64,000 bases of DNA from Pseudomonas laurylsulfatiphila (GTDB taxonomy: Bacteria > Pseudomonadota > Gammaproteobacteria > Pseudomonadales > Pseudomonadaceae): assembly GCF_002934665.1 (NCBI RefSeq), contig NZ_NIRS01000006.1:248001-312000 (forward strand), in the 5' to 3' direction. A model generated the notes under the pieces. It was not told the origin of the DNA and ran no database searches. It was given only the letters and a program-made list of their open reading frames with translations. Of this stretch, positions 1-64,000 are shown piece by piece; position 1 is the stretch's first letter, and each line of letters starts with the position of its first letter. The position numbers and the translations under genes were made by a program.

Positions 1-69
1 GTCGCCAAGCCGCTCTAGGCCCGAACGTCCGGGCAGGCTAGTCTTGGCAGATCTGAATGAGGATCTTCG

Positions 70-567
70 ATGATTGCAGGTATTTCTACACGCACGCCGC
101 AGCAGGCACTGGCCGCGTTACTTGACCGATATGCCCCCGCGCGCCTGTTGTTGATTGGCGCCAGCGAGTTCCCGGCACTGGAAGCATTCAAACTCGCGCA
201 CCCGGACAGTTGCGTTGCTTTCGCGGCCCCTGGCCCATTGCCCGACGAGTTGGCGGCCCGCCGATTCGACCTGGCCCTGGTGGTCGATTGCCTGGAGCAT
301 TTGCCCAAGCGCGACGGCCTGAACCTGTTGGGCGGCATCCGCAACCTCAACGCCAGTCGCATCGCCGTGCTGGCGGATCTGCCGGCCTGTGGCTGGAAGG
401 AAACGGACTTTTTCTCCCTGGCCCTGCAAGCCAGCGAACGCTTTCAGCGGGACGAACAGGTCTTGACCCTGTTTACCTACGATCTGCTTGAATACAAACA
501 AGTCCCTGACTGGCTTAATTCGCGCTTCTGGGCCAATCCGGAAAACTTCGGGAAATACTGGTGGTAA
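70..567 (+). CDS. DUF6231-type protein of unknown function
   Basis: A 165-residue soluble protein with no signal peptide. The start is supported by a GAGG ribosome site seven bases upstream of the ATG. It has a Rossmann-like look: a hydrophobic strand LLLIGASEF near residue 30, then VVDCLEHLPKRDG near residue 80, which resembles the post-II region of class I SAM methyltransferases. No clear glycine-rich SAM loop is seen, so a methyltransferase role is only a guess. I recall this as a small family found in pseudomonads under a DUF6231-like name. It stands alone, convergent with the GGDEF/EAL gene. Confidence 0.6.
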   Translation: MIAGISTRTPQQALAALLDRYAPARLLLIGASEFPALEAFKLAHPDSCVAFAAPGPLPDELAARRFDLALVVDCLEHLPKRDGLNLLGGIRNLNASRIAVLADLPACGWKETDFFSLALQASERFQRDEQVLTLFTYDLLEYKQVPDWLNSRFWANPENFGKYWW

Positions 568-602
568 TGTAATGATCGCGGAGCTCCCAGGCACCCGCGA
601 AG

Positions 603-3113
603 TTATGGCGATTTAGTCTTCGTCCGTGAGAAATCAGTGCTCGCCATTAATCTTTCGTGAACATACGCCTCAAATTGTTCGGCTGGCAGTGGCGGGGAAA
701 ACAGGAAGCCCTGGAAGGTCTGGCAGCCATGCTTGACCAGAAAGGTGCGCTGAGCTTCTGTCTCCACACCTTCTGCAATCACCGAAAGCCCCAATATCTG
801 GCTCAGGCTCACAATCGCGCAGGCGATGGCGGCGTCGTTGGAATCAACCAGCACATCTCTGATGAAGGACTGGTCGATCTTGAGTTGATCCAGCGGAAGG
901 CTCTTCAGGTATGACAGTGACGAGTAGCCGGTTCCGAAATCATCCAGCGAAAGGCCTATGCCGATCTCTTTCAACTCAATCATTTTGGCGACAGTACTTT
1001 CCATATCCTCTATCAGCAGGCCTTCGGTCAGTTCCAGTTTCAATTTCTTCGGATCGGCCCCCGTGTATCTCAGTACTTGCAGTACCTCCTCGACGAAGTC
1101 CGGATGGTGAAACTGGCGGGCGCTGACATTCACAGCCATACCCAGTCGGGCGGTTTCCGAATGCCTTGCCCAGGCAACCAGCTGAGTGCAGGCCGCCTGC
1201 AGCGCCCAACGACCTAACGGCAGAATCAACCCCGTTTCCTCTGCCAATGGAATGAACTCGCCTGGAAACACGACTCCGCGCTCAGGATTCTGCCATCTCA
1301 TCAGTGCCTCTGCGCCAATGATACGGCCCTCACTGTTCACCTGCGGCTGGTAATGAAGAAGGAATTCGTTGTCCTGCAAGCCTTGGCGCAAATCGACTTC
1401 CAGTCTGGCGCGTGCCGTGGCAACCGCCTGCATTTCCGGATCGAAGAAGCGCATGGTATTGCGACCCGCCGCCTTGGCGCGATACATCGCTAGGTCAGCG
1501 CGCTTCATAATATCGTCCACTGTGCTCAGCTGCCCCTGGAACAGCGCAATGCCGAGGCTGGGGGTGCTGTGGTGCTCATATCCATCCAACTGGTAGGAAA
1601 TGTTCAGAGAGTTGAGAATCTTTTCGCCAATAACCTTGGCCTGGATAGCGGCTTCTCGAGGATTCTCATTAAGGCTATCCATCAGGACGACGAATTCGTC
1701 TCCGCCCAGACGAGCCACGGTGTCGCTCTCGCGTATGCAGCCGCAAAGGCGCAGAGCAACTTGCTGCAGCAACATGTCGCCTCTGTCATGCCCCAGCGTG
1801 TCGTTCAGTGCCTTGAAGTTATCCAGGTCAATGAGAATTATCGCGCTCGTATGCAGGCTACGGGAGCTGCCCGCCAGCAGATGCTGTAACCGGTCCAACA
1901 TGAGCCGCCTGTTGGCCAGCCCGGTCAACTGATCGTAGAAGGCCAGACGCTGGACCTCTTGCTCAGCGGTCTTACGGTGGGTGATGTCAGTATTGATCGA
2001 CAGAACGGATTGCGGCTGGCCATCATCGTCTCGCACCAGGGTTCGATGACTTTCGAGCGTGATGGTGCAGCCATCCCGGCGTCGAAGTGTAACTTCGTCC
2101 GCCCAGTCACCCGTTTCTATCAAGCTGTTAGTGGCCACATTGAAAGCGGCGCTACCCTGGTAGATCAACTCCTGTGCCGATTTGCCGAGAGCCTCTTCCT
2201 TTGACAGACCGTAGAGACGCTCGGCACTTTTGTTCCAGTACAGGATGCGGTTATCCATCCCGTGAACGACAATGGCGTCCTGGGCCTTGTCCAGCAGCGA
2301 TGCTTGCTGGCGGGCCTGCTTCTCGCTTTCGCGCAGCACTGCCAGATAACCTTCCCTTTCAGCTGCTTGCGACTCCATTTCGCGCCTGATCTTGCCCCCA
2401 TAGATCATGGCCGCACTGACCATCAGCAGCACGAACACCATGATCGCGTATTCGACCCGGCGCAGTTCTTCGACCGACTCAAGCTCCTCCTCCAGGAGCT
2501 TGCTTTGAATCAGGCCAACGCGATCCCGCACGGTACTGAGTGAGGCGAGCAACAGGGCATACTTCCTGTCCATCGTTGCCATGCGTTTGCCGGCATTATC
2601 CGACTGCCCCTCCCTGAAGTAGGAAAAGATCAGCAAGGCCTCGTTCACCATTTCGACCATCGCGGCATCAACTGCACCCACCTCATCCTTCAATGCAAGG
2701 GTAAAGGCTTGTATATCTGCACTGTGTTCAGCCTCATGGGCGATCCGTTCTTCCAACTGTTTTTTGGCCATTGCCAAATGCTCGTTGAAGGCGCGCAAAG
2801 CTTCATTCATGTTCCGCGATTCGGCTTCAACATGATGTGTATCGAACACATTATTGCCCGGCGCATTGACTGTGGAAGCCAGGCTGCCCAGCGTTGAATA
2901 GCTCGACAGCTGTTGGACCCACGACTGGTTTGCCTTTATGGAGCGGTGATAGGTATCGACGATCAGGTGATTCAATAGCACGCTCAGCACAACAACCAGC
3001 ACGTCGAATCCCGCAAGAAAGAAGTACATGCGGTGCCATTTGGTCGAGCGCGGCTTATTTGAACGGCTGGGTATGGCTTGCTTTGCGGCGCCTTTATTCC
3101 TGAAAAAATCCAT
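603..3113 (-). CDS. Membrane-bound PAS-GGDEF-EAL cyclic-di-GMP enzyme
   Basis: About 836 residues. An N-terminal membrane segment (about residues 25-45) and a second one (about 225-245) enclose a periplasmic helical sensor region. A PAS domain (DAIVVHGMDNRILYWNKS), a GGDEF domain and an EAL domain follow. The cyclase signature ARLGGDEFVVLM is intact. An RESD motif lies five residues before it, which fits a product-inhibition I-site. The EAL side keeps EALMRW, LTEGLL and DDFGTGYSSL, so both synthesis and breakdown of c-di-GMP are possible. I chose the ATG at 3113 because a GGAG site lies eight bases upstream. An in-frame start at 3206 exists but has no such site. The signal sensed is unknown, and no partner gene is adjacent. 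Confidence 0.88.
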   Translation of the reverse strand: MDFFRNKGAAKQAIPSRSNKPRSTKWHRMYFFLAGFDVLVVVLSVLLNHLIVDTYHRSIKANQSWVQQLSSYSTLGSLASTVNAPGNNVFDTHHVEAESRNMNEALRAFNEHLAMAKKQLEERIAHEAEHSADIQAFTLALKDEVGAVDAAMVEMVNEALLIFSYFREGQSDNAGKRMATMDRKYALLLASLSTVRDRVGLIQSKLLEEELESVEELRRVEYAIMVFVLLMVSAAMIYGGKIRREMESQAAEREGYLAVLRESEKQARQQASLLDKAQDAIVVHGMDNRILYWNKSAERLYGLSKEEALGKSAQELIYQGSAAFNVATNSLIETGDWADEVTLRRRDGCTITLESHRTLVRDDDGQPQSVLSINTDITHRKTAEQEVQRLAFYDQLTGLANRRLMLDRLQHLLAGSSRSLHTSAIILIDLDNFKALNDTLGHDRGDMLLQQVALRLCGCIRESDTVARLGGDEFVVLMDSLNENPREAAIQAKVIGEKILNSLNISYQLDGYEHHSTPSLGIALFQGQLSTVDDIMKRADLAMYRAKAAGRNTMRFFDPEMQAVATARARLEVDLRQGLQDNEFLLHYQPQVNSEGRIIGAEALMRWQNPERGVVFPGEFIPLAEETGLILPLGRWALQAACTQLVAWARHSETARLGMAVNVSARQFHHPDFVEEVLQVLRYTGADPKKLKLELTEGLLIEDMESTVAKMIELKEIGIGLSLDDFGTGYSSLSYLKSLPLDQLKIDQSFIRDVLVDSNDAAIACAIVSLSQILGLSVIAEGVETEAQRTFLVKHGCQTFQGFLFSPPLPAEQFEAYVHERLMASTDFSRTKTKSP

Positions 3114-3909
3114 TTCACAATCTCCAAACATAATCCTTCTAAATTGACCAATAGAAGCGGTATTCGGAAACCAGAGGCTATACGTCTTAAGTGTCACGCC
3201 AACCAACTATTCGACACTAAGCAATGCATTTGGCGATGCTAAATTTCATGGTGAAATTTTTTACTCTCGCAAGTGCCCAGCCGCACCGTAGCGAAAGTCG
3301 ATTCGATCCTGAGTGATCCCGACAGATCCAGTCCAAACCCTGCGCCTGCAGGTGCAGGGTTTGCTGCATGTCTTCCCGAGTGTCGTTGCGGATTTGCGCC
3401 CCTGAACTGGATGCTTCACGCAGAATAGTCGGGTGACATAGGGCACGTTGCGGGTCATTTCCGCGCAGCCTGCCGGACTGCCTGATCCGTTTCGACAGCA
3501 ATTCAAGCATAGCCACTAATTTGCAATTATTCTGTTCGCCAACCGCTCCAGGTCGGTAGCAGCCCTTGATGGTCGGCAGCTTTCGGCCATGAACTGTCGT
3601 TCGCTGGCACCCACTTTTTGATAGAGGGCTGGCTGGCCTCCAAAAAGCGGACGCCCCCGCGCTCCGCGACGACTGCCTGATCGTTTCATTTAAAGCGGCA
3701 AGCCCGCGCCTTGACGCTGACCGTCATAGACTAATCTCCACCTCTGACGAACGCTCAAATGAAGGGTTGCCATGGGATTGCAATGAGGCAGATTGGCAGT
3801 CGCTCACTTGCCCCACGCGTAAAAAACACGTGAAAAAAATTAGATTAGGTAAGTAATTGATTTATTAAAGATAAAATACATATAACTGTTAACAAGGCTC
3901 CGGAATAAC
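3114..3909. other. Long intergenic region without a supported gene
   Basis: Nearly 800 bases lie between the GGDEF/EAL gene and the ychJ-like gene. The left part is of ordinary GC content and holds two short overlapping minus-strand reading frames (about 3217-3516) with no recognisable domain or ribosome site. The last 80 bases before the ychJ-like gene are clearly AT-rich and probably carry its promoter. I see no RNA gene or REP element. It may be gene debris. Confidence 0.5.
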
Positions 3910-4386
3910 ATGAGTACATCCATTTGCCCTTGCGGCAGCGGCACCCTGCTTGACGCCTGCTGCGGTCACTACCATGCCGGACATCCGGCGCCGTGCGCCG
4001 AAGCCTTGATGCGCTCGCGCTACAGCGCCTACGTGTTGGGGTTGGTCGACTATCTGGTGGCCACCACCCTGCCCGCCCAACAGGCCGGCCTGGACCGTCA
4101 ATCGATCAGTGACTGGAGCGCGCAAAGTACGTGGCTGGGGCTTGAAGTGGAAAGCTCCGAAGTGCTGGGTGGCCAGCCTGAACACGCTTTCGTGACCTTC
4201 ACCGCGCGGTGGCACGATAGCAGTGGCGAGCACAGTCATCGAGAGCGCTCATCGTTCGTACAGAACACCGGGCGCTGGTATTTCATCGACCCGACCGTGC
4301 AACTCAAACTCGGGCGCAATGACCCCTGCCCGTGTGCCAGTGGACAGAAGTTCAAGAAGTGTTGTGCGGGTTACTTCAGCAGCTAA
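3910..4386 (+). CDS. YchJ-family SEC-C metal-binding protein
   Basis: A 158-residue protein of the YchJ (UPF0225) family. It carries cysteine motifs at both ends: [17 protein letters not shown] at the N terminus and the SEC-C signature [16 protein letters not shown] at the C terminus. The SEC-C motif, as in SecA, binds a zinc ion through three Cys and a Cys or His. Between them is a cystatin/NTF2-like middle region ([20 protein letters not shown]). The cellular role of YchJ is not established. A second, much smaller SEC-C protein is encoded 580 bases downstream on the same strand. Confidence 0.85.
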
Positions 4387-4473
4387 TACATGGAATGACC
4401 GTCCACCACGCAGGCGCTGTCGAAGGCTGCGATCCTTTGGGTCTAGACTGGAACTCAAGGGGGAAACACCTCG

Positions 4474-4968
4474 ATGATCATCCGCCGCTACGCACGCTGT
4501 CTGCTTACCGTATTCCTGACACTGGGACTTGGCGGCTGTGCGTCGTGGTTCGACGACGACTTGCCGGACCCCGAGGTCCATCTAGTGAAGGTCGAGGTGA
4601 TCAGCGCCAAACTGCTGGAACAGAAATTCCTCCTGCATTTTCGCATCGACAACCCCAACGACAGCGACCTGACGGTGCGCAGTCTGGAGTACCGCGTTCA
4701 CCTGGGTGACATACTGCTGGCCGACGGCGAGTACGAACACTGGTTCACCATCAGCCCCAGGCACAGTGCCTACTTCAAGGTGCCGATCCGCACCAACCTG
4801 TGGTCCAAGGTCCGGGATCTGGCCAAACTGCTGAAAAAATCCGACCAACCCATTCCCTATCGTCTGGAAGGTGAACTGGAAACCGGTATATTCATCGCCC
4901 ACTACGTGCACCTGGCGCGCAATGGCGTGATAATCGCCGCCGATTTAATTCCGGAGCAACACCGATGA
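4474..4968 (+). CDS. LEA type 2 (WHy-domain) lipoprotein
   Basis: A 164-residue lipoprotein. The signal sequence ends in the lipobox LGGC at about residue 22. The mature part matches the WHy/LEA-14 fold: a statement strand [20 protein letters not shown], then [21 protein letters not shown]. That NPN-containing stretch is the usual hallmark. LEA-14-like proteins are linked to desiccation or stress tolerance, but a function in Pseudomonas is not established. The stop codon overlaps the ATG of the following SEC-C gene, so the two are probably translationally coupled. Confidence 0.8.
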
Positions 4969-5171
4969 CCCAGCAACCCCATGTCCACGGCCCTGACTGC
5001 AACCACGATCATGACCATCACCACCATGATCACGACCACGGCCATGTCCACGGTCCGAACTGCGGCCACGCTCACCAGGAACCGGTGCGCAATGCCCTGA
5101 AAGACGTCGGCCGCAACGATCCGTGCCCATGCGGCAACGGCAAGAAATTCAAGAAGTGCCACGGCGCTTGA
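4965..5171 (+). CDS. Small His-rich SEC-C metal-binding protein
   Basis: Only 68 residues and built from two metal-binding parts. The N-terminal two thirds are dominated by His and Asp ([20 protein letters not shown]), typical of zinc or nickel storage or delivery tails. The last 20 residues are a SEC-C motif ([18 protein letters not shown]), almost the same as the C terminus of the YchJ-like protein upstream. The ATG overlaps the stop of the lipoprotein gene. It most likely binds zinc; the partner is unknown. Confidence 0.8.
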
Positions 5172-5220
5172 TGGTTCGGGCGAAGACTTGCTTCGCCTGT
5201 TGAATCGCCATCCTCTCCTG

Positions 5221-5241
5221 GGGGAGCAAGCTCGCTCCCAC
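5221..5241. repeat. Single short REP-like hairpin
   Basis: A hairpin with GGGAGC and CGCTCCC arms followed by CACAGGGG. It resembles one half of the GAGCGAGCCTGCTCGCGA family seen in pairs elsewhere in the window. It lies between the convergent SEC-C and isochorismatase-like genes. Confidence 0.5.
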
Positions 5242-5247
5242 AGGGGC

Positions 5248-5805
5248 TTAGTCGGCTGACAGGATCTGCGCGCTGCTTACAACCGTCGCATACTCGCCGT
5301 GCAGATTCCCCAGCGACATCGCATGCACCACTTCGGCGCTATGGGCATGGCCGAAAAAATCAGCCTTGTCGAAGGTAAAGCACGCATCCTCGGCCACCCA
5401 GGTATCAAACCCCAGGTTGCCCGCGGTGCGCGCCGTGGACTCCACCGAGTTGTGGGTCGCGACGCCCACGATGATCAACTGCCCGATCCCCGCCTCGCGC
5501 AACTGCGTCTCCAGCCCCGTCGAACAAAACGCATCCGGCACCTGCTTCTGGATCAAGCGTTCACCGGCCATTGGCGCGAACCGCTCCTGAAACTCCACTC
5601 CCGGCTGCTGCGGCCAGAACACCGAGTCCTCCGAGCGGGACAGGTGCTGCACATGAATCACTGGCCGAGCGGCGCGCCGCCAATGACCGAGCAATTCCAG
5701 CATGCGCTCTTCGGCCTGAGGATTATTCCTGCGGCCAAGCCTGGGGTGAAGGATGCCTTTTTGTTGATCGATGATGATCAGTGCCGCGTTTGCCTTGAGC
5801 TCCAT
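5248..5805 (-). CDS. Isochorismatase-family cysteine hydrolase
   Basis: A 185-residue protein of the isochorismatase-like hydrolase superfamily. The early Asp of the catalytic triad is in LIIIDQQKGI, and the later region LIIVGVATHNSVESTARTA corresponds to the nucleophile loop. In that loop the residue usually seen as Cys (VATxxCV) is Asn here: ATHNSV. That could mean loss of the standard nucleophile, as in the isochorismatases proper, which lack the Cys. The substrate is unknown. The ATG at 5805 is preferred because a GGAG site precedes it; an in-frame start at 5886 would add an unlikely 27-residue leader. Confidence 0.75.
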   Translation of the reverse strand: MELKANAALIIIDQQKGILHPRLGRRNNPQAEERMLELLGHWRRAARPVIHVQHLSRSEDSVFWPQQPGVEFQERFAPMAGERLIQKQVPDAFCSTGLETQLREAGIGQLIIVGVATHNSVESTARTAGNLGFDTWVAEDACFTFDKADFFGHAHSAEVVHAMSLGNLHGEYATVVSSAQILSAD

Positions 5806-6039
5806 GCCGGTTTTTCTCCAGGATTGTTGACCGTGTCGCACTTCAACATCACCGGTTACGGCTGACAAGCCACCCTTGAGAGTCAAAAGATCGCAGCCTT
5901 CGGCAGCGCCTACTGAGATACGCCGATCTTTGACAAATCCTGAAATAACCTCTTACCCCGCTTGCGCGGCCATCGCCTGCTCACTAACGTAGCGCCTTTA
6001 TTGCGCCCCACCGCCTCTACCCCCCGCAGGAGCTTTGCC

Positions 6040-8490
6040 ATGGCCTCGCCAGCCCTTACTCATTTTCTACCCCGGTTCGGCGTTGCCGCAGCAGTGGCGG
6101 GCGTCTTGAGCCTGACCGGTTGTCAGAACTTCAATGCCCAGGACACCCTCCCGCCGACCTCCGGCGTGCAACCGCTCAAGGGCCTGGCACAGAACGTTTC
6201 GGTGCGCCGCAATGCCATGGGCATGCCGCTGATCGAAAGCAACAGCTTCCACGACGCGCTGTTCACCCTCGGTTACGTGCATGCCAGCGACCGCATCACG
6301 CAGATGGTCACCCTGCGCCTGCTGGCCCAGGGCCGATTGGCCGAGATGCACGGTGCGGACCTGCTGGATGCCGACCGTTACATGCGGGCGGTCAACCTGA
6401 AGAAAAATGCCGGCGAGTTGTACAAGGCCTCTTCGCCGCGCCTCAAGCGTTTCTTCGAAGTCTACGCGCGGGGCGTCAACGCCTACCTGTTCCGCTACCG
6501 CGACAAACTGCCGGCGGACCTCGCGGCCACCGGCTACCAGCCGGAATACTGGCAGCCGGAAGATTCGGCGCTGATTTTCTGCCTGTTGAACTTCAGCCAG
6601 TCGACCAACCTGCCGGAAGAGATTTCCTCGCTGGTACTGGCCCAGACCGTCACCACCGACAAACTGGCGTGGCTGACGCCGTCCGCCCCCGATGAAAAAC
6701 TGCCGGTCGCCGAGAGCGAAAAACTCCAGGGCCTCAAGCTCAACGGGCAAGTACCGGGCCTGGCCGAACTCAGCAAAGCCACGGGACAACTGTCGGACCT
6801 CAACCTGCTGGGCGCCACCTCGTCGAACAACTGGGCCATCGCCGCGCAACGCAGCCGCAGCGGCAAGAGCCTGTTGGCCAGTGACAGTCACGGCCCGCTG
6901 GGCGTGCCTTCATTGTTCAGTTACGTGCAGATTCGCGCGCCGAAGTATCAGGCGTCCGGCGTGACCATCGCGGGCCTGCCGATGGTGCTCGGTGGTTTCA
7001 ACGGTAAAGTGGCGTGGAGCATGGCGTCCGTGATGGGCGACAACCAGGACCTGTTCCTGGAGAAGATCAAGCGCCAGGGCAACGGGCTTACCTACGAAAA
7101 CGCCGGGAAGTGGCAGCCGGCGATCGTGCGCAACGAAACCTATTTCGTCAAAGGCCAGCGGCCGATTCGCGAAGCGGTGTACGAAACCCGCCATGGCCCG
7201 CTGCTCAACAGCGCCCAGGGCACCACGCTAGCCAATGGTTTCGGCCTGGCCCTGCAGATGCCGAACTTCACCGATGACAAGACCCTGGACGCGTTCTTCG
7301 ACCTGTCCCGCGCCCAGAGCGCCGAGAGAGCTTCGGATGCCAGCCGCGAAATCCGCGCCATCGCACTGAACCTGGTGTTTGCCGATGCCAGCCACATCGG
7401 TTGGCAGGTCACCGGCCGCTATCCGAACCGCCGCGAAGGCGAAGGCCTGCTGCCCTCGCCGGGTTGGGAAGGTCGCTACGACTGGGACGGTTATGCCGAC
7501 CCGATGTTGCACCCGTACGACCAGGACCCGGCTCAAGGCTGGCTCGGCACCGCCAATCAGCGAGTCATTCCCCATGGCTACGGCATGCAGTTGTCCAATT
7601 CCTGGGCCGCACCGGAGCGCGGCGAGCGTCTGGCCGAACTGGCCGGCGCAGGCAAACACGACAGCCGCAGCCTGATCGCCATGCAGTACGACCAGACCAC
7701 GACCTTCGCTGCCAAGCTGAAGAAAATGTTCGAAGCGCCGGGCATGGCCCAGCCACTCAAACAAGCCATCGACGCCTTGCCGGCGGCCGATCGCGCCAAG
7801 GCACACGAAGCTTACAGCCGCTTGATGGCATTCGATGGCAAGCTCAGCCCGACCTCCACCGATGCGGCCATCTACGAACTGTTCCTGCAGGAAAGCACCC
7901 GGCAGATCTTCCTCGATGAACTGGGCCCGGAAAGCAGCCCGGCGTGGAAGGCCTTTGTCGCCGACGGCAAGTTGTCCTACGCGGCCCAGGCCGATCACTT
8001 GCTCGGGCGTGAGGACAGCCCGTTCTGGGATGACGTGCGCACCGCGCAGAAAGAAGACAAACCGGCCATCCTCGCGCGCAGCCTCGCTGCAGCGATCAGC
8101 GCAGGCGACAGTCAATTGGGCGGTGATCACAAGGCCTGGCAGTGGGGCAAACTGCACCGCTATGAGTGGAAGAACAGCAGCGGCCAGACAGTACGCGGTC
8201 CGCTGCCGGCCGGTGGCGACCACACCACCCTCAACACCGCCGCGTTCGCCTGGGGCCAGGACTTCAACACCACGCTGGCGCCCGCCATGCGCTTTATCGT
8301 CGACTTCGGCCAGTCCGAACCGCTGATGGCGCAGAACGGCACCGGTCAGTCCGGCAACCCGGCCAGTGCGAACTACCTCAACAGCATCGAACCCTGGCTC
8401 AAGGGCCAGTACATGAGCCTGCCGATGCAGCCGCAGAACTTCGACAACGCCTATGGCAAGTCGCGGTTGACGCTGACGCCAGGAAAATAA
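6040..8490 (+). CDS. Penicillin-acylase-family lipoprotein (Ntn hydrolase)
   Basis: About 816 residues. The start at 6040 has an AGGAG site and gives a lipoprotein signal ending in LSLTGC. It belongs to the penicillin G/cephalosporin acylase and AHL-acylase group of N-terminal nucleophile hydrolases. The sequence [11 protein letters not shown] contains the SNNW signature, so the serine at 6823-6825 (about residue 262) should become the beta-subunit nucleophile after self-cleavage. [12 protein letters not shown] follows, as in the family. The substrate could be an amide such as an acyl-homoserine lactone, but this cannot be read from sequence. It is a single gene flanked by a REP pair downstream. 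Confidence 0.85.
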
Positions 8491-8502
8491 CCAGTCCCCC
8501 TG

Positions 8503-8596
8503 CCTGTGGGAGCGAGCCTGCTCGCGAAAGCGGTCTGACATTCAAAATGAATGTTGATTGTTGAATCGCCATCGCGAGCCTGCTCGCTCCTACAGG
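8503..8596. repeat. REP pair, family A (GAGCGAGCCTGCTCGCGA)
   Basis: Two inverted copies of a REP unit, about 8503-8527 and 8572-8596, each itself a hairpin (GAGCGAGC/GCTCGC). They are separated by about 44 bases that contain a TTCAAAATGAATG-like spacer. It sits just after the acylase gene. The same unit occurs in pairs at 24070, 30211 and 37897. Confidence 0.85.
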
Positions 8597-8683
8597 GGCT
8601 GTTATTGGTCCCCCTAAATCAAATAGAACTTCTCGCCCCGCGCCAACCTCATAGCTAACAAGTCTCTCCACTCTGGCAACGCC

Positions 8684-9721
8684 ATGGACCTTGTTATCTC
8701 GCGTCCCGAAGGTTTGTACTGCCCCGCCGGCGACTTCTATATCGATCCGTGGCGACCGGTCGAACGCGCCGTGATCACCCACGCCCACGGTGACCATGCC
8801 CGCGCCGGCAATCAGCACTACCTGGCAGCAGCGCCCGGCGAGGCCATTCTGCGCGTGCGACTGGGCCAGGACATCAATCTGCAAACCCTGCGCTATGGCG
8901 AACGCCTGCTGCATCACGGCGTATTCCTCAGTTTCCATCCCGCCGGCCACGTACTCGGCTCGGCGCAGGTACGACTGGAATACGGTGGAGAAGTCTGGGT
9001 GGCTTCCGGGGACTACAAGACCGAGCCCGATGGCACTTGTGCAGCGTTTGAACCCGTACGCTGCGACACCTTCATCACAGATTCGACCTTTGGCCTGCCG
9101 ATCTACCGCTGGCAACCCCAGGTGCAAGTCTTTGCCGAGATCAATCAATGGTGGCAAGCCAACGCGGCGGTCGAAAAAACCAGCGTGCTGTTCTGTCATT
9201 CCCTCGGCAAGGCCCAACGCATTCTCCATGGCATCGACGCACGACTGGGCCCCATTCTCGTGCATGGCGCCGTGGAACCCATCAACCGGATCTACCGCGA
9301 AGCGGGAGTTCATTTGCCGGCCACGATTGATGCCGCCGACATCAAAAAGAGCGACCCGATGATGCGCAAGGCGCTGGTGCTCGCACCGCCTTCGGCGGCG
9401 AACAGCAGCTGGATGCGTCGCTTTGTCGATTACAGCGATGGTTTAGCCAGTGGCTGGATGCGTTTGCGCGGAACACGTCGGCGGTTCGGTGTAGACCGAG
9501 GTTTCGTCCTGTCCGACCACGCCGACTGGCCAGGTTTGCTGTGGGCCATCGAACAGACCGGCGCCGAACGGCTCATGGCGACCCACGGATCGAGCGGCGC
9601 ACTGGTACGTTATCTGCGCGAACAGAGGCTTGATGCCATGGCGTTCGATACTCGATACGGTGAAGACGAAGAAGAGAACCCTGCCCCCGCCGAGGCCGAA
9701 CTGGCCGCGGTGCTGCCATGA
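8684..9721 (+). CDS. Ligase-associated DNA exonuclease (metallo-beta-lactamase fold)
   Basis: A 345-residue protein of the metallo-beta-lactamase/beta-CASP superfamily. The metal site HAHGDH lies at residues 33-38; FHPAGHVLGSAQV and GDYKTEPDG follow. The C-terminal FVLSDHADWPG is typical of the SNM1/mRNA 3'-processing-like exonucleases annotated as ligase-associated DNA damage response exonuclease. It overlaps the downstream ligase by ATGA, so the two are translated together. In many bacteria this pair stands with a Lhr-type helicase and the phosphoesterase PdeM. Neither is present here. Confidence 0.88.
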   Translation: MDLVISRPEGLYCPAGDFYIDPWRPVERAVITHAHGDHARAGNQHYLAAAPGEAILRVRLGQDINLQTLRYGERLLHHGVFLSFHPAGHVLGSAQVRLEYGGEVWVASGDYKTEPDGTCAAFEPVRCDTFITDSTFGLPIYRWQPQVQVFAEINQWWQANAAVEKTSVLFCHSLGKAQRILHGIDARLGPILVHGAVEPINRIYREAGVHLPATIDAADIKKSDPMMRKALVLAPPSAANSSWMRRFVDYSDGLASGWMRLRGTRRRFGVDRGFVLSDHADWPGLLWAIEQTGAERLMATHGSSGALVRYLREQRLDAMAFDTRYGEDEEENPAPAEAELAAVLP

Positions 9722-11388
9722 AGGCATTCGCTGAGCTGTATGCCAGGCTCGACGCCTCGACATCGAACAACGCCAAACTGGCGGCGATGCAAAACTACTT
9801 CGCCCAGGCCGCACCGGAAGATGCCGCATGGGCAGTGTACTTTCTGTCGGGAGGACGTCCCCGGCAATTGGTACCCGTGCGGGTACTGCGCGAACTGGCG
9901 GTGGCGTTTTCCGGTTTGCCGCAATGGCTGTTCGAAGAGAGTTACCAGGCCGTCGGTGACCTCGCGGAAACCATTTCGTTGGTCTTGCCGCAAGTGCCGT
10001 ACCGTTCAACCGACGGGCTGGCCACGTGGGTCGAGGACAAGCTGCTGCCATTGCGCGACGAAACACCGCAATCCCTCGCGCAAAGGTTACCGGAGCTGTG
10101 GGCGCAACTGGACCGGGTGAGCCTGATGGTCTGCATCAAACTGATCACTGGCAGCTTTCGCGTCGGGGTGTCCAAATTACTGGTCACCCGCGCCCTGGCA
10201 GCCATGGCCGGTCTGGACAGCAAACGCGTGGCGCAGCGGCTGGTGGGTTACACCGATCAGGCCCACCGCCCCAGCGCCGCCAGCTACCTGAAACTGATCG
10301 CCGCCGAATCCCCGGATGAACATGCCCAGCGTGGCGGCCAGCCCTACCCGTTTTTTCTCGCCCATGCCTTGTCGTCGCCCGTGGAACAATTCGAAGCGCT
10401 GCTCGGCCCTGCCCGACACTGGCAGGCGGAATGGAAATGGGATGGCATCCGCGCCCAGGTGATCAAGCGCGGCGGGCGACTGTGGATCTGGTCGCGGGGT
10501 GAAGAGTTGGTCACCGAACGCTTCCCTGAACTGGACAGTTTGATTCTGGGCCTTCCCGACGGGACAGTGATCGACGGCGAGATCGTCGCCTGGAAGTCTG
10601 CGCCAACCGGCGCCGAAAAGGCTTTTGAACCCGCAGTGCAACCTTTCGCCCTCCTGCAGCAACGAATCGGTCGCAAGAACCTGGACCGGAAAATCCTCGA
10701 TGAAGTGCCGGTGGTGCTGTTCGCCTTCGATTTGCTCGAATGGCAGGGAGAAGACTGGCGCAACCGGAGTCAGGCCGAGCGTCGTGCACAACTGGAACGG
10801 GTGGCCGGTGACTGCGCCAACCCGCGGTTGCGCCTCTCGCCATTGTTGACCGGCGACACCTGGCTCGATTTCGCCCGCCAGCGCGAGGCATCCCGCGTCC
10901 TCGGTGTCGAAGGCCTGATGCTCAAGGCGCGCGATGCCCTGTACGGCGTCGGCCGGACCAGGGACATGGGCGTGTGGTGGAAATGGAAAGTCGACCCGTT
11001 CAGCGTTGACGCCGTGCTGATCTATGCGCAACAGGGGCAAGGACGCCGGGCCAGCCTCTACAGCGATTATACGTTCGCCGTCTGGGACGGCCCGCCAGAG
11101 GCCAGTGAACGCACCCTGGTGCCGTTTGCCAAAGCTTACTCAGGGCTCAGCGATGACGAAATCCGCCAGGTCGACAACATCGTGCGCAAGACCACAGTGG
11201 AAAAATTCGGCCCCGTGAGCAGCGTCCAGCCAAGCCTGGTGTTTGAATTGGGCTTTGAGGGAATCGCCCTCTCCCGTCGTCACAAGAGTGGCATTGCCGT
11301 GCGCTTTCCGCGTATGTTGCGCTGGCGCAAGGATAAGTCGGTCGACGAAGCCGACAGTTTGACGACCCTGCAAAATCTGCTCAGCTAA
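9718..11388 (+). CDS. ATP-dependent DNA ligase
   Basis: A 556-residue ATP-dependent DNA ligase. An N-terminal helical domain (about 1-200) is followed by the nucleotidyltransferase domain. The adenylated lysine lies in EWKWDGIRAQ (Lys240); VIDGEIVAW is motif III and GVEGLMLKARD motif IV. WWKWKVDP is motif V. The OB-fold domain fills the C terminus. This is the ligase type that accompanies the metallo-beta-lactamase exonuclease upstream, not the NAD-dependent replicative LigA. It probably seals breaks during repair. The start is the ATG overlapping the exonuclease stop codon. Confidence 0.92.
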   Translation: MKAFAELYARLDASTSNNAKLAAMQNYFAQAAPEDAAWAVYFLSGGRPRQLVPVRVLRELAVAFSGLPQWLFEESYQAVGDLAETISLVLPQVPYRSTDGLATWVEDKLLPLRDETPQSLAQRLPELWAQLDRVSLMVCIKLITGSFRVGVSKLLVTRALAAMAGLDSKRVAQRLVGYTDQAHRPSAASYLKLIAAESPDEHAQRGGQPYPFFLAHALSSPVEQFEALLGPARHWQAEWKWDGIRAQVIKRGGRLWIWSRGEELVTERFPELDSLILGLPDGTVIDGEIVAWKSAPTGAEKAFEPAVQPFALLQQRIGRKNLDRKILDEVPVVLFAFDLLEWQGEDWRNRSQAERRAQLERVAGDCANPRLRLSPLLTGDTWLDFARQREASRVLGVEGLMLKARDALYGVGRTRDMGVWWKWKVDPFSVDAVLIYAQQGQGRRASLYSDYTFAVWDGPPEASERTLVPFAKAYSGLSDDEIRQVDNIVRKTTVEKFGPVSSVQPSLVFELGFEGIALSRRHKSGIAVRFPRMLRWRKDKSVDEADSLTTLQNLLS

Positions 11389-11613
11389 CCCCTCTATCCG
11401 TCCTCAAATATTTTTCTTTTTGAGTCGAACTGGTGCGGCCATTTCCCTGCGCCCGTTTTCGTGCATAAATCTGTCTCCGGCTATTTCCAGACACCTTTTA
11501 AAACGCTTGTTCGGCACTCTGGTTCGGAAATTGCTACTTTCAACAGGTCTTACGCTTTCCAGTAACAATAATTCTGCGCCACGAGCGCTCATATTGGTTT
11601 TAGGGATTGAATA

Positions 11614-12396
11614 ATGAAAAAAGCATTGCTGACCCTTTCTGCACTGGCGTTGTGCATGGCTGCTGGCTCCGCCATGGCGAAAGAATACAAAGAACTGCGT
11701 TTCGGCGTTGACCCTTCCTACGCACCGTTTGAGTCGAAAGCAGCCGATGGCAGCCTGATAGGCTTCGACATCGATCTGGGGAACGCGATCTGCGCCGAAC
11801 TGAAGGTCAAGTGCAAGTGGGTCGAAAGTGACTTCGATGGCATGATCCCTGGCCTCAAAGCCAACAAATTCGACGGCGTGATCTCGTCGATGACCGTTAC
11901 CGAAGCCCGTGAAAAAGTCATCGACTTCTCCAGCGAGCTGTTCTCCGGCCCAACCGCCTACGTGTCCAAGAAAGGTTCTGGCGTGACTGAAGACGTCGCC
12001 TCGCTCAAGGGCAAGACCGTCGGCTACGAGCAAGGCACCATTCAGGAAGCCTATGCCAAAGCCGTTCTGGACAAGGCCGGCGTGAAAACCCAGGCCTACG
12101 CCAACCAGGATCAGGTCTACGCCGATTTGACTTCCGGTCGTCTCGATGCAGGGATTCAGGACATGCTGCAAGCCGAACTGGGCTTCCTGAAGTCGCCACA
12201 GGGCGCCGACTACGATGTCAGCAAGCCGGTCGACAACGCTTTGCTGCCAGCCAAGACAGCCATCGGCATTAAGAAAGGTAACACCGAGCTGAAAGCACTT
12301 TTGGATAAAGGTATCAAAGCGTTACACGATGATGGCACCTACGCCACCATTCAGAAGAAACACTTTGGCGATCTGAATCTGTACAGCGGCAAATAA
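11614..12396 (+). CDS. Basic amino acid ABC transporter, periplasmic binding protein
   Basis: A 260-residue periplasmic binding protein with a clear Sec signal peptide ending ...GSAMA. The mature part begins FGVDPSYAPFESK and continues GFDIDLGNAIC, the hallmark of the Arg/Lys/Orn/His group (HisJ, ArgT, AotJ). It is the first gene of a five-gene import operon. The order, binding protein, two permeases, AotO-like hydrolase, ATPase, is that of aotJQMOP in P. aeruginosa. The exact ligand (arginine/ornithine or histidine) cannot be decided from sequence. A terminator-like hairpin follows the stop codon. Confidence 0.9.
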   Translation: MKKALLTLSALALCMAAGSAMAKEYKELRFGVDPSYAPFESKAADGSLIGFDIDLGNAICAELKVKCKWVESDFDGMIPGLKANKFDGVISSMTVTEAREKVIDFSSELFSGPTAYVSKKGSGVTEDVASLKGKTVGYEQGTIQEAYAKAVLDKAGVKTQAYANQDQVYADLTSGRLDAGIQDMLQAELGFLKSPQGADYDVSKPVDNALLPAKTAIGIKKGNTELKALLDKGIKALHDDGTYATIQKKHFGDLNLYSGK

Positions 12397-12402
12397 TGCC
12401 CG

Positions 12403-12430
12403 GCGCCCATCTCGCGATGGGCGCTTTTTT
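12403..12430 (+). terminator. Intra-operon terminator-like hairpin
   Basis: A perfect nine-base-pair stem (GCGCCCATC with GATGGGCGC, TCGC loop) followed by TTTTTT lies directly after the binding-protein gene and before the first permease. In such operons a partial terminator here gives an excess of binding protein over membrane components. Only 22 bases separate it from the permease ATG. Confidence 0.85.
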
Positions 12431-12452
12431 CATCCGATCAGGTTGCTGATTT

Positions 12453-13181
12453 ATGTTCGAAAACCTATTAGAAAATCTGGGGCTCTCTGCCTTCAGCCTC
12501 AAGGGCTTCGGTCCACTGCTGATGCAAGGCACCTGGATGACGATCAAGTTGTCGGCGTTGTCGCTGTTGGTGGCCGTGTTGCTCGGGCTGCTCGGCGCCA
12601 GTGCCAAGCTGTCAAAAGTCAAACTGATGCGCGTGCCTGCCCAGCTCTACACCACCCTCATTCGCGGCGTTCCGGACCTGGTCCTGATGCTGCTGATCTT
12701 CTACAGCCTGCAAACCTGGCTGACCTCCTTTACCGATTACATGGAATGGGAATACATCGAGATCAACCCGTTCAGTGCCGGGGTCATTACCCTGGGCTTC
12801 ATCTACGGTGCGTATTTCACCGAAACCTTCCGTGGCGCGATCCTCGCCGTCCCACGGGGTCAGGTCGAAGCGGCCACCGCCTATGGCCTCAAGCGCGGCC
12901 AGCGCTTCTGGATCGTGGTGTTCCCGCAGATGATGCGTTATGCCCTGCCGGGGATCGGCAACAACTGGATGGTGATGCTCAAGGCCACCGCCCTGGTGTC
13001 GATCATCGGCCTCGCCGACCTGGTCAAGGCTGCCCAGGACGCCGGTAAAAGCACCTATCAGCTGTTTTACTTCCTGGTGCTTGCGGCATTGATCTACCTG
13101 GTGATCACCAGCGCGTCCAACTTCATTCTGCGCTGGCTTGAGCGTCGTTACTCCGCCGGTACCCGGGAGGCCGTACGATGA
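12453..13181 (+). CDS. Basic amino acid ABC transporter, permease (HisQ/AotQ type)
   Basis: A 242-residue inner-membrane permease of the HisQ/GlnP type with about five membrane segments. RGVPDLVLMLLIF near residue 70 and the cytoplasmic EAA loop QVEAATAYGLKRGQRFWIVV near residue 140, which docks on the ATPase, are both present. Its last four bases overlap the next permease gene (ATGA), so coupled translation of the heterodimeric channel is likely. Confidence 0.9.
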   Translation: MFENLLENLGLSAFSLKGFGPLLMQGTWMTIKLSALSLLVAVLLGLLGASAKLSKVKLMRVPAQLYTTLIRGVPDLVLMLLIFYSLQTWLTSFTDYMEWEYIEINPFSAGVITLGFIYGAYFTETFRGAILAVPRGQVEAATAYGLKRGQRFWIVVFPQMMRYALPGIGNNWMVMLKATALVSIIGLADLVKAAQDAGKSTYQLFYFLVLAALIYLVITSASNFILRWLERRYSAGTREAVR

Positions 13182-13888
13182 TCGAACTTCTGCAGGAATA
13201 CTGGAAACCCTTCCTCTATAGCGACGGCAATAACATCACCGGCCTGGCCATGACGATGTGGCTGCTCAGCGCGTCGATCTTCTTCGGTTTTCTCGTGTCG
13301 ATCCCGCTGTCCATCGCCCGTGTATCGCCGCACTTCTACATCCGTTGGCCGGTGCAGTTCTATACCTACCTGTTCCGTGGCACGCCGCTCTATATCCAGT
13401 TGCTGATCTGTTACACGGGGATCTACAGCCTGGCCGCCATTCGGGCCCAGCCAGTACTGGACGCATTCTTTCGCGATGCGATGAACTGCACGATCCTGGC
13501 CTTCGCCCTGAACACCTGCGCCTACACCACGGAGATTTTCGCCGGGGCAATCCGCAGCATGGCCCACGGTGAAGTGGAAGCGGCCAAGGCTTACGGCCTG
13601 ACAGGCTGGAAGCTGTATGCCTACGTGATCATGCCGTCGGCCCTGCGTCGCTCGTTGCCGTACTACAGCAACGAAGTGATTCTGATGCTGCACTCGACCA
13701 CCGTGGCCTTCACCGCGACTATCCCGGACATCCTGAAAGTCGCGCGGGACGCCAACTCGGCGACATTCCTGACCTTCCAGTCGTTCGGCATCGCCGCGCT
13801 GATCTACCTGACCGTCACTTTTGCGCTGGTCGGCCTGTTCCGCCTTGCCGAACGCCGATGGCTGGCCTTCCTCGGGCCGACCCACTAG
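13178..13888 (+). CDS. Basic amino acid ABC transporter, permease (HisM/AotM type)
   Basis: A 236-residue permease paired with the one before it. RGTPLYIQLLICYTGIY and the EAA loop HGEVEAAKAYGLTGWKLYAYV identify the HisM/AotM group. It forms the channel together with the HisQ-like subunit and overlaps that gene by four bases. The hydrolase gene follows after 26 bases. Confidence 0.9.
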   Translation: MIELLQEYWKPFLYSDGNNITGLAMTMWLLSASIFFGFLVSIPLSIARVSPHFYIRWPVQFYTYLFRGTPLYIQLLICYTGIYSLAAIRAQPVLDAFFRDAMNCTILAFALNTCAYTTEIFAGAIRSMAHGEVEAAKAYGLTGWKLYAYVIMPSALRRSLPYYSNEVILMLHSTTVAFTATIPDILKVARDANSATFLTFQSFGIAALIYLTVTFALVGLFRLAERRWLAFLGPTH

Positions 13889-13914
13889 GTCTCAACCTGC
13901 TTCAGGAACAACAG

Positions 13915-15033
13915 ATGCGCCACCAGAAACATGACCTGCTGGCCCCGCTGCCGGGGACCGCACGACAGATCCACAGTTTTCACTTCGGCCCACAACCGGC
14001 CAACGGCAAGATCTACATCCAGGCCTCCCTGCACGCCGACGAAATGCCCGGCATGCTGGTGGCCTGGCACCTCAAGCAACGCCTGGCAGAGCTGGAAGCC
14101 GCCGGTCGCCTGCGCAGCGAAATCGTGCTCGTGCCCATCGCCAACCCGGTGGGCCTGGAACAGGTGCTGATGGATGTGCCGCTAGGCCGCTACGAGCTGG
14201 AAAGCGGCCAGAACTTCAACCGCTGGTTCGTCGACCTCAGTGAAGAAGTCGGCAACGCGATCGAGGGCAAGCTCGGTGACGATCCGCAGCACAACCAGCA
14301 ACTGATCCGCAGCAGCCTGCGCGAAGCGCTGGCCCGGCAGACTGCCGACACCCAATTGCAATCCCAGCGCCTGACCCTGCAACGACTGGCCTGCGACGCC
14401 GACATGGTGCTTGACCTGCATTGCGACTTCGAAGCGGTCGCGCATCTGTACACCACCCCGGATGCCTGGCCGCAGGTCGAGCCGCTGGCCCGTTACATCG
14501 GCGCCGAAGCCAGTCTGCTGGCGACGGACTCTGGCGGTCAGTCGTTCGATGAATGCTTCACCCTGCTGTGGTGGCAGTTGAAAGAGCGCTTCGGCGAACA
14601 CTTCGACATTCCGCCGGGCAGTTTTTCGGTGACCGTCGAATTGCGCGGTCAGGGCGACGTCAATCATCCGCTGGCGAACCGTGATTGCCAGGCTCTGATT
14701 GATTACCTGATCCATTTCGGCGCGATCGCCGGCGAATCCGCACCCCTGCCCGACCTGCCCTATCCGGCGACACCGCTGGCCGGTGTAGAACCAGTAGCCA
14801 CGCCTGCCGGCGGGCTGCTGGTATTCACCGCGCTACCGGGGCAATACCTGGAAGCCGGGCAACTGATCGCCGAGGTCATTGATCCGATCAACGATCGCGT
14901 CACTCCCGTCCACTGCTCCGCCGCCGGGCTGATGTACGCCCGCTCGCTGCGCCGCATGGCCACTGCCGGCATGGTGATCGCCCACGTCGCGGGCACCGAA
15001 GCCTATCGCAGCGGCTATCTACTTTCGCCTTGA
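13915..15033 (+). CDS. AotO-like aspartoacylase/succinylglutamate desuccinylase family protein
   Basis: About 372 residues in the AstE/aspartoacylase (M14-like) zinc hydrolase family. The zinc ligands are visible as SLHADEMPG (His40, Glu43) and LDLHCDFE further on. The C-terminal third forms a lipoyl-like beta domain ([20 protein letters not shown]). The position inside a basic amino acid transporter operon is that of aotO in P. aeruginosa. It may process an acylated amino acid brought in by the transporter, but the substrate is not established. The ATG at 13915 has an AGGA site; an upstream in-frame ATG at 13858 lies inside the permease gene. Confidence 0.85.
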
Positions 15034-15046
15034 GGATGCACGCCCC

Positions 15047-15811
15047 ATGTACAAATTGACCATCGAAGGCCTGCATAAAAGCTATGGCGACCATGAAGTC
15101 CTCAAAGGTGTTTCGCTCAAGGCCAGTACCGGCGACGTCATCAGCCTGATCGGCGCCAGCGGCTCGGGTAAAAGTACCTTTCTGCGTTGCATCAACTTCC
15201 TGGAACAACCCAACGACGGCGCCATGAGCCTCGACGGGCAGAACATCCGCATGATCAAGGATCGTCACGGCATGCACGTGGCCGATGCCAATGAATTGCA
15301 GCGGATTCGCACCCGTCTGGCCATGGTGTTCCAGCACTTCAACCTGTGGAGCCACATGACGGTGCTGGAAAACATCACCATGGCGCCGCGCCGGGTACTG
15401 GGCTGCGACAGGAAAGAAGCCGAGGACCGCGCCCGACGCTACCTCGACAAGGTGGGGTTGGCCTCCCGTGTGGCGGATCAATACCCGGCATTCCTGTCCG
15501 GCGGCCAGCAACAACGGGTGGCGATTGCCCGCGCACTGGCCATGGAACCGGAAGTCATGCTGTTCGACGAACCGACCTCGGCCCTGGATCCGGAACTGGT
15601 AGGCGAAGTGCTCAAGGTGATCCAAGGCCTGGCCGAAGAGGGCCGGACCATGATCATGGTGACCCACGAAATGAGCTTTGCCCGCAAAGTATCGAGCCAG
15701 GTGCTGTTTCTGCACCAGGGCCTGGTGGAGGAAGAAGGCGCGCCGGAAGACGTGCTGGGCAACCCGAAAAGCGAGCGGTTGAAGCAGTTCCTCAGTGGCA
15801 ACCTGAAATAA
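15047..15811 (+). CDS. Basic amino acid ABC transporter, ATP-binding protein (HisP/AotP type)
   Basis: A 254-residue ABC ATPase, the motor of the transporter. Walker A is GASGSGKST, the Q-loop is [10 protein letters not shown], the signature is LSGGQQQR and Walker B is [12 protein letters not shown]. The H-loop follows as [11 protein letters not shown]. The 13-base gap after the aotO-like gene suggests one transcript. In P. aeruginosa the ArgR regulator gene follows aotP. Here the next genes are unknown and on the opposite strand, so no dedicated regulator is visible. Confidence 0.93.
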
Positions 15812-15826
15812 CCACCGGCAGGAAGA

Positions 15827-15853
15827 GTGGAAGCCGGCTGGCCCGGCTTCCAC
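15827..15853. terminator. Hairpin between convergent genes, possible terminator
   Basis: A strong GC-rich stem (GTGGAAGCCGG with CCGGCTTCCAC) lies between the stop codons of the transporter ATPase and the convergent unknown gene. It lacks a uridine run, so intrinsic termination is uncertain. Confidence 0.5.
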
Positions 15854-15866
15854 CATCCATCAACCG

Positions 15867-16247
15867 TTATGCCCCAGCTTCGTTTTCCAACCTGAAACTG
15901 CCATTACTCACTTGCAGGCCATTAGCGTCCGTCCCGCTGAAGCGCCCGGCAAACTGCGCGTCACCTCCCACCGTCAACTCGAGCGTTCCCGGATAAAGCT
16001 CTGCCTCCGAGTTGCCGCTCACATGGATGACCATGGGAGTTGTCCCGTTGAGCTCCAAGCTGAAGCTGCCACTCTGGATGCCTATCGGCAAGTACACTAA
16101 AAACGCTGTCCCCTGACCGTTATCCGCCTCAATGCAATGAATGTTTGACTGCTGGTAAAAATCGAGTCCATCCGTTACGCGAAACTGCATGGAGCCGTCT
16201 GTCGTGATGACCTCGGCACTCATATGTCCCGATCGATTTGCACTCAT
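15867..16247 (-). CDS. Unknown protein, beta-rich, about 126 residues
   Basis: I do not recognise this protein. It starts best at the ATG at 16247 (AAGGA site eight bases upstream), giving about 126 residues without signal peptide or membrane segment. The composition, with many short strands, Gly, Ser, Thr and few charged residues, suggests a beta-sandwich: SFSLELNGTTPMVIHVSGNS, ELTVGGDAQFAGRFSGTD. The only other unknown gene nearby is the short Pro-rich one 250 bases upstream on the same strand, so they may form a small accessory pair. Confidence 0.6.
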   Translation of the reverse strand: MSANRSGHMSAEVITTDGSMQFRVTDGLDFYQQSNIHCIEADNGQGTAFLVYLPIGIQSGSFSLELNGTTPMVIHVSGNSEAELYPGTLELTVGGDAQFAGRFSGTDANGLQVSNGSFRLENEAGA

Positions 16248-16493
16248 CTGAATGTTCCTTTTCATATTCGTCGTTAACTGACTGGCGCCCCTTTGCCGAT
16301 GGGCACAGGGCACGCAGCTCACAGATAGAACCACGGCCATACCCGTCGATTGGTTTCGACGACAGACACAGTTACTTCCGAATATGTGCAGGCTGATTCA
16401 GATGCTTCGTTCGTGAATGGCAAAACAGGCGCAGACCTGCTTGCTGAAGACAACCAGCGCCGTTCACCGGCCATGAATGGCGGACATCGAAAA

Positions 16494-16703
16494 TCAGGCA
16501 ACAGGCGCAGGCGGTGGCTCATCCGGCAGAGTAGGCTCACCTGGCTCGTTAGGCTGTTCGTTAGGGGTATCAGGATCAGGCTGGCCGGGAATACCCCCTG
16601 CCATGCTGACGGGCGGATGTGCCAACAATGACCAGGCCAGAACGCCAACCTGATTGGGTTCAAGCCTTGCCAGTTCGGCACTGATTCGCGGATCGATCTT
16701 CAT
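16494..16703 (-). CDS. Short unknown protein with Pro/Glu-rich tail
   Basis: About 69 residues from the ATG at 16703, which has an excellent AGGAG site seven bases upstream. The N-terminal half (RISAELARLEPNQVGVLAWS) looks helical. The C-terminal half is a low-complexity tail of Pro, Glu, Asp and Asn (DTPNEQPNEPGEPTLPDEP), likely disordered. I do not recognise the family. It lies downstream of dcd on the same strand, with a palindrome in between. Confidence 0.55.
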   Translation of the reverse strand: MKIDPRISAELARLEPNQVGVLAWSLLAHPPVSMAGGIPGQPDPDTPNEQPNEPGEPTLPDEPPPAPVA

Positions 16704-16751
16704 TCGGCACTCCTGGGCGATGGCCCGACCCGCCTTGCGCAGATCGGAACA

Positions 16752-16771
16752 GTACACTCCATAGAGTGTAC
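16752..16771. promoter_or_regulatory. Perfect palindrome between dcd and the Pro-rich gene
   Basis: GTACACTC and GAGTGTAC arms flank a CATA spacer, giving a perfect 20-base inverted repeat. No uridine run follows on either strand. It lies about 50 bases upstream of the Pro-rich gene and 40 bases past the dcd stop, so it could be an operator or a small hairpin. Confidence 0.4.
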
Positions 16772-16810
16772 GCCCGCCCAGGAATTCCCGACATTTCTCG
16801 GACGGTTGAC

Positions 16811-17377
16811 TCAGGTGCGTGGCAGGGTCACGCCACGCTGGCCCTGATACTTGCCGCCACGGTCCTTGTAGGACACTTCACACTCTTCGTCCGACTCGAG
16901 GAACAGCATCTGCGCCACACCTTCGTTGGCGTAGATTTTCGCCGGCAGATTGGTGGTGTTGGAGAACTCCAGGGTCACGTGACCTTCCCACTCAGGCTCG
17001 AGCGGCGTGACGTTGACGATGATGCCGCAGCGCGCGTAAGTGCTTTTACCCAGGCAAATGGTCAATACATTGCGCGGAATGCGGAAGTATTCGACGGTGC
17101 TGGCCAGGGCGAAGGAGTTCGGCGGAATGATGCACACGTCGCTGTGGATGTCGACGAAGCTGCCGGCATCGAAGTTTTTCGGGTCGACGATGGCCGAATT
17201 GATGTTGGTGAACACCTTGAAATGATTGGTGCAACGCACGTCGTAGCCGTAGCTCGACACGCCGTAGGAGATCACACGGCTATCGTCGCTGCCGCGCATC
17301 TGGCGCTCGACGAAAGGCTCAATCATGCCGTGTTCCTGCGCCATGCGGCGAATCCACTTGTCCGATTTGATGCTCAT
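16811..17377 (-). CDS. dcd: dCTP deaminase
   Basis: A 188-residue dCTP deaminase, the usual length. It makes dUTP from dCTP for thymidylate synthesis in the cytoplasm. Family features seen are [13 protein letters not shown] at the start, SSYGYDVRC, and the catalytic Glu in [22 protein letters not shown] and [10 protein letters not shown] at the C terminus also match. It acts as a trimer in the family. Confidence 0.96.
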
Positions 17378-17730
17378 GGCGGGTGTCCTGAATTGCGAGG
17401 TCGAAAAATTCTGTCCGGCATCTTACCGGGCGCGCCGCCGGGTTCAAAGTCCGGGGTGCAATTCTCGCCGAACAGGCAGGAATTACGCGCGTTGGCGACG
17501 AACCGTCACACCGCCGATCCTTAAAACAGAGAAACCTTCGCAAGAAGCATTGGCACGTCTCGGAAAAAGGGTTAAGGTGGCGTCACTGTGCTGCTTGTGT
17601 CACTGAGAATCTCTACACGATATGTTGAATTTCGATCCAACCATCTACAAGAATTTTTCCTGCTCTTTGCACTCAGTCTCGGCCAGGGTTCTTCCTGAGT
17701 CGCAGTTATCTTTGTTCAAGGAGTTACACC
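17378..17730. other. Intergenic region with divergent dcd and csp leaders
   Basis: About 350 bases between the divergent dcd and cold-shock genes. No coding frame is convincing. The 110 bases before the cold-shock start are AT-richer, as expected for the long 5' leader of CspA-type mRNAs. I could not place a -35/-10 pair with confidence. Confidence 0.5.
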
Positions 17731-17940
17731 ATGTCTAATCGCCAAACCGGTACCGTTAAGTGGTTCAACGATGAAAAAGGCTTCGGCTTCATCACCCCAC
17801 AATCCGGTGACGACCTGTTCGTTCACTTCAAAGCTATCCAGTCCGACGGCTTCAAAAGCCTGAAAGAAGGCCAACAGGTTTCTTTCATCGCTACCCGCGG
17901 TCAGAAAGGCATGCAAGCTGAAGAAGTTCAAGTTATCTAA
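17731..17940 (+). CDS. CspA-family cold-shock protein
   Basis: A 69-residue single-domain cold-shock protein that binds single-stranded RNA or DNA. RNP1 is KGFGFI and RNP2 is DLFVHF, both intact. The sequence is very close to the CapB/CspA proteins of fluorescent pseudomonads. An AAGGAG site sits eight bases before the ATG, and a strong terminator follows the stop. Confidence 0.95.
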
Positions 17941-17958
17941 CTTGTACTTGCTTTAGTA

Positions 17959-17990
17959 AAAAGCCCCGCCCTCAACAGCGGGGCTTTTTT
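17959..17990 (+). terminator. Terminator of the cold-shock gene
   Basis: An AAGCCCCGC/GCGGGGCTT stem followed by TTTTTT, starting 18 bases after the stop codon. Confidence 0.92.
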
Positions 17991-18015
17991 GTGCCTGTGT
18001 GTTTTTCACAGGTAA

Positions 18016-18070
18016 AAAAGATCGCAGCCTGCGGCAGCTCCTACAGAGCTGCCGCAGGCTGCGATCTTTT
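18016..18070. repeat. REP pair, family B (GATCGCAGCCTGCGGCAGC)
   Basis: Two perfect inverted arms of about 25 bases (18016-18040 and 18046-18070) separated by only CTACA. Each arm contains GATCGCAGCCTGCGGCAGC. The element ends seven bases before the DUF481 gene stop, so it lies between convergent genes. The same family occurs at 35976 and, altered, at 59732. Confidence 0.85.
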
Positions 18071-18076
18071 AGCGTC

Positions 18077-19087
18077 TTACCAGGTCACGCCAAACCCTGC
18101 GGTGTAACGTGTCTTGTCCAGATCCGCATCGTCGGTGCCACTGATGATGTCCCGCTCCGCCTTCAGGTTCAGCGAAGCCCAGTCAGTCACTTTATAGCGC
18201 AACCCCATCTCGGCATCGAGTGCGTAGTCGGCCACACCCGACAGCGGCTTGCCGACCTCACCATTGGTGAAGAACTCGACACGCTTGCCGATCAGGTAGC
18301 GGTTGTAGTCCCACGTCATGGCCAGGGCGTAGAAATTTTCCTTGCTGCCATCGGCGAACTCATAGTCCGTGCGGTTGATCAGCGAGCCCAGGGAGAACGC
18401 CCCGAGTTCGTTATCCCAGAACTGATAGCCGGGGCCCGTACCAACGGTTCGCTGACGGGAAAGGTCTTCGACCTTGTCGCGCTTGTACACCAGGCGTCCC
18501 TGCCAGAACCATTGCTCGGTCAGGAACCGGTCGATGGAGTACTCGGCCCGCCAGTTGTCCGTGGTCACCACGCCGTCCTGGAATTCGCGGTTGTATTCGC
18601 CTTCGGCGGTATGCCGCCAGCGACCGTGGCGCGCAGTGGTCTTGAAATCGATGTCGTAGTCATCAGTGTCGTTTTCCGCCCGTTGATAATCCAGCGCGAC
18701 ATCGACATTGCCTTTCCACACCAGATCCTCGACCACCGGTTTTGGCTTGAGAATCTGCTGAATGCTCGCCAGTTCGACCGTCTTCGGCGCCTCGCCATTG
18801 GCCAGCGTGACCTTGCCGGCGTCTGCCGCTTTCAGCGACTTGGCTTTCTCGCCCTTATAGGCATCCTGCTTGACCAGCAACTCCTGATCGCTGTCCAGGG
18901 TCTTGACCTGCTTCCAGTCGATCGTCACCGCACCGGCATAGTCGGTCTGGATCAGCAGCTTGCCGCCATCGAACAGCGTGATCTTGCCACTGAGCTTGTC
19001 ACCGTTCTTCAACCACACGGTATCGGCTAGCAAGGGAGTGGAGGCGCCAAGAACAGCGAGACATAGCAGGGATCTGGACAACAACAT
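18077..19087 (-). CDS. DUF481 outer-membrane-type protein
   Basis: About 336 residues. The signal peptide from the ATG at 19087 ends ...STPLLA, so the protein is exported. After a short N-terminal region (DTVWLKNGDKLSGKITLFDG), the remainder is alternating beta strands rich in aromatic and charged residues, ending in GFGVTW, as in outer-membrane beta-barrels. DUF481 proteins are salt-induced in some bacteria, but a function is not established. An upstream in-frame start at 19183 exists. The signal peptide favours 19087, though its ribosome site is weak. Confidence 0.78.
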   Translation of the reverse strand: MLLSRSLLCLAVLGASTPLLADTVWLKNGDKLSGKITLFDGGKLLIQTDYAGAVTIDWKQVKTLDSDQELLVKQDAYKGEKAKSLKAADAGKVTLANGEAPKTVELASIQQILKPKPVVEDLVWKGNVDVALDYQRAENDTDDYDIDFKTTARHGRWRHTAEGEYNREFQDGVVTTDNWRAEYSIDRFLTEQWFWQGRLVYKRDKVEDLSRQRTVGTGPGYQFWDNELGAFSLGSLINRTDYEFADGSKENFYALAMTWDYNRYLIGKRVEFFTNGEVGKPLSGVADYALDAEMGLRYKVTDWASLNLKAERDIISGTDDADLDKTRYTAGFGVTW

Positions 19088-19249
19088 ATGCAAAATACAG
19101 GCTCGGGATTGCGAAAAAATCGGCATTATCCGTAGGAATAAGGCCCTGACAAGGACTGACCCGACTATTTCTGTTGAGTTCATTTCTCAAGCGCCCGTAC
19201 AGGAATTACTCTACAGACGGTAAAGCAGACTTCTTCAGGACTGACGGAC

Positions 19250-19603
19250 GTGACCGATCCAACCGATGACCCCGAGAGCGCAGCGCAAATCCGACGCACG
19301 GCGCTGTACCTGACTCTGGCGCAAGTTCCCGAGGGCAAAGTCGTCAGCTACGGCCAGTTGGCCGAGCTTGCAGGATTGGGTCGCGCCGCTCGCTGGGTGG
19401 GCCGCACACTCAGCCAATTGCCGAGCGACAGCAAGCTGCCCTGGCATCGCGTTCTGGGCGCAAACGGGCGTATCAGCCTGCCGGTCGGCAGCCCTTCAGG
19501 CGATGAGCAGCGCGCACGATTACGCATGGAGGGCATCAGTGTCCTGAATAATCGTGTTGATATTCAGCGCCATGGCTGGCGCCCGGTAGAGCACAGCGGT
19601 TAG
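19250..19603 (+). CDS. Alkyltransferase-like (ATL) DNA-binding protein
   Basis: A 117-residue protein of the MGMT C-terminal domain family with a GTG start. In true O6-alkylguanine-DNA alkyltransferases the active motif is PCHRV. Here it reads PWHRVLGANGRI, so the alkyl-accepting Cys is replaced by Trp. This is the signature of ATL proteins such as E. coli YbaZ, which bind O6-alkylguanine and hand it to nucleotide excision repair rather than repairing it themselves. The family helix-turn-helix VVSYGQLAELAGL is intact. Confidence 0.88.
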   Translation: MTDPTDDPESAAQIRRTALYLTLAQVPEGKVVSYGQLAELAGLGRAARWVGRTLSQLPSDSKLPWHRVLGANGRISLPVGSPSGDEQRARLRMEGISVLNNRVDIQRHGWRPVEHSG

Positions 19604-19647
19604 AGTGCGCGCTTTGTTTCCGTATTTCTTGAGGCAGACTCCAGCCC

Positions 19648-21207
19648 ATGCCCCGTAAAACCTGGCGCGCCGCGCTCGCCGCTTATGCCAGCCCCTCGAC
19701 ACTCGTGCTGTTGCTGCTTGGCTTCGCCGCCGGCCTGCCCTACATGCTGGTGTTTTCGACTCTTTCGGTCTGGCTCCGTGAAGCCGGCGTAGCTCGTGAA
19801 ACCATTGGCTATGCAAGCCTGATCGGCCTGGCCTATGCCTTCAAATGGGTCTGGTCGCCCTTGCTCGACCAATGGCGACTGCCATTGCTCGGCAAACTCG
19901 GCCGACGACGATCCTGGCTGGTATTGTCCCAGGCACTGGTCATCCTGGGCCTGATCGGGATGGGTTTCTGCGACCCGCAAAAGCATCTGTCCTGGCTGAT
20001 CGCCATTGCCGTGGTCGTCGCTTTCGCATCAGCGACACAAGACATTGCAGTGGACGCCTACCGCCTGGAAATCGCCGAAGACAATCGCCAGGCCGCCCTG
20101 GCCGCCAGCTACATGTCCGGTTACCGGGTCGCCGCGCTGCTGGCTACCGCAGGCGCGCTGTACTTCGCCGAAGGCTTTGGCTCCACCGGCTTCAACTACA
20201 AGCATTCGGCCTGGGCCGGCACTTACATCCTGTTCGGCGCGCTGATGGTCCCGGCACTGCTGACGTCCCTGTTCATGCGCGAGCCACCCGTGCCGTTGCG
20301 CACGCAACTGCAGGCCGGGCGCTACAGCTTCATGCATCAACTGGCCTCGGTGTTCGTGCTGATCATTTTGCTGGTGTCCGTGCCCGCCATGTTCACCCAG
20401 CTCTACAACACCGACTTCGCCAGCGTACTGTTCGAAGGCGTGAGCCTGCTCGACCTGCTGCTCGAAGACCGCGCATTCCTGCGGGCCATCCTCTACATCA
20501 CGCTGACCGCCCTGTGCCTCTCGGCCATGGGCCGTCGTGGCTTGGCGCCGGTGCTGACGCCGGTCAACGACTTCATCCTGCGATACCGCTGGCAAGCGCT
20601 GCTGTTACTCGGCCTGATCGCCACCTATCGGATGTCCGATACGGTCATGGGCGTGATGGCCAACGTGTTCTACATCGACCAGGGCTTCACCAAGGACCAG
20701 ATTGCAAGCGTGAGCAAAATCTTCGGCCTGATCATGACCCTGGTCGGCGCCGGCATGGGCGGCCTGCTGATCGTGCGTTTCGGCATCCTGCCAATCCTGT
20801 TCATCGGCGGCATCGCATCCGCGGCGACCAACATCCTGTTCCTGATGCTCGCCGACATGGGCCCCAACCTGAACATGCTGGTACTGACCATCTCCCTGGA
20901 CAACTTCAGTTCAGGCCTGGCCACCTCGGCCTTCGTGGCCTACCTGTCGAGCCTGACCAACCTCAAGTTCTCCGCCACCCAGTACGCCCTGCTCAGCTCG
21001 ATCATGCTGTTGCTGCCACGCCTGATCGGCGGCTACTCAGGGGTCATGGTGGAGAAGTTCGGTTATCACGACTTCTTCCTGATTACCGCCCTGCTGGGCG
21101 TCCCGACCCTGCTATTGATCGCCCTGCACTGGTTCCAGGAGAACCGCCGCGCAGGTCCGACACCCACCCCGGAACCGCTGCAGACCCCGGTCGCCGAAGA
21201 ATCGTAG
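19648..21207 (+). CDS. ampG: AmpG-family muropeptide permease
   Basis: A 519-residue inner-membrane MFS protein of the AmpG type, which imports GlcNAc-anhydroMurNAc peptides for cell-wall recycling and feeds AmpR-controlled beta-lactamase induction. About 14 membrane segments are visible. GFAAGLPYMLVFSTLSVWL opens the protein, and FKWVWSPLLDQ and ASATQDIAVDAYRLE are family signatures. Pseudomonads often have two AmpG-like proteins, so this could be the paralogue. The next gene, proS, has its own promoter region. Confidence 0.88.
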   Translation: MPRKTWRAALAAYASPSTLVLLLLGFAAGLPYMLVFSTLSVWLREAGVARETIGYASLIGLAYAFKWVWSPLLDQWRLPLLGKLGRRRSWLVLSQALVILGLIGMGFCDPQKHLSWLIAIAVVVAFASATQDIAVDAYRLEIAEDNRQAALAASYMSGYRVAALLATAGALYFAEGFGSTGFNYKHSAWAGTYILFGALMVPALLTSLFMREPPVPLRTQLQAGRYSFMHQLASVFVLIILLVSVPAMFTQLYNTDFASVLFEGVSLLDLLLEDRAFLRAILYITLTALCLSAMGRRGLAPVLTPVNDFILRYRWQALLLLGLIATYRMSDTVMGVMANVFYIDQGFTKDQIASVSKIFGLIMTLVGAGMGGLLIVRFGILPILFIGGIASAATNILFLMLADMGPNLNMLVLTISLDNFSSGLATSAFVAYLSSLTNLKFSATQYALLSSIMLLLPRLIGGYSGVMVEKFGYHDFFLITALLGVPTLLLIALHWFQENRRAGPTPTPEPLQTPVAEES

Positions 21208-21350
21208 GTTTATTACGCAGGAAGAATCGCGGAGGGCCGCGTGAATCGCGCCCTCCTGCCACACCACCGACCGCACGCCTGTACGCCAGCGGATCTCGCC
21301 CGTACAATGCTCCGTCATTTCTCGTCATCAGCAATCGATAACGGCCAACC

Positions 21351-23066
21351 ATGCGCACCAGTCAATTTTTGCTCGCCACACAAAAAGAAACGCCTTCCGA
21401 CGCGGTCGTGATCAGCCATCAGCTGATGCTGCGCGCCGGCATGATCCGCAAACTTGCCTCGGGCCTGTACACCTGGCTGCCGATGGGCTTGCGGGTAATG
21501 CGCAAGGTCGAAGCCGTCGTTCGTGAAGAAATGAACGCCGCCGGCTCTCTCGAAGTGTTGATGCCGAGCACGCAACCGGCCGAGCTTTGGCAGGAATCCG
21601 GGCGCTGGGAAGAGTACGGCCCTGAATTGCTGCGCTTCAAGGATCGCCACGGCCGCGACTTCTGCGCCGGCCCGACCCACGAAGAAGTCATCACCGATCT
21701 GATGCGCAACGAGTTGAGCAGCTACAAGCAGCTGCCGATCAACCTGTACCAGATCCAGACCAAATTCCGTGACGAAATCCGCCCACGCTTCGGCTTGATG
21801 CGCGGCCGCGAATTCATCATGAAGGACGCCTACTCGTTCCACGCTGACCAGCCTTCGCTGCAAATCACCTACGACCGCATGCACCAGGCCTACTGCAACG
21901 TGTTCACCCGCCTGGGCCTGAAGTTCCGCCCTGTTGAAGCCGACAACGGCTCCATCGGCGGTGCCGGCTCCCACGAGTTCCACGTGCTGGCCGAGTCCGG
22001 CGAAGACGATATCGTGTTCAGCAACGGCTCCGACTACGCCGCGAACATCGAGAAAGCCGAAGCCGTGCCACGGGAAACCTCGCGCGCCGCTGCGACCGAA
22101 CAACTGCGCCTGGTCGACACGCCGAACGCCAAGACCATTGCGCAACTGGTCGAAGGCTTCAACCTGCCGATCGAGAAAACCATCAAGACCCTCGTGGTGC
22201 ACGCTGAAGAGAAAGGCAAGCTGATCGCCCTGATCATCCGTGGCGACCATGAGCTGAACGAAATCAAGGCCGCCAACCAGCCTGGCGTGGCCAGCCCTCT
22301 GGTCATGGCCTCGGAAAGCGAACTGCGCGAAGCCATTGGCGCCGGTGCCGGTTCCCTCGGCCCGCTGAACCTGCCGCTGCCGATCATCATCGACCGCTCG
22401 GTCGAACTGATGAGCGACTTCGGCATCGGTGCCAACATCGACGACAAACACTACTTCGGCGTGAACTGGGAGCGCGACCTGCCTGTTCCGACCGTTGCCG
22501 ACCTGCGCAACGTCGTGGCCGGTGACCCGAGCCCGGACGGCAAAGGCACACTGGAAATCAAGCGCGGCATCGAAGTCGGGCACATCTTCCAGCTAGGCAA
22601 CAAGTACAGCAAAGCGATGAAGTGCGAAGTACTGGGCGAGAACGGCAAGCCGGTCACCCTGGAAATGGGCTGCTACGGCATTGGCGTGTCCCGCGTGGTG
22701 GCGGCTGCCATCGAGCAGAACAACGACGAAAACGGGATCATCTGGAGCGACACGCTCGCGCCGTTCCAGATTGCCCTGGTGCCGCTGCGCTACGAAACCG
22801 AGCAGGTTCGCGAAGCCACCGACAAGCTGTACGCGGAACTGACCGCTGCCGGCTTCGAAGTGCTGCTGGACGACCGTGACAAGAAAACCAGCCCGGGCAT
22901 CAAGTTCGCGGACATGGAACTGATCGGCATTCCACACCGGATCGTGGTCAGCGACCGCGGCCTGGCCGAAGGCAACCTGGAATACAAGAGCCGTACCGAG
23001 GCCGACGCACAAGCGCTGCCGGTCGCCGACGTGCTGTCCTTCCTTCAGGCCCGCATCCGCCGCTGA
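21351..23066 (+). CDS. proS: Proline--tRNA ligase
   Basis: A 571-residue class II aminoacyl-tRNA synthetase of the bacterial type that charges tRNA-Pro. Motif 2 is seen as [20 protein letters not shown] and motif 3 as GCYGIGVSR. Between them (about residues 230-390) is the large editing insert that hydrolyses mischarged Ala-tRNA-Pro. The anticodon-binding domain ends the protein. The length fits the family. Confidence 0.97.
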
Positions 23067-23085
23067 TAGCAGATATAGAGACGTC

Positions 23086-24039
23086 ATGTTCAAGCGAAAC
23101 ACCTTAGGCCTCGGTGGCGCCGCCTTGTGCGGCGCCCTGCTGGTCAGCGGCTGTGCCAATCACATGTCACAACGCAGCGAGCACGAGGAACGGGTCGAGC
23201 GCAAATTGCTCGATCACAGCCTGCAGATCGATGTCGGTGAGCCCAAGGTGCTTGAGCTGCCGCAACGGCGGGTGAAAATCCACGAGCAGAAGACTTTCGA
23301 AGTCACCGAGTACGAAGTCACGCGTCACTATGACCGCTATACGCCGTACCAACCCTGGCGGGAGATCTACGAAATCCCGCTGGGCGCGGTGGCCGTGGTG
23401 GCGGGTGTCGGTGCCAACGTGGTCAATGTGTTCGCCCTCGGCAATCTGCCGGACAGCGTGACCAAGGACTGGCTGAGCTACGGTTTCGCCGGGCTCAACC
23501 CGTTCATGAACGTGCAGTCCCATGGCCGCGCGCAGCAGAACCTGGCCGGTATTGATGAAGTCCAGCGCGACAAACGCACGGAGTACTCAAGCCTGCCCTG
23601 GAGCGAGCGCCCGGTCGAGGTCAAGGCCGGCAAGGAAACCTTCGAACTGACCACCGACAAAAACGGCGTGTTGCGCCTGAATCTGTTGGATAACCCGTTC
23701 GCCGAACATGACATCAATCATCTGAGCCGCTTGCTGATCCGTGTTGAGGCTGCCCAGGACAACGTGCACAGCGATTCCACCCTGGCCGTCAGCAGCACCT
23801 TGCGCAGCAAGCTCTATGAGGCCCACGGGCTGATTTATGACGATCTCGAAGGCGACGAAGTCAGCCAGTGGGTCCACCGGGTCAAACGCCTGTCGGAGCT
23901 GGGTCTTGAAGAAGAAGCCAGTGAGCTGGAACAGAGCCTGATCGAGCTGACGCGCAACGACCCAGAATTGCAGACCGAGTTCCTGAAGTCGCTGGCCCGC
24001 AATGGCGAGCGGCTGGTGGCGAATCCGGGGCTGAACTAA
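23086..24039 (+). CDS. Putative lipoprotein of unknown function
   Basis: A 317-residue lipoprotein. The signal sequence carries the lipobox LLVSGC at about residue 23, followed by Ala and Asn, so outer-membrane sorting is likely. The early part (KIHEQKTFEVTEYEVTRHYD) is charged. A hydrophobic stretch GAVAVVAGVGANVVNVFALG lies near residue 105. The C-terminal half is helical with acidic runs. I do not recognise the family. It begins 20 bases after proS on the same strand and may share its transcript. Confidence 0.75.
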   Translation: MFKRNTLGLGGAALCGALLVSGCANHMSQRSEHEERVERKLLDHSLQIDVGEPKVLELPQRRVKIHEQKTFEVTEYEVTRHYDRYTPYQPWREIYEIPLGAVAVVAGVGANVVNVFALGNLPDSVTKDWLSYGFAGLNPFMNVQSHGRAQQNLAGIDEVQRDKRTEYSSLPWSERPVEVKAGKETFELTTDKNGVLRLNLLDNPFAEHDINHLSRLLIRVEAAQDNVHSDSTLAVSSTLRSKLYEAHGLIYDDLEGDEVSQWVHRVKRLSELGLEEEASELEQSLIELTRNDPELQTEFLKSLARNGERLVANPGLN

Positions 24040-24069
24040 GAGCCAAAAAGCTTCGTCGGATCGCCGCCC

Positions 24070-24138
24070 GGAGCAGGCTCGCTCCCACATTGGATTTGTG
24101 AACACTCAAATCCCCTGTGGGAGCGAGCCTGCTCGCGA
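24070..24138. repeat. REP pair, family A
   Basis: Two inverted copies of the GAGCGAGCCTGCTCGCGA unit (about 24070-24090 and 24116-24138), between the convergent lipoprotein and dinB genes. The left copy is shortened. Confidence 0.8.
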
Positions 24139-24163
24139 AGAGGCCCGCAAATTCACCACCCAA

Positions 24164-25225
24164 CTACCGCTCAAACAACTCCATCTGCTCGAACCCGCCC
24201 CGCAAGTCCTCCAGCCGCACGCCCACACCCAACAACCGCACCGGTTTACCGCCACGATTGAAGGCCTGGGTCAGCATCAACTGATAACTTCCCAGATCCC
24301 GCCCTGCCCCGGCCTGCTCCAATGTCGTCTGCGTGAAGTCGTGAAATTTCACTTTGACGAATGGCTTGCCCGGACGATAACTGCTGTCGATTCGCGCCAT
24401 GCGACCGGCCAGGGTCTCCAGCAGCTCGGGCAACTTATCCAGGCAACTCCTCAGGTCCGGCAGGTCAACGTCGTAGGTATTTTCGACACTGATTGACTGA
24501 CGACGACTGTCGTTGTGCACTACACGCTCATCAATCCCACGGGCCAGGCTCCAGAGTCGTTCGCCAAAGCTGCCGAACTCACGCACCAGCGCCAACTTGT
24601 CCCACTCGCGCAGTTGCAGGCAATCAGTGATTCCCAGCTTGCCAAGCTTGTCGGCGGTGACTTTGCCGACCCCGTGCAGCTTGCTCACCGGCAAGCCACT
24701 GACAAAGTCCTCGACCTGGTCCGGAGTGATGACGAACAGCCCGTTGGGCTTTTTCCAGTCACTGGCGATCTTGGCCAGAAACTTGTTCGGCGCCACGCCC
24801 GCCGACACGGTGATGTGCAACTGATTGGAGACCCGACGCCGGATGTCCTGGGCAATTCGCGTTGCACTGCCAGCAAAATGCGCGCTGTCCGACACATCGA
24901 GGTAGGCCTCGTCGAGCGAGAGCGGCTCGATGATCTCGGTGTAATCGCGAAAGATCGTGTGGATTTCCCTGGACGCTTCTCGATAGGCATCCATGCGTGG
25001 CTTGACGATGGTCAGGTCCGGGCACAGCTTCAAGGCATGCCCTGAAGACATCGCCGAACGCACTCCGTACGCCCGCGCTTCATAATTGCAGGTGGCGATC
25101 ACCCCGCGCCGGTCCGCCGACCCGCCCACCGCCAATGGCTTGCCGGCCAGACGCGGGTCATCACGCATCTCAATGGCGGCGTAGAAACAGTCACAGTCGA
25201 CGTGGATGATCTTTCGCTGAGTCAT
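24164..25225 (-). CDS. dinB: DNA polymerase IV
   Basis: A 353-residue Y-family translesion polymerase from the ATG at 25225. The first catalytic Asp lies in HVDCDCFYAAIE and the Asp-Glu pair in LSLDEAYLDVS. The steric gate Phe follows the first Asp. The little-finger domain fills the C terminus, and the protein ends FEQMELFER, resembling a beta-clamp-binding tail. An SOS box lies 70 bases upstream, so LexA control is expected. Confidence 0.96.
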   Translation of the reverse strand: MTQRKIIHVDCDCFYAAIEMRDDPRLAGKPLAVGGSADRRGVIATCNYEARAYGVRSAMSSGHALKLCPDLTIVKPRMDAYREASREIHTIFRDYTEIIEPLSLDEAYLDVSDSAHFAGSATRIAQDIRRRVSNQLHITVSAGVAPNKFLAKIASDWKKPNGLFVITPDQVEDFVSGLPVSKLHGVGKVTADKLGKLGITDCLQLREWDKLALVREFGSFGERLWSLARGIDERVVHNDSRRQSISVENTYDVDLPDLRSCLDKLPELLETLAGRMARIDSSYRPGKPFVKVKFHDFTQTTLEQAGAGRDLGSYQLMLTQAFNRGGKPVRLLGVGVRLEDLRGGFEQMELFER

Positions 25226-25293
25226 GGCAAAGCAGAGTTCATGGCAAGGAAAAGGCGTGTTGGTGTGACGGACATCCAGTATCTCACCGACAC

Positions 25294-25309
25294 CTGTATA
25301 TAGCACCAG
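25294..25309. promoter_or_regulatory. LexA (SOS) box upstream of dinB
   Basis: CTGTATATAGCACCAG fits the gamma-proteobacterial LexA consensus CTG-N10-CAG, with a CTGTATATA half-site. It lies about 70 bases before the dinB start codon. Confidence 0.88.
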
Positions 25310-25485
25310 TAGTCTGAATGTTCTTTTCGAGGGGTGGGAAATGTCGTTGGTAAATTTATTTTTTCAATCAGAAAAACATTCCCGATAGAGCCGCAGGCCT
25401 TGCCCCGCCTGCCTCACAGGCTGACAAACCCGCTCATCGGCAAGCTAACCGATTGAAGATGAACAGGTTTTATCTGAATTGAAGG

Positions 25486-25513
25486 TTGACACCCCGGCGT
25501 ATCTCTATAGAAT
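25486..25513 (+). promoter_or_regulatory. Promoter of the first initiator tRNA gene
   Basis: A perfect -35 TTGACA (25486-25491), a 16-base spacer and -10 TAGAAT (25508-25513). The tRNA begins 14 bases after the -10. Confidence 0.85.
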
Positions 25514-25526
25514 GCCGACACACAGA

Positions 25527-25603
<77 letters not shown>

Positions 25604-25609
25604 AACATC

Positions 25610-25641
25610 AAAAAAGGCTACTCGAAAGAGTGGCCTTTTTT
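25610..25641 (+). terminator. Terminator of tRNA-fMet copy 1
   Basis: A GGCTACTC/GAGTGGCC stem with GAAA loop, flanked by an A run and followed by TTTTTT. Confidence 0.92.
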
Positions 25642-25793
25642 GTGCGTGCCTGTTTTGTAGCGCCGGCACCGAAACCCGCCATCCCTGCTGGCCCGAGCGA
25701 TCAGCAGAAATCGTTCTGATTCCGAAACTTAGCCAAAGGCTGCGACCGTTCGCCGCGCTTTAACGTTTATTTGAGCTGGTTCTGGATTAACGG

Positions 25794-25821
25794 TTGACAC
25801 CCTGACGATTCTCTATAGAAT
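25794..25821 (+). promoter_or_regulatory. Promoter of the second initiator tRNA gene
   Basis: TTGACA (25794-25799), a 16-base spacer and TAGAAT (25816-25821), nearly identical to the promoter of copy 1. Confidence 0.85.
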
Positions 25822-25834
25822 GCCGCCACACAGA

Positions 25835-25911
<77 letters not shown>

Positions 25912-25917
25912 AACATC

Positions 25918-25949
25918 AAAAAAGGCTACTCGAAAGAGTGGCCTTTTTT
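25918..25949 (+). terminator. Terminator of tRNA-fMet copy 2
   Basis: The same GGCTACTC/GAGTGGCC hairpin and TTTTTT run as after copy 1. Confidence 0.92.
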
Positions 25950-26188
25950 GTATCTGTTGAAAAAGTCCTTTCGCAACAATGATCTGTCACTGTGCATCAA
26001 GCCGTTTGGGGCCACCCATGCGCCGGGTTCAGACTATGCTCTATCGCAGGCTGAAGCCTTCACGACTGATGTCGCGCCGTCCCCGCGCCCGGTGATAGGC
26101 GTTAATATTTGTGATTATTTTTTTCTACAGGGATTGGTAACTTGGCTGGATACCCCCATCCTGTCGCGCACAATCCAAGAGGTGATTG

Positions 26189-28831
26189 ATGCGCGCCAAC
26201 TCGTCTGATTCACAAGACACTGTCACAGCGACACAACCGATCAAGGCTGAGCGTTTGCGCCTGCTTGATCGATTGAGCAAATACCGTCAACCCATTGGCC
26301 TGGCGGTCACTCTGCTGTTGTTCGCGATCGCGTTGATTGCCTGTCGCCACCTGCTGAGCGAGCTCGACCTTTACGCGCTGCACGACTCGATCCTCGAAGT
26401 TCCGAAACCTGCCTTGTTGGGCGCGCTGGGCGCAACCGTGGTGGGCTTCATCATTCTGCTCGGCTACGAATGGTCGGCCAGCCGCTATGCCGGGGTGAGC
26501 CTGGCGCCGCGCACGCTGGCACTGGGCGGTTTCACGGCCTTTGCCATCGGCAACGCCATCGGCCTTTCAATGTTGTCGGGCGGCTCGGTGCGCTATCGCC
26601 TCTATGCCCGTCATGGCCTGGGAGCGGCTGAAGTCGCCCGCATGACGCTGTTCGCCAGCCTCTCGCTGGGTTGCGCCCTGCCGCCGCTGGCCGCCCTGGC
26701 GACGCTCAGCGACCTGCCGGCCGCGGCCACCGCCCTGGGACTCTCCGAGACCTTGCTTGGCGTAGTGGCGAGCGCCGTGCTCGTGCTGTTTTCGGTGCTG
26801 GCCATCGGCATCTACCGTCGCCGACTGCCGGAACAGCCTTACCCGGACAACCTGCTGGTCAGGATCGGGCGCCGCACCCTGCGCCTGCCCGGGACTCGCC
26901 TGACGTTCCTGCAATTGATCATCACCGCCCTGGACGTTGCCGCCGCCGCAACGGTGCTCTATCTGCTGCTGCCGGAAACGCCGCCCTTCGGTGCGTTCCT
27001 TTTGGTGTACCTGCTGGCTTTGGCCGCCGGTGTGCTCAGCCACGTGCCGGGCGGTGTCGGGGTGTTCGAGGCGATCTTGCTGGCGGCCTTTTCCGACACC
27101 CTGGGTGCTGCGCCGCTGGCGGCCGCCCTGCTGCTCTACCGCTTGATCTACGTGGTCCTGCCCTTGCTGGTGGCCTGCCTGCTGTTGCTGGTCAACGAAG
27201 GTCAGCGCCTGTTCCAGACGCGCCAGACATTGCGCGCGGCCTCGGGCCTGGCGGCGCCGATACTGGCGGTGCTGGTGTTTCTGTCCGGTGTTGTCCTGCT
27301 GTTCTCCGGCGCCACCCCGGAAATCGACACCCGCCTGGAACACATCGGTTTTCTGATCCCCCATCGACTGGTCGATGCTTCGCACTTTGGCGCCAGCCTG
27401 GTCGGCGTGCTTTGCCTGTTGCTGGCCCAGGGCCTGCGCCGCCGGTTGTCGGCCGCGTGGATGCTGACCACTATCCTGTTGCTGGTCGGCGCCCTGCTCT
27501 CACTGCTCAAGGGTTTCGACTGGGAAGAAGCCAGCCTGATGGTGCTCACGGCGAGCCTGCTCGGGGTATTCCGCCGCTCGTTCTACCGCCCCAGCCGCCT
27601 GACCGAAGTACCGTTCTCGCCGCTGTACCTGGTGTCCAGCCTGTGCGTGCTCGGGGCGTCGATCTGGTTGCTGCTGTTTGCCTACCAGGACGTTCCGTAC
27701 AGCCATCAACTCTGGTGGCAATTCACTCTGGACGCCGATGCCCCTCGTGGCCTGCGCTCGCTGCTCGGGGCTGCCGTGCTGCTGGTCGTGGTCTCGCTGA
27801 CCTGGTTACTGCGCACCGCGCGCCCGGTCATTCACCTGCCGACACCCGAGGAGTTGGAGCGCGCCAGCAAGATCCTAATGGCCTCCGCGCAACCCGATGG
27901 CGGCCTGGCCCTGACCGGTGACAAGGCGCTGCTGTTCCACCCCAACGACGAGGCGTTCCTGATGTACGCCCGTCGCGGCCGCAGCCTGGTGGCGCTGTAT
28001 GACCCGATCGGGCCGGGCCAGCAGCGAGCGGAAATGATCTGGCAGTTCCGCGACCTATGCGACATCCACCACGCCCGTCCTGTGTTCTATCAGGTGCGCG
28101 CAGAGAACCTGCCGTACTACATGGACATCGGCCTGACCGCGATCAAGCTCGGCGAAGAAGCCCGGGTCGACCTCAAGCGTTTTGATCTCGAAGCCAAGGG
28201 CAAAGAGATGAAGGACCTGCGCTACACCTGGAACCGTGGCACCCGCGATGGCCTGTCGCTGGAAATCTTCGAGCCGGGCCAGGCACCGATGGATGACCTC
28301 AAGGTGATTTCCGATGCCTGGCTGACCGGCAAAAACGTCCGCGAGAAGGGTTTTTCGCTGGGCCGTTTCAGCGATGACTACCTGAAGTATTTCCGCATCG
28401 CGGTGATTCGTTTCGAAGGTCGCCCGGTCGCGTTCGCCAACTTGCTCGAGACCTACGGCCATGACCTGGCCAGCCTCGACCTGATGCGCGCGCACCCGGA
28501 CGCCCCGAAGCTGACCATGGAATTCATGATGGTCGGCCTGATCCAACATTATAAAAACCATGGATACGCGCGTTTCAGTCTGGGCATGGTGCCGTTATCG
28601 GGGTTGCAACCCCGTCGCGGCGCGCCATTGACCCAGCGCCTGGGCTCGATGGTATTCCGCCGTGGTGAGCAGCTGTACAACTTCCAAGGCTTGCGCCGCT
28701 TCAAAGACAAGTTCCAGCCTGATTGGGAACCCCGTTATATGGCCGTGCCCGCCGGACTCGATCCGCTGGTTGCGCTGGCCGACACTGCTGCCCTGATCGC
28801 GGGCGGCTTGACCGGATTGGTGAAACGCTGA
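26189..28831 (+). CDS. mprF: MprF-type aminoacyl-phosphatidylglycerol synthase
   Basis: About 880 residues. The N-terminal half is a flippase-type membrane domain with about a dozen helices (for example YEWSASRYAGVSLAPRTLAL, SHVPGGVGVFEAILLAAF). The C-terminal half is the cytoplasmic GNAT-fold synthase domain, starting about residue 560 (SAQPDGGLALTGDKALLFHP). The enzyme transfers an amino acid from charged tRNA to phosphatidylglycerol, changing surface charge and resistance to cationic peptides and acid. In P. aeruginosa the orthologue PA0920 makes alanyl-PG; lysyl-PG is the other option. The ATG at 26189 has a GAGGTG site. The stop overlaps the next start. Confidence 0.92.
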   Translation: MRANSSDSQDTVTATQPIKAERLRLLDRLSKYRQPIGLAVTLLLFAIALIACRHLLSELDLYALHDSILEVPKPALLGALGATVVGFIILLGYEWSASRYAGVSLAPRTLALGGFTAFAIGNAIGLSMLSGGSVRYRLYARHGLGAAEVARMTLFASLSLGCALPPLAALATLSDLPAAATALGLSETLLGVVASAVLVLFSVLAIGIYRRRLPEQPYPDNLLVRIGRRTLRLPGTRLTFLQLIITALDVAAAATVLYLLLPETPPFGAFLLVYLLALAAGVLSHVPGGVGVFEAILLAAFSDTLGAAPLAAALLLYRLIYVVLPLLVACLLLLVNEGQRLFQTRQTLRAASGLAAPILAVLVFLSGVVLLFSGATPEIDTRLEHIGFLIPHRLVDASHFGASLVGVLCLLLAQGLRRRLSAAWMLTTILLLVGALLSLLKGFDWEEASLMVLTASLLGVFRRSFYRPSRLTEVPFSPLYLVSSLCVLGASIWLLLFAYQDVPYSHQLWWQFTLDADAPRGLRSLLGAAVLLVVVSLTWLLRTARPVIHLPTPEELERASKILMASAQPDGGLALTGDKALLFHPNDEAFLMYARRGRSLVALYDPIGPGQQRAEMIWQFRDLCDIHHARPVFYQVRAENLPYYMDIGLTAIKLGEEARVDLKRFDLEAKGKEMKDLRYTWNRGTRDGLSLEIFEPGQAPMDDLKVISDAWLTGKNVREKGFSLGRFSDDYLKYFRIAVIRFEGRPVAFANLLETYGHDLASLDLMRAHPDAPKLTMEFMMVGLIQHYKNHGYARFSLGMVPLSGLQPRRGAPLTQRLGSMVFRRGEQLYNFQGLRRFKDKFQPDWEPRYMAVPAGLDPLVALADTAALIAGGLTGLVKR

Positions 28832-30132
28832 TGATTCAACGCTCCTTGCGGTATGTATTGGGCACACTGGTGATAGTGGCCCTGATTCTCGGTGGCGGTT
28901 TCTGGTACCTGAAACGCCCGGCACCGGAACCGACCCTCGAATCGCTGACCCCGGCCGACGGTGCGGCGATGACCCGCGTCATCCCCGGCACCACGCCACG
29001 CGCCCAGGTGCTGGTGGCGGTCAACGAAGACCAGAAACTCAGCGACAAGCAATTGATGACCCTGAGCCGCAGTGGCTCGGCGCAGATTGTCCAGGTGATC
29101 CTGCCCAAGGACTGCCTGCTGCAAAGTCGCGCCCTGCAATCGGGCCTCAGAGAACTCAAAGGCCCGGCGACCCTGGTCAGCGGCATCGGCCCGGGTGCAG
29201 TGCTGGCCTGGCGCTGGTTATCCGAGCAAAAGGACGACAAGGCTTACGCCGTCTCGGTCGACCTGGCCCTGGAAAAGGGTGGCTGCACTCACCTGCTGCC
29301 CAAAAGCGCGGCCCACGGCCACTGGCTGGCAGCGTGGAACGACAACCCGGACGACACCAGTGCCGGCTTCGTGCGTGATCAACCGAACGCCGAAACCAGC
29401 ATCAGCGACTACGACATCAACCTGCCGCAAGTGCTGAACAACGAACTGCGCAAGATCCTCGTCGGCGGCGACAAAGCCGCTGGCGGCCTGCAGATTCCGG
29501 TGGTCGAAGTGCCTGCCGGTCAGGCCAGGGACACCGTGACCCTGTTCCTGTCCGGTGACGGCGGCTGGCGCGACCTCGACCGCGACGTGGCGGGCGAGAT
29601 GGCCAAGATCGGCTACCCGGTGGTGGGCATCGACACCCTGCGCTACTACTGGCAGCACAAGAGCCCTGAGCAAAGCGCGCTGGACCTGGCCGAACTGATG
29701 CAGCACTACCGGCAGAAATGGGGCACCAAGCGCTTCATCCTGACCGGTTACTCGTTCGGTGCCGATGTTCTGCCGGCAATCTATAACCGCCTGGCCGAAT
29801 CGGAACAGCAACGCGTCGACGCGATCATCCTGCTGGCCTTCGCCCGCACCGGCAGCTTCGAGATCGAAGTCGAAGGCTGGCTCGGCAACGCCGGCAAGGA
29901 AGCCGCCACCGGTCCGGAAATGGCCAAGCTGCCAGCCGCCAAAGTGGTGTGCATCTACGGCGAAGAAGAAACCGACGAGAGTGGCTGCACCGACAAGACG
30001 GCGGTAGGCGAAGCCATCAAGCTGCCTGGCGGCCACCACTTCGACGAGAACTACCCGGCGCTGGCCAAGCGTCTGGTGGAGGTGATCGAGAAGCGCCAGC
30101 CGAAGGAAGCCGAAGCGACCGCTCAGGAATGA
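28831..30132 (+). CDS. VirJ/AcvB-family aminoacyl-PG hydrolase
   Basis: About 433 residues. An N-terminal membrane anchor (YVLGTLVIVALILGGGFWYL) leaves the rest in the periplasm. The C-terminal half is an alpha/beta hydrolase with the nucleophile elbow GYSFGADVLP and a late GGHHFDENY histidine. The family includes AcvB and VirJ of Agrobacterium and PA0919 of P. aeruginosa, which hydrolyse lysyl- or alanyl-PG. The start overlaps the mprF stop by one base, so synthase and hydrolase are co-translated. A terminator follows. Confidence 0.9.
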   Translation: MIQRSLRYVLGTLVIVALILGGGFWYLKRPAPEPTLESLTPADGAAMTRVIPGTTPRAQVLVAVNEDQKLSDKQLMTLSRSGSAQIVQVILPKDCLLQSRALQSGLRELKGPATLVSGIGPGAVLAWRWLSEQKDDKAYAVSVDLALEKGGCTHLLPKSAAHGHWLAAWNDNPDDTSAGFVRDQPNAETSISDYDINLPQVLNNELRKILVGGDKAAGGLQIPVVEVPAGQARDTVTLFLSGDGGWRDLDRDVAGEMAKIGYPVVGIDTLRYYWQHKSPEQSALDLAELMQHYRQKWGTKRFILTGYSFGADVLPAIYNRLAESEQQRVDAIILLAFARTGSFEIEVEGWLGNAGKEAATGPEMAKLPAAKVVCIYGEEETDESGCTDKTAVGEAIKLPGGHHFDENYPALAKRLVEVIEKRQPKEAEATAQE

Positions 30133-30150
30133 TCCGGGCCCGCTGAACAG

Positions 30151-30185
30151 GAGCCCTCGCTACTTCACGGTAGCGGGGGCTTTTT
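30151..30185 (+). terminator. Terminator of the mprF operon
   Basis: An AGCCCTCGCTAC/GTAGCGGGGGCT stem followed by a TTTTTC run. Confidence 0.9.
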
Positions 30186-30210
30186 CATTCTTGCGTGCTC
30201 CACACATTCC

Positions 30211-30302
30211 CTGTGGGAGCGAGCCTGCTCGCGATAGCATTCTTTCAGGCACCTTAAATGCTGAATGTCAGTCCGCCTTCGCGAGCAGGCTCGCTCCCAC
30301 AA
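30211..30302. repeat. REP pair, family A
   Basis: Inverted copies at about 30211-30234 and 30278-30302 separated by 43 bases. It lies between the terminators of the mprF operon and of kup. Confidence 0.85.
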
Positions 30303-30339
30303 GGGTTCTTCACTGGCCTCAGAAATTGCATTGAGCACA

Positions 30340-30378
30340 AAAAAGCCCCCGCTACCGCAATGGCAACGGGGGCTTTTT
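30340..30378 (-). terminator. Terminator of kup
   Basis: A GCCCCCG/CGGGGGC stem with an inner GTTGCC/GGTAGC-type extension and T runs on both sides. It lies nine bases after the kup stop and can act on both strands. Confidence 0.88.
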
Positions 30379-30386
30379 GATGAGGC

Positions 30387-32288
30387 TTACATCTCCACCT
30401 GCGTCCCCAACTCAATCACCCGGTTCAGCGGCAGATTGAAGAAACGCAGATTGCCGTTGGCGTTCTGCAACATGAAGGCAAACAGCGCCTCGCGCCAACG
30501 AGACATGCCTTCGAGCTTGGAAGCGATGACCGTTTCACGACTGAGGAAGTAAGTCGTGCGCATCGGGCTGAAGTCCAGCTCATCGAGGTGACACAGCTTC
30601 AACGCCTTCGGTACGTCCGGCTCGTCGGTGAAGCCGAAGTGCAGGATCACCCGGAAAAAACCTTCGCCATAGGAATCCACCTCGAAGCGCCGCGTCGGCG
30701 GAACCCGCGGGATGTCTTCGTACACCACCGTCAGCAGCACCACCTGCTCGTGCAGCACCTGGTTATGCAGCAGGTTGTGCAACAGCGCGTGGGGCACGGC
30801 ATCCGGCCGCGCCGTGAGGAACACGGCAGTACCCTGAACGCGATGGGGCGGTTGTACCGCGATGCTGCTGATAAAGATCGGCAGCGGCAAACCACCCTCA
30901 TCGATGCGCTCGACCAGCAACTGCTTGCCGCGTTTCCAGGTGGTCATCAGCACAAACAGCGCGAAACCGGCGATCACCGGAAATGCACCGCCCTGAACGA
31001 TTTTCGGCACGTTGGCGGCGAAGTACAAACCATCTACCAGCAGGAAACCCAACAGGATCGGCACCACAAGGACCGGTGGCCACTTCCACAGCAGCAGGAT
31101 CACTGCGGACACCAGGATAGTGGTCATCAGCATGGTGCCCGTCACTGCCACGCCGTAGGCCGAAGCCAGGGCGCCAGAGGATTCGAAACCAATCACCAGC
31201 AGAATCACGCCGACCATCAACGCCCAGTTCACCGCACCGATGTAGATCTGGCCCTGTTCGGCACTGGAAGTGTGCCGGATGTGCATGCGCGGAATGTAAC
31301 CGAGCTGGATCGCCTGACGGGTCAGGGAGAACGCACCGGAAATCACCGCTTGCGAGGCAATCACCGTGGCCAGGGTCGACAGGCCGACCAGCGGGATCAA
31401 TGCCCAGCTCGGTGCCAACAGGTAGAACGGGTTACGGGCAGCTTCCGGATCGCCCAGCAGGAGCGCACCCTGGCCAAAGTAGTTCAGCACCAGCGCCGGC
31501 AGCACGAGGATGAACCAGGCACGAGCGATCGGCTTGCGACCGAAGTGGCCCATGTCCGCGTACAGCGCTTCGGCACCGGTCAGTGCGAGCACCACGGCAC
31601 CGAGAATCGACAGGCCCATGCCCGGATGGACCATGAAGAAACGCACGCCCCACACCGGGTTCATCGCTTCCAGGACTTCCGGGTGCTGGCTGATGCCATA
31701 GACGCCCAGTGCACCCAGCACCAGGAACCAGGTGACCATGATCGGCCCGAACAGAATGCCGATGCGCGCGGTCCCGTGACTCTGAATCAGAAACAGCGCG
31801 ACCAGCACCACCAGCGACAATGGCACCACCCAATGGTCGATGCCTTCGAATGCCAGCCCCAGGCCTTCGATCGCCGACAAAACCGAGATCGCCGGGGTGA
31901 TCATGCTGTCACCATAGAACAGCGCCGCGCCGATCAGCCCGCAGACCACCAGAAAGCCGCGTAACTTCGCGTGGCCCGCCGCCGCCCGCCGGGCCAGTGC
32001 GGTCAGGGCCATGATCCCGCCTTCGCCCTGGTTGTCAGCGCGCAGTACGAACATCATGTACTTGATCGATACGACCCAGATCAGCGACCAGAAAATGAGT
32101 GCCAGAATCCCCAGCACCCCGTCATGGTTGACCGGCACGCCATAGCCTCCGGAAAACACTTCCTTGAGGGTGTACAACGGACTGGTGCCGATATCGCCAT
32201 AAACCACCCCGACTGCCGCGACCAGCATACCGATCGGCTTCACCGCCGAATGCTCGGCACCGGCAGCCTGACTACTTGCCTGACCCAT
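30387..32288 (-). CDS. kup: Low-affinity potassium uptake protein Kup
   Basis: A 633-residue inner-membrane K+ transporter. The KUP/HAK signature [18 protein letters not shown] opens the first of about 12 membrane helices, and GGIMALTAL follows. The C-terminal 170 residues are a cytoplasmic domain ([19 protein letters not shown]). Length and organisation match the family. It is transcribed away from rimO, with which it shares a 290-base upstream region. Confidence 0.95.
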
Positions 32289-32580
32289 CCACCACTCCTA
32301 CTTCTCAGACCCGGGCTTCTTTGAAAGAAGCACTATGCTTTATCGTGCAGCATGCGCTGTTTTACTTCAGGTTACAGACGTTTTGTTGACTGTAAAAAAC
32401 CAGTAAAGCGTAACGGCGCGAAGCATAGCGCAGCACTCGTCGTATTTCCCTGCATAAAGCTGGTCAAGTGGGCTTACCATCGCTAGAATTGCGCACTTTT
32501 TGACCAGAGGCGCCAAATAAGCGCCCGTCCGTCGTCTTGCCGCACTCGGCACGAGGCGTCACAAAATACCGAGGTTAGAC

Positions 32581-33918
32581 ATGTCCACCACTCCTGCGTC
32601 GGCCAATCCAAAGGTTGGCTTCGTATCCCTGGGCTGCCCCAAAGCACTGGTCGACTCCGAGCGCATCCTTACCCAGCTGCGCATGGAAGGCTATGACGTC
32701 GTCTCCACTTACCAGGACGCCGATGTCGTGGTGGTCAACACCTGCGGCTTCATCGATTCGGCCAAGGCCGAGTCTCTGGAAGTGATTGGCGAAGCCATCA
32801 AGGAAAACGGCAAGGTCATCGTGACCGGCTGCATGGGCGTCGAAGAAGGCAACATTCGCGACGTACACCCGAGCGTGCTGGCCGTGACCGGTCCGCAGCA
32901 GTACGAGCAAGTGGTCAACGCCGTGCACGAAGTCGTACCGCCACGCCAGGACCACAACCCGCTGATCGACCTGGTGCCGCCACAAGGCATCAAGCTGACT
33001 CCGCGCCACTACGCCTACCTGAAGATTTCCGAAGGCTGCAACCACAGCTGCAGCTTCTGCATCATCCCGTCGATGCGCGGCAAACTGGTCAGCCGTCCGG
33101 TGGGCGACGTGCTCGACGAGGCCCAGCGCCTGGTCAAGTCCGGCGTCAAGGAGCTGTTGGTGATCTCCCAGGACACCAGCGCCTATGGCGTCGACGTGAA
33201 ATATCGCACCGGTTTCTGGAACGGCGCGCCGGTGAAAACCCGCATGACCGAACTCTGCGAAGCCCTGAGCACCCTCGGCGTCTGGGTTCGCCTGCACTAC
33301 GTTTACCCGTACCCGCACGTTGACGAGCTGATCCCGCTGATGGCCGCCGGCAAGATCCTGCCGTACCTGGACATCCCGTTCCAGCACGCCAGCCCGAAGG
33401 TGTTGAAGTCGATGAAACGCCCGGCCTTCGAAGACAAGACCCTGGCACGCATCAAGAACTGGCGCGAAATCTGCCCGGACCTGATCATCCGTTCGACCTT
33501 CATCGTCGGCTTCCCGGGCGAAACCGAAGAGGACTTCCAGTACCTGCTGAACTGGCTGACCGAAGCCCAGCTCGACCGTGTCGGCTGCTTCCAGTACTCG
33601 CCGGTTGAAGGCGCACCGGCCAATGATCTGGACCTGGAAGTCGTCCCGGACGACGTCAAACAGGACCGTTGGGAGCGCTTCATGGCGCACCAGCAGGCCA
33701 TCAGCTCGGCGCGCCTGCAAATGCGCATCGGCCGCGAGATCGAAGTGCTGGTCGATGAAGTCGACGAGCAAGGCGCCGTGGGCCGCTGCTTCTTCGACGC
33801 CCCTGAAATCGACGGCAACGTATTCATCGACAACGGCAGCAACCTCAAGCCAGGCGACAAGGTCTGGTGCAAAGTGACCGACGCCGACGAATACGACCTG
33901 TGGGCTGAACAGATCTAA
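32581..33918 (+). CDS. rimO: Ribosomal protein S12 methylthiotransferase RimO
   Basis: A 445-residue radical-SAM methylthiotransferase that modifies Asp89 of ribosomal protein S12. The N-terminal UPF0004 domain contributes [12 protein letters not shown] and [10 protein letters not shown], two of its three cluster Cys. The third is in VTGCMGVEE. The radical-SAM Cys triplet is [21 protein letters not shown] domain ([15 protein letters not shown]) closes the protein. All key Cys are present. A terminator follows after 13 bases. Confidence 0.97.
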
Positions 33919-33931
33919 ACGCAAAAAATAC

Positions 33932-33970
33932 AAAAAGCCCCGCTCTCTTGACGAGATGCGGGGCTTTTTT
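33932..33970 (+). terminator. Terminator of rimO
   Basis: AAAAAGCCCCGC and GCGGGGCTTTTTT arms around a TCTCTTGACGAGAT inner region that extends the stem. Confidence 0.92.
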
Positions 33971-34030
33971 ACGGCTATCGTTTGCACATGGAAGGATTCC
34001 TATCAACCACTGCATAAGAGGCAGACGGGC

Positions 34031-34504
34031 ATGCGTCAGCATTCGGTCATCCACACGCCGAAACTCGGCGACTACGAAGAATTGACCCGGGTCTGGGAGG
34101 CCTCGGTGCGCGCCACCCACGACTTCCTGCCGGACAGCTACATCGAACTGCTGAAAAACCTGGTGCTGACCCGCTACCTCGACTCGGTGATGCTGATCTG
34201 CACCAAGGATTCGAGCCAGCGCATCACCGGATTCGCCGGCGTCGCGGCAGGCAAGATCGAAATGCTCTTCATCGACCCCGACCATCGCGGCCAGGGCCTG
34301 GGCAAGAAATTGTTGCGTTATGCCCTGGAACACCTGAACGCCGATGAACTGGACGTCAACGAACAGAACCCGCAAGCCCTCGGCTTTTACTTCAAGCAGG
34401 GTTTCGAGGTCATCGGTCGCTCGGAAGTCGATGGCATGGGCCAGCCGTATCCGTTGTTGCACATGCGTATGCGTCAAAACCAGCAACACTCCCGACATGG
34501 CTGA
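34031..34504 (+). CDS. GNAT-family N-acetyltransferase
   Basis: A 157-residue GNAT acetyltransferase. The acetyl-CoA loop is visible as EMLFIDPDHRGQGLGKKLL near residue 80-95, and the C-terminal NPQALGFYFKQGFEVIGR is the usual beta6-alpha4 part. The substrate is unknown. The ATG at 34031 lies downstream of an AGAGG site; an upstream in-frame ATG at 33956 lies inside the rimO terminator and is unlikely. Confidence 0.85.
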   Translation: MRQHSVIHTPKLGDYEELTRVWEASVRATHDFLPDSYIELLKNLVLTRYLDSVMLICTKDSSQRITGFAGVAAGKIEMLFIDPDHRGQGLGKKLLRYALEHLNADELDVNEQNPQALGFYFKQGFEVIGRSEVDGMGQPYPLLHMRMRQNQQHSRHG

Positions 34505-34518
34505 CACAACATCGACAA

Positions 34519-34620
34519 CTGTAGGAGCTGGCTTGCCAGCGATGGTGGCTAACGATAACGCGCCGTCTCAGGAAAAAAGCGGCGCACTTGAATCCATCGC
34601 TGGCAAGCCAGCTCCTACAG
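34519..34620. repeat. REP pair, family C (GGAGCTGGCTTGCCAGCGATGG)
   Basis: Two perfect inverted arms of 27 bases (34519-34545 and 34594-34620) with a 48-base spacer. Each arm holds the hairpin GCTGGCTTGCCAGC. It is a different sequence family from the A and B elements elsewhere. Confidence 0.85.
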
Positions 34621-34705
34621 TAAAAGCCACACGGTGCAAATGGAACCGGGATTAACCGGCGCCAGGCAGGTACAATGCCCACCCCCTTTTTGTTACGGCC
34701 CTGAC

Positions 34706-35416
34706 ATGACTGACCCGATTCGTCTCTCCAAACGCCTCATCGAACTCGTCGGCTGTTCCCGTCGGGAGGCTGAGCTGTTCATCGAGGGCGGCTGGGTCAC
34801 CGTCGACGGCGTGGTCATCGACGAGCCGCAATTCAAGGTCGACACCCAGAAAGTCGAGCTTGACCCAGAAGCCAAGGCCACCGCGCCGGAACCGGTGACC
34901 CTGCTGCTCAACGTGCCGGCCGGCATGGACGCAGACACCGCCATGGCCACCCTCGGCGCCGAGACCCTGAGCGAAGAACACCGCTACGGCAAGCGTCCGT
35001 TGCGCGGGCACTTCCTGCGCCTGACCGCCAGCACCGACCTGCAGGCCAACGCCAGCGGTCTGCTCGTGTTCACCCAGGACTGGAAAATCCTGCGCAAACT
35101 CACCGCCGACTCCAGCAAGATCGAGCAAGAGTATGTGGTCGAGGTTGAAGGCGAGATGGTGGCTCACGGCCTCAACCGTCTGAACCATGGCCTGACCTAC
35201 AAGGGCAAGGAGTTGCCGGCGGTCAAGGCCAGTTGGCAGAACGAAAACCGCCTGCGCTTTGCCATGAAGAACCCGCAACCGGGCATCATCGCCCTGCTGT
35301 GCCAGGCCGTCGGCCTGAAGGTCGTCGCCATCCGCCGCATCCGCATCGGCGGCGTGTCCATCGGCAAAGTGCCCGTGGGGCAATGGCGCTACTTGTCCGG
35401 CAAAGAGAAGTTCTAA
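34706..35416 (+). CDS. RsuA-family rRNA pseudouridine synthase
   Basis: About 236 residues. An N-terminal S4 RNA-binding domain (RLSKRLIELVGCSRREAELF) is followed by a pseudouridine synthase domain of the RsuA/RluB/E/F family. The catalytic Asp motif, normally GRLDxxTxGLL, reads ASTDLQANASGLLVFTQD, so the Asp is kept but the surrounding Gly-Arg-Leu is not. The later VGLKVVAIRRIRIGGV matches the family. The target uridine is unknown. The ATG at 34706 gives the expected S4 start. Confidence 0.82.
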   Translation: MTDPIRLSKRLIELVGCSRREAELFIEGGWVTVDGVVIDEPQFKVDTQKVELDPEAKATAPEPVTLLLNVPAGMDADTAMATLGAETLSEEHRYGKRPLRGHFLRLTASTDLQANASGLLVFTQDWKILRKLTADSSKIEQEYVVEVEGEMVAHGLNRLNHGLTYKGKELPAVKASWQNENRLRFAMKNPQPGIIALLCQAVGLKVVAIRRIRIGGVSIGKVPVGQWRYLSGKEKF

Positions 35417-35492
35417 GGCGTTCCGCGCCGCCACACTTTTCGGTGCTGCTGTTTTCGGCGGCACCCATAGCTGAATTATCAGGACTGAACAC

Positions 35493-35963
35493 ATGATTCA
35501 TAACGACGTACTGCGCAGCGTGCGCTACATGCTCGACATCAGCGACAAAAAAGTCATCGAGATCATCAAGCTCGGTGGCCTGGACGTGACCCTGACAGAC
35601 CTGGTGACCTATCTCGACAAGAAAGAGGAAGACGAAGAAGGCTTCGTGCGCTGCCCGGACGAAGTCATGGCACATTTCCTCGACGGCCTGGTGATCTTCA
35701 AGCGCGGCAAGGACGAAAGCCGTCCGCCGCAGCCGATCGAAGTGCCGGTGACCAACAACATCATCCTGAAAAAGCTGCGGGTCGCATTCGAGCTGAAAGA
35801 AGACGACATGCACGCGATCCTCAAGGCCGCCGAGTTCCCGGTGTCCAAGCCTGAGCTGAGCGCGCTGTTCCGCAAGTTCGGCCACACCAACTATCGCCCT
35901 TGCGGCGACCAGTTGCTGCGCAATTTCCTCAAGGGCCTGACCCTGCGCGTTCGTCCGCAATAA
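35493..35963 (+). CDS. DUF1456 (YehS) family protein
   Basis: A 156-residue cytoplasmic protein made of two similar halves, each opening NDVLRSVRYMLDISDKKVIE or NNIILKKLRVAFELKEDDMH. This internal duplication is the hallmark of DUF1456 (E. coli YehS). The function is unknown. An AGGA site precedes the ATG by eight bases. It lies downstream of the pseudouridine synthase with a 76-base gap. Confidence 0.9.
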   Translation: MIHNDVLRSVRYMLDISDKKVIEIIKLGGLDVTLTDLVTYLDKKEEDEEGFVRCPDEVMAHFLDGLVIFKRGKDESRPPQPIEVPVTNNIILKKLRVAFELKEDDMHAILKAAEFPVSKPELSALFRKFGHTNYRPCGDQLLRNFLKGLTLRVRPQ

Positions 35964-35975
35964 ATCACCCCCCCC

Positions 35976-36060
35976 TGTAGGAGCTGCCGCAGGCTGCGAT
36001 CTTTTGATCTTGTTTTTAAAAATCAAAATCAAAAGATCGCAGCCTGCGGCAGCTCCTACA
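35976..36060. repeat. REP pair, family B
   Basis: Perfect inverted arms of 33 bases (35976-36008 and 36028-36060), each with GCTGCCGCAGGCTGCGATC, separated by an AT-rich 19-base loop. Confidence 0.88.
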
Positions 36061-36170
36061 CAGGAGGTTCAGGGCTTGGCCGTATGGCCATTCATTCCGC
36101 GCAAAAATAGTGGCTCCGTTTCGAACGGCTGACAACTAGGGTGTAAAGACCTCAGCTCTCAGGATTCGCC

Positions 36171-36941
36171 ATGCATCCCTACTTTTCCCTGCAAGGCCGC
36201 ACCGCCCTGGTGACCGGCGGCACCCGTGGTATCGGCAAGATGATCGCCAAGGCCTACGTCGAGGCGGGCGCCACCGTGTACGTATGCGCCCGCGACGCCG
36301 AAGCCTGCCGGCAAACCGCCGACGAACTCGGAGCGCTTGGACACTGCCACGCCATGGTGGCCGACCTCGCCACCGAAGAGGGCGTCCTGCAACTGGCCAC
36401 ACGCCTGGGCGAGCAGATTTCCCATCTGGACATCCTGGTGAACAATGCCGGCACCACCTGGGGTGCACCACTGGAGAGCTACCCGATCAAGGGCTGGGAA
36501 AAAGTCATGCAGCTCAACGTGACATCGGTATTCAACTGTATCCAGCAATTCCTGCCCCTGCTGCGCAAGGCCGGTTCAGCGCAGAATCCCGCGCGGATCA
36601 TCAACATTGGTTCGGTGGCCGGGATTTCATCCTTCGGCGAACAGGCGTATGCCTACGGGCCGAGCAAGGCGGCGCTGCATCAACTGTCGAGGATTCTGGC
36701 GCGCGAACTGGTGAGCCAACACATCAACGTCAATGTGATCGCCCCGGGTCGCTTTCCGAGCAAGATGACCCGGCACATTGGCGATGATGAACAGGCACTG
36801 GCCGAGGATACGGCGCTGATTCCAATGAAGCGTTGGGGCCGCGAGGAAGAGATGGCGGCGCTGGCGATCAGTCTGGCGAGCACCGCGGGGGCCTACATGA
36901 CCGGGAATATCATTCCTTTGGATGGCGGATTCAGTCTGTAG
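36171..36941 (+). CDS. rhlG: RhlG-type SDR ketoreductase
   Basis: A 256-residue short-chain dehydrogenase. It has the NADP-binding TGGTRGIG near residue 17, NNAG near 95, and a catalytic Ser...Tyr...Lys set in INIGSVAGIS and YAYGPSKAAL. The start MHPYFSLQGR, the length and much of the interior match what I recall of P. aeruginosa RhlG, a beta-ketoacyl reductase first linked to rhamnolipid and PHA precursors. That role has been disputed, and most strains of this group make no rhamnolipids, so the substrate here is open. Confidence 0.85.
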   Translation: MHPYFSLQGRTALVTGGTRGIGKMIAKAYVEAGATVYVCARDAEACRQTADELGALGHCHAMVADLATEEGVLQLATRLGEQISHLDILVNNAGTTWGAPLESYPIKGWEKVMQLNVTSVFNCIQQFLPLLRKAGSAQNPARIINIGSVAGISSFGEQAYAYGPSKAALHQLSRILARELVSQHINVNVIAPGRFPSKMTRHIGDDEQALAEDTALIPMKRWGREEEMAALAISLASTAGAYMTGNIIPLDGGFSL

Positions 36942-36955
36942 ATCGGCCGCGCGCC

Positions 36956-37049
36956 CATCGCGGGCAAGCCACGCTCCCACAGGGCTCTAGAGCGCACACA
37001 AAATTTGTGTCCATCACAGAACCTGTGGGAGCGTGGCTTGCCCGCGATG
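36956..37049. repeat. REP pair, family D (GGGAGCGTGGCTTGCCCGCGATG)
   Basis: Perfect 27-base inverted arms (36956-36982 and 37023-37049). The 40-base spacer contains its own ACACAAAATTTGTGT palindrome. It lies between rhlG and trmO. Confidence 0.85.
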
Positions 37050-37126
37050 ACGGACTGACAGGCGCCATCGGGCTAGAGGTCACGTGGGTTATCATGCCTG
37101 CCTTCATTCCGCCTCGACCTCAAACC

Positions 37127-37825
37127 ATGACCTACAGCGTTTCCCCTATCGGCTTCGTGCGCTCCTGCTTCAAGGAGAAATTCGCCATTCCGCGCCAGCC
37201 ACAACTGGCCCCGGCCGCCCGTGGGGTGCTGGAACTGGTGGCTCCGTTCGATCAAGGGGACGCAGTACAGGGCCTGGAGCAGGTCAGCCATGTGTGGCTG
37301 CTGTTCCTGTTCCACCAGGCCCTGGAGGAAAAGCCTCGCCTGAAGGTCCGCCCTCCTCGCCTCGGCGGCAACAAATCCATGGGCGTGTTTGCCACCCGCG
37401 CCACCCACCGCCCTAATGGCATCGGGCAATCAGTGGTGAAACTGGACAGGGTCGAAGCCAACCGCCTGTGGATCTCGGGCATCGATCTGCTGGATGGCAC
37501 GCCGATTCTCGATATCAAGCCTTACGTGCCCTACGCCGACATCATTGATACAGCCGCCAACAGCATCGCCAACGCTGCGCCGCCGCTGATTCCCGTGCAG
37601 TGGACGGACTCAGCGCTGCTGCAGGCTCACGAGCACGCCCGGCGCCTTGATGAGCCTTTGGTTGAGCTGATCGAGCAATGCCTGGCGCAAGACCCACGCC
37701 CGGCCTATCAAACGCCTGCACCCGAGCGGGAATACGGCGCGCAGTTCTGGGATCTGGATGTGCGTTGGCATTACCCGACACCGGAGCTGATCCGCGTCCT
37801 GGAAGTCATTCCTGCAAAGGGCTGA
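37127..37825 (+). CDS. trmO: tRNA (N6-threonylcarbamoyladenosine-N6)-methyltransferase TrmO
   Basis: A 232-residue protein of the TrmO/TsaA/YaeB family, which methylates t6A37 in some threonine tRNAs using SAM. The N-terminal beta-barrel shows SPIGFVRSCFKEKFAIPRQP, then VWLLFLFH and FATRATHRPNGIGQSVV, the conserved SAM-site signature RPNxIG. LDIKPYVPYAD follows. The C-terminal EYGAQFWDLDVRWHY is also typical. The ATG at 37127 is the family start. Confidence 0.92.
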   Translation: MTYSVSPIGFVRSCFKEKFAIPRQPQLAPAARGVLELVAPFDQGDAVQGLEQVSHVWLLFLFHQALEEKPRLKVRPPRLGGNKSMGVFATRATHRPNGIGQSVVKLDRVEANRLWISGIDLLDGTPILDIKPYVPYADIIDTAANSIANAAPPLIPVQWTDSALLQAHEHARRLDEPLVELIEQCLAQDPRPAYQTPAPEREYGAQFWDLDVRWHYPTPELIRVLEVIPAKG

Positions 37826-37840
37826 ACGCTGGAAACGAAT

Positions 37841-37877
37841 AAGCCCGCATGACCTTCCCAAGTCATGCGGGCTTTTC
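37841..37877 (+). terminator. Terminator of trmO
   Basis: AAGCCCGCATGAC paired with GTCATGCGGGCTT, followed by a short T run. Confidence 0.9.
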
Positions 37878-37896
37878 AGATGCGCTGCAAATCTAC

Positions 37897-37996
37897 TGTA
37901 GGAGCGAGCCTGCTCGCGAAAAACCTGAGGACGCCGCTGGGTATCAAGCTTCCCGCGTTATCGTTGACCTCCATCGCGAGCAGGCTCGCTCCTACA
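37897..37996. repeat. REP pair, family A
   Basis: Inverted copies of the GGAGCGAGCCTGCTCGCGA unit at about 37897-37919 and 37974-37996, between the convergent trmO and fpr genes. Confidence 0.85.
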
Positions 37997-38008
37997 CGTG
38001 ACCGGCGG

Positions 38009-38788
38009 TCACTTCTCGACGAACGCACGCTCGATCAGGTAGTCACCCGGCTCGCGCATCCGCGGCGAAACCTTCAGGCCGAAGCTGTTCAGCACTTCGC
38101 TGGTCTCGTCAAGCATGCTCGGGCTGCCGCACAGCATGGCGCGGTCGTCCTGCGGGTTGATCGGTGGCAGACCGATGTCGCTGAACAGCTTGCCGCTGCG
38201 CATCAGGTCGGTCAGGCGGCCTTCGTTCTCGAACGGCTCGCGGGTTACGGTCGGGTAGTAGATCAACTTGTCACGCAGGGCCTCGCCGAAGAATTCGTTC
38301 TGCGGCAGGTGCTCGGTGATGAACTCCCGGTAAGCGACTTCGTTGACGTAACGCACGCCGTGGCACAGGATCACTTTTTCGAAACGCTCGTAGGTTTCCG
38401 GGTCCTGGATGACGCTCATGAACGGCGCCAGACCGGTACCGGTGCTGAGCAGGTACAAATGTTTGCCTGGCTTCAAGTCATCCAGCACCAGTGTGCCGGT
38501 AGGCTTCTTGCTGATGATGATCTCGTCGCCTTCCTTCAGATGCTGCAACTGCGAAGTCAGCGGACCATCAGGCACCTTGATGCTGAAGAACTCGAGATGC
38601 TCTTCCCAGTTCGGGCTGGCAATCGAGTAAGCGCGCATAAGCGGGCGGCCGTTGGGCTGTTGCAGGCCGATCATCACGAACTGACCGTTCTCGAAGCGCA
38701 GGCCCGGATCACGGGTGCACTTGAAGCTGAACAGAGTGTCGTTCCAGTGGTGAACACTGAGGACACGCTCGTGGTTCATGTTGCTCAT
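38009..38788 (-). CDS. fpr: Ferredoxin--NADP(+) reductase
   Basis: A 259-residue FAD enzyme of the bacterial Fpr type that exchanges electrons between NADPH and ferredoxin or flavodoxin. The FAD site reads RAYSIASPNWEEHLEF, and the NADP site LLSTGTGLAPFMS and CGSPSMLDE. The protein ends in FVEK, as in the pseudomonad subclass. A CAGGAG site precedes the ATG at 38788; a second ATG nine bases later is also possible. It is divergent from a LysR gene of the FinR type, which activates fpr under superoxide in P. putida. Confidence 0.95.
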   Translation of the reverse strand: MSNMNHERVLSVHHWNDTLFSFKCTRDPGLRFENGQFVMIGLQQPNGRPLMRAYSIASPNWEEHLEFFSIKVPDGPLTSQLQHLKEGDEIIISKKPTGTLVLDDLKPGKHLYLLSTGTGLAPFMSVIQDPETYERFEKVILCHGVRYVNEVAYREFITEHLPQNEFFGEALRDKLIYYPTVTREPFENEGRLTDLMRSGKLFSDIGLPPINPQDDRAMLCGSPSMLDETSEVLNSFGLKVSPRMREPGDYLIERAFVEK

Positions 38789-38933
38789 GTACGTGGGACT
38801 CCTGGAGATTGGTCTGCGCGTGTTCGGTGTGCTCTGCAAGAAAGCCAGCTCTGCGCAATTGCATCGCATTCTAAAGGCAGAGACAATATCTGTTAAATGG
38901 ATTATTAAGATAAGGGTTATCGGTTATATCGAT

Positions 38934-39860
38934 ATGCGATTTACTCTCCGTCAACTTCAAGTATTCGTCGCCGTCGCCCAGCAGGAAAGCGTGTCCCGTG
39001 CTGCGGGCCTGCTCAACCTCTCGCAATCGGCGGCGAGCACCTCGATCACCGAACTGGAGCGCCAGTGCAGCTGCCAACTGTTCGACCGCGCCGGCAAACG
39101 GCTGAGCCTGAACGCCCTCGGTAAACAACTATTGCCGCAAGCGGTCGCCCTGCTGGACCAGGCCAAGGAAATCGAAGACCTGCTCAACGGAAAGTCCGGT
39201 TTCGGCTCGCTGGCCGTGGGCGCGACCCTGACCATCGGCAATTACCTGGCCACCCTGCTGATCGGCAGCTTCATGCAGCGCCATCCGGAAAGCCAGGTGA
39301 AGCTGCACGTGCAGAATACTGCCAACATTGTGCAGCAGGTGGCCCACTATGAAATTGACCTGGGTCTGATCGAAGGCGACTGCAGTCACCCGGACATCGA
39401 AGTGCAAAGCTGGGTCGAGGACGAACTGGTGGTGTTTTGCGCCCCTCAGCATCCGCTGGCCAAGCGCGGCACGGCCACCATGGACGAGTTGAGCCACGAA
39501 GCCTGGATCTTGCGCGAACAGGGTTCCGGCACACGGCTGACCTTCGATCAAGCCATGCGCCATCACCGTTCTTCCTTGAATATCCGCCTGGAGCTTGAGC
39601 ACACCGAAGCGATCAAGCGCGCGGTGGAATCAGGTTTGGGGATTGGCTGCATTTCCCGGCTGGCTTTGCGCGACGCATTCCGCCGCGGCAGCCTGGTGCC
39701 TGTCGAGACGCCGGATCTGGATCTGGCGCGACAGTTTTATTTCATCTGGCATAAACAGAAATATCAGACCTCGGCGATGCGCGAATTCCTCGATCTGTGC
39801 CGCGCCTTCACCGCCGGGGTTCAGCGCAGCGACGAGATCGTGCTGCCGACGATCGCTTAG
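38934..39860 (+). CDS. finR: LysR-type regulator, FinR-like
   Basis: A 308-residue LysR regulator starting MRFTLRQLQVFVAVAQQESV, with the winged helix-turn-helix SRAAGLLNLSQSAASTSITE and a periplasmic-binding-protein-like effector domain (GATLTIGNYLATLLIGSF). The divergent position next to fpr matches finR of P. putida, which senses oxidative stress and controls fpr; the name rests on that synteny. The ribosome site is poor. Its last bases overlap dgkA on the other strand. Confidence 0.82.
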   Translation: MRFTLRQLQVFVAVAQQESVSRAAGLLNLSQSAASTSITELERQCSCQLFDRAGKRLSLNALGKQLLPQAVALLDQAKEIEDLLNGKSGFGSLAVGATLTIGNYLATLLIGSFMQRHPESQVKLHVQNTANIVQQVAHYEIDLGLIEGDCSHPDIEVQSWVEDELVVFCAPQHPLAKRGTATMDELSHEAWILREQGSGTRLTFDQAMRHHRSSLNIRLELEHTEAIKRAVESGLGIGCISRLALRDAFRRGSLVPVETPDLDLARQFYFIWHKQKYQTSAMREFLDLCRAFTAGVQRSDEIVLPTIA

Positions 39861-40219
39861 AGCAGGATGACCGCCCACACCAGGGCAATCATGCTCAATG
39901 CCACGAACTGGGCGGCACTGCCCATGTCCTTGGCATTCTTGGACAGCGGGTGCCGCTCAAGGGAAATGCGGTCGATGGCCGCTTCCACGGCCGAATTGAG
40001 CAACTCGACGATCAACGCCAGCAGGCATACCGCGATCAACAACGCCTGTTCGACCCGGCTGACATTCAGGAAGAACGACAATGGAATCAGGATGACGTTG
40101 AGCAATACCAGTTGCCGAAAAGCGGCTTCGCCGGTGAAGGCTGCGCGCAGGCCGTCCAGCGAATAACCGGAGGCATTGAGAATACGTTTCAGACCGGTCT
40201 GGCCTTTGAAAGGTGACAT
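39857..40219 (-). CDS. dgkA: Diacylglycerol kinase
   Basis: A 120-residue, three-helix inner-membrane kinase that phosphorylates diacylglycerol left by lipid A and periplasmic glucan decoration. The catalytic signature ELLNSAVEAAIDR is intact, and the amphipathic N terminus GLKRILNASGYSLDGLRAAF is present. It lies 76 bases downstream of erdR on the same strand; the ATG at 40219 gives the usual length. Confidence 0.95.
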   Translation of the reverse strand: MSPFKGQTGLKRILNASGYSLDGLRAAFTGEAAFRQLVLLNVILIPLSFFLNVSRVEQALLIAVCLLALIVELLNSAVEAAIDRISLERHPLSKNAKDMGSAAQFVALSMIALVWAVILL

Positions 40220-40295
40220 AGAGTGGGCAACTGACAAAAAAGGAAGTGGGAAAGCTAGTTCAACCAAAGTCAAAAAAGCGTGAAGTTGCCAGCCT

Positions 40296-40946
40296 TTAAT
40301 GGCTGGAAGTTGACTCAAGTTGTTGCAGGAGCAGCGCGGCCTGGGTCCGGGTCCGCACATTCAGTTTACGGAAAATCGCGGTCACGTGCGCCTTGATAGT
40401 CGCCTCGGAAACACTCAGCTCGTAGGCGATCTGCTTGTTCAGCAAGCCTTCGCAGACCATGGTCAGCACCCGGAATTGCTGCGGTGTCAGACTGGCAAGG
40501 CCTTCGCTGGCCGCCTTGGCCTCTGCCGAAACGCTGACCGCTTCGAATGCCTGCGGCGGCCAGAACACATCGCCATCGAGGACCGCACGCACGGCTTTCT
40601 GGATCACACCCAAGTCGCTGGATTTGGGAATGAAGCCACTGGCGCCGAACTCACGGGACTTGACCATGATGGTCGGCTCTTCCTGGGCCGAGACCATGAC
40701 CACCGGAATCTGCGGGTACTGACCGCGCAGCAGGACCAGCCCGGAAAAACCGTAGGCCCCCGGCATGTTCAGGTCCAGCAGTACCAGATCCCAGTCGGAT
40801 TTTTCCGTCAGGCGGACTTCCAGTTCGGCAATGCTCGCCACCTCCACCAGACGGACATCCGGGCCAAGGCCCAGGGTCAACGCTTGATGCAAGGCACTAC
40901 GAAACAGCGGATGGTCATCGGCAATCAGGATTTCGTATGTGGCCAT
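40296..40946 (-). CDS. erdR: NarL/LuxR-type response regulator, ErdR-like
   Basis: A 216-residue response regulator. The receiver domain has the acidic pair in ILIADDHPLF, the phosphoacceptor Asp in LVLLDLNMPG and the conserved Lys in FIPKSS. The C-terminal LuxR helix-turn-helix reads LLNKQIAYELSVSEATIKAHV. Its place directly before dgkA is that of erdR (PA3604) in P. aeruginosa, part of the cascade controlling ethanol oxidation, acetyl-CoA synthetase and related genes. The cognate kinase is not nearby. Confidence 0.82.
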   Translation of the reverse strand: MATYEILIADDHPLFRSALHQALTLGLGPDVRLVEVASIAELEVRLTEKSDWDLVLLDLNMPGAYGFSGLVLLRGQYPQIPVVMVSAQEEPTIMVKSREFGASGFIPKSSDLGVIQKAVRAVLDGDVFWPPQAFEAVSVSAEAKAASEGLASLTPQQFRVLTMVCEGLLNKQIAYELSVSEATIKAHVTAIFRKLNVRTRTQAALLLQQLESTSSH

Positions 40947-41164
40947 TTTTCAAATGATCCTGTTTTTCATGGGACGCCCGATGCATTCGGACCTCGCCAA
41001 AGCACCTCAAGGCACAGCCATGGAGTTGCACTCACCAGGCACGTTCAACGCAAGAAACGCCATTGCAAACGCTGGCCGCACCCTGATCGGCGCCAAGCAT
41101 GCCCAGCGAAGCCGGGGTGGTCAAGCCGCATGCCCGGTACAGTTTATTGCAGTATGAGCGACAA

Positions 41165-41923
41165 TCAGTCCACCAAAGGAGTGACCGACTGGACATAGGG
41201 CATCAACTCGGCATGCGCCGGGGTCGAAACGTTCATGTCCAACTGATGTTTGGCGTCGAGGTAATGCTGGCTGAACACATCAAAGTAGGCATCCAGCGCC
41301 GAGGCTGCGTCGACATCGCCCGCAAGGTCGAGACACAGCGCCGCCACTTCCGCCGTGCACAGATGCTCGCTGCGGGTCGAGCGGCGCAACCGGTAGCGCG
41401 AGAGTTTTTCAGGCAACAGGCTGAGGATCGGCAATCGATCGAAATAGGGGCTCTTGCGAAAGATCTTTCGCGCTTCGGTCCAGGTCGCGTCCAACAGAAT
41501 GAACAACGGACGCTTCGTGCCATCGACATCCACACTGTTTGTCACCCGCTCAGGCTCGACATATTCACCCGGAAACACCAGGTACGGCAGCCATTGCGGG
41601 TCGGACAACAGCGCCAGCAACTTCGGATCGACCTCCGTACGGGACCAGATGAAGGCGTGGTTGTCAGGGACCACGTCGGCGATCAGCCAACCGGTGTTGC
41701 TCGGCTTGAACACTTCCTTGTTGGTCATGATCAGGCACACGCCGGAGCGGGTCGCGACCTGCGGACGCCATGCGCACAGGCAGTGGCTCTCGATCACCCG
41801 GCAGTCACGGCAACGCGGCGCACGCCAGCCACGGGCCTGAATCGGCTTGATGCCCTCCTCCTCACGCTGATCGCGCAAGCGGGCTACGGCATTCAAGGCA
41901 AAGCGCGCGGGGGTGGGGCTCAT
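41165..41923 (-). CDS. DTW-domain tRNA-uridine aminocarboxypropyltransferase
   Basis: About 252 residues. The DTW motif appears as LLDATWTEARK, and an N-terminal Cys cluster (CRDCRVIESHCLCAW) probably binds zinc. The DTW family includes TapT (YfiP) and DtwA/B, which add an aminocarboxypropyl group to uridine 47 (or 20) in the variable or D loop of tRNAs. The start is uncertain: ATG at 41923 has a weak ribosome site, and a GTG at 41965 would add 14 residues. Confidence 0.82.
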   Translation of the reverse strand: MSPTPARFALNAVARLRDQREEEGIKPIQARGWRAPRCRDCRVIESHCLCAWRPQVATRSGVCLIMTNKEVFKPSNTGWLIADVVPDNHAFIWSRTEVDPKLLALLSDPQWLPYLVFPGEYVEPERVTNSVDVDGTKRPLFILLDATWTEARKIFRKSPYFDRLPILSLLPEKLSRYRLRRSTRSEHLCTAEVAALCLDLAGDVDAASALDAYFDVFSQHYLDAKHQLDMNVSTPAHAELMPYVQSVTPLVD

Positions 41924-42111
41924 AGCGGGCAACGCCCACAGAGAAGGAAACTCGACACGAAACACACTCGACAGGGTAAAAAGTGCCAGCAGTTTACCAG
42001 ACCGCCCGGCGCAAGCCTGTACCGTCCAGCCCGCCTCCCCTATAATTCGCCGCCACTGAACGCACAGTCACGTGACGGGTCAAACCCCCATCACTGAACC
42101 AGGAGAGTTTC

Positions 42112-42534
42112 ATGCTGCGCCTTATCGTTCCTACCGCGGCCATTTTGCTGGCGTCGTCCCTCAATGCCCAGGCTGCGTCCTTGAAAGACACGGAACTGAA
42201 CAAAATGCTGCAAAACGTCGCCACCCAGAGCAGCGTCGGCACTCCACGAGCGATCAACGAAGACATTCTCGATCAAGGCTACACCGTTGAAGGCAAACAA
42301 CTGATCAACCACCTGAGTGTGCAGAGCAGCCACGCCGACAAGATGCGTGCAGACCCGAAGGCGGTGTACTTCCAGTTGGGCGCTTCTGTCTGCAGGAACG
42401 AAGGGTTTCGCAAGCTGATGGCCAAGGGCGCGATCATGCGTTACGACTTCACCGAGGTGAAGACCAACCGTCCGGTCGGCTCCGCCAGCTTCCAGGAATC
42501 GGATTGCCTGCAACCGGCCAAGAAGAAAAAGTAA
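42112..42534 (+). CDS. PA3611-family exported protein
   Basis: A 140-residue protein with a Sec signal peptide (MLRLIVPTAAILLASSLNAQA). The mature part ends in a Lys run. The sequence, with QSSVGTPRAINEDILDQGY and LINHLSVQSSHADKMR, matches what I recall of P. aeruginosa PA3611, called a quorum-sensing-regulated virulence factor of known structure but unknown mechanism. The synteny (DTW gene, then LOG gene and recA) also fits. It is likely periplasmic or secreted. A GGAG site precedes the ATG. Confidence 0.82.
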   Translation: MLRLIVPTAAILLASSLNAQAASLKDTELNKMLQNVATQSSVGTPRAINEDILDQGYTVEGKQLINHLSVQSSHADKMRADPKAVYFQLGASVCRNEGFRKLMAKGAIMRYDFTEVKTNRPVGSASFQESDCLQPAKKKK

Positions 42535-42729
42535 TCACCGGGAATTGGCGCGCCGCTGTTCATCTTCGGCGCGCAATTCTGCCAGCAGCGCCTGCAAGTA
42601 ATGCGAACGGCGTTCGCCGCCACGCAAACGCCGGCAGCACTCCTCTTCGAGGCTCAAATGATTGGCCTCGGCTGATGACTTCAACAATCGATACAGTTGC
42701 GTATCGACCTCCAGAACGACTCTGGCCAT
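42535..42729 (-). CDS. Small ribbon-helix-helix-like protein
   Basis: A 64-residue protein. The start MARVVLEVDTQLYRLLKSSA, then NHLSLEEECCRRLRGGERRS, has the spacing of a ribbon-helix-helix (Arc/MetJ) fold: a short strand, a helix, and a second helix opened by Ser. It may be a small DNA-binding regulator or antitoxin-like protein. No toxin gene is adjacent. Its stop codon directly abuts the stop of the convergent PA3611-like gene. Confidence 0.6.
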   Translation of the reverse strand: MARVVLEVDTQLYRLLKSSAEANHLSLEEECCRRLRGGERRSHYLQALLAELRAEDEQRRANSR

Positions 42730-43210
42730 GGTTTCCCGCCTCCCTGCACTTCACTCATGTTTGAGCGATTAAATCCTTGAACTGCATGTGCCGTGCGCCC
42801 TGCCGTTGACGCAAAGTTGTCGTGTGGCACCTGTAACTTAGTAAATCAGAGTGCGGCACAGGCGACGCCTGTTCAGACGAGCGGTGAAACCACCTTGCAA
42901 ATCGTCAATAAGCGGTTGCCAGCAAAGACGTTGTGGCGCAATGATCAATCAGCGCAAATCATTGTGAAGGTCTAGATTTCAGGTATCCACGTTCACTTTT
43001 TCAGGGCTGGAAAGGGGCTGGCCGTCGCTTGCCGTGTTGTGCGATTGTTTCTTTCATCCAAGGGAAAAACAGAACCTGTTTGGATGATCCGATGTCTTTC
43101 GGGTCAAGTAGATCGCCCAGGCATGGGCCTGGGCAGACAGCGACACATGAAGTGTCGTGGCACCGGCGTACGTTGTCGGGCCGAGGGTTCTGTGCAGAAG
43201 GAGAAGTTGA
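42730..43210. other. Long leader region upstream of the LOG-family gene
   Basis: About 480 bases with no convincing coding frame. The right half (about 43050-43210) is rich in inverted repeats: CATCCAA/TTGGATG at 43055-43086, GCCCAGGC/GCCTGGGC at 43115-43134 and CGACAC/GTGTCG at 43141-43157. In addition ACAGAACC (43069-43076) is complementary to GGTTCTGT (43186-43193), just before the AAGGAG ribosome site. This looks like a structured 5' untranslated region. Confidence 0.45.
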
Positions 43211-44329
43211 ATGCCTTACCAACCGAATGACCTCCTGAGCCGTCATTTCGAAGAAAGCGGCCACGACCTCCTCAGCAAGGTCGAAGAACAACTCAAGCTG
43301 ATTTCACCCAACAGCCCGAACATCCCGATCTACCGTGACATGATCCTGACCGTGCTGCGCATGGCCCAGGAAGACCATAACCGCTGGAACGCCAAAATCA
43401 CCCTGCAAGCCCTGCGCGAACTGGAACAGGCCTTCCGCGTGCTCGAACAATTCAAGGGACGGCGCAAGGTCACTGTTTTCGGCTCGGCCCGTACCCCCAT
43501 GGAACACCCGCTCTACAGGATGGCCCGGGAACTCGGCGCCGCTCTGGCGCGCTCGGACATGATGGTCATTACCGGCGCCGGTGGCGGCATCATGGCCGCC
43601 GCCCACGAGGGCGCCGGCCTGACACACAGCCTGGGGTTCAACATTACCCTGCCCTTCGAGCAGCATGCCAATCCCACTGTCGACGGCACGACCAACCTGC
43701 TGCCCTTCCATTTCTTCTTCACCCGCAAGCTGTTCTTCGTCAAGGAAGCCGATGCCCTGGTGCTGTGCCCGGGCGGCTTTGGCACGCTGGATGAAGCCCT
43801 GGAAGTGCTGACTCTGATTCAGACCGGCAAGAGTCCATTGGTGCCCGTGGTGCTGCTCGACGCGCCGGGCGGTAAATTCTGGCAAGGCGCACTGGACTTC
43901 ATTCACCAGCAACTGGAGCAAAACCATTACATCCTGCCCACTGACATGAAGCTAGTGAGACTGGTCTACAACGTCGAAGAAGCGGTAGAGCACATCAACC
44001 AGTTCTACAGCAACTTCCACTCCAGTCGCTGGCTCAAGCATCAGTTCCTGATTCGCATGAATCACTCACTCAACGACCAGGCACTTGAGTACATGCAGGA
44101 GGCTTTCGCCGACCTGTGCCTGAGCGATCATTTCCATCAGCACGCTTACAGCGGTGAAGAACACGACGAAGCCGAATTCAGCCATCTGGCGCGACTGGTC
44201 TTCAACTTCAACGCCCGCAATCATGGCCGGCTGCGCGAACTTGTGGACTACATCAACCTGCCGGAAAACTGGGCACAATCAAAAACCCAGGCACAACAAC
44301 GCACGCGGGAGCCGTCAAAGGTTACGTGA
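43211..44329 (+). CDS. LOG-family nucleotide-binding protein
   Basis: A 372-residue protein with a central LOG/lysine-decarboxylase-like Rossmann domain (about residues 95-265). VTVFGSARTPMEHPLYRMAR, ITGAGGGIMAAAHEGA and the diagnostic PGGFGTLDE are seen. Characterised LOG proteins are phosphoribohydrolases that split nucleoside monophosphates (cytokinin LOG, PpnN). Extra N- and C-terminal helical parts make it longer than LOG proper but shorter than E. coli PpnN, so the substrate is open. An AAGGAG site sits eight bases before the ATG, and the leader is structured. Confidence 0.82.
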   Translation: MPYQPNDLLSRHFEESGHDLLSKVEEQLKLISPNSPNIPIYRDMILTVLRMAQEDHNRWNAKITLQALRELEQAFRVLEQFKGRRKVTVFGSARTPMEHPLYRMARELGAALARSDMMVITGAGGGIMAAAHEGAGLTHSLGFNITLPFEQHANPTVDGTTNLLPFHFFFTRKLFFVKEADALVLCPGGFGTLDEALEVLTLIQTGKSPLVPVVLLDAPGGKFWQGALDFIHQQLEQNHYILPTDMKLVRLVYNVEEAVEHINQFYSNFHSSRWLKHQFLIRMNHSLNDQALEYMQEAFADLCLSDHFHQHAYSGEEHDEAEFSHLARLVFNFNARNHGRLRELVDYINLPENWAQSKTQAQQRTREPSKVT

Positions 44330-44336
44330 GGCATAA

Positions 44337-44370
44337 AAAAACGGCCCGCTATCGAAATAGCGGGCCGTTT
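44337..44370. terminator. Bidirectional terminator between LOG gene and recX
   Basis: ACGGCCCGCTAT paired with ATAGCGGGCCGT around a CGAA loop, with A and T runs on the two sides. It serves the convergent LOG gene and recX. Confidence 0.9.
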
Positions 44371-44374
44371 CAGT

Positions 44375-44842
44375 TCAGTCGTCCATCCCTCGACCGCTGA
44401 ACAGTCGGTTGATCATTTCCATGGAGTATCCCCGATACGCCAGGAATCGGCCTTGTTTGGCTCGCTCCCGGACATCTGCCGGCAATTGCCCGGAGAATTT
44501 ACGTCGCCAGGTGTCGGCCAACTGCTCCTGCCAGTCGATACCGCTCTCACGCAGGGCGAGTTCAATGTCGATGCGTTGCAGGCCGCGCTGGCTCAACTCT
44601 TCACGAATGCGTAAAGGGCCATAACCGGAACGGGCGCGGTAGGAAACGAAACTTTCGAGGTAACGGGTTTCAGACAACAACCCCTCTTCCGTCAACCGGT
44701 CGAGTGCTGTTTCGATCATTTCAGGGAGGGCGCCGCGCTGACGCAGTTTACGCGTCAGCTCGACTCGACCGTGCTCGCGTCGTGCGAGCAGGTCCATTGC
44801 GGTTCGCCGCACCGCGACGAGTGTATCGAGTACGGCGGTCAT
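44375..44842 (-). CDS. recX: RecA regulator RecX
   Basis: A 155-residue helical-repeat protein that caps RecA filaments and limits RecA activity. The family region [18 protein letters not shown] and the repeat [20 protein letters not shown] are present, and the protein ends in [13 protein letters not shown]. It starts eight bases after the recA stop, so it is co-transcribed with recA under the SOS box. Confidence 0.94.
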
Positions 44843-44850
44843 CGCTTCGA

Positions 44851-45909
44851 TCAGATATCAGCGTCAACCAGGTCGTCTTCGGTCTCTTTGACCGCAGAAG
44901 CTTTGGCGTCTGCTACGGATGCCGGGGACAGGAGCTTGTCACGCAGTTGCTTCTCCAGCTTTGCCGCGACGTCCGGGTTGTCCGCCAGGAACTTAGCCGA
45001 GTTGGCCTTGCCCTGACCGATCTTGGTGCCTTCATAGGCATACCAGGCGCCGGACTTCTCAACGAAACCGTGCAGAACACCCAGGTCGATCATCTCACCG
45101 TTGAGGTAGATGCCCTTGCCGTAAAGAATCTGGAACTCGGCCTGACGGAATGGCGAAGCCACCTTGTTCTTCACGACCTTGACGCGGGTTTCGCTACCAA
45201 CGACTTCATCACCTTCCTTCACCGCGCCAGTACGACGGATGTCCAGACGAACCGATGCGTAGAACTTCAGCGCGTTACCACCGGTGGTGGTTTCCGGGCT
45301 GCCGAACATCACGCCGATCTTCATGCGGATCTGGTTGATGAAGATCACCAGGCAGTTGGCGTTCTTGATGTTACCGGTGATTTTACGCAGCGCCTGGGAC
45401 ATCAGGCGGGCTTGCAGGCCCACGTGCATGTCACCCATTTCGCCTTCGATTTCAGCCTTTGGCACCAGGGCGGCCACGGAGTCGACGATGATCACGTCAA
45501 CCGCGTTGGAACGCACCAGCATGTCGGTGATTTCCAGGGCCTGCTCGCCGGTGTCCGGCTGGGAAACCAGCAGGTCGTCGACGTTGACGCCCAGCTTGCC
45601 GGCGTACTCAGGGTCGAGGGCGTGTTCGGCGTCGACGAATGCGCAGGTCGCGCCGGCTTTTTGAGCCTGGGCGATCACGGACAAGGTCAGCGTGGTTTTA
45701 CCGGAAGATTCAGGACCGTAGATTTCAACAATACGGCCTTTTGGCAGGCCGCCGATGCCGAGAGCGATGTCCAGACCCAGAGAGCCAGTGGAAATGGCCG
45801 GGATCGCCTGACGGTCCTGATCGCCCATACGCATTACGGCACCCTTGCCGAATTGACGTTCGATCTGACCCAGGGCCGCAGCCAAGGCTTTCTTCTTGTT
45901 GTCGTCCAT
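44851..45909 (-). CDS. recA: Recombinase RecA
   Basis: A 352-residue recombinase, the usual length. Walker A is [10 protein letters not shown] and Walker B is [16 protein letters not shown]; the L2 loop region [19 protein letters not shown] is intact. The C-terminal acidic tail ([11 protein letters not shown]) is typical. The ATG at 45909 has a GAGGA site. An SOS box lies 41 bases upstream of the start. Confidence 0.98.
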
Positions 45910-45949
45910 TAAAGTCCTCACGTAATCAATAAGGCCTGACGGCCAACAC

Positions 45950-45965
45950 CTGTATAAGTAGCCAG
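45950..45965. promoter_or_regulatory. LexA (SOS) box upstream of recA
   Basis: CTGTATAAGTAGCCAG fits CTG-N10-CAG. It sits between the recA start and the pncC stop. Confidence 0.88.
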
Positions 45966-45992
45966 TATTATTCCACAGCGATTCCGGATCGC

Positions 45993-46499
45993 CTACCCCT
46001 GATTTGAGATTTCTGCCGCGGTATAGCGCAGCAGCCCCTCTAGCGCGGCCTTCACCGTTTGTCGGCGCACCTCGTCGCGGTCACCGGCGAAGTGTTGCAA
46101 CTCGCTGAACACTCGCTCGCCCACGCCCCAGGCCAGCCAAACCGTCCCCACCGGCTTGCTCGGCGAACCACCGTCCGGCCCGGCTACGCCACTGACCGCC
46201 ACGGAAAAATACGCGCGACTTTTCTCCTGCGCGCCCCTGGCCATCGCTTCGACTACCTCGCGACTGACCGCCCCCACCGTGGTGAACAACTCCACAGGAA
46301 CATCCAGTTGCAGGTTCTTCTGCAGATTGGAATAGGTGACATAACCGGCCTCGAACCACGCCGAGCTGCCCGGAATACGGGTGATCGCCTCGGCAATCCC
46401 GCCTCCGGTGCAGGACTCGGCCGTGGAAACGTGGGCATTGAGAATCTGCAATTGCCTGCCAAGGTCAGCGGCGAGCTGGGTAATTACTTTCACGGTCAT
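45993..46499 (-). CDS. pncC: Nicotinamide-nucleotide amidase (CinA C-terminal domain)
   Basis: A 168-residue single-domain CinA-C protein, which deamidates NMN in NAD recycling. The active-site region [16 protein letters not shown] is intact, and [19 protein letters not shown] is a second family signature. In pseudomonads it sits next to recA; on its other side lies the tailocin locus of many P. fluorescens-group strains. Confidence 0.94.
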
Positions 46500-46611
46500 C
46501 TCCTGATGGGGCGGGATGGGTTAACCGTACACCAGCAGACCGCACTTGCAAGCGACAGGCCCGATCAAAATGTAAAGAACCAGAGGCTCTGGAAAAGGCC
46601 TGCCGAGGGAT

Positions 46612-46953
46612 TCAATCTTCCACGTCACTGGATTGAACATGACCGACACCCATGCGCTTGGCCGCCCAACGCTCATACAACCCTAAAACTACGTCTGTCC
46701 CGGCCATCGCCGTTAAACAACCACCCGCACAAGCTGCCCAAATGGAAACATTGGCGGCGTGCAGCAGCATGATGACCGAGGCGCCGCAGATCATGCTGGA
46801 GCCAGACCGCAGGCTCAGGCGCCGGACAAGGGGCCAGCCACGAACACCCTCTTTATCGGCACGCCACATTTCACCGGTAACGCCACCAAGTATTGGCAGG
46901 CTGATGACCAGCCAAAGAGGCATGTCCAGCAACGCATATTGCTCAGCGGTCAT
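46612..46953 (-). CDS. Phage/tailocin-type holin
   Basis: A 113-residue membrane protein from the ATG at 46953, which has a perfect AAGGAGG site. Two or three hydrophobic segments are seen (LWLVISLPILGGVTG; the second begins GSSMICGASVIMLLHAANVS). The charged C terminus ends SSDVED. This matches holins placed first in the R-tailocin cluster of P. fluorescens-group strains between the repressor and the tail genes. Here the tail and lysozyme genes are absent, and pncC follows directly. A promoter overlaid by repressor-like repeats lies upstream. Confidence 0.75.
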   Translation of the reverse strand: MTAEQYALLDMPLWLVISLPILGGVTGEMWRADKEGVRGWPLVRRLSLRSGSSMICGASVIMLLHAANVSIWAACAGGCLTAMAGTDVVLGLYERWAAKRMGVGHVQSSDVED

Positions 46954-47007
46954 TTCATGCCTCCTTGAGTGAACGGTCATTCCGTGTTCTTGAATAGACA
47001 GAAAACA

Positions 47008-47036
47008 AGACTATGCATTTACGCATAGACAGTCAA
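47008..47036 (-). promoter_or_regulatory. Candidate holin promoter
   Basis: On the minus strand a -35 TTGACT (47036 to 47031), a 17-base spacer and a weak -10 TAGTCT (47013 to 47008). The spacer carries one operator-like repeat and a second lies just upstream of the -35. Confidence 0.5.
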
Positions 47037-47050
47037 TGCGCAAACGCATA
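47012..47050. promoter_or_regulatory. Two operator-like repeats at the holin promoter
   Basis: TATGCATTTACGCATA (47012-47027) and AATGCGCAAACGCATA (47035-47050) are related imperfect palindromes 23 bases apart, about two helical turns. A third related motif, read on the minus strand as TATGCAAAAACGCAAC, overlaps the repressor start codon near 47863. They are good candidates for binding sites of the PrtR-like repressor. Confidence 0.6.
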
Positions 47051-47081
47051 AACGAAGACCATCCGATGCTTTCAGCAAACG

Positions 47082-47110
47082 AAAAAAAACCCGCTCAGGA
47101 AGCGGGTTTT
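47082..47110 (-). terminator. Terminator of the PrtR-like repressor gene
   Basis: AAAACCCGCT and AGCGGGTTTT arms with a CAGGA loop on the plus strand; on the minus strand a run of eight T follows. It lies 19 bases past the repressor stop and insulates the holin. Confidence 0.9.
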
Positions 47111-47128
47111 ATCTGAACGCTGAGGGTG

Positions 47129-47863
47129 TTAGCGGGCGTACATGCCCCACCAGAAGACATGTCCGAGGATAACAATCGGCTCCTCCTGGATGTCCTGAAA
47201 GGTGTAATCCTCGTCTGGGTGTTCATCGCGATTAAAGCTGCGCAGGCGTATCCCGGTCGGCAGACGATAAAGCTGCTTCACCCGAAGTTGGCCGTTGTGA
47301 TTGATTGCATAAAGGTCGCCGTCAACGATATCGCCAATGCCGCACTTGCCGGCATTCACGCCGACCGTGGCGCCATCGCGCAGTACTGGCAGCATGCTGT
47401 TGCCCCGCACCGTCACGCATTTCGCCTGATCGAACTGCACACCGTTATGGCGCAGACTCCGCTTTCCAAAGCGCAGGCTAGAGCGCTCGCTTTCCTCGAT
47501 AACGAATCTTCCCGACCCTGCGGCCAACTCAACCTCACGAAGAAAAGGAACCGACACCTCATCGTCATCGATAGGGGTATCGTCGTCCCACAGACTTATA
47601 TCCTTGAGTTCCGAATGCACAGGAGCACGCCCGGCATTGGTGGCGGGCGCGACGTCCGCGCGACCTCGCAACTGGTCGGTGCTCACGGAAAAATAGTCGG
47701 CAATTTTCGAAATGTGCCGATCCGAAGGATCGACGATCTTCCCGCTGAGAATGCGCGAGAGCGTGGATTGAGGCACGCCGGTACGACGGTGAAGCTCCGT
47801 GGGGGAGATCCCGTGCTGATCGAGCAATGCTCTTAATACGGTAGATACGTTGCGTTTTTGCAT
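47129..47863 (-). CDS. PrtR-like CI/LexA-type repressor (S24 peptidase)
   Basis: About 244 residues. An N-terminal helix-turn-helix (GISPTELHRRTGVPQSTLSR) is joined to a self-cleaving S24 peptidase domain. The Ala-Gly cleavage site is in VELAAGSGRF, the catalytic Ser in VRGNSMLPVL and the Lys in LRVKQLYRLP. The C-terminal half (IRLRSFNRDEHPDEDY, GHVFWWG) closely matches PrtR, the pyocin repressor of P. aeruginosa, which is inactivated by RecA after DNA damage. It should release the holin in the SOS response. The start could also be the ATG at 47872, three codons upstream; neither has a strong ribosome site. Confidence 0.85.
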   Translation of the reverse strand: MQKRNVSTVLRALLDQHGISPTELHRRTGVPQSTLSRILSGKIVDPSDRHISKIADYFSVSTDQLRGRADVAPATNAGRAPVHSELKDISLWDDDTPIDDDEVSVPFLREVELAAGSGRFVIEESERSSLRFGKRSLRHNGVQFDQAKCVTVRGNSMLPVLRDGATVGVNAGKCGIGDIVDGDLYAINHNGQLRVKQLYRLPTGIRLRSFNRDEHPDEDYTFQDIQEEPIVILGHVFWWGMYAR

Positions 47864-47906
47864 AACCCGCATAGTGCTTGCTCTACTCGAAGAAGACAAT
47901 GCCGAT

Positions 47907-47940
47907 TTGCATAATCGATGCATAACACCATTTTGCATCG
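47907..47940. promoter_or_regulatory. TGCAT-rich repeats upstream of the PrtR-like gene
   Basis: TGCATAATCGATGCA (47908-47922) is an imperfect palindrome, and another TTTTGCATCG lies at 47931-47940. The repeats lie 45-75 bases upstream of the repressor start and may be sites for its own control. Confidence 0.4.
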
Positions 47941-48071
47941 TAAAAGATGTCACCCGGCCGCGATGCCTGCGTCAGGTAGAGCGCCCATGGTAACCTTGCG
48001 CCCATCGCGGAAAAGCCTGGCCATTGCCCCGCTTTTGCCCCACCTCTTTCAACGAGCTTCCTGACAATCCG

Positions 48072-50651
48072 ATGAATAAAGCCGTCTCCGACCTGTCCTC
48101 CCACACACCCATGATGCAGCAGTACTGGCGCCTGAAAAACCAGCACCCGGACCAGCTGATGTTCTACCGCATGGGCGACTTCTACGAGATCTTCTATGAA
48201 GACGCGAAGAAGGCCGCCAAGTTGCTGGACATCACCCTGACCGCCCGCGGGCAGTCGGCGGGGCAGGCGATTCCGATGTGCGGGATTCCTTACCACGCCG
48301 CCGAGGGTTACCTGGCAAAACTGGTGAAGCTTGGCGAGTCGGTGGTGATCTGCGAGCAGGTCGGTGACCCGGCCACCAGCAAAGGACCGGTAGAGCGGCA
48401 GGTGGTGCGCATCATCACGCCGGGGACGGTGAGTGACGAGGCGTTGCTCGACGAGCGTCGGGACAACCTGATCGCTGCCGTTCTGGGTGATGAGCGTCTG
48501 TTCGGCCTGGCGGTGCTGGACATCACCAGTGGCAACTTCAGCGTGCTGGAAATCAAGGGCTGGGAAAACCTGCTGGCGGAGCTGGAACGGGTCAACCCGG
48601 TGGAACTGCTGATCCCGGATGACTGGCCCAAGGACTTGCCGGCGGAAAAGCGCCGCGGTGTACGTCGCCGTGCGCCGTGGGATTTCGAGCGCGATTCGGC
48701 GCTCAAAAGCCTGTGCCAGCAATTCTCGACCCAGGATCTCAAGGGCTTTGGCTGCGAAAACCTGACCCTGGCCATCGGTGCCGCCGGTTGCCTGCTGGCC
48801 TACGCCAAGGAAACCCAGCGCACCGCCCTGCCTCACTTGCGCAGCTTGCGTCATGAACGCCTGGACGACACCGTGGTGCTCGATGGCGCCAGCCGTCGCA
48901 ACCTGGAGCTCGACACCAACCTGGCCGGGGGCCGCGACAACACCCTACAATCAGTGGTGGACCGTTGCCAGACCGCCATGGGCAGCCGCCTGCTGACCCG
49001 CTGGCTGAATCGCCCGTTACGCGATCTGACAGTGCTGTTGGCGCGTCAGACCTCGATCACGTGCCTGCTCGACGGTTACCGCTTCGAAAGACTGCAACCG
49101 CAACTCAAGGAAATCGGCGACATCGAGCGGATTCTTGCGCGGATCGGCCTGCGCAATGCTCGCCCGCGCGACCTCGCCCGCTTGCGTGACGCCCTCGGCG
49201 CACTGCCCGAACTGCAAGTGGCGATGACAGAGCTCGAAGCCCCGCACCTACAGCAACTCGCCAGCATCACCAGTACCTACCCGGAACTGGCGGCACTGCT
49301 GGAGAAGGCCATCATCGACAACCCGCCGGCGGTCATTCGGGATGGCGGCGTACTGAAAACCGGCTACGACAGCGAACTCGACGAACTGCAGTCGCTCAGC
49401 GAAAACGCCGGGCAATTCCTGATCGACCTCGAAGCACGGGAAAAGGCCCGCACCGGCCTGTCCCACCTGAAGGTCGGCTACAACCGCATTCACGGTTACT
49501 TCATCGAGCTGCCAAGCAAGCAGGCGGAGTCGGCACCGGCCGACTATATTCGCCGCCAGACGCTCAAAGGTGCCGAGCGTTTCATTACGCCGGAACTCAA
49601 AGCGTTCGAAGACAAGGCATTGTCAGCCAAGAGCCGCGCCCTGGCGCGCGAGAAGATGCTGTACGAAGCACTGCTCGAAGACCTGATCGCCCAACTGCCG
49701 CCCTTGCAGGACACCGCAGGCGCCCTGGCCGAACTGGACGTCTTGAGCAACCTGGCCGAGCGAGCACTGAACCTCGACCTGAACTGCCCGCGCTTCGTCA
49801 GTGAACCATGCATGCGCATCAGCCAGGGACGCCATCCGGTGGTCGAGCAAGTGCTGACCACGCCGTTCGTGGCCAACGACCTGAGCCTGGACGACAACAC
49901 GCGCATGCTGGTGATCACCGGCCCGAACATGGGCGGTAAATCCACCTACATGCGTCAGACCGCTCTGATTGTGCTGCTGGCGCATATCGGCAGCTTCGTG
50001 CCGGCGGCCAGTTGCGAATTGTCCCTGGTCGACCGCATCTTCACCCGAATCGGTTCCAGCGATGACTTGGCTGGCGGGCGCTCAACCTTCATGGTGGAAA
50101 TGAGCGAAACCGCGAACATTCTGCACAACGCCACCGAGCGCAGCCTGGTGTTGATGGACGAAGTCGGGCGCGGTACCAGCACCTTCGATGGCCTGTCGCT
50201 GGCCTGGGCGGCAGCCGAACGCCTGGCGCATCTGCGTGCCTACACGCTGTTCGCCACCCACTACTTCGAACTGACCGTCCTGCCGGAGGCCCAGCCGCTG
50301 GTGGCCAACGTGCACCTCAATGCCACCGAGCACAATGAACGCATCGTGTTCCTGCACCACGTGCTGCCGGGACCGGCCAGCCAGAGTTATGGCCTGGCCG
50401 TGGCACAGCTGGCAGGCGTACCGACTGAAGTCATTACCCGCGCCCGCGAGCATTTGAGCCGCCTGGAAGACACCGCCCTGCCCCATGAGTCGCCAGCACC
50501 TGCCAAAGGTAAACCGGCGGCTCCACAGCAAAGCGACATGTTCGCCAGTCTGCCGCACCCGGTGCTGGATGACCTGGCCAAGCTCGATCTGGACGACATG
50601 ACGCCACGTCGTGCTCTCGAAATGCTCTATACACTGAAGACACGGATCTAA
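48072..50651 (+). CDS. mutS: DNA mismatch repair protein MutS
   Basis: About 859 residues, the normal length. The mismatch-reading Phe-Glu motif lies in [16 protein letters not shown] near residue 38. The ATPase shows Walker [15 protein letters not shown], Walker [17 protein letters not shown] and the signature [16 protein letters not shown]. The ATG at 48072 gives the family start MNKAVSDL. It is the right border of the usual tailocin site. Confidence 0.97.
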
Positions 50652-50793
50652 CGCAGCGGCTTGCAAGCTGTTAGAATCTCGCGCGGTTTGGGATGCTGCT
50701 GGCTAATAGCCTGGCCAGCAGACTATCGCTCCCGAACCTGGCGACCCCTACGAGAAGGGGCGCAGCAAGCCGCGCCTGAGGAGAAAATTAGAA

Positions 50794-51117
50794 ATGACCT
50801 TCGTCGTCACCGACAACTGCATCAAGTGCAAGTACACCGACTGCGTAGAAGTCTGTCCGGTGGACTGCTTTTACGAAGGCCCGAATTTCCTGGTGATTCA
50901 CCCGGATGAGTGCATCGATTGCGCGCTGTGCGAACCTGAATGCCCTGCCGTGGCTATCTTCTCCGAAGATGAGGTTCCGGCCGGCATGGAGAACTTCATC
51001 GAGCTGAACGCTGAGTTGGCCGATATCTGGCCAAACATCACCGAACGCAAGGATCCAATGCCCGATTCCGCAGAATGGGATGGCAAGCCAGGCAAGATCG
51101 CAGACCTCGAACGCTGA
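50794..51117 (+). CDS. fdxA: 7Fe-8S ferredoxin FdxA
   Basis: A 107-residue ferredoxin with the [3Fe-4S] and [4Fe-4S] pattern of Azotobacter Fd[20 protein letters not shown], and [15 protein letters not shown] in the second half. The C-terminal extension [17 protein letters not shown] is typical. The leader between mutS and the ATG contains two hairpins (50695-50720 and 50744-50759). The order mutS-fdxA-rpoS is conserved in pseudomonads. A terminator follows the stop. Confidence 0.95.
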
Positions 51118-51134
51118 TTACCCCCGCGTTCGCG

Positions 51135-51159
51135 AAAAAGGCCCCACAAGGGCCTTTTT
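51135..51159 (+). terminator. Terminator of fdxA
   Basis: AAAAAGGCCC paired with GGGCCTTTTT around a CACAA loop, 17 bases after the stop. Confidence 0.92.
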
Positions 51160-51174
51160 GCTTTTCTGCGGGCA

Positions 51175-51302
51175 AAAAAAGGGGCGGTTTGACCCGCCCA
51201 CATTTTTTCCCTATTCCCTGTGTTCCTTTTCATCATCCTGATGAATCGCGTCCTGCGATTTCCATATCCCTCATCCTTGAAGGACGTGTCTGTCCCTCGA
51301 CA
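51175..51302 (-). ncRNA. rsmZ: Regulatory RNA RsmZ
   Basis: A minus-strand RNA of about 128 bases between fdxA and rpoS, the known place of rsmZ in pseudomonads. The transcript should begin TGTCGAGGGACAGACACG near 51302. It carries about nine GGA motifs, several in hairpin loops such as AATCGCAGGACGCGATT and CATCAGGATGATG, and ends in a GGGCGG/CCGCCC terminator with a T run. RsmZ binds several RsmA/RsmE dimers and so relieves repression of secondary-metabolism and biofilm mRNAs. A GacA box lies about 175 bases upstream. A -10-like TAGTAT sits about eight bases before the start. Confidence 0.92.
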
Positions 51303-51474
51303 CAACCTCAATACTAGAGTGTTCCCCTGCGGGATCAATCGCCCCTTGGCGCGAAACCCAGTTGTCACACGTCATTAATAATAAAAAATAGCCATATAAA
51401 TCAAAAAGATAAAAACGAAAGACGTTCAACATGGACGATTGCCAGGGTGTAAAAATAACGAACACTTACGCAAG

Positions 51475-51492
51475 TGTAAGCCTGGGCTTACA
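51475..51492. promoter_or_regulatory. GacA box (UAS) of rsmZ
   Basis: TGTAAGCCTGGGCTTACA is a perfect match to the TGTAAG-N6-CTTACA upstream activating sequence of GacA-controlled RNAs. It is an 18-base palindrome about 175 bases upstream of the rsmZ start. Just beside it, CTTACGCAAGTGTAAG repeats the half-sites. The 170 bases between box and promoter include a strongly AT-rich stretch. Confidence 0.9.
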
Positions 51493-51537
51493 GCACGAAA
51501 CCGAAATCCCGAGGGGAATCGGTCTTCTGGCCAGGCA

Positions 51538-51567
51538 ATAAAAAACCCCGAGTCAGTCGGGGTTTTT
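51538..51567 (-). terminator. Terminator of rpoS
   Basis: AAAACCCCGA and a TCGGGGTTTT arm around GTCAG, with T runs on the minus strand. It begins 22 bases past the rpoS stop and also separates it from rsmZ. Confidence 0.92.
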
Positions 51568-51588
51568 CATGCCATCGCAGTGAGTGTC

Positions 51589-52596
51589 TTATTGGAACAG
51601 CGACTCACTCGACAGACCATTTTTTTCCAGGATCTCGCGCAGTCGCTTCAAGCCTTCCACCTGAATCTGCCGGACCCGCTCACGGGTCAGGCCGATTTCC
51701 AGGCCGACGTCTTCAAGGGTGCTGCTTTCATGACCGCGCAGGCCGAAGCGGCGTACAACCACTTCGCGTTGCTTGTCGGTCAGTTCCGAGAGCCATTGAT
51801 CGATGCTCTGGGACAGGTCGTCATCCTGCAACAGTTCGCATGGATCGGTCGGGCGGTCGTCAGTCAGGGTGTCGAGCAGGGTTTTATCCGAATCCGGACC
51901 CAGCGAGACGTCGACGGAGGAAACCCGCTCGTTAAGGCCGAGCATACGCTTGACCTCTCCCACCGGTTTTTCCAGCAGGTTGGCGATTTCTTCGGGTGAG
52001 GGTTCATGGTCGAGTTTTTGCGTCAGTTCCCGCGCAGCCCGCAGGTACACATTCAGCTCTTTGACCACATGGATCGGCAGCCGGATGGTCCGGGTCTGAT
52101 TCATGATTGCGCGTTCGATGGTCTGGCGAATCCACCAAGTCGCGTAGGTCGAGAAGCGGAAGCCGCGTTCCGGATCGAACTTCTCCACCGCCCGGATCAA
52201 GCCGAGGTTGCCCTCTTCGATCAGGTCCAGCAGCGACAGCCCACGATTGACGTAGCGTCGGGCGATTTTCACCACCAATCGCAGGTTGCTTTCAATCATG
52301 CGCTTGCGCCCGGCCGGATCGCCACTTTGCGACAGGCGCGCAAAATGAACTTCCTCTTCGGGTGATAGCAGGGGAGAGAAACCAATTTCATTGAGATACA
52401 ACTGCGTGGCATCGAGTGCCCGCGTGTAGTCAATGTACTTGTGTTGTTTCAACGATGCGGAGTGTTTGGATTTGGCACGAACGGAAGGTGGAGCCGCCCC
52501 TTCATCATTCGACATCGAATCCGTATCGATGCTGCTCTCCATCAGGAGAACCTCATCGTCGATGTCAAACTCCGGCACTTCTTTACTGAGAGCCAT
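51589..52596 (-). CDS. rpoS: RNA polymerase sigma factor RpoS
   Basis: A 335-residue sigma-70-family factor for stationary phase and stress. The start [20 protein letters not shown] is that of pseudomonad RpoS. Region 2 reads [20 protein letters not shown] and [19 protein letters not shown]; region 4 [20 protein letters not shown] and [17 protein letters not shown]. The nlpD-rpoS order is conserved, and a major rpoS promoter usually lies inside nlpD. Confidence 0.98.
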
Positions 52597-52700
52597 TGTT
52601 ATAGTCCTTTGGTGAGTTCGACCTCAAGCTCAAGCGGCGCCTTTCTCCCTGGCAACGCTGGAGCCTGTCCCCTCTACGTGAGGAACAGGCTGGTAAGCGA

Positions 52701-53558
52701 TCAACGACGTGGCAGGAATTGCAGCGGATCTACAGGTTTACCTTGGCGGCGAATCTCAAAATGCAGTTTCACCCGGTCTGTACCCGTTGACCCCATTTCG
52801 GCAATTGTCTGTCCGACCTTGACCTGCTGCCCCTCCCGAACCAACAACCTGCGGTTATGTCCGTAGGCACTTACGTAGGTTTCACTGTGCTTGATGATCA
52901 CTAATTCGCCGTAGCCCCTTAAGCCACTCCCGGCGTATACCACCGTCCCATCAGACGCAGCTAAAACAGGCTGTCCCAAATCTCCGGCGATATCAATTCC
53001 TTTATTCAAACTACCGTTTGAAGAGAATTTTCCAATCAGAATGCCATTAGATGGCCATCCCCAGCCGGTCGGGGCTGGTCCCGGAGGAGGCAACGGAGCG
53101 GGGGCAGGCTTGCTCGCGACGGACGGTACAACCGTCGTTGTGCTGGTGGTCGTACCGTTTGCCGAACGACGGATGACCGTGGTTTTACTCGACGACGAAG
53201 GTGTTGAACTGGACGAACTGACCACAGCCGTCGACGTTGAATCGGTTCGACCATCAAAGCGAATCGTCTGACCCGGATGGATGGTGTAGGGCGCTGGAAT
53301 ATTGTTTCGGGCCGCAAGGGCCTTGTAGTCCCAGCCGTAACGGAAGGCAATGGAAAACAGGGTGTCCTTGGGACGCACCACGTATTGCCCGGTGGTCACG
53401 GCCGGACGCTGAGCCGCGGCATTGTTGCGATCCACGACACGAACATCGCTGGATTTGTTGCTGGAACAACCGACCAGCAATGTACTCAAGACAAGGCCAG
53501 TCACCAGGCGCTGAAAGCTCGTTTTACTCATACGCTGCGCAATGACTGTGAGACTCAC
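52701..53558 (-). CDS. nlpD: NlpD-type LysM/M23 lipoprotein
   Basis: About 285 residues from a GTG at 53558, which has a GGGAG site; an ATG at 53531 is an alternative. The lipobox is LLVGCSS. A LysM domain (YVVRPKDTLFSIAFRYGWD) binds peptidoglycan, then a Ser/Thr-rich linker leads to an M23 domain. In that domain the first zinc His is replaced (LNKGIDIAGDLG), so it is the degenerate form that activates amidases (AmiC) during division rather than cutting itself. It also hosts the rpoS promoter region. Confidence 0.92.
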   Translation of the reverse strand: MSLTVIAQRMSKTSFQRLVTGLVLSTLLVGCSSNKSSDVRVVDRNNAAAQRPAVTTGQYVVRPKDTLFSIAFRYGWDYKALAARNNIPAPYTIHPGQTIRFDGRTDSTSTAVVSSSSSTPSSSSKTTVIRRSANGTTTSTTTVVPSVASKPAPAPLPPPGPAPTGWGWPSNGILIGKFSSNGSLNKGIDIAGDLGQPVLAASDGTVVYAGSGLRGYGELVIIKHSETYVSAYGHNRRLLVREGQQVKVGQTIAEMGSTGTDRVKLHFEIRRQGKPVDPLQFLPRR

Positions 53559-53769
53559 CCGCCGCTCCCTCTGTGGTGGCTGAAAATGTGAAATACCGGA
53601 GTCCGGTATGAACTGTCGCAAGTATAACGGGCCGTGCACGCTTTACCTTTAATGTGGCGAATCGCTGTCGCGCACACGTTTGCTGCCTGAAGATGAATCC
53701 CGTTGAAGCAATCGATGCCGCTGTAAGACAAAGGCAATCGAAGAGAATTCAGCGCGCCGAAACAAATGC

Positions 53770-55183
<1,414 letters not shown>

Positions 55184-55196
<13 letters not shown>

Positions 55197-56242
55197 GGGC
55201 TGTCCGTCTGCCCCACCGGCACCAGATCAACAAGCTCGCGCACCAATACGGTGGCGAAGCATCCGGCCGGCAGGACGAATTCCAGTTGCAGAATGTCAGG
55301 CTCGGGATAATGCCACGTCAACCCGCCAATGGGCAGCCGCAGGATGCGACGTTCGTGGCTCATACCGGCGTTGATCAGCCAATCACGCAAATCCGCTTCG
55401 CGTGCGGCGATGGCCTGCTCCAGTTCATGGACAGCGCCCGTGGCCGGCGAGTCACCTTCGCCCCACTGCGGACCGGTCGGGTGTAGATCAAGAATCGCCA
55501 GGCGCGGGTCGCTGCACTCGGCTTCGCCTGCCGGGAAAAAGCTGCGGCTGTCGGTGAACGCCAGCAGATCGCCCACCTGGGCACGCTGCCAGGTGCCGTC
55601 GGCGACACGTGCGGCCAATACCTGGTTGAACAGAAAACTGCGCGCTGTGGAGAGCAGCCGCGAGCGCACGTTGCGCTGCTCGGGCAAGGCCTTGCGCGCG
55701 GCCCAGGCACGAGCATCGACGACGTTGCCGCCGTCATGGCCGAAACGCTGGGCGCCGAAATAATTGGGGATGCCTTGTTTGACGATCAGTTGCAGACGCT
55801 CTTCAAGCGCAAGCTTGTCACCGACCAATTGCGTCAGGCGCAAGGTGAAGCCGTTGGCAGAGTGCGCGCCACGTTGCAGCTTGCGCTTGTGGCGGGCGGT
55901 CTTGAGGATCTTCAGCGTATCGTTTTCGGCGGCTGTCAGATCAGGATCGGCCTTGCCCGGCAACTGCACGCTGAACCACTGGCGAGTCAACGCCTGACGG
56001 TCCTTGAGCCCGGCATAACTGACGGTACGCAATGGCACACCCGCAGCCTTCGCAATCCGTCGCGCCGCTTCTTCAGTATTCAGGCCGCGTTTTTCCACCC
56101 ATATCCACAGGTGCTCACCTTCACCACTCAGTGGAATGTCGAGGACTTCGTCGACCTGGAAATCTTCCGCGATCGCTTTCAGGACGGCCGTGCCGAGGGC
56201 CTCGCCGTAAGCCCGCGGGCCGAGCAATTGCAGTTCGTTCAT
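55184..56242 (-). CDS. truD: tRNA pseudouridine(13) synthase TruD
   Basis: A 352-residue pseudouridine synthase for U13 of tRNA-Glu. The catalytic Asp lies in [18 protein letters not shown]. The TruD insertion domain occupies the middle ([17 protein letters not shown]). It overlaps the ispF stop by four bases and surE by 13, so it is part of a tight operon. Confidence 0.95.
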
Positions 56243-56712
56243 GCGCGCAGCAACAAGGCAACGGAGTGCACGGCAATGCCTTCTTCGCGACCGACAAAGC
56301 CGAGCTTTTCGGTGGTGGTAGCTTTCACGTTCACTTGATCCAACTCTACTTGAAGATCCGCGGCAATCAGCGCGCGCATCGATTCGATATGCGGGGCCAT
56401 TTTCGGCGCCTGGGCAACGATGGTGTTGTCGACGTTGCCGACTTTCCAGCCTTTGGCATGGACCAGCGCGACGACGTGACGCAACAGCGCACGGCTGTCG
56501 GCGCCCTTGAATTGCGGGTCGGTATCCGGGAAATGCTTGCCGATGTCGCCCAGCGCCGCGGCGCCGAGCAAGGCATCGCTCAAGGCGTGCAAGAGGACGT
56601 CACCGTCAGAGTGGGCGAGCAGCCCAAAGCTGTGTGCAATGCGCACACCGCCCAGAGTGATGAAATCGCCTTCAGCGAAACGGTGCACATCATAGCCGTG
56701 GCCAATACGCAT
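56239..56712 (-). CDS. ispF: 2-C-methyl-D-erythritol 2,4-cyclodiphosphate synthase
   Basis: A 157-residue MEP-pathway enzyme that forms MEcPP. The zinc ligands Asp8 and His10 lie in GHGYDVHRF, and [19 protein letters not shown] is the family signature. The ATG directly follows the T run of the fghA terminator, so there is no room for a normal ribosome site on this strand. Its stop overlaps truD. Confidence 0.96.
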
Positions 56713-56742
56713 AAAAAAACGCCCCGATTTTTGTCAGGGCGT
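56713..56742 (-). terminator. Terminator of the adhC-fghA operon
   Basis: An ACGCCC stem arm, a loop of about 12 bases and a GGGCGT arm followed by seven T on the minus strand. The T run stops at the ispF start codon. Confidence 0.88.
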
Positions 56743-56755
56743 GATTCTACCTGCA

Positions 56756-57601
56756 TTAGCCAACCAGAGCATGCGCGTGATGCCGCAAGTGCTCTTCGAT
56801 GAAACTGGCGATGAAGAAATAGCTGTGGTCATAGCCCGGTTGCAGGCGCAACGTCAGCGGATGACCGGCCAGTTTGGTCGCCTGTTGCAAGGCTTCAGGC
56901 TTGAGCTGGGTGGCGAGAAAATCGTCGCGATCACCCTGGTCGACCAGCAGCGGCAGCTTTTCATCGGCCTCGGCAATCAACGCGCAGGCATCCCATTCAC
57001 GCCATTTCGAACGGTCCTCTCCCAGATAGCGGGAGAAGGCTTTCTGCCCCCACGGGCAATCCATCGGATTGTTGATGGGCGAGAACGCCGATACTGAACG
57101 ATAACGCCCCGGGTTGCGCAATGCGCAGACCAGCGCACCGTGGCCGCCCATGGAATGTCCGCTGATGCCGCGCTTGTCCGACGCCGGGAAATGGGCTTCA
57201 ACCAATGTCGGCAATTCCTGCACAACGTAGTCATGCATCCGATAGTGTCGCGACCAGGGTTCCTGGGTGGCATTCAGGTAAAACCCGGCACCGAGGCCGA
57301 AGTCCCAGGCGCCATCCGGATCGCCCGGCACATCAGGACCGCGAGGGCTGGTGTCCGGTGCGACGATGATCAACCCTAACTCGGCGGCCATGCGCATGGC
57401 GCCGGCCTTCTGCATGAAGTTCTCGTCGGTGCAGGTCAGGCCGGACAACCAGTACAACACCGGCAGTTTGCCGCCCTGCTCCGCCTGCGGCGGCAGGTAG
57501 ACGGCGAACACCATGTCGCAGCCAAGCACTTGCGAGCGATGGCGATAGCGTTTGTGCCAGCCACCGAAGCTTTTCTGGCAGGAGATGTTTTCCAGGCTCA
57601 T
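56756..57601 (-). CDS. fghA: S-formylglutathione hydrolase
   Basis: A 281-residue esterase D-type hydrolase that releases formate from S-formylglutathione. The nucleophile elbow is [14 protein letters not shown], and the late His is in [27 protein letters not shown] is a family signature. It follows adhC after eight bases, forming the glutathione-dependent formaldehyde detoxification operon. Confidence 0.96.
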
Positions 57602-57609
57602 GACAGACC

Positions 57610-58808
<1,199 letters not shown>

Positions 58809-58829
58809 GCCACACAGGGATAATCATCG

Positions 58830-59726
58830 ATGTCCGAAAACCGCTGGGAAGGGATCGACGAGTTTGTCGCCGTTGCCGAGTGCAACCAGTTCACCGCTGC
58901 GGCGGAACGCCTGGGGGTTTCGTCCTCCCATATCAGTCGACAAATCGTACGCCTCGAAGAGCGCCTGCAAACCCGTTTGCTCTACCGCAGCACCCGCCGG
59001 GTCGCGCTGACCGAGGCCGGGCAAACTTTCCTGCAACATTGCCAACGCTTGCAGGACGGCCGCGAAGAGGCGCTGCGCGCGGTGGGCGACTTGACCAGCG
59101 AGCCCAAAGGTATGCTGCGCATGACGTGCGCCGTGGCTTACGGTGAACGCTTCATCGTGCCCCTGGTGACCCGTTTCATGGGGCTGTATCCGCAATTGCG
59201 CATCGATATCGAATTGACCAACCGACAGCTCGACCTGGTACATGATGGCCTCGATCTGGCGATCCGCCTCGGGCGCTTGCAGGATTCACGACTGGTTGCC
59301 ACCCGCCTCGCGCCACGGCGCATGTTTCTCTGCGCATCACCTTCCTACCTTAAGCGCTACGGCCGGCCGCACAGCCTGTCGGAACTGAGTCGCCACAACT
59401 GCCTTATCGGCAGTTCGGATCTCTGGCAACTGGAGCAGAACGGGCGGGAATTTTCCCAGCGAGTCCAGGGAAATTGGCGCTGCAATAGTGGGCAAGCCGT
59501 ACTGGACGCGGCGCTACAGGGCGTGGGGTTGTGTCAGTTGCCGGACTATTATGTGCTGGAGCATTTGAAGAGCGGCGCATTGATTTCGCTGCTGGAGGCG
59601 CATCAACCGCCGAACACCGCGGTTTGGGCTCTTTATCCACAGCAACGGCATTTGTCGCCGAAGGTGCGCAAGTTGGTGGATTTTTTGAAGGAAGGGTTGG
59701 CCGAGCGGCCGGAGTATCGGGTTTGA
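58830..59726 (+). CDS. gfnR: LysR-type regulator, GfnR-like
   Basis: A 298-residue LysR regulator. The helix-turn-helix reads FTAAAERLGVSSSHISRQIV, and the effector domain begins GMLRMTCAVAYGERFIVPLV. It stands divergent from adhC-fghA, the position of gfnR (PA3630) in P. aeruginosa, which activates the operon with formaldehyde. The name rests on synteny. An AGGGA site lies ten bases before the ATG. Confidence 0.82.
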   Translation: MSENRWEGIDEFVAVAECNQFTAAAERLGVSSSHISRQIVRLEERLQTRLLYRSTRRVALTEAGQTFLQHCQRLQDGREEALRAVGDLTSEPKGMLRMTCAVAYGERFIVPLVTRFMGLYPQLRIDIELTNRQLDLVHDGLDLAIRLGRLQDSRLVATRLAPRRMFLCASPSYLKRYGRPHSLSELSRHNCLIGSSDLWQLEQNGREFSQRVQGNWRCNSGQAVLDAALQGVGLCQLPDYYVLEHLKSGALISLLEAHQPPNTAVWALYPQQRHLSPKVRKLVDFLKEGLAERPEYRV

Positions 59727-59731
59727 GATCA

Positions 59732-59826
59732 AAAGATCGCAGCCTTCGGCAGCTCCTACAGAGGGGATCCTTACCCGATCTCTGTAGGAGCTGCCGAAGG
59801 CTCGGGCCGCGTTCGGACGATCTTTT
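59732..59826. repeat. REP pair, family B, with an altered right arm
   Basis: The left copy (from about 59732) has the GATCGCAGCCTTCGGCAGC core. The right copy is its inverse for CTCTGTAGGAGCTGCCGAAGG, then diverges into CGGGCCGCGTTCGGACGATC, so the right arm is a composite. It lies between gfnR and the convergent ispD. Confidence 0.75.
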
Positions 59827-60532
59827 AGCGACGATTAGCCCAACGCTGCCTCAACCATTCAAGATCTTCGGGACGTGTCACCTTGAGGTTATCGGACCGC
59901 CCTTCGATCAGGCGTGGTGCCGAACCGGCCCACTCCATGGCCGAAGCTTCGTCGGTAATAACGGCATCCGCCACCAGGCTGTCTGCCAACGCCCGATGCA
60001 ATGCCCCAAGGCGAAACATCTGCGGCGTGTAGGCCTGCCAGATCACACTGCGATCCACGGTTTCGAGCACGCGACCGTGCTTGTCGACCCGCTTGAGCGT
60101 ATCCCGTGCCGGAACCGCCAGCAGTCCGCCGACAGGGTCGTCAGCCAGCTCAGCCAACAACTTGTCCAGATCGTCACGACTGAGGTTCGGCCGTGCGGCA
60201 TCGTGAACCAGTACCCAATCCTCATTATCCGCGCCCTGCGCATGCAGGTGCAGCAAGGCATTGAGCACCGATCCGGAACGTTCCGAACCGCCCTCGACCC
60301 GGGCGATACGCGGGTCACTGGCACACGCCAGGTTCGGCCAATAAGGATCGTCGACAGCAAGGCTGACCACCAGGCCTTTCAGGCAAGGATGATCAAGGAA
60401 ACAGCCGAGGCTGTGTTCGAGAATAGTGCGCCCGCCCAGTTGCAAGTATTGCTTGGGACGGTCCGCGGCCATACGGGCACCGACGCCCGCGGCAGGAATC
60501 ACGGCCCAGAAGGCCGGTAACGTCTGGCTCAT
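59825..60532 (-). CDS. ispD: 2-C-methyl-D-erythritol 4-phosphate cytidylyltransferase
   Basis: A 235-residue MEP-pathway enzyme that makes CDP-ME from MEP and CTP. The nucleotide loop IPAAGVGARMAADRPKQYL is near the start, and VLVHDAARPNLSRDDLD is the second signature. The ATG overlaps the ftsB stop by four bases. In many bacteria ispD and ispF are neighbours; here they are 3.5 kb apart with the formaldehyde operon between. Confidence 0.95.
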   Translation of the reverse strand: MSQTLPAFWAVIPAAGVGARMAADRPKQYLQLGGRTILEHSLGCFLDHPCLKGLVVSLAVDDPYWPNLACASDPRIARVEGGSERSGSVLNALLHLHAQGADNEDWVLVHDAARPNLSRDDLDKLLAELADDPVGGLLAVPARDTLKRVDKHGRVLETVDRSVIWQAYTPQMFRLGALHRALADSLVADAVITDEASAMEWAGSAPRLIEGRSDNLKVTRPEDLEWLRQRWANRR

Positions 60533-60807
60533 TGCGCCAACTGGTAAAGGGTTTCACCGTCCTTGACCATGCCCAGCTCATGGCGAGCCCGTTCTTCAAC
60601 GGTCTCCATGCCCTTTTTCAACTCACTGACTTCGGCGTCCATTACCCGATTGCGCTCCAGCAATGCCTGGTTCTCAGCTTGCTGATCCGCGATCTGCTGC
60701 GTCAACTCAGCCACTTGCGCCAGACTGCCGTTTCCCACCCACAGGCGATACTGCAGGCCAGCCAGCAACAAAAGCAGAATGAGGAACAACCAATTGGGAC
60801 TGCGCAT
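60529..60807 (-). CDS. ftsB: Cell division protein FtsB
   Basis: A 92-residue single-pass membrane protein. The N-terminal segment NWLFLILLLLLAGLQYRLWV is followed by a coiled coil (AELTQQIADQQAENQALLER). It joins FtsL and FtsQ at the division site. The eno-ftsB-ispD order is conserved in gamma-proteobacteria, and ispD overlaps its end. Confidence 0.94.
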   Translation of the reverse strand: MRSPNWLFLILLLLLAGLQYRLWVGNGSLAQVAELTQQIADQQAENQALLERNRVMDAEVSELKKGMETVEERARHELGMVKDGETLYQLAQ

Positions 60808-60978
60808 CGAATATCAGGTATCCAGTGAAAAAAGACAGCCATGCCAAACGTGAAGCTTCTGATAGCACGAAGCCTGGAAGAACCAGGCTTGTGCTTATAA
60901 GGCATCAGATTAGTGGCAAAAACGTCGCTGTAGCGATTTTTCCGACACAATCCGGTGTCTTTTTTACCACGTACTTAC

Positions 60979-62406
<1,428 letters not shown>

Positions 62407-62424
62407 TTACCGGAGAATTGTGGA

Positions 62425-64000
<1,576 letters not shown>

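Follow-up and report, generated by a model that had tools for sequence, protein, structure and literature searches.

The mutS-cinA interval of Pseudomonas is a tailocin hotspot described by Mavrodi et al. (PMC2647930) and Vacheron et al. (PMC7815802), and the P. fluorescens-group tailocins that occupy it are headed by a PrtR-type repressor and a holin. In Pf-5 (prophage 01) and Q8r1-96 (ssh6), this repressor-holin block is described as a highly conserved segment next to a possible recombination hotspot and precedes a tail, an endolysin, and further genes (PMC2647930). A comparable arrangement is described in P. aeruginosa, where the damage-responsive, self-cleaving repressor AlpR controls a host-kept, prophage-derived putative holin of the alpBCDE genes; that system also includes AlpA as antiterminator, other lysis genes, and a putative antiholin (PMC7969949). 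Pyocin lysis genes of P. aeruginosa also have a role other than pyocin release in explosive lysis, which requires the endolysin Lys (PMC4834629). No description of a conserved solo repressor-holin pair at mutS-cinA, or of the leader reported below, was found in the titles and abstract openings of papers listed by searches of one open-access library.

The window analyzed here is a 64,000-nucleotide stretch (G000:C10:248001-312000) of the 6.68 Mb Pseudomonas laurylsulfatiphila genome (G000). Its 1.6 kb mutS-cinA interval is filled by an S24-type repressor and a PF16085 holin, both with intact frames, the remaining frames in the ORF list being overlapping or antisense. The pair has the same place, order, and type of holin and repressor as the PrtR-hol head of the known tailocins but lacks their tail, endolysin, further genes, and leader, and its holin falls in a clade of its own. 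The features are as follows.

48072 to 50651, forward strand: mutS (ORF), which flanks the tailocin hotspot on the left
47871 to 47899, reverse strand: putative repressor promoter, with -35 TTGTCT (47899-47894), a 17-nt spacer, and -10 CACTAT (47876-47871); pattern counted in 97 repressor genes
47129 to 47863, reverse strand: PrtR-like repressor with Cro/CI helix-turn-helix (HTH) and S24 peptidase domains
47086 to 47110, reverse strand: intrinsic terminator 3' of the repressor, a hairpin with T run from the terminator scan
47035 to 47050, reverse strand: predicted operator 1, TATGCGTTTGCGCATT, over the -35 of the holin promoter and conserved in relatives
47012 to 47027, reverse strand: predicted operator 2, TATGCGTAAATGCATA, over the -10 of the holin promoter
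47008 to 47036, reverse strand: putative holin promoter TTGACT-N17-TAGTCT, by eye and comparison
46960 to 46966, reverse strand: holin ribosome binding site AAGGAGG, read from the sequence
46612 to 46953, reverse strand: holin (Hol, PF16085) of 113 amino acids, with its ATG at 46953
46573 to 46596, reverse strand: weak spanin scar, the last ~8 codons of a lost spanin gene, from junction comparison
45993 to 46499, reverse strand: cinA/pncC, right flank, then recA and recX

The ORFs and Pfam matches bore out the first-pass annotation in its report of an intact repressor and holin alone in the interval, and the AAGGAGG site and terminator that it had placed before the holin and after the repressor were both present. 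The terminator scan of the region gave four terminator-like sites, the expectation from shuffled sequence being 2.5, and one such hairpin (46592-46576) falls inside the spanin scar within the 112 bp separating the holin end from cinA. A CTG-N10-CAG site upstream of recA (45950-45965) fits a LexA box. Sheath, tube, baseplate, and fibre genes were absent from the interval; of the repressor and lysis genes of such a locus, the repressor and holin were present, and the interval is too short to hold an endolysin and a spanin as well. In contrast to the Alp system, there was no alpA, alpCDE, or other extra gene between repressor, holin, and cinA, and the single holin lies directly behind the repressed promoter. 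Among working systems, AlpR-AlpBCDE is the closest analogue of the pair, likened by design.

The 244-amino acid repressor matched HTH_3 (8e-11) and Peptidase_S24 (4e-17) in Pfam and the phrog_4 repressor (1e-47); no solved structure matched by sequence at E 0.01. By motif, Ala115-Gly116 is the likely cleavage site, and Ser156 and Lys196 are the predicted catalytic residues. All of them, like the QSTLSRIL stretch of the helix, were unchanged in 97/97 repressor homologues. The HTH and S24 domains with predicted cleavage and catalytic residues place the protein in the PrtR/CI type. S24 repressors generally depend on RecA for self-cleavage, and RecA would likewise be expected to stimulate cleavage here. 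The first-pass annotation had the right frame but opened it at the in-frame ATG at 47872; the start is most likely at 47863, 5' of which stands the promoter-like TTGTCT-N17-CACTAT-N7-ATG. Among the 97 homologues, this -10 reads CACTAT in 78 and CAATAT in 11, none has a Shine-Dalgarno-like motif before the equivalent ATG, and 84 have an in-frame ATG further upstream. As the start codon lies 7 nt past the -10, the repressor mRNA is probably leaderless.

The holin matched Pfam PF16085 (Phage_holin_3_5) over residues 1-112 of 113 (E 2e-44; 150.8 bits against a curated cut-off of 27), which places it in the Hol family, and a modest-confidence structure model (mean pLDDT 66.8) predicted longer helices at 13-35, 40-66, and 71-101. 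The plasmid pLysS is a source of T7 lysozyme. Induction of the related holin PFL_1211 killed an E. coli host with pLysS (PMC2647930), and by analogy the P. laurylsulfatiphila holin would permeabilize the inner membrane. A known anti-phage defence family was rejected, with no PADLOC match for the holin and weak matches alone for the repressor (HTH_VI, 6e-5; capH, 0.001; PDC-M69A, 0.003), and no NCBIfam profile scored above its cut-off.

Both flanks of the interval were found in 148 of 149 Pseudomonas genomes surveyed (the first 200 amino acids of mutS matched in 148/149) and lay on one contig in 140. Eight of these 140 carried a solo repressor and holin in 1.4-1.8 kb (G000, G021, G051, G107, G116, G128, G132, and G137), 78 had an interval of at least 2.9 kb with a holin, and 16 had at least 0.9 kb without a PF16085-type holin. 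The remaining 38/140 had a near-empty site (<0.8 kb without a PF16085-type holin), so members of the genus can do without the pair. Of the 149 genomes sampled, G088 has the most similar cinA (96% identical), and in it repressor and holin are followed in the same interval by sheath, tape measure, baseplate, fibre, endolysin, and Rz-like spanin genes. This locus is, by its gene content, a complete R-tailocin, and the refuting outcome named in the first-pass annotation, that related strains never had tail genes here, did not arise.

A second set comprised named genomes, namely the best 80 out of 228 with a relative of the holin, one per species, in which shares are not frequencies because the ranking was by likeness to the P. 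laurylsulfatiphila holin. In 16 of these best 80 loci, including P. jessenii DSM 17150, P. azerbaijanoccidentalis, P. laurylsulfativorans, and P. kielensis, cinA stands directly 3' of the holin (gap 111-116 bp; repressor-holin gap 159-261 bp). The repressor is 199-211 bp from mutS in 13 of the 16 named solos, and other DNA separates the two in L058, L063, and L069. A PF07486-type cell-wall hydrolase is encoded in this DNA beside the pair, on the mutS side, in L058 and L069; in L069 it belongs to a region that also encodes a terminase, a holin, a spanin, a sheath, and a repressor of 44% identity. An intact solo pair with a phage-type region toward mutS was seen in L048, L143, L144 (G131), and L058:1-3700; the G131 region contained a terminase, holin, spanin, and 44% identical repressor. 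In P. jessenii DSM 17150 (L063:165-2993), non-phage-looking frames, one of them DUF3775, stand where mutS was expected upstream of the repressor.

Nine further loci of the best 80 (L073, L079, L082, L083, L087, L091, L099, L128, and L136) are lysis loci too short to hold a tail: the endolysin follows the holin at 122-2369 bp, and cinA is at most 3.6 kb from the holin; L079 and L082 have space for one or a few more genes. Spanin searches of the nine gave partial matches alone in five and no match in one; the partial matches (L083, L087, L091, L099, and L128) look as if the spanin were next to go. In the tail-less locus L044 of G005, a B_lectin-domain protein (PF01453; 2751-3599), LlpA-like by eye, is encoded between holin and endolysin, and the locus reads as a bacteriocin of the lectin type accompanied by lysis genes of its own.

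Junction comparison revealed how the solo state arose. The last codons of a spanin gene are clear in L080 and weaker but alike in P. laurylsulfatiphila and 13 named loci, whose junctions are nearly identical; no scar was recognizable at the L069 and L071 junctions. Spanin 3' ends were also seen by eye between holin and cinA in G137, G128, and G030. These remnants 3' of the holin show, as far as sequence comparison can, that the solo state originated by deletion of the downstream genes. On a quick holin tree whose long branches are uncertain (L071 above all), P. laurylsulfatiphila and the 16 named solos grouped together as a single clade with support 91 (98 for 16 of its 17 members), nested in a group of 30 (support 96) to which every one of the nine tail-less loci belonged but only two longer loci, L081 and L092. 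The other solos (G137, G107, G128, G116/G132, and G051) branched outside the main clade, and the solo label required six changes on the tree, at least three forced by well-supported branches; these pairs arose separately. Identity to the P. laurylsulfatiphila cinA and holin did not run in parallel (99% versus 90% in L068; 86% versus 92% in L063), a sign of recombination near the locus, so part of the spread may be recombination and not descent. The locus had been annotated as a remnant of an R-tailocin, and its tailocin-type origin held, given the full G088 locus and the spanin scar; that the tail lost in the P. laurylsulfatiphila lineage was R-type found no support, as the nearest holin relatives mostly have lysis genes without a tail. 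The pair is thus a remnant, but neither recent nor strain-specific, with 17 genomes in one holin clade and the named genomes nearest in cinA, such as L068 (99%), also carrying a solo pair.

Gene order and control sites of the solo pair are the same as in longer loci. A simple promoter scan gave no sigma-70 match in the region and called neither the holin nor the repressor promoter, but the equivalent holin promoter was matched in 79 of the best 80 loci out of 228, and a Shine-Dalgarno-like motif stands 5' of the holin gene in 87/97. The exact tandem operator was found in 19/23 solo rows (absent from L071, G116, G132, and G128) and 70/74 others. It occurs at one place in the P. laurylsulfatiphila genome, the holin promoter; in G128, G132, and G137 the pattern also had a few matches outside the locus, and a reversed-pattern control gave zero matches in 13 genomes. 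A single operator 16-mer has one further place, on contig 7, around which no bacteriocin or phage gene was recognized by eye.

The solo pairs differ from the longer loci in a conserved leader, the core of which is common to temperate phages, which accompanies the downstream genes and is absent where the holin alone is left. Among the best 80 of 228 relatives, the leader core lies between holin promoter and holin in 64/64 non-solo loci and 0/16 solos, and its terminator was found in 63/64 (four far downstream) and 0/16, respectively. With the terminator it spans ~260-310 nt, as in L107:4639-4940 and the 63 remaining non-solo loci within L070-L137. Across the genus set, the core was detected anywhere in the genome for 73/78 long holin loci (absent from G014, G045, G086, G131, and G134), 1/8 solos (G137, whose locus keeps a 52-nt scrap), 2/38 near-empty sites, and 0/16 others. 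Ten phage records matched, one being the Q8r1-96 tailocin itself; the core follows a cI repressor in PseuP_224, whereas in Orimi01 an operon of early type, encoding an ERF-type recombinase, comes after it. In temperate Pseudomonas phages, OP795451.1 and PP179326.1 being records with the core, it lies near the repressor and early genes. Lambdoid phages carry nut or put antitermination sites at such a position, and by analogy the leader is possibly a put-like antitermination RNA. It may help RNA polymerase through the operon and would have become useless or a block once the holin alone remained. No Rfam family matched in three loci, two of them with the leader. Only 4/66 predicted pairs had a two-sided compensatory change, little covariation being seen because the sequence hardly varies, and the structure is a prediction save for the clear terminator.

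The first-pass reading that frames and control sites do not look decayed was upheld, with 16/16 solo-clade holin frames intact and the operators conserved; frames were also intact in the solos outside the main clade. The dN/dS of the 16 solo-clade holins was 0.155 (omega = 1 rejected, 2dlnL 300) versus 0.070 for 24 other holins, pointing to weaker or changed constraint in the solo clade, and that of the repressors was 0.041 (16 solo) and 0.044 (others). The holins of P. laurylsulfatiphila and G021 differ by 22 synonymous and eight nonsynonymous changes. In a neutral simulation on the holin tree, using substitutions only and rough scaling, a mean of 2.4/16 frames stayed stop-free (maximum 10), and all 16 in 0/1000 runs. 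Nine holin positions are diagnostic of the solo clade (L13, V37, S52, S53, A58, H65, G77, T86, and V89), all except L13 and V37 within the second and third long helices of the modest-confidence model; S52, S53, H65, G77, and T86 occur in 16/16 clade members and at most 1/81 others. Intact frames, dN/dS far under 1, and diagnostic substitutions staying fixed show at the sequence level that the pair has been maintained by selection as a stand-alone unit.

Lysis partners elsewhere in the solo genomes were variable. An intact endolysin was sought in P. laurylsulfatiphila: the tailocin endolysin query and phrog_181 found the same single shortened frame on contig 8, and PF00959 (T4-type lysozyme) had no match, leaving one endolysin fragment. 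PF07486 (SleB-type) did not match in the contig-8 prophage region, the window, or two other stretches. In the other solos, phrog_181 had a strong match elsewhere in G021, G107, G116, G128, and G132, a partial one in G137, and none in G051. A sheath was found in 6/8 solo genomes, by PF04984 in G000, G021, G116, G132, and G137 and additionally by phrog_23 in G107, and by neither in G051 and G128; each search alone has holes, since PF04984 missed the control G088 and phrog_23 the control G002, and jointly they found both. The sole P. laurylsulfatiphila sheath by both searches lies in a contig-8 prophage that encodes a terminase, a portal, a capsid, and a holin from a different family, with no endolysin recognized. 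A CRISPR Cas5-like frame was seen by eye (L053:18815-19483; contig 8, 121814-122482) near this prophage at ~97-120 kb. Tail genes under the same repressor sites elsewhere in the genome, proposed as a check, were sought through the operator and two sheath families and not found, and a second tailocin under this repressor was rejected, given the single-place tandem operator, the contig-7 16-mer without a bacteriocin gene, and a sole sheath belonging to the prophage.

We consider it probable, with some reserve, that the pair is an exapted, damage-controlled holin switch that outlived a tailocin-type locus and is maintained by selection. By comparison with relatives, the deletion removed everything from the holin end to the last spanin codons, and the leader with its terminator was lost too. 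The repressor would cover the two operators over the -35 and -10 of the holin promoter until DNA damage gives rise to RecA filaments and the repressor cleaves itself at Ala115-Gly116. Transcription would then reach the holin without crossing a leader, and the inner membrane would be permeabilized. The damaged P. laurylsulfatiphila cell would be expected to be depolarized and dead and not burst, because the searches of its genome found a tailocin-type endolysin fragment alone and no T4-type lysozyme; relatives with an endolysin elsewhere might lyse. Vesicle release, one of the roles first proposed, is weakened in the same way: explosive lysis needs Lys (PMC4834629), and both processes are unlikely for the pair alone since both need an endolysin. 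Any benefit may be to kin or against phage. A more specific form, held tentatively, is a minimal one-effector switch for programmed death or phage exclusion, in which a leader-free holin changed mostly in helices 2 and 3 would collapse the inner membrane without bursting the cell, a design that would have been reached several times from tailocin loci.

The series of full loci, tail-less lysis genes often with a broken spanin, solo pairs, and near-empty sites in relatives could also be a series of erosion, in which the pair is a neutral remnant on its way out, the holin being unselected and the repressor kept since its loss would free a harmful holin. The weaker constraint on solo-clade holins fits this, but such a remnant would account for the constraint on the repressor and leave the holin free to decay, at odds with its dN/dS, its 16 intact frames that no simulated run retained, the later fixation of diagnostic substitutions, and the intact solos outside the main clade. 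We therefore regard neutral persistence as unlikely. Alternatively, the holin could serve as lysis helper or timer for another resident element, such as the contig-8 prophage or genes elsewhere in solo genomes. That prophage has terminase, portal, capsid, and sheath genes, most solo genomes of the genus set have a sheath somewhere, no fewer than five of them encode an endolysin of the tailocin type at another site, and L058 and L069 have the hydrolase beside the pair; yet the prophage brings its own holin, the tandem operator has no second place in P. laurylsulfatiphila with the further 16-mer lying beside no recognizable bacteriocin or phage gene, and G051 and G128 have no sheath in either search, which makes a helper role quite improbable.

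Should the promoter be the useful part, raising cinA-recA-recX transcription upon damage with the holin incidental, the short distance to cinA and the weak terminator-like hairpins that alone intervene would fit. The sequence 5' of cinA is, however, conserved in both full and solo loci, as expected of a cinA promoter of its own, and the constraint on the holin protein would be left over, so this seems very improbable. For the exapted holin switch, the solo holin clade with its named fixed substitutions provides a testable set, and a locus occurring in full, tail-less, solo, and near-empty states offers a clean comparison for how leftover lysis genes may gain new jobs.
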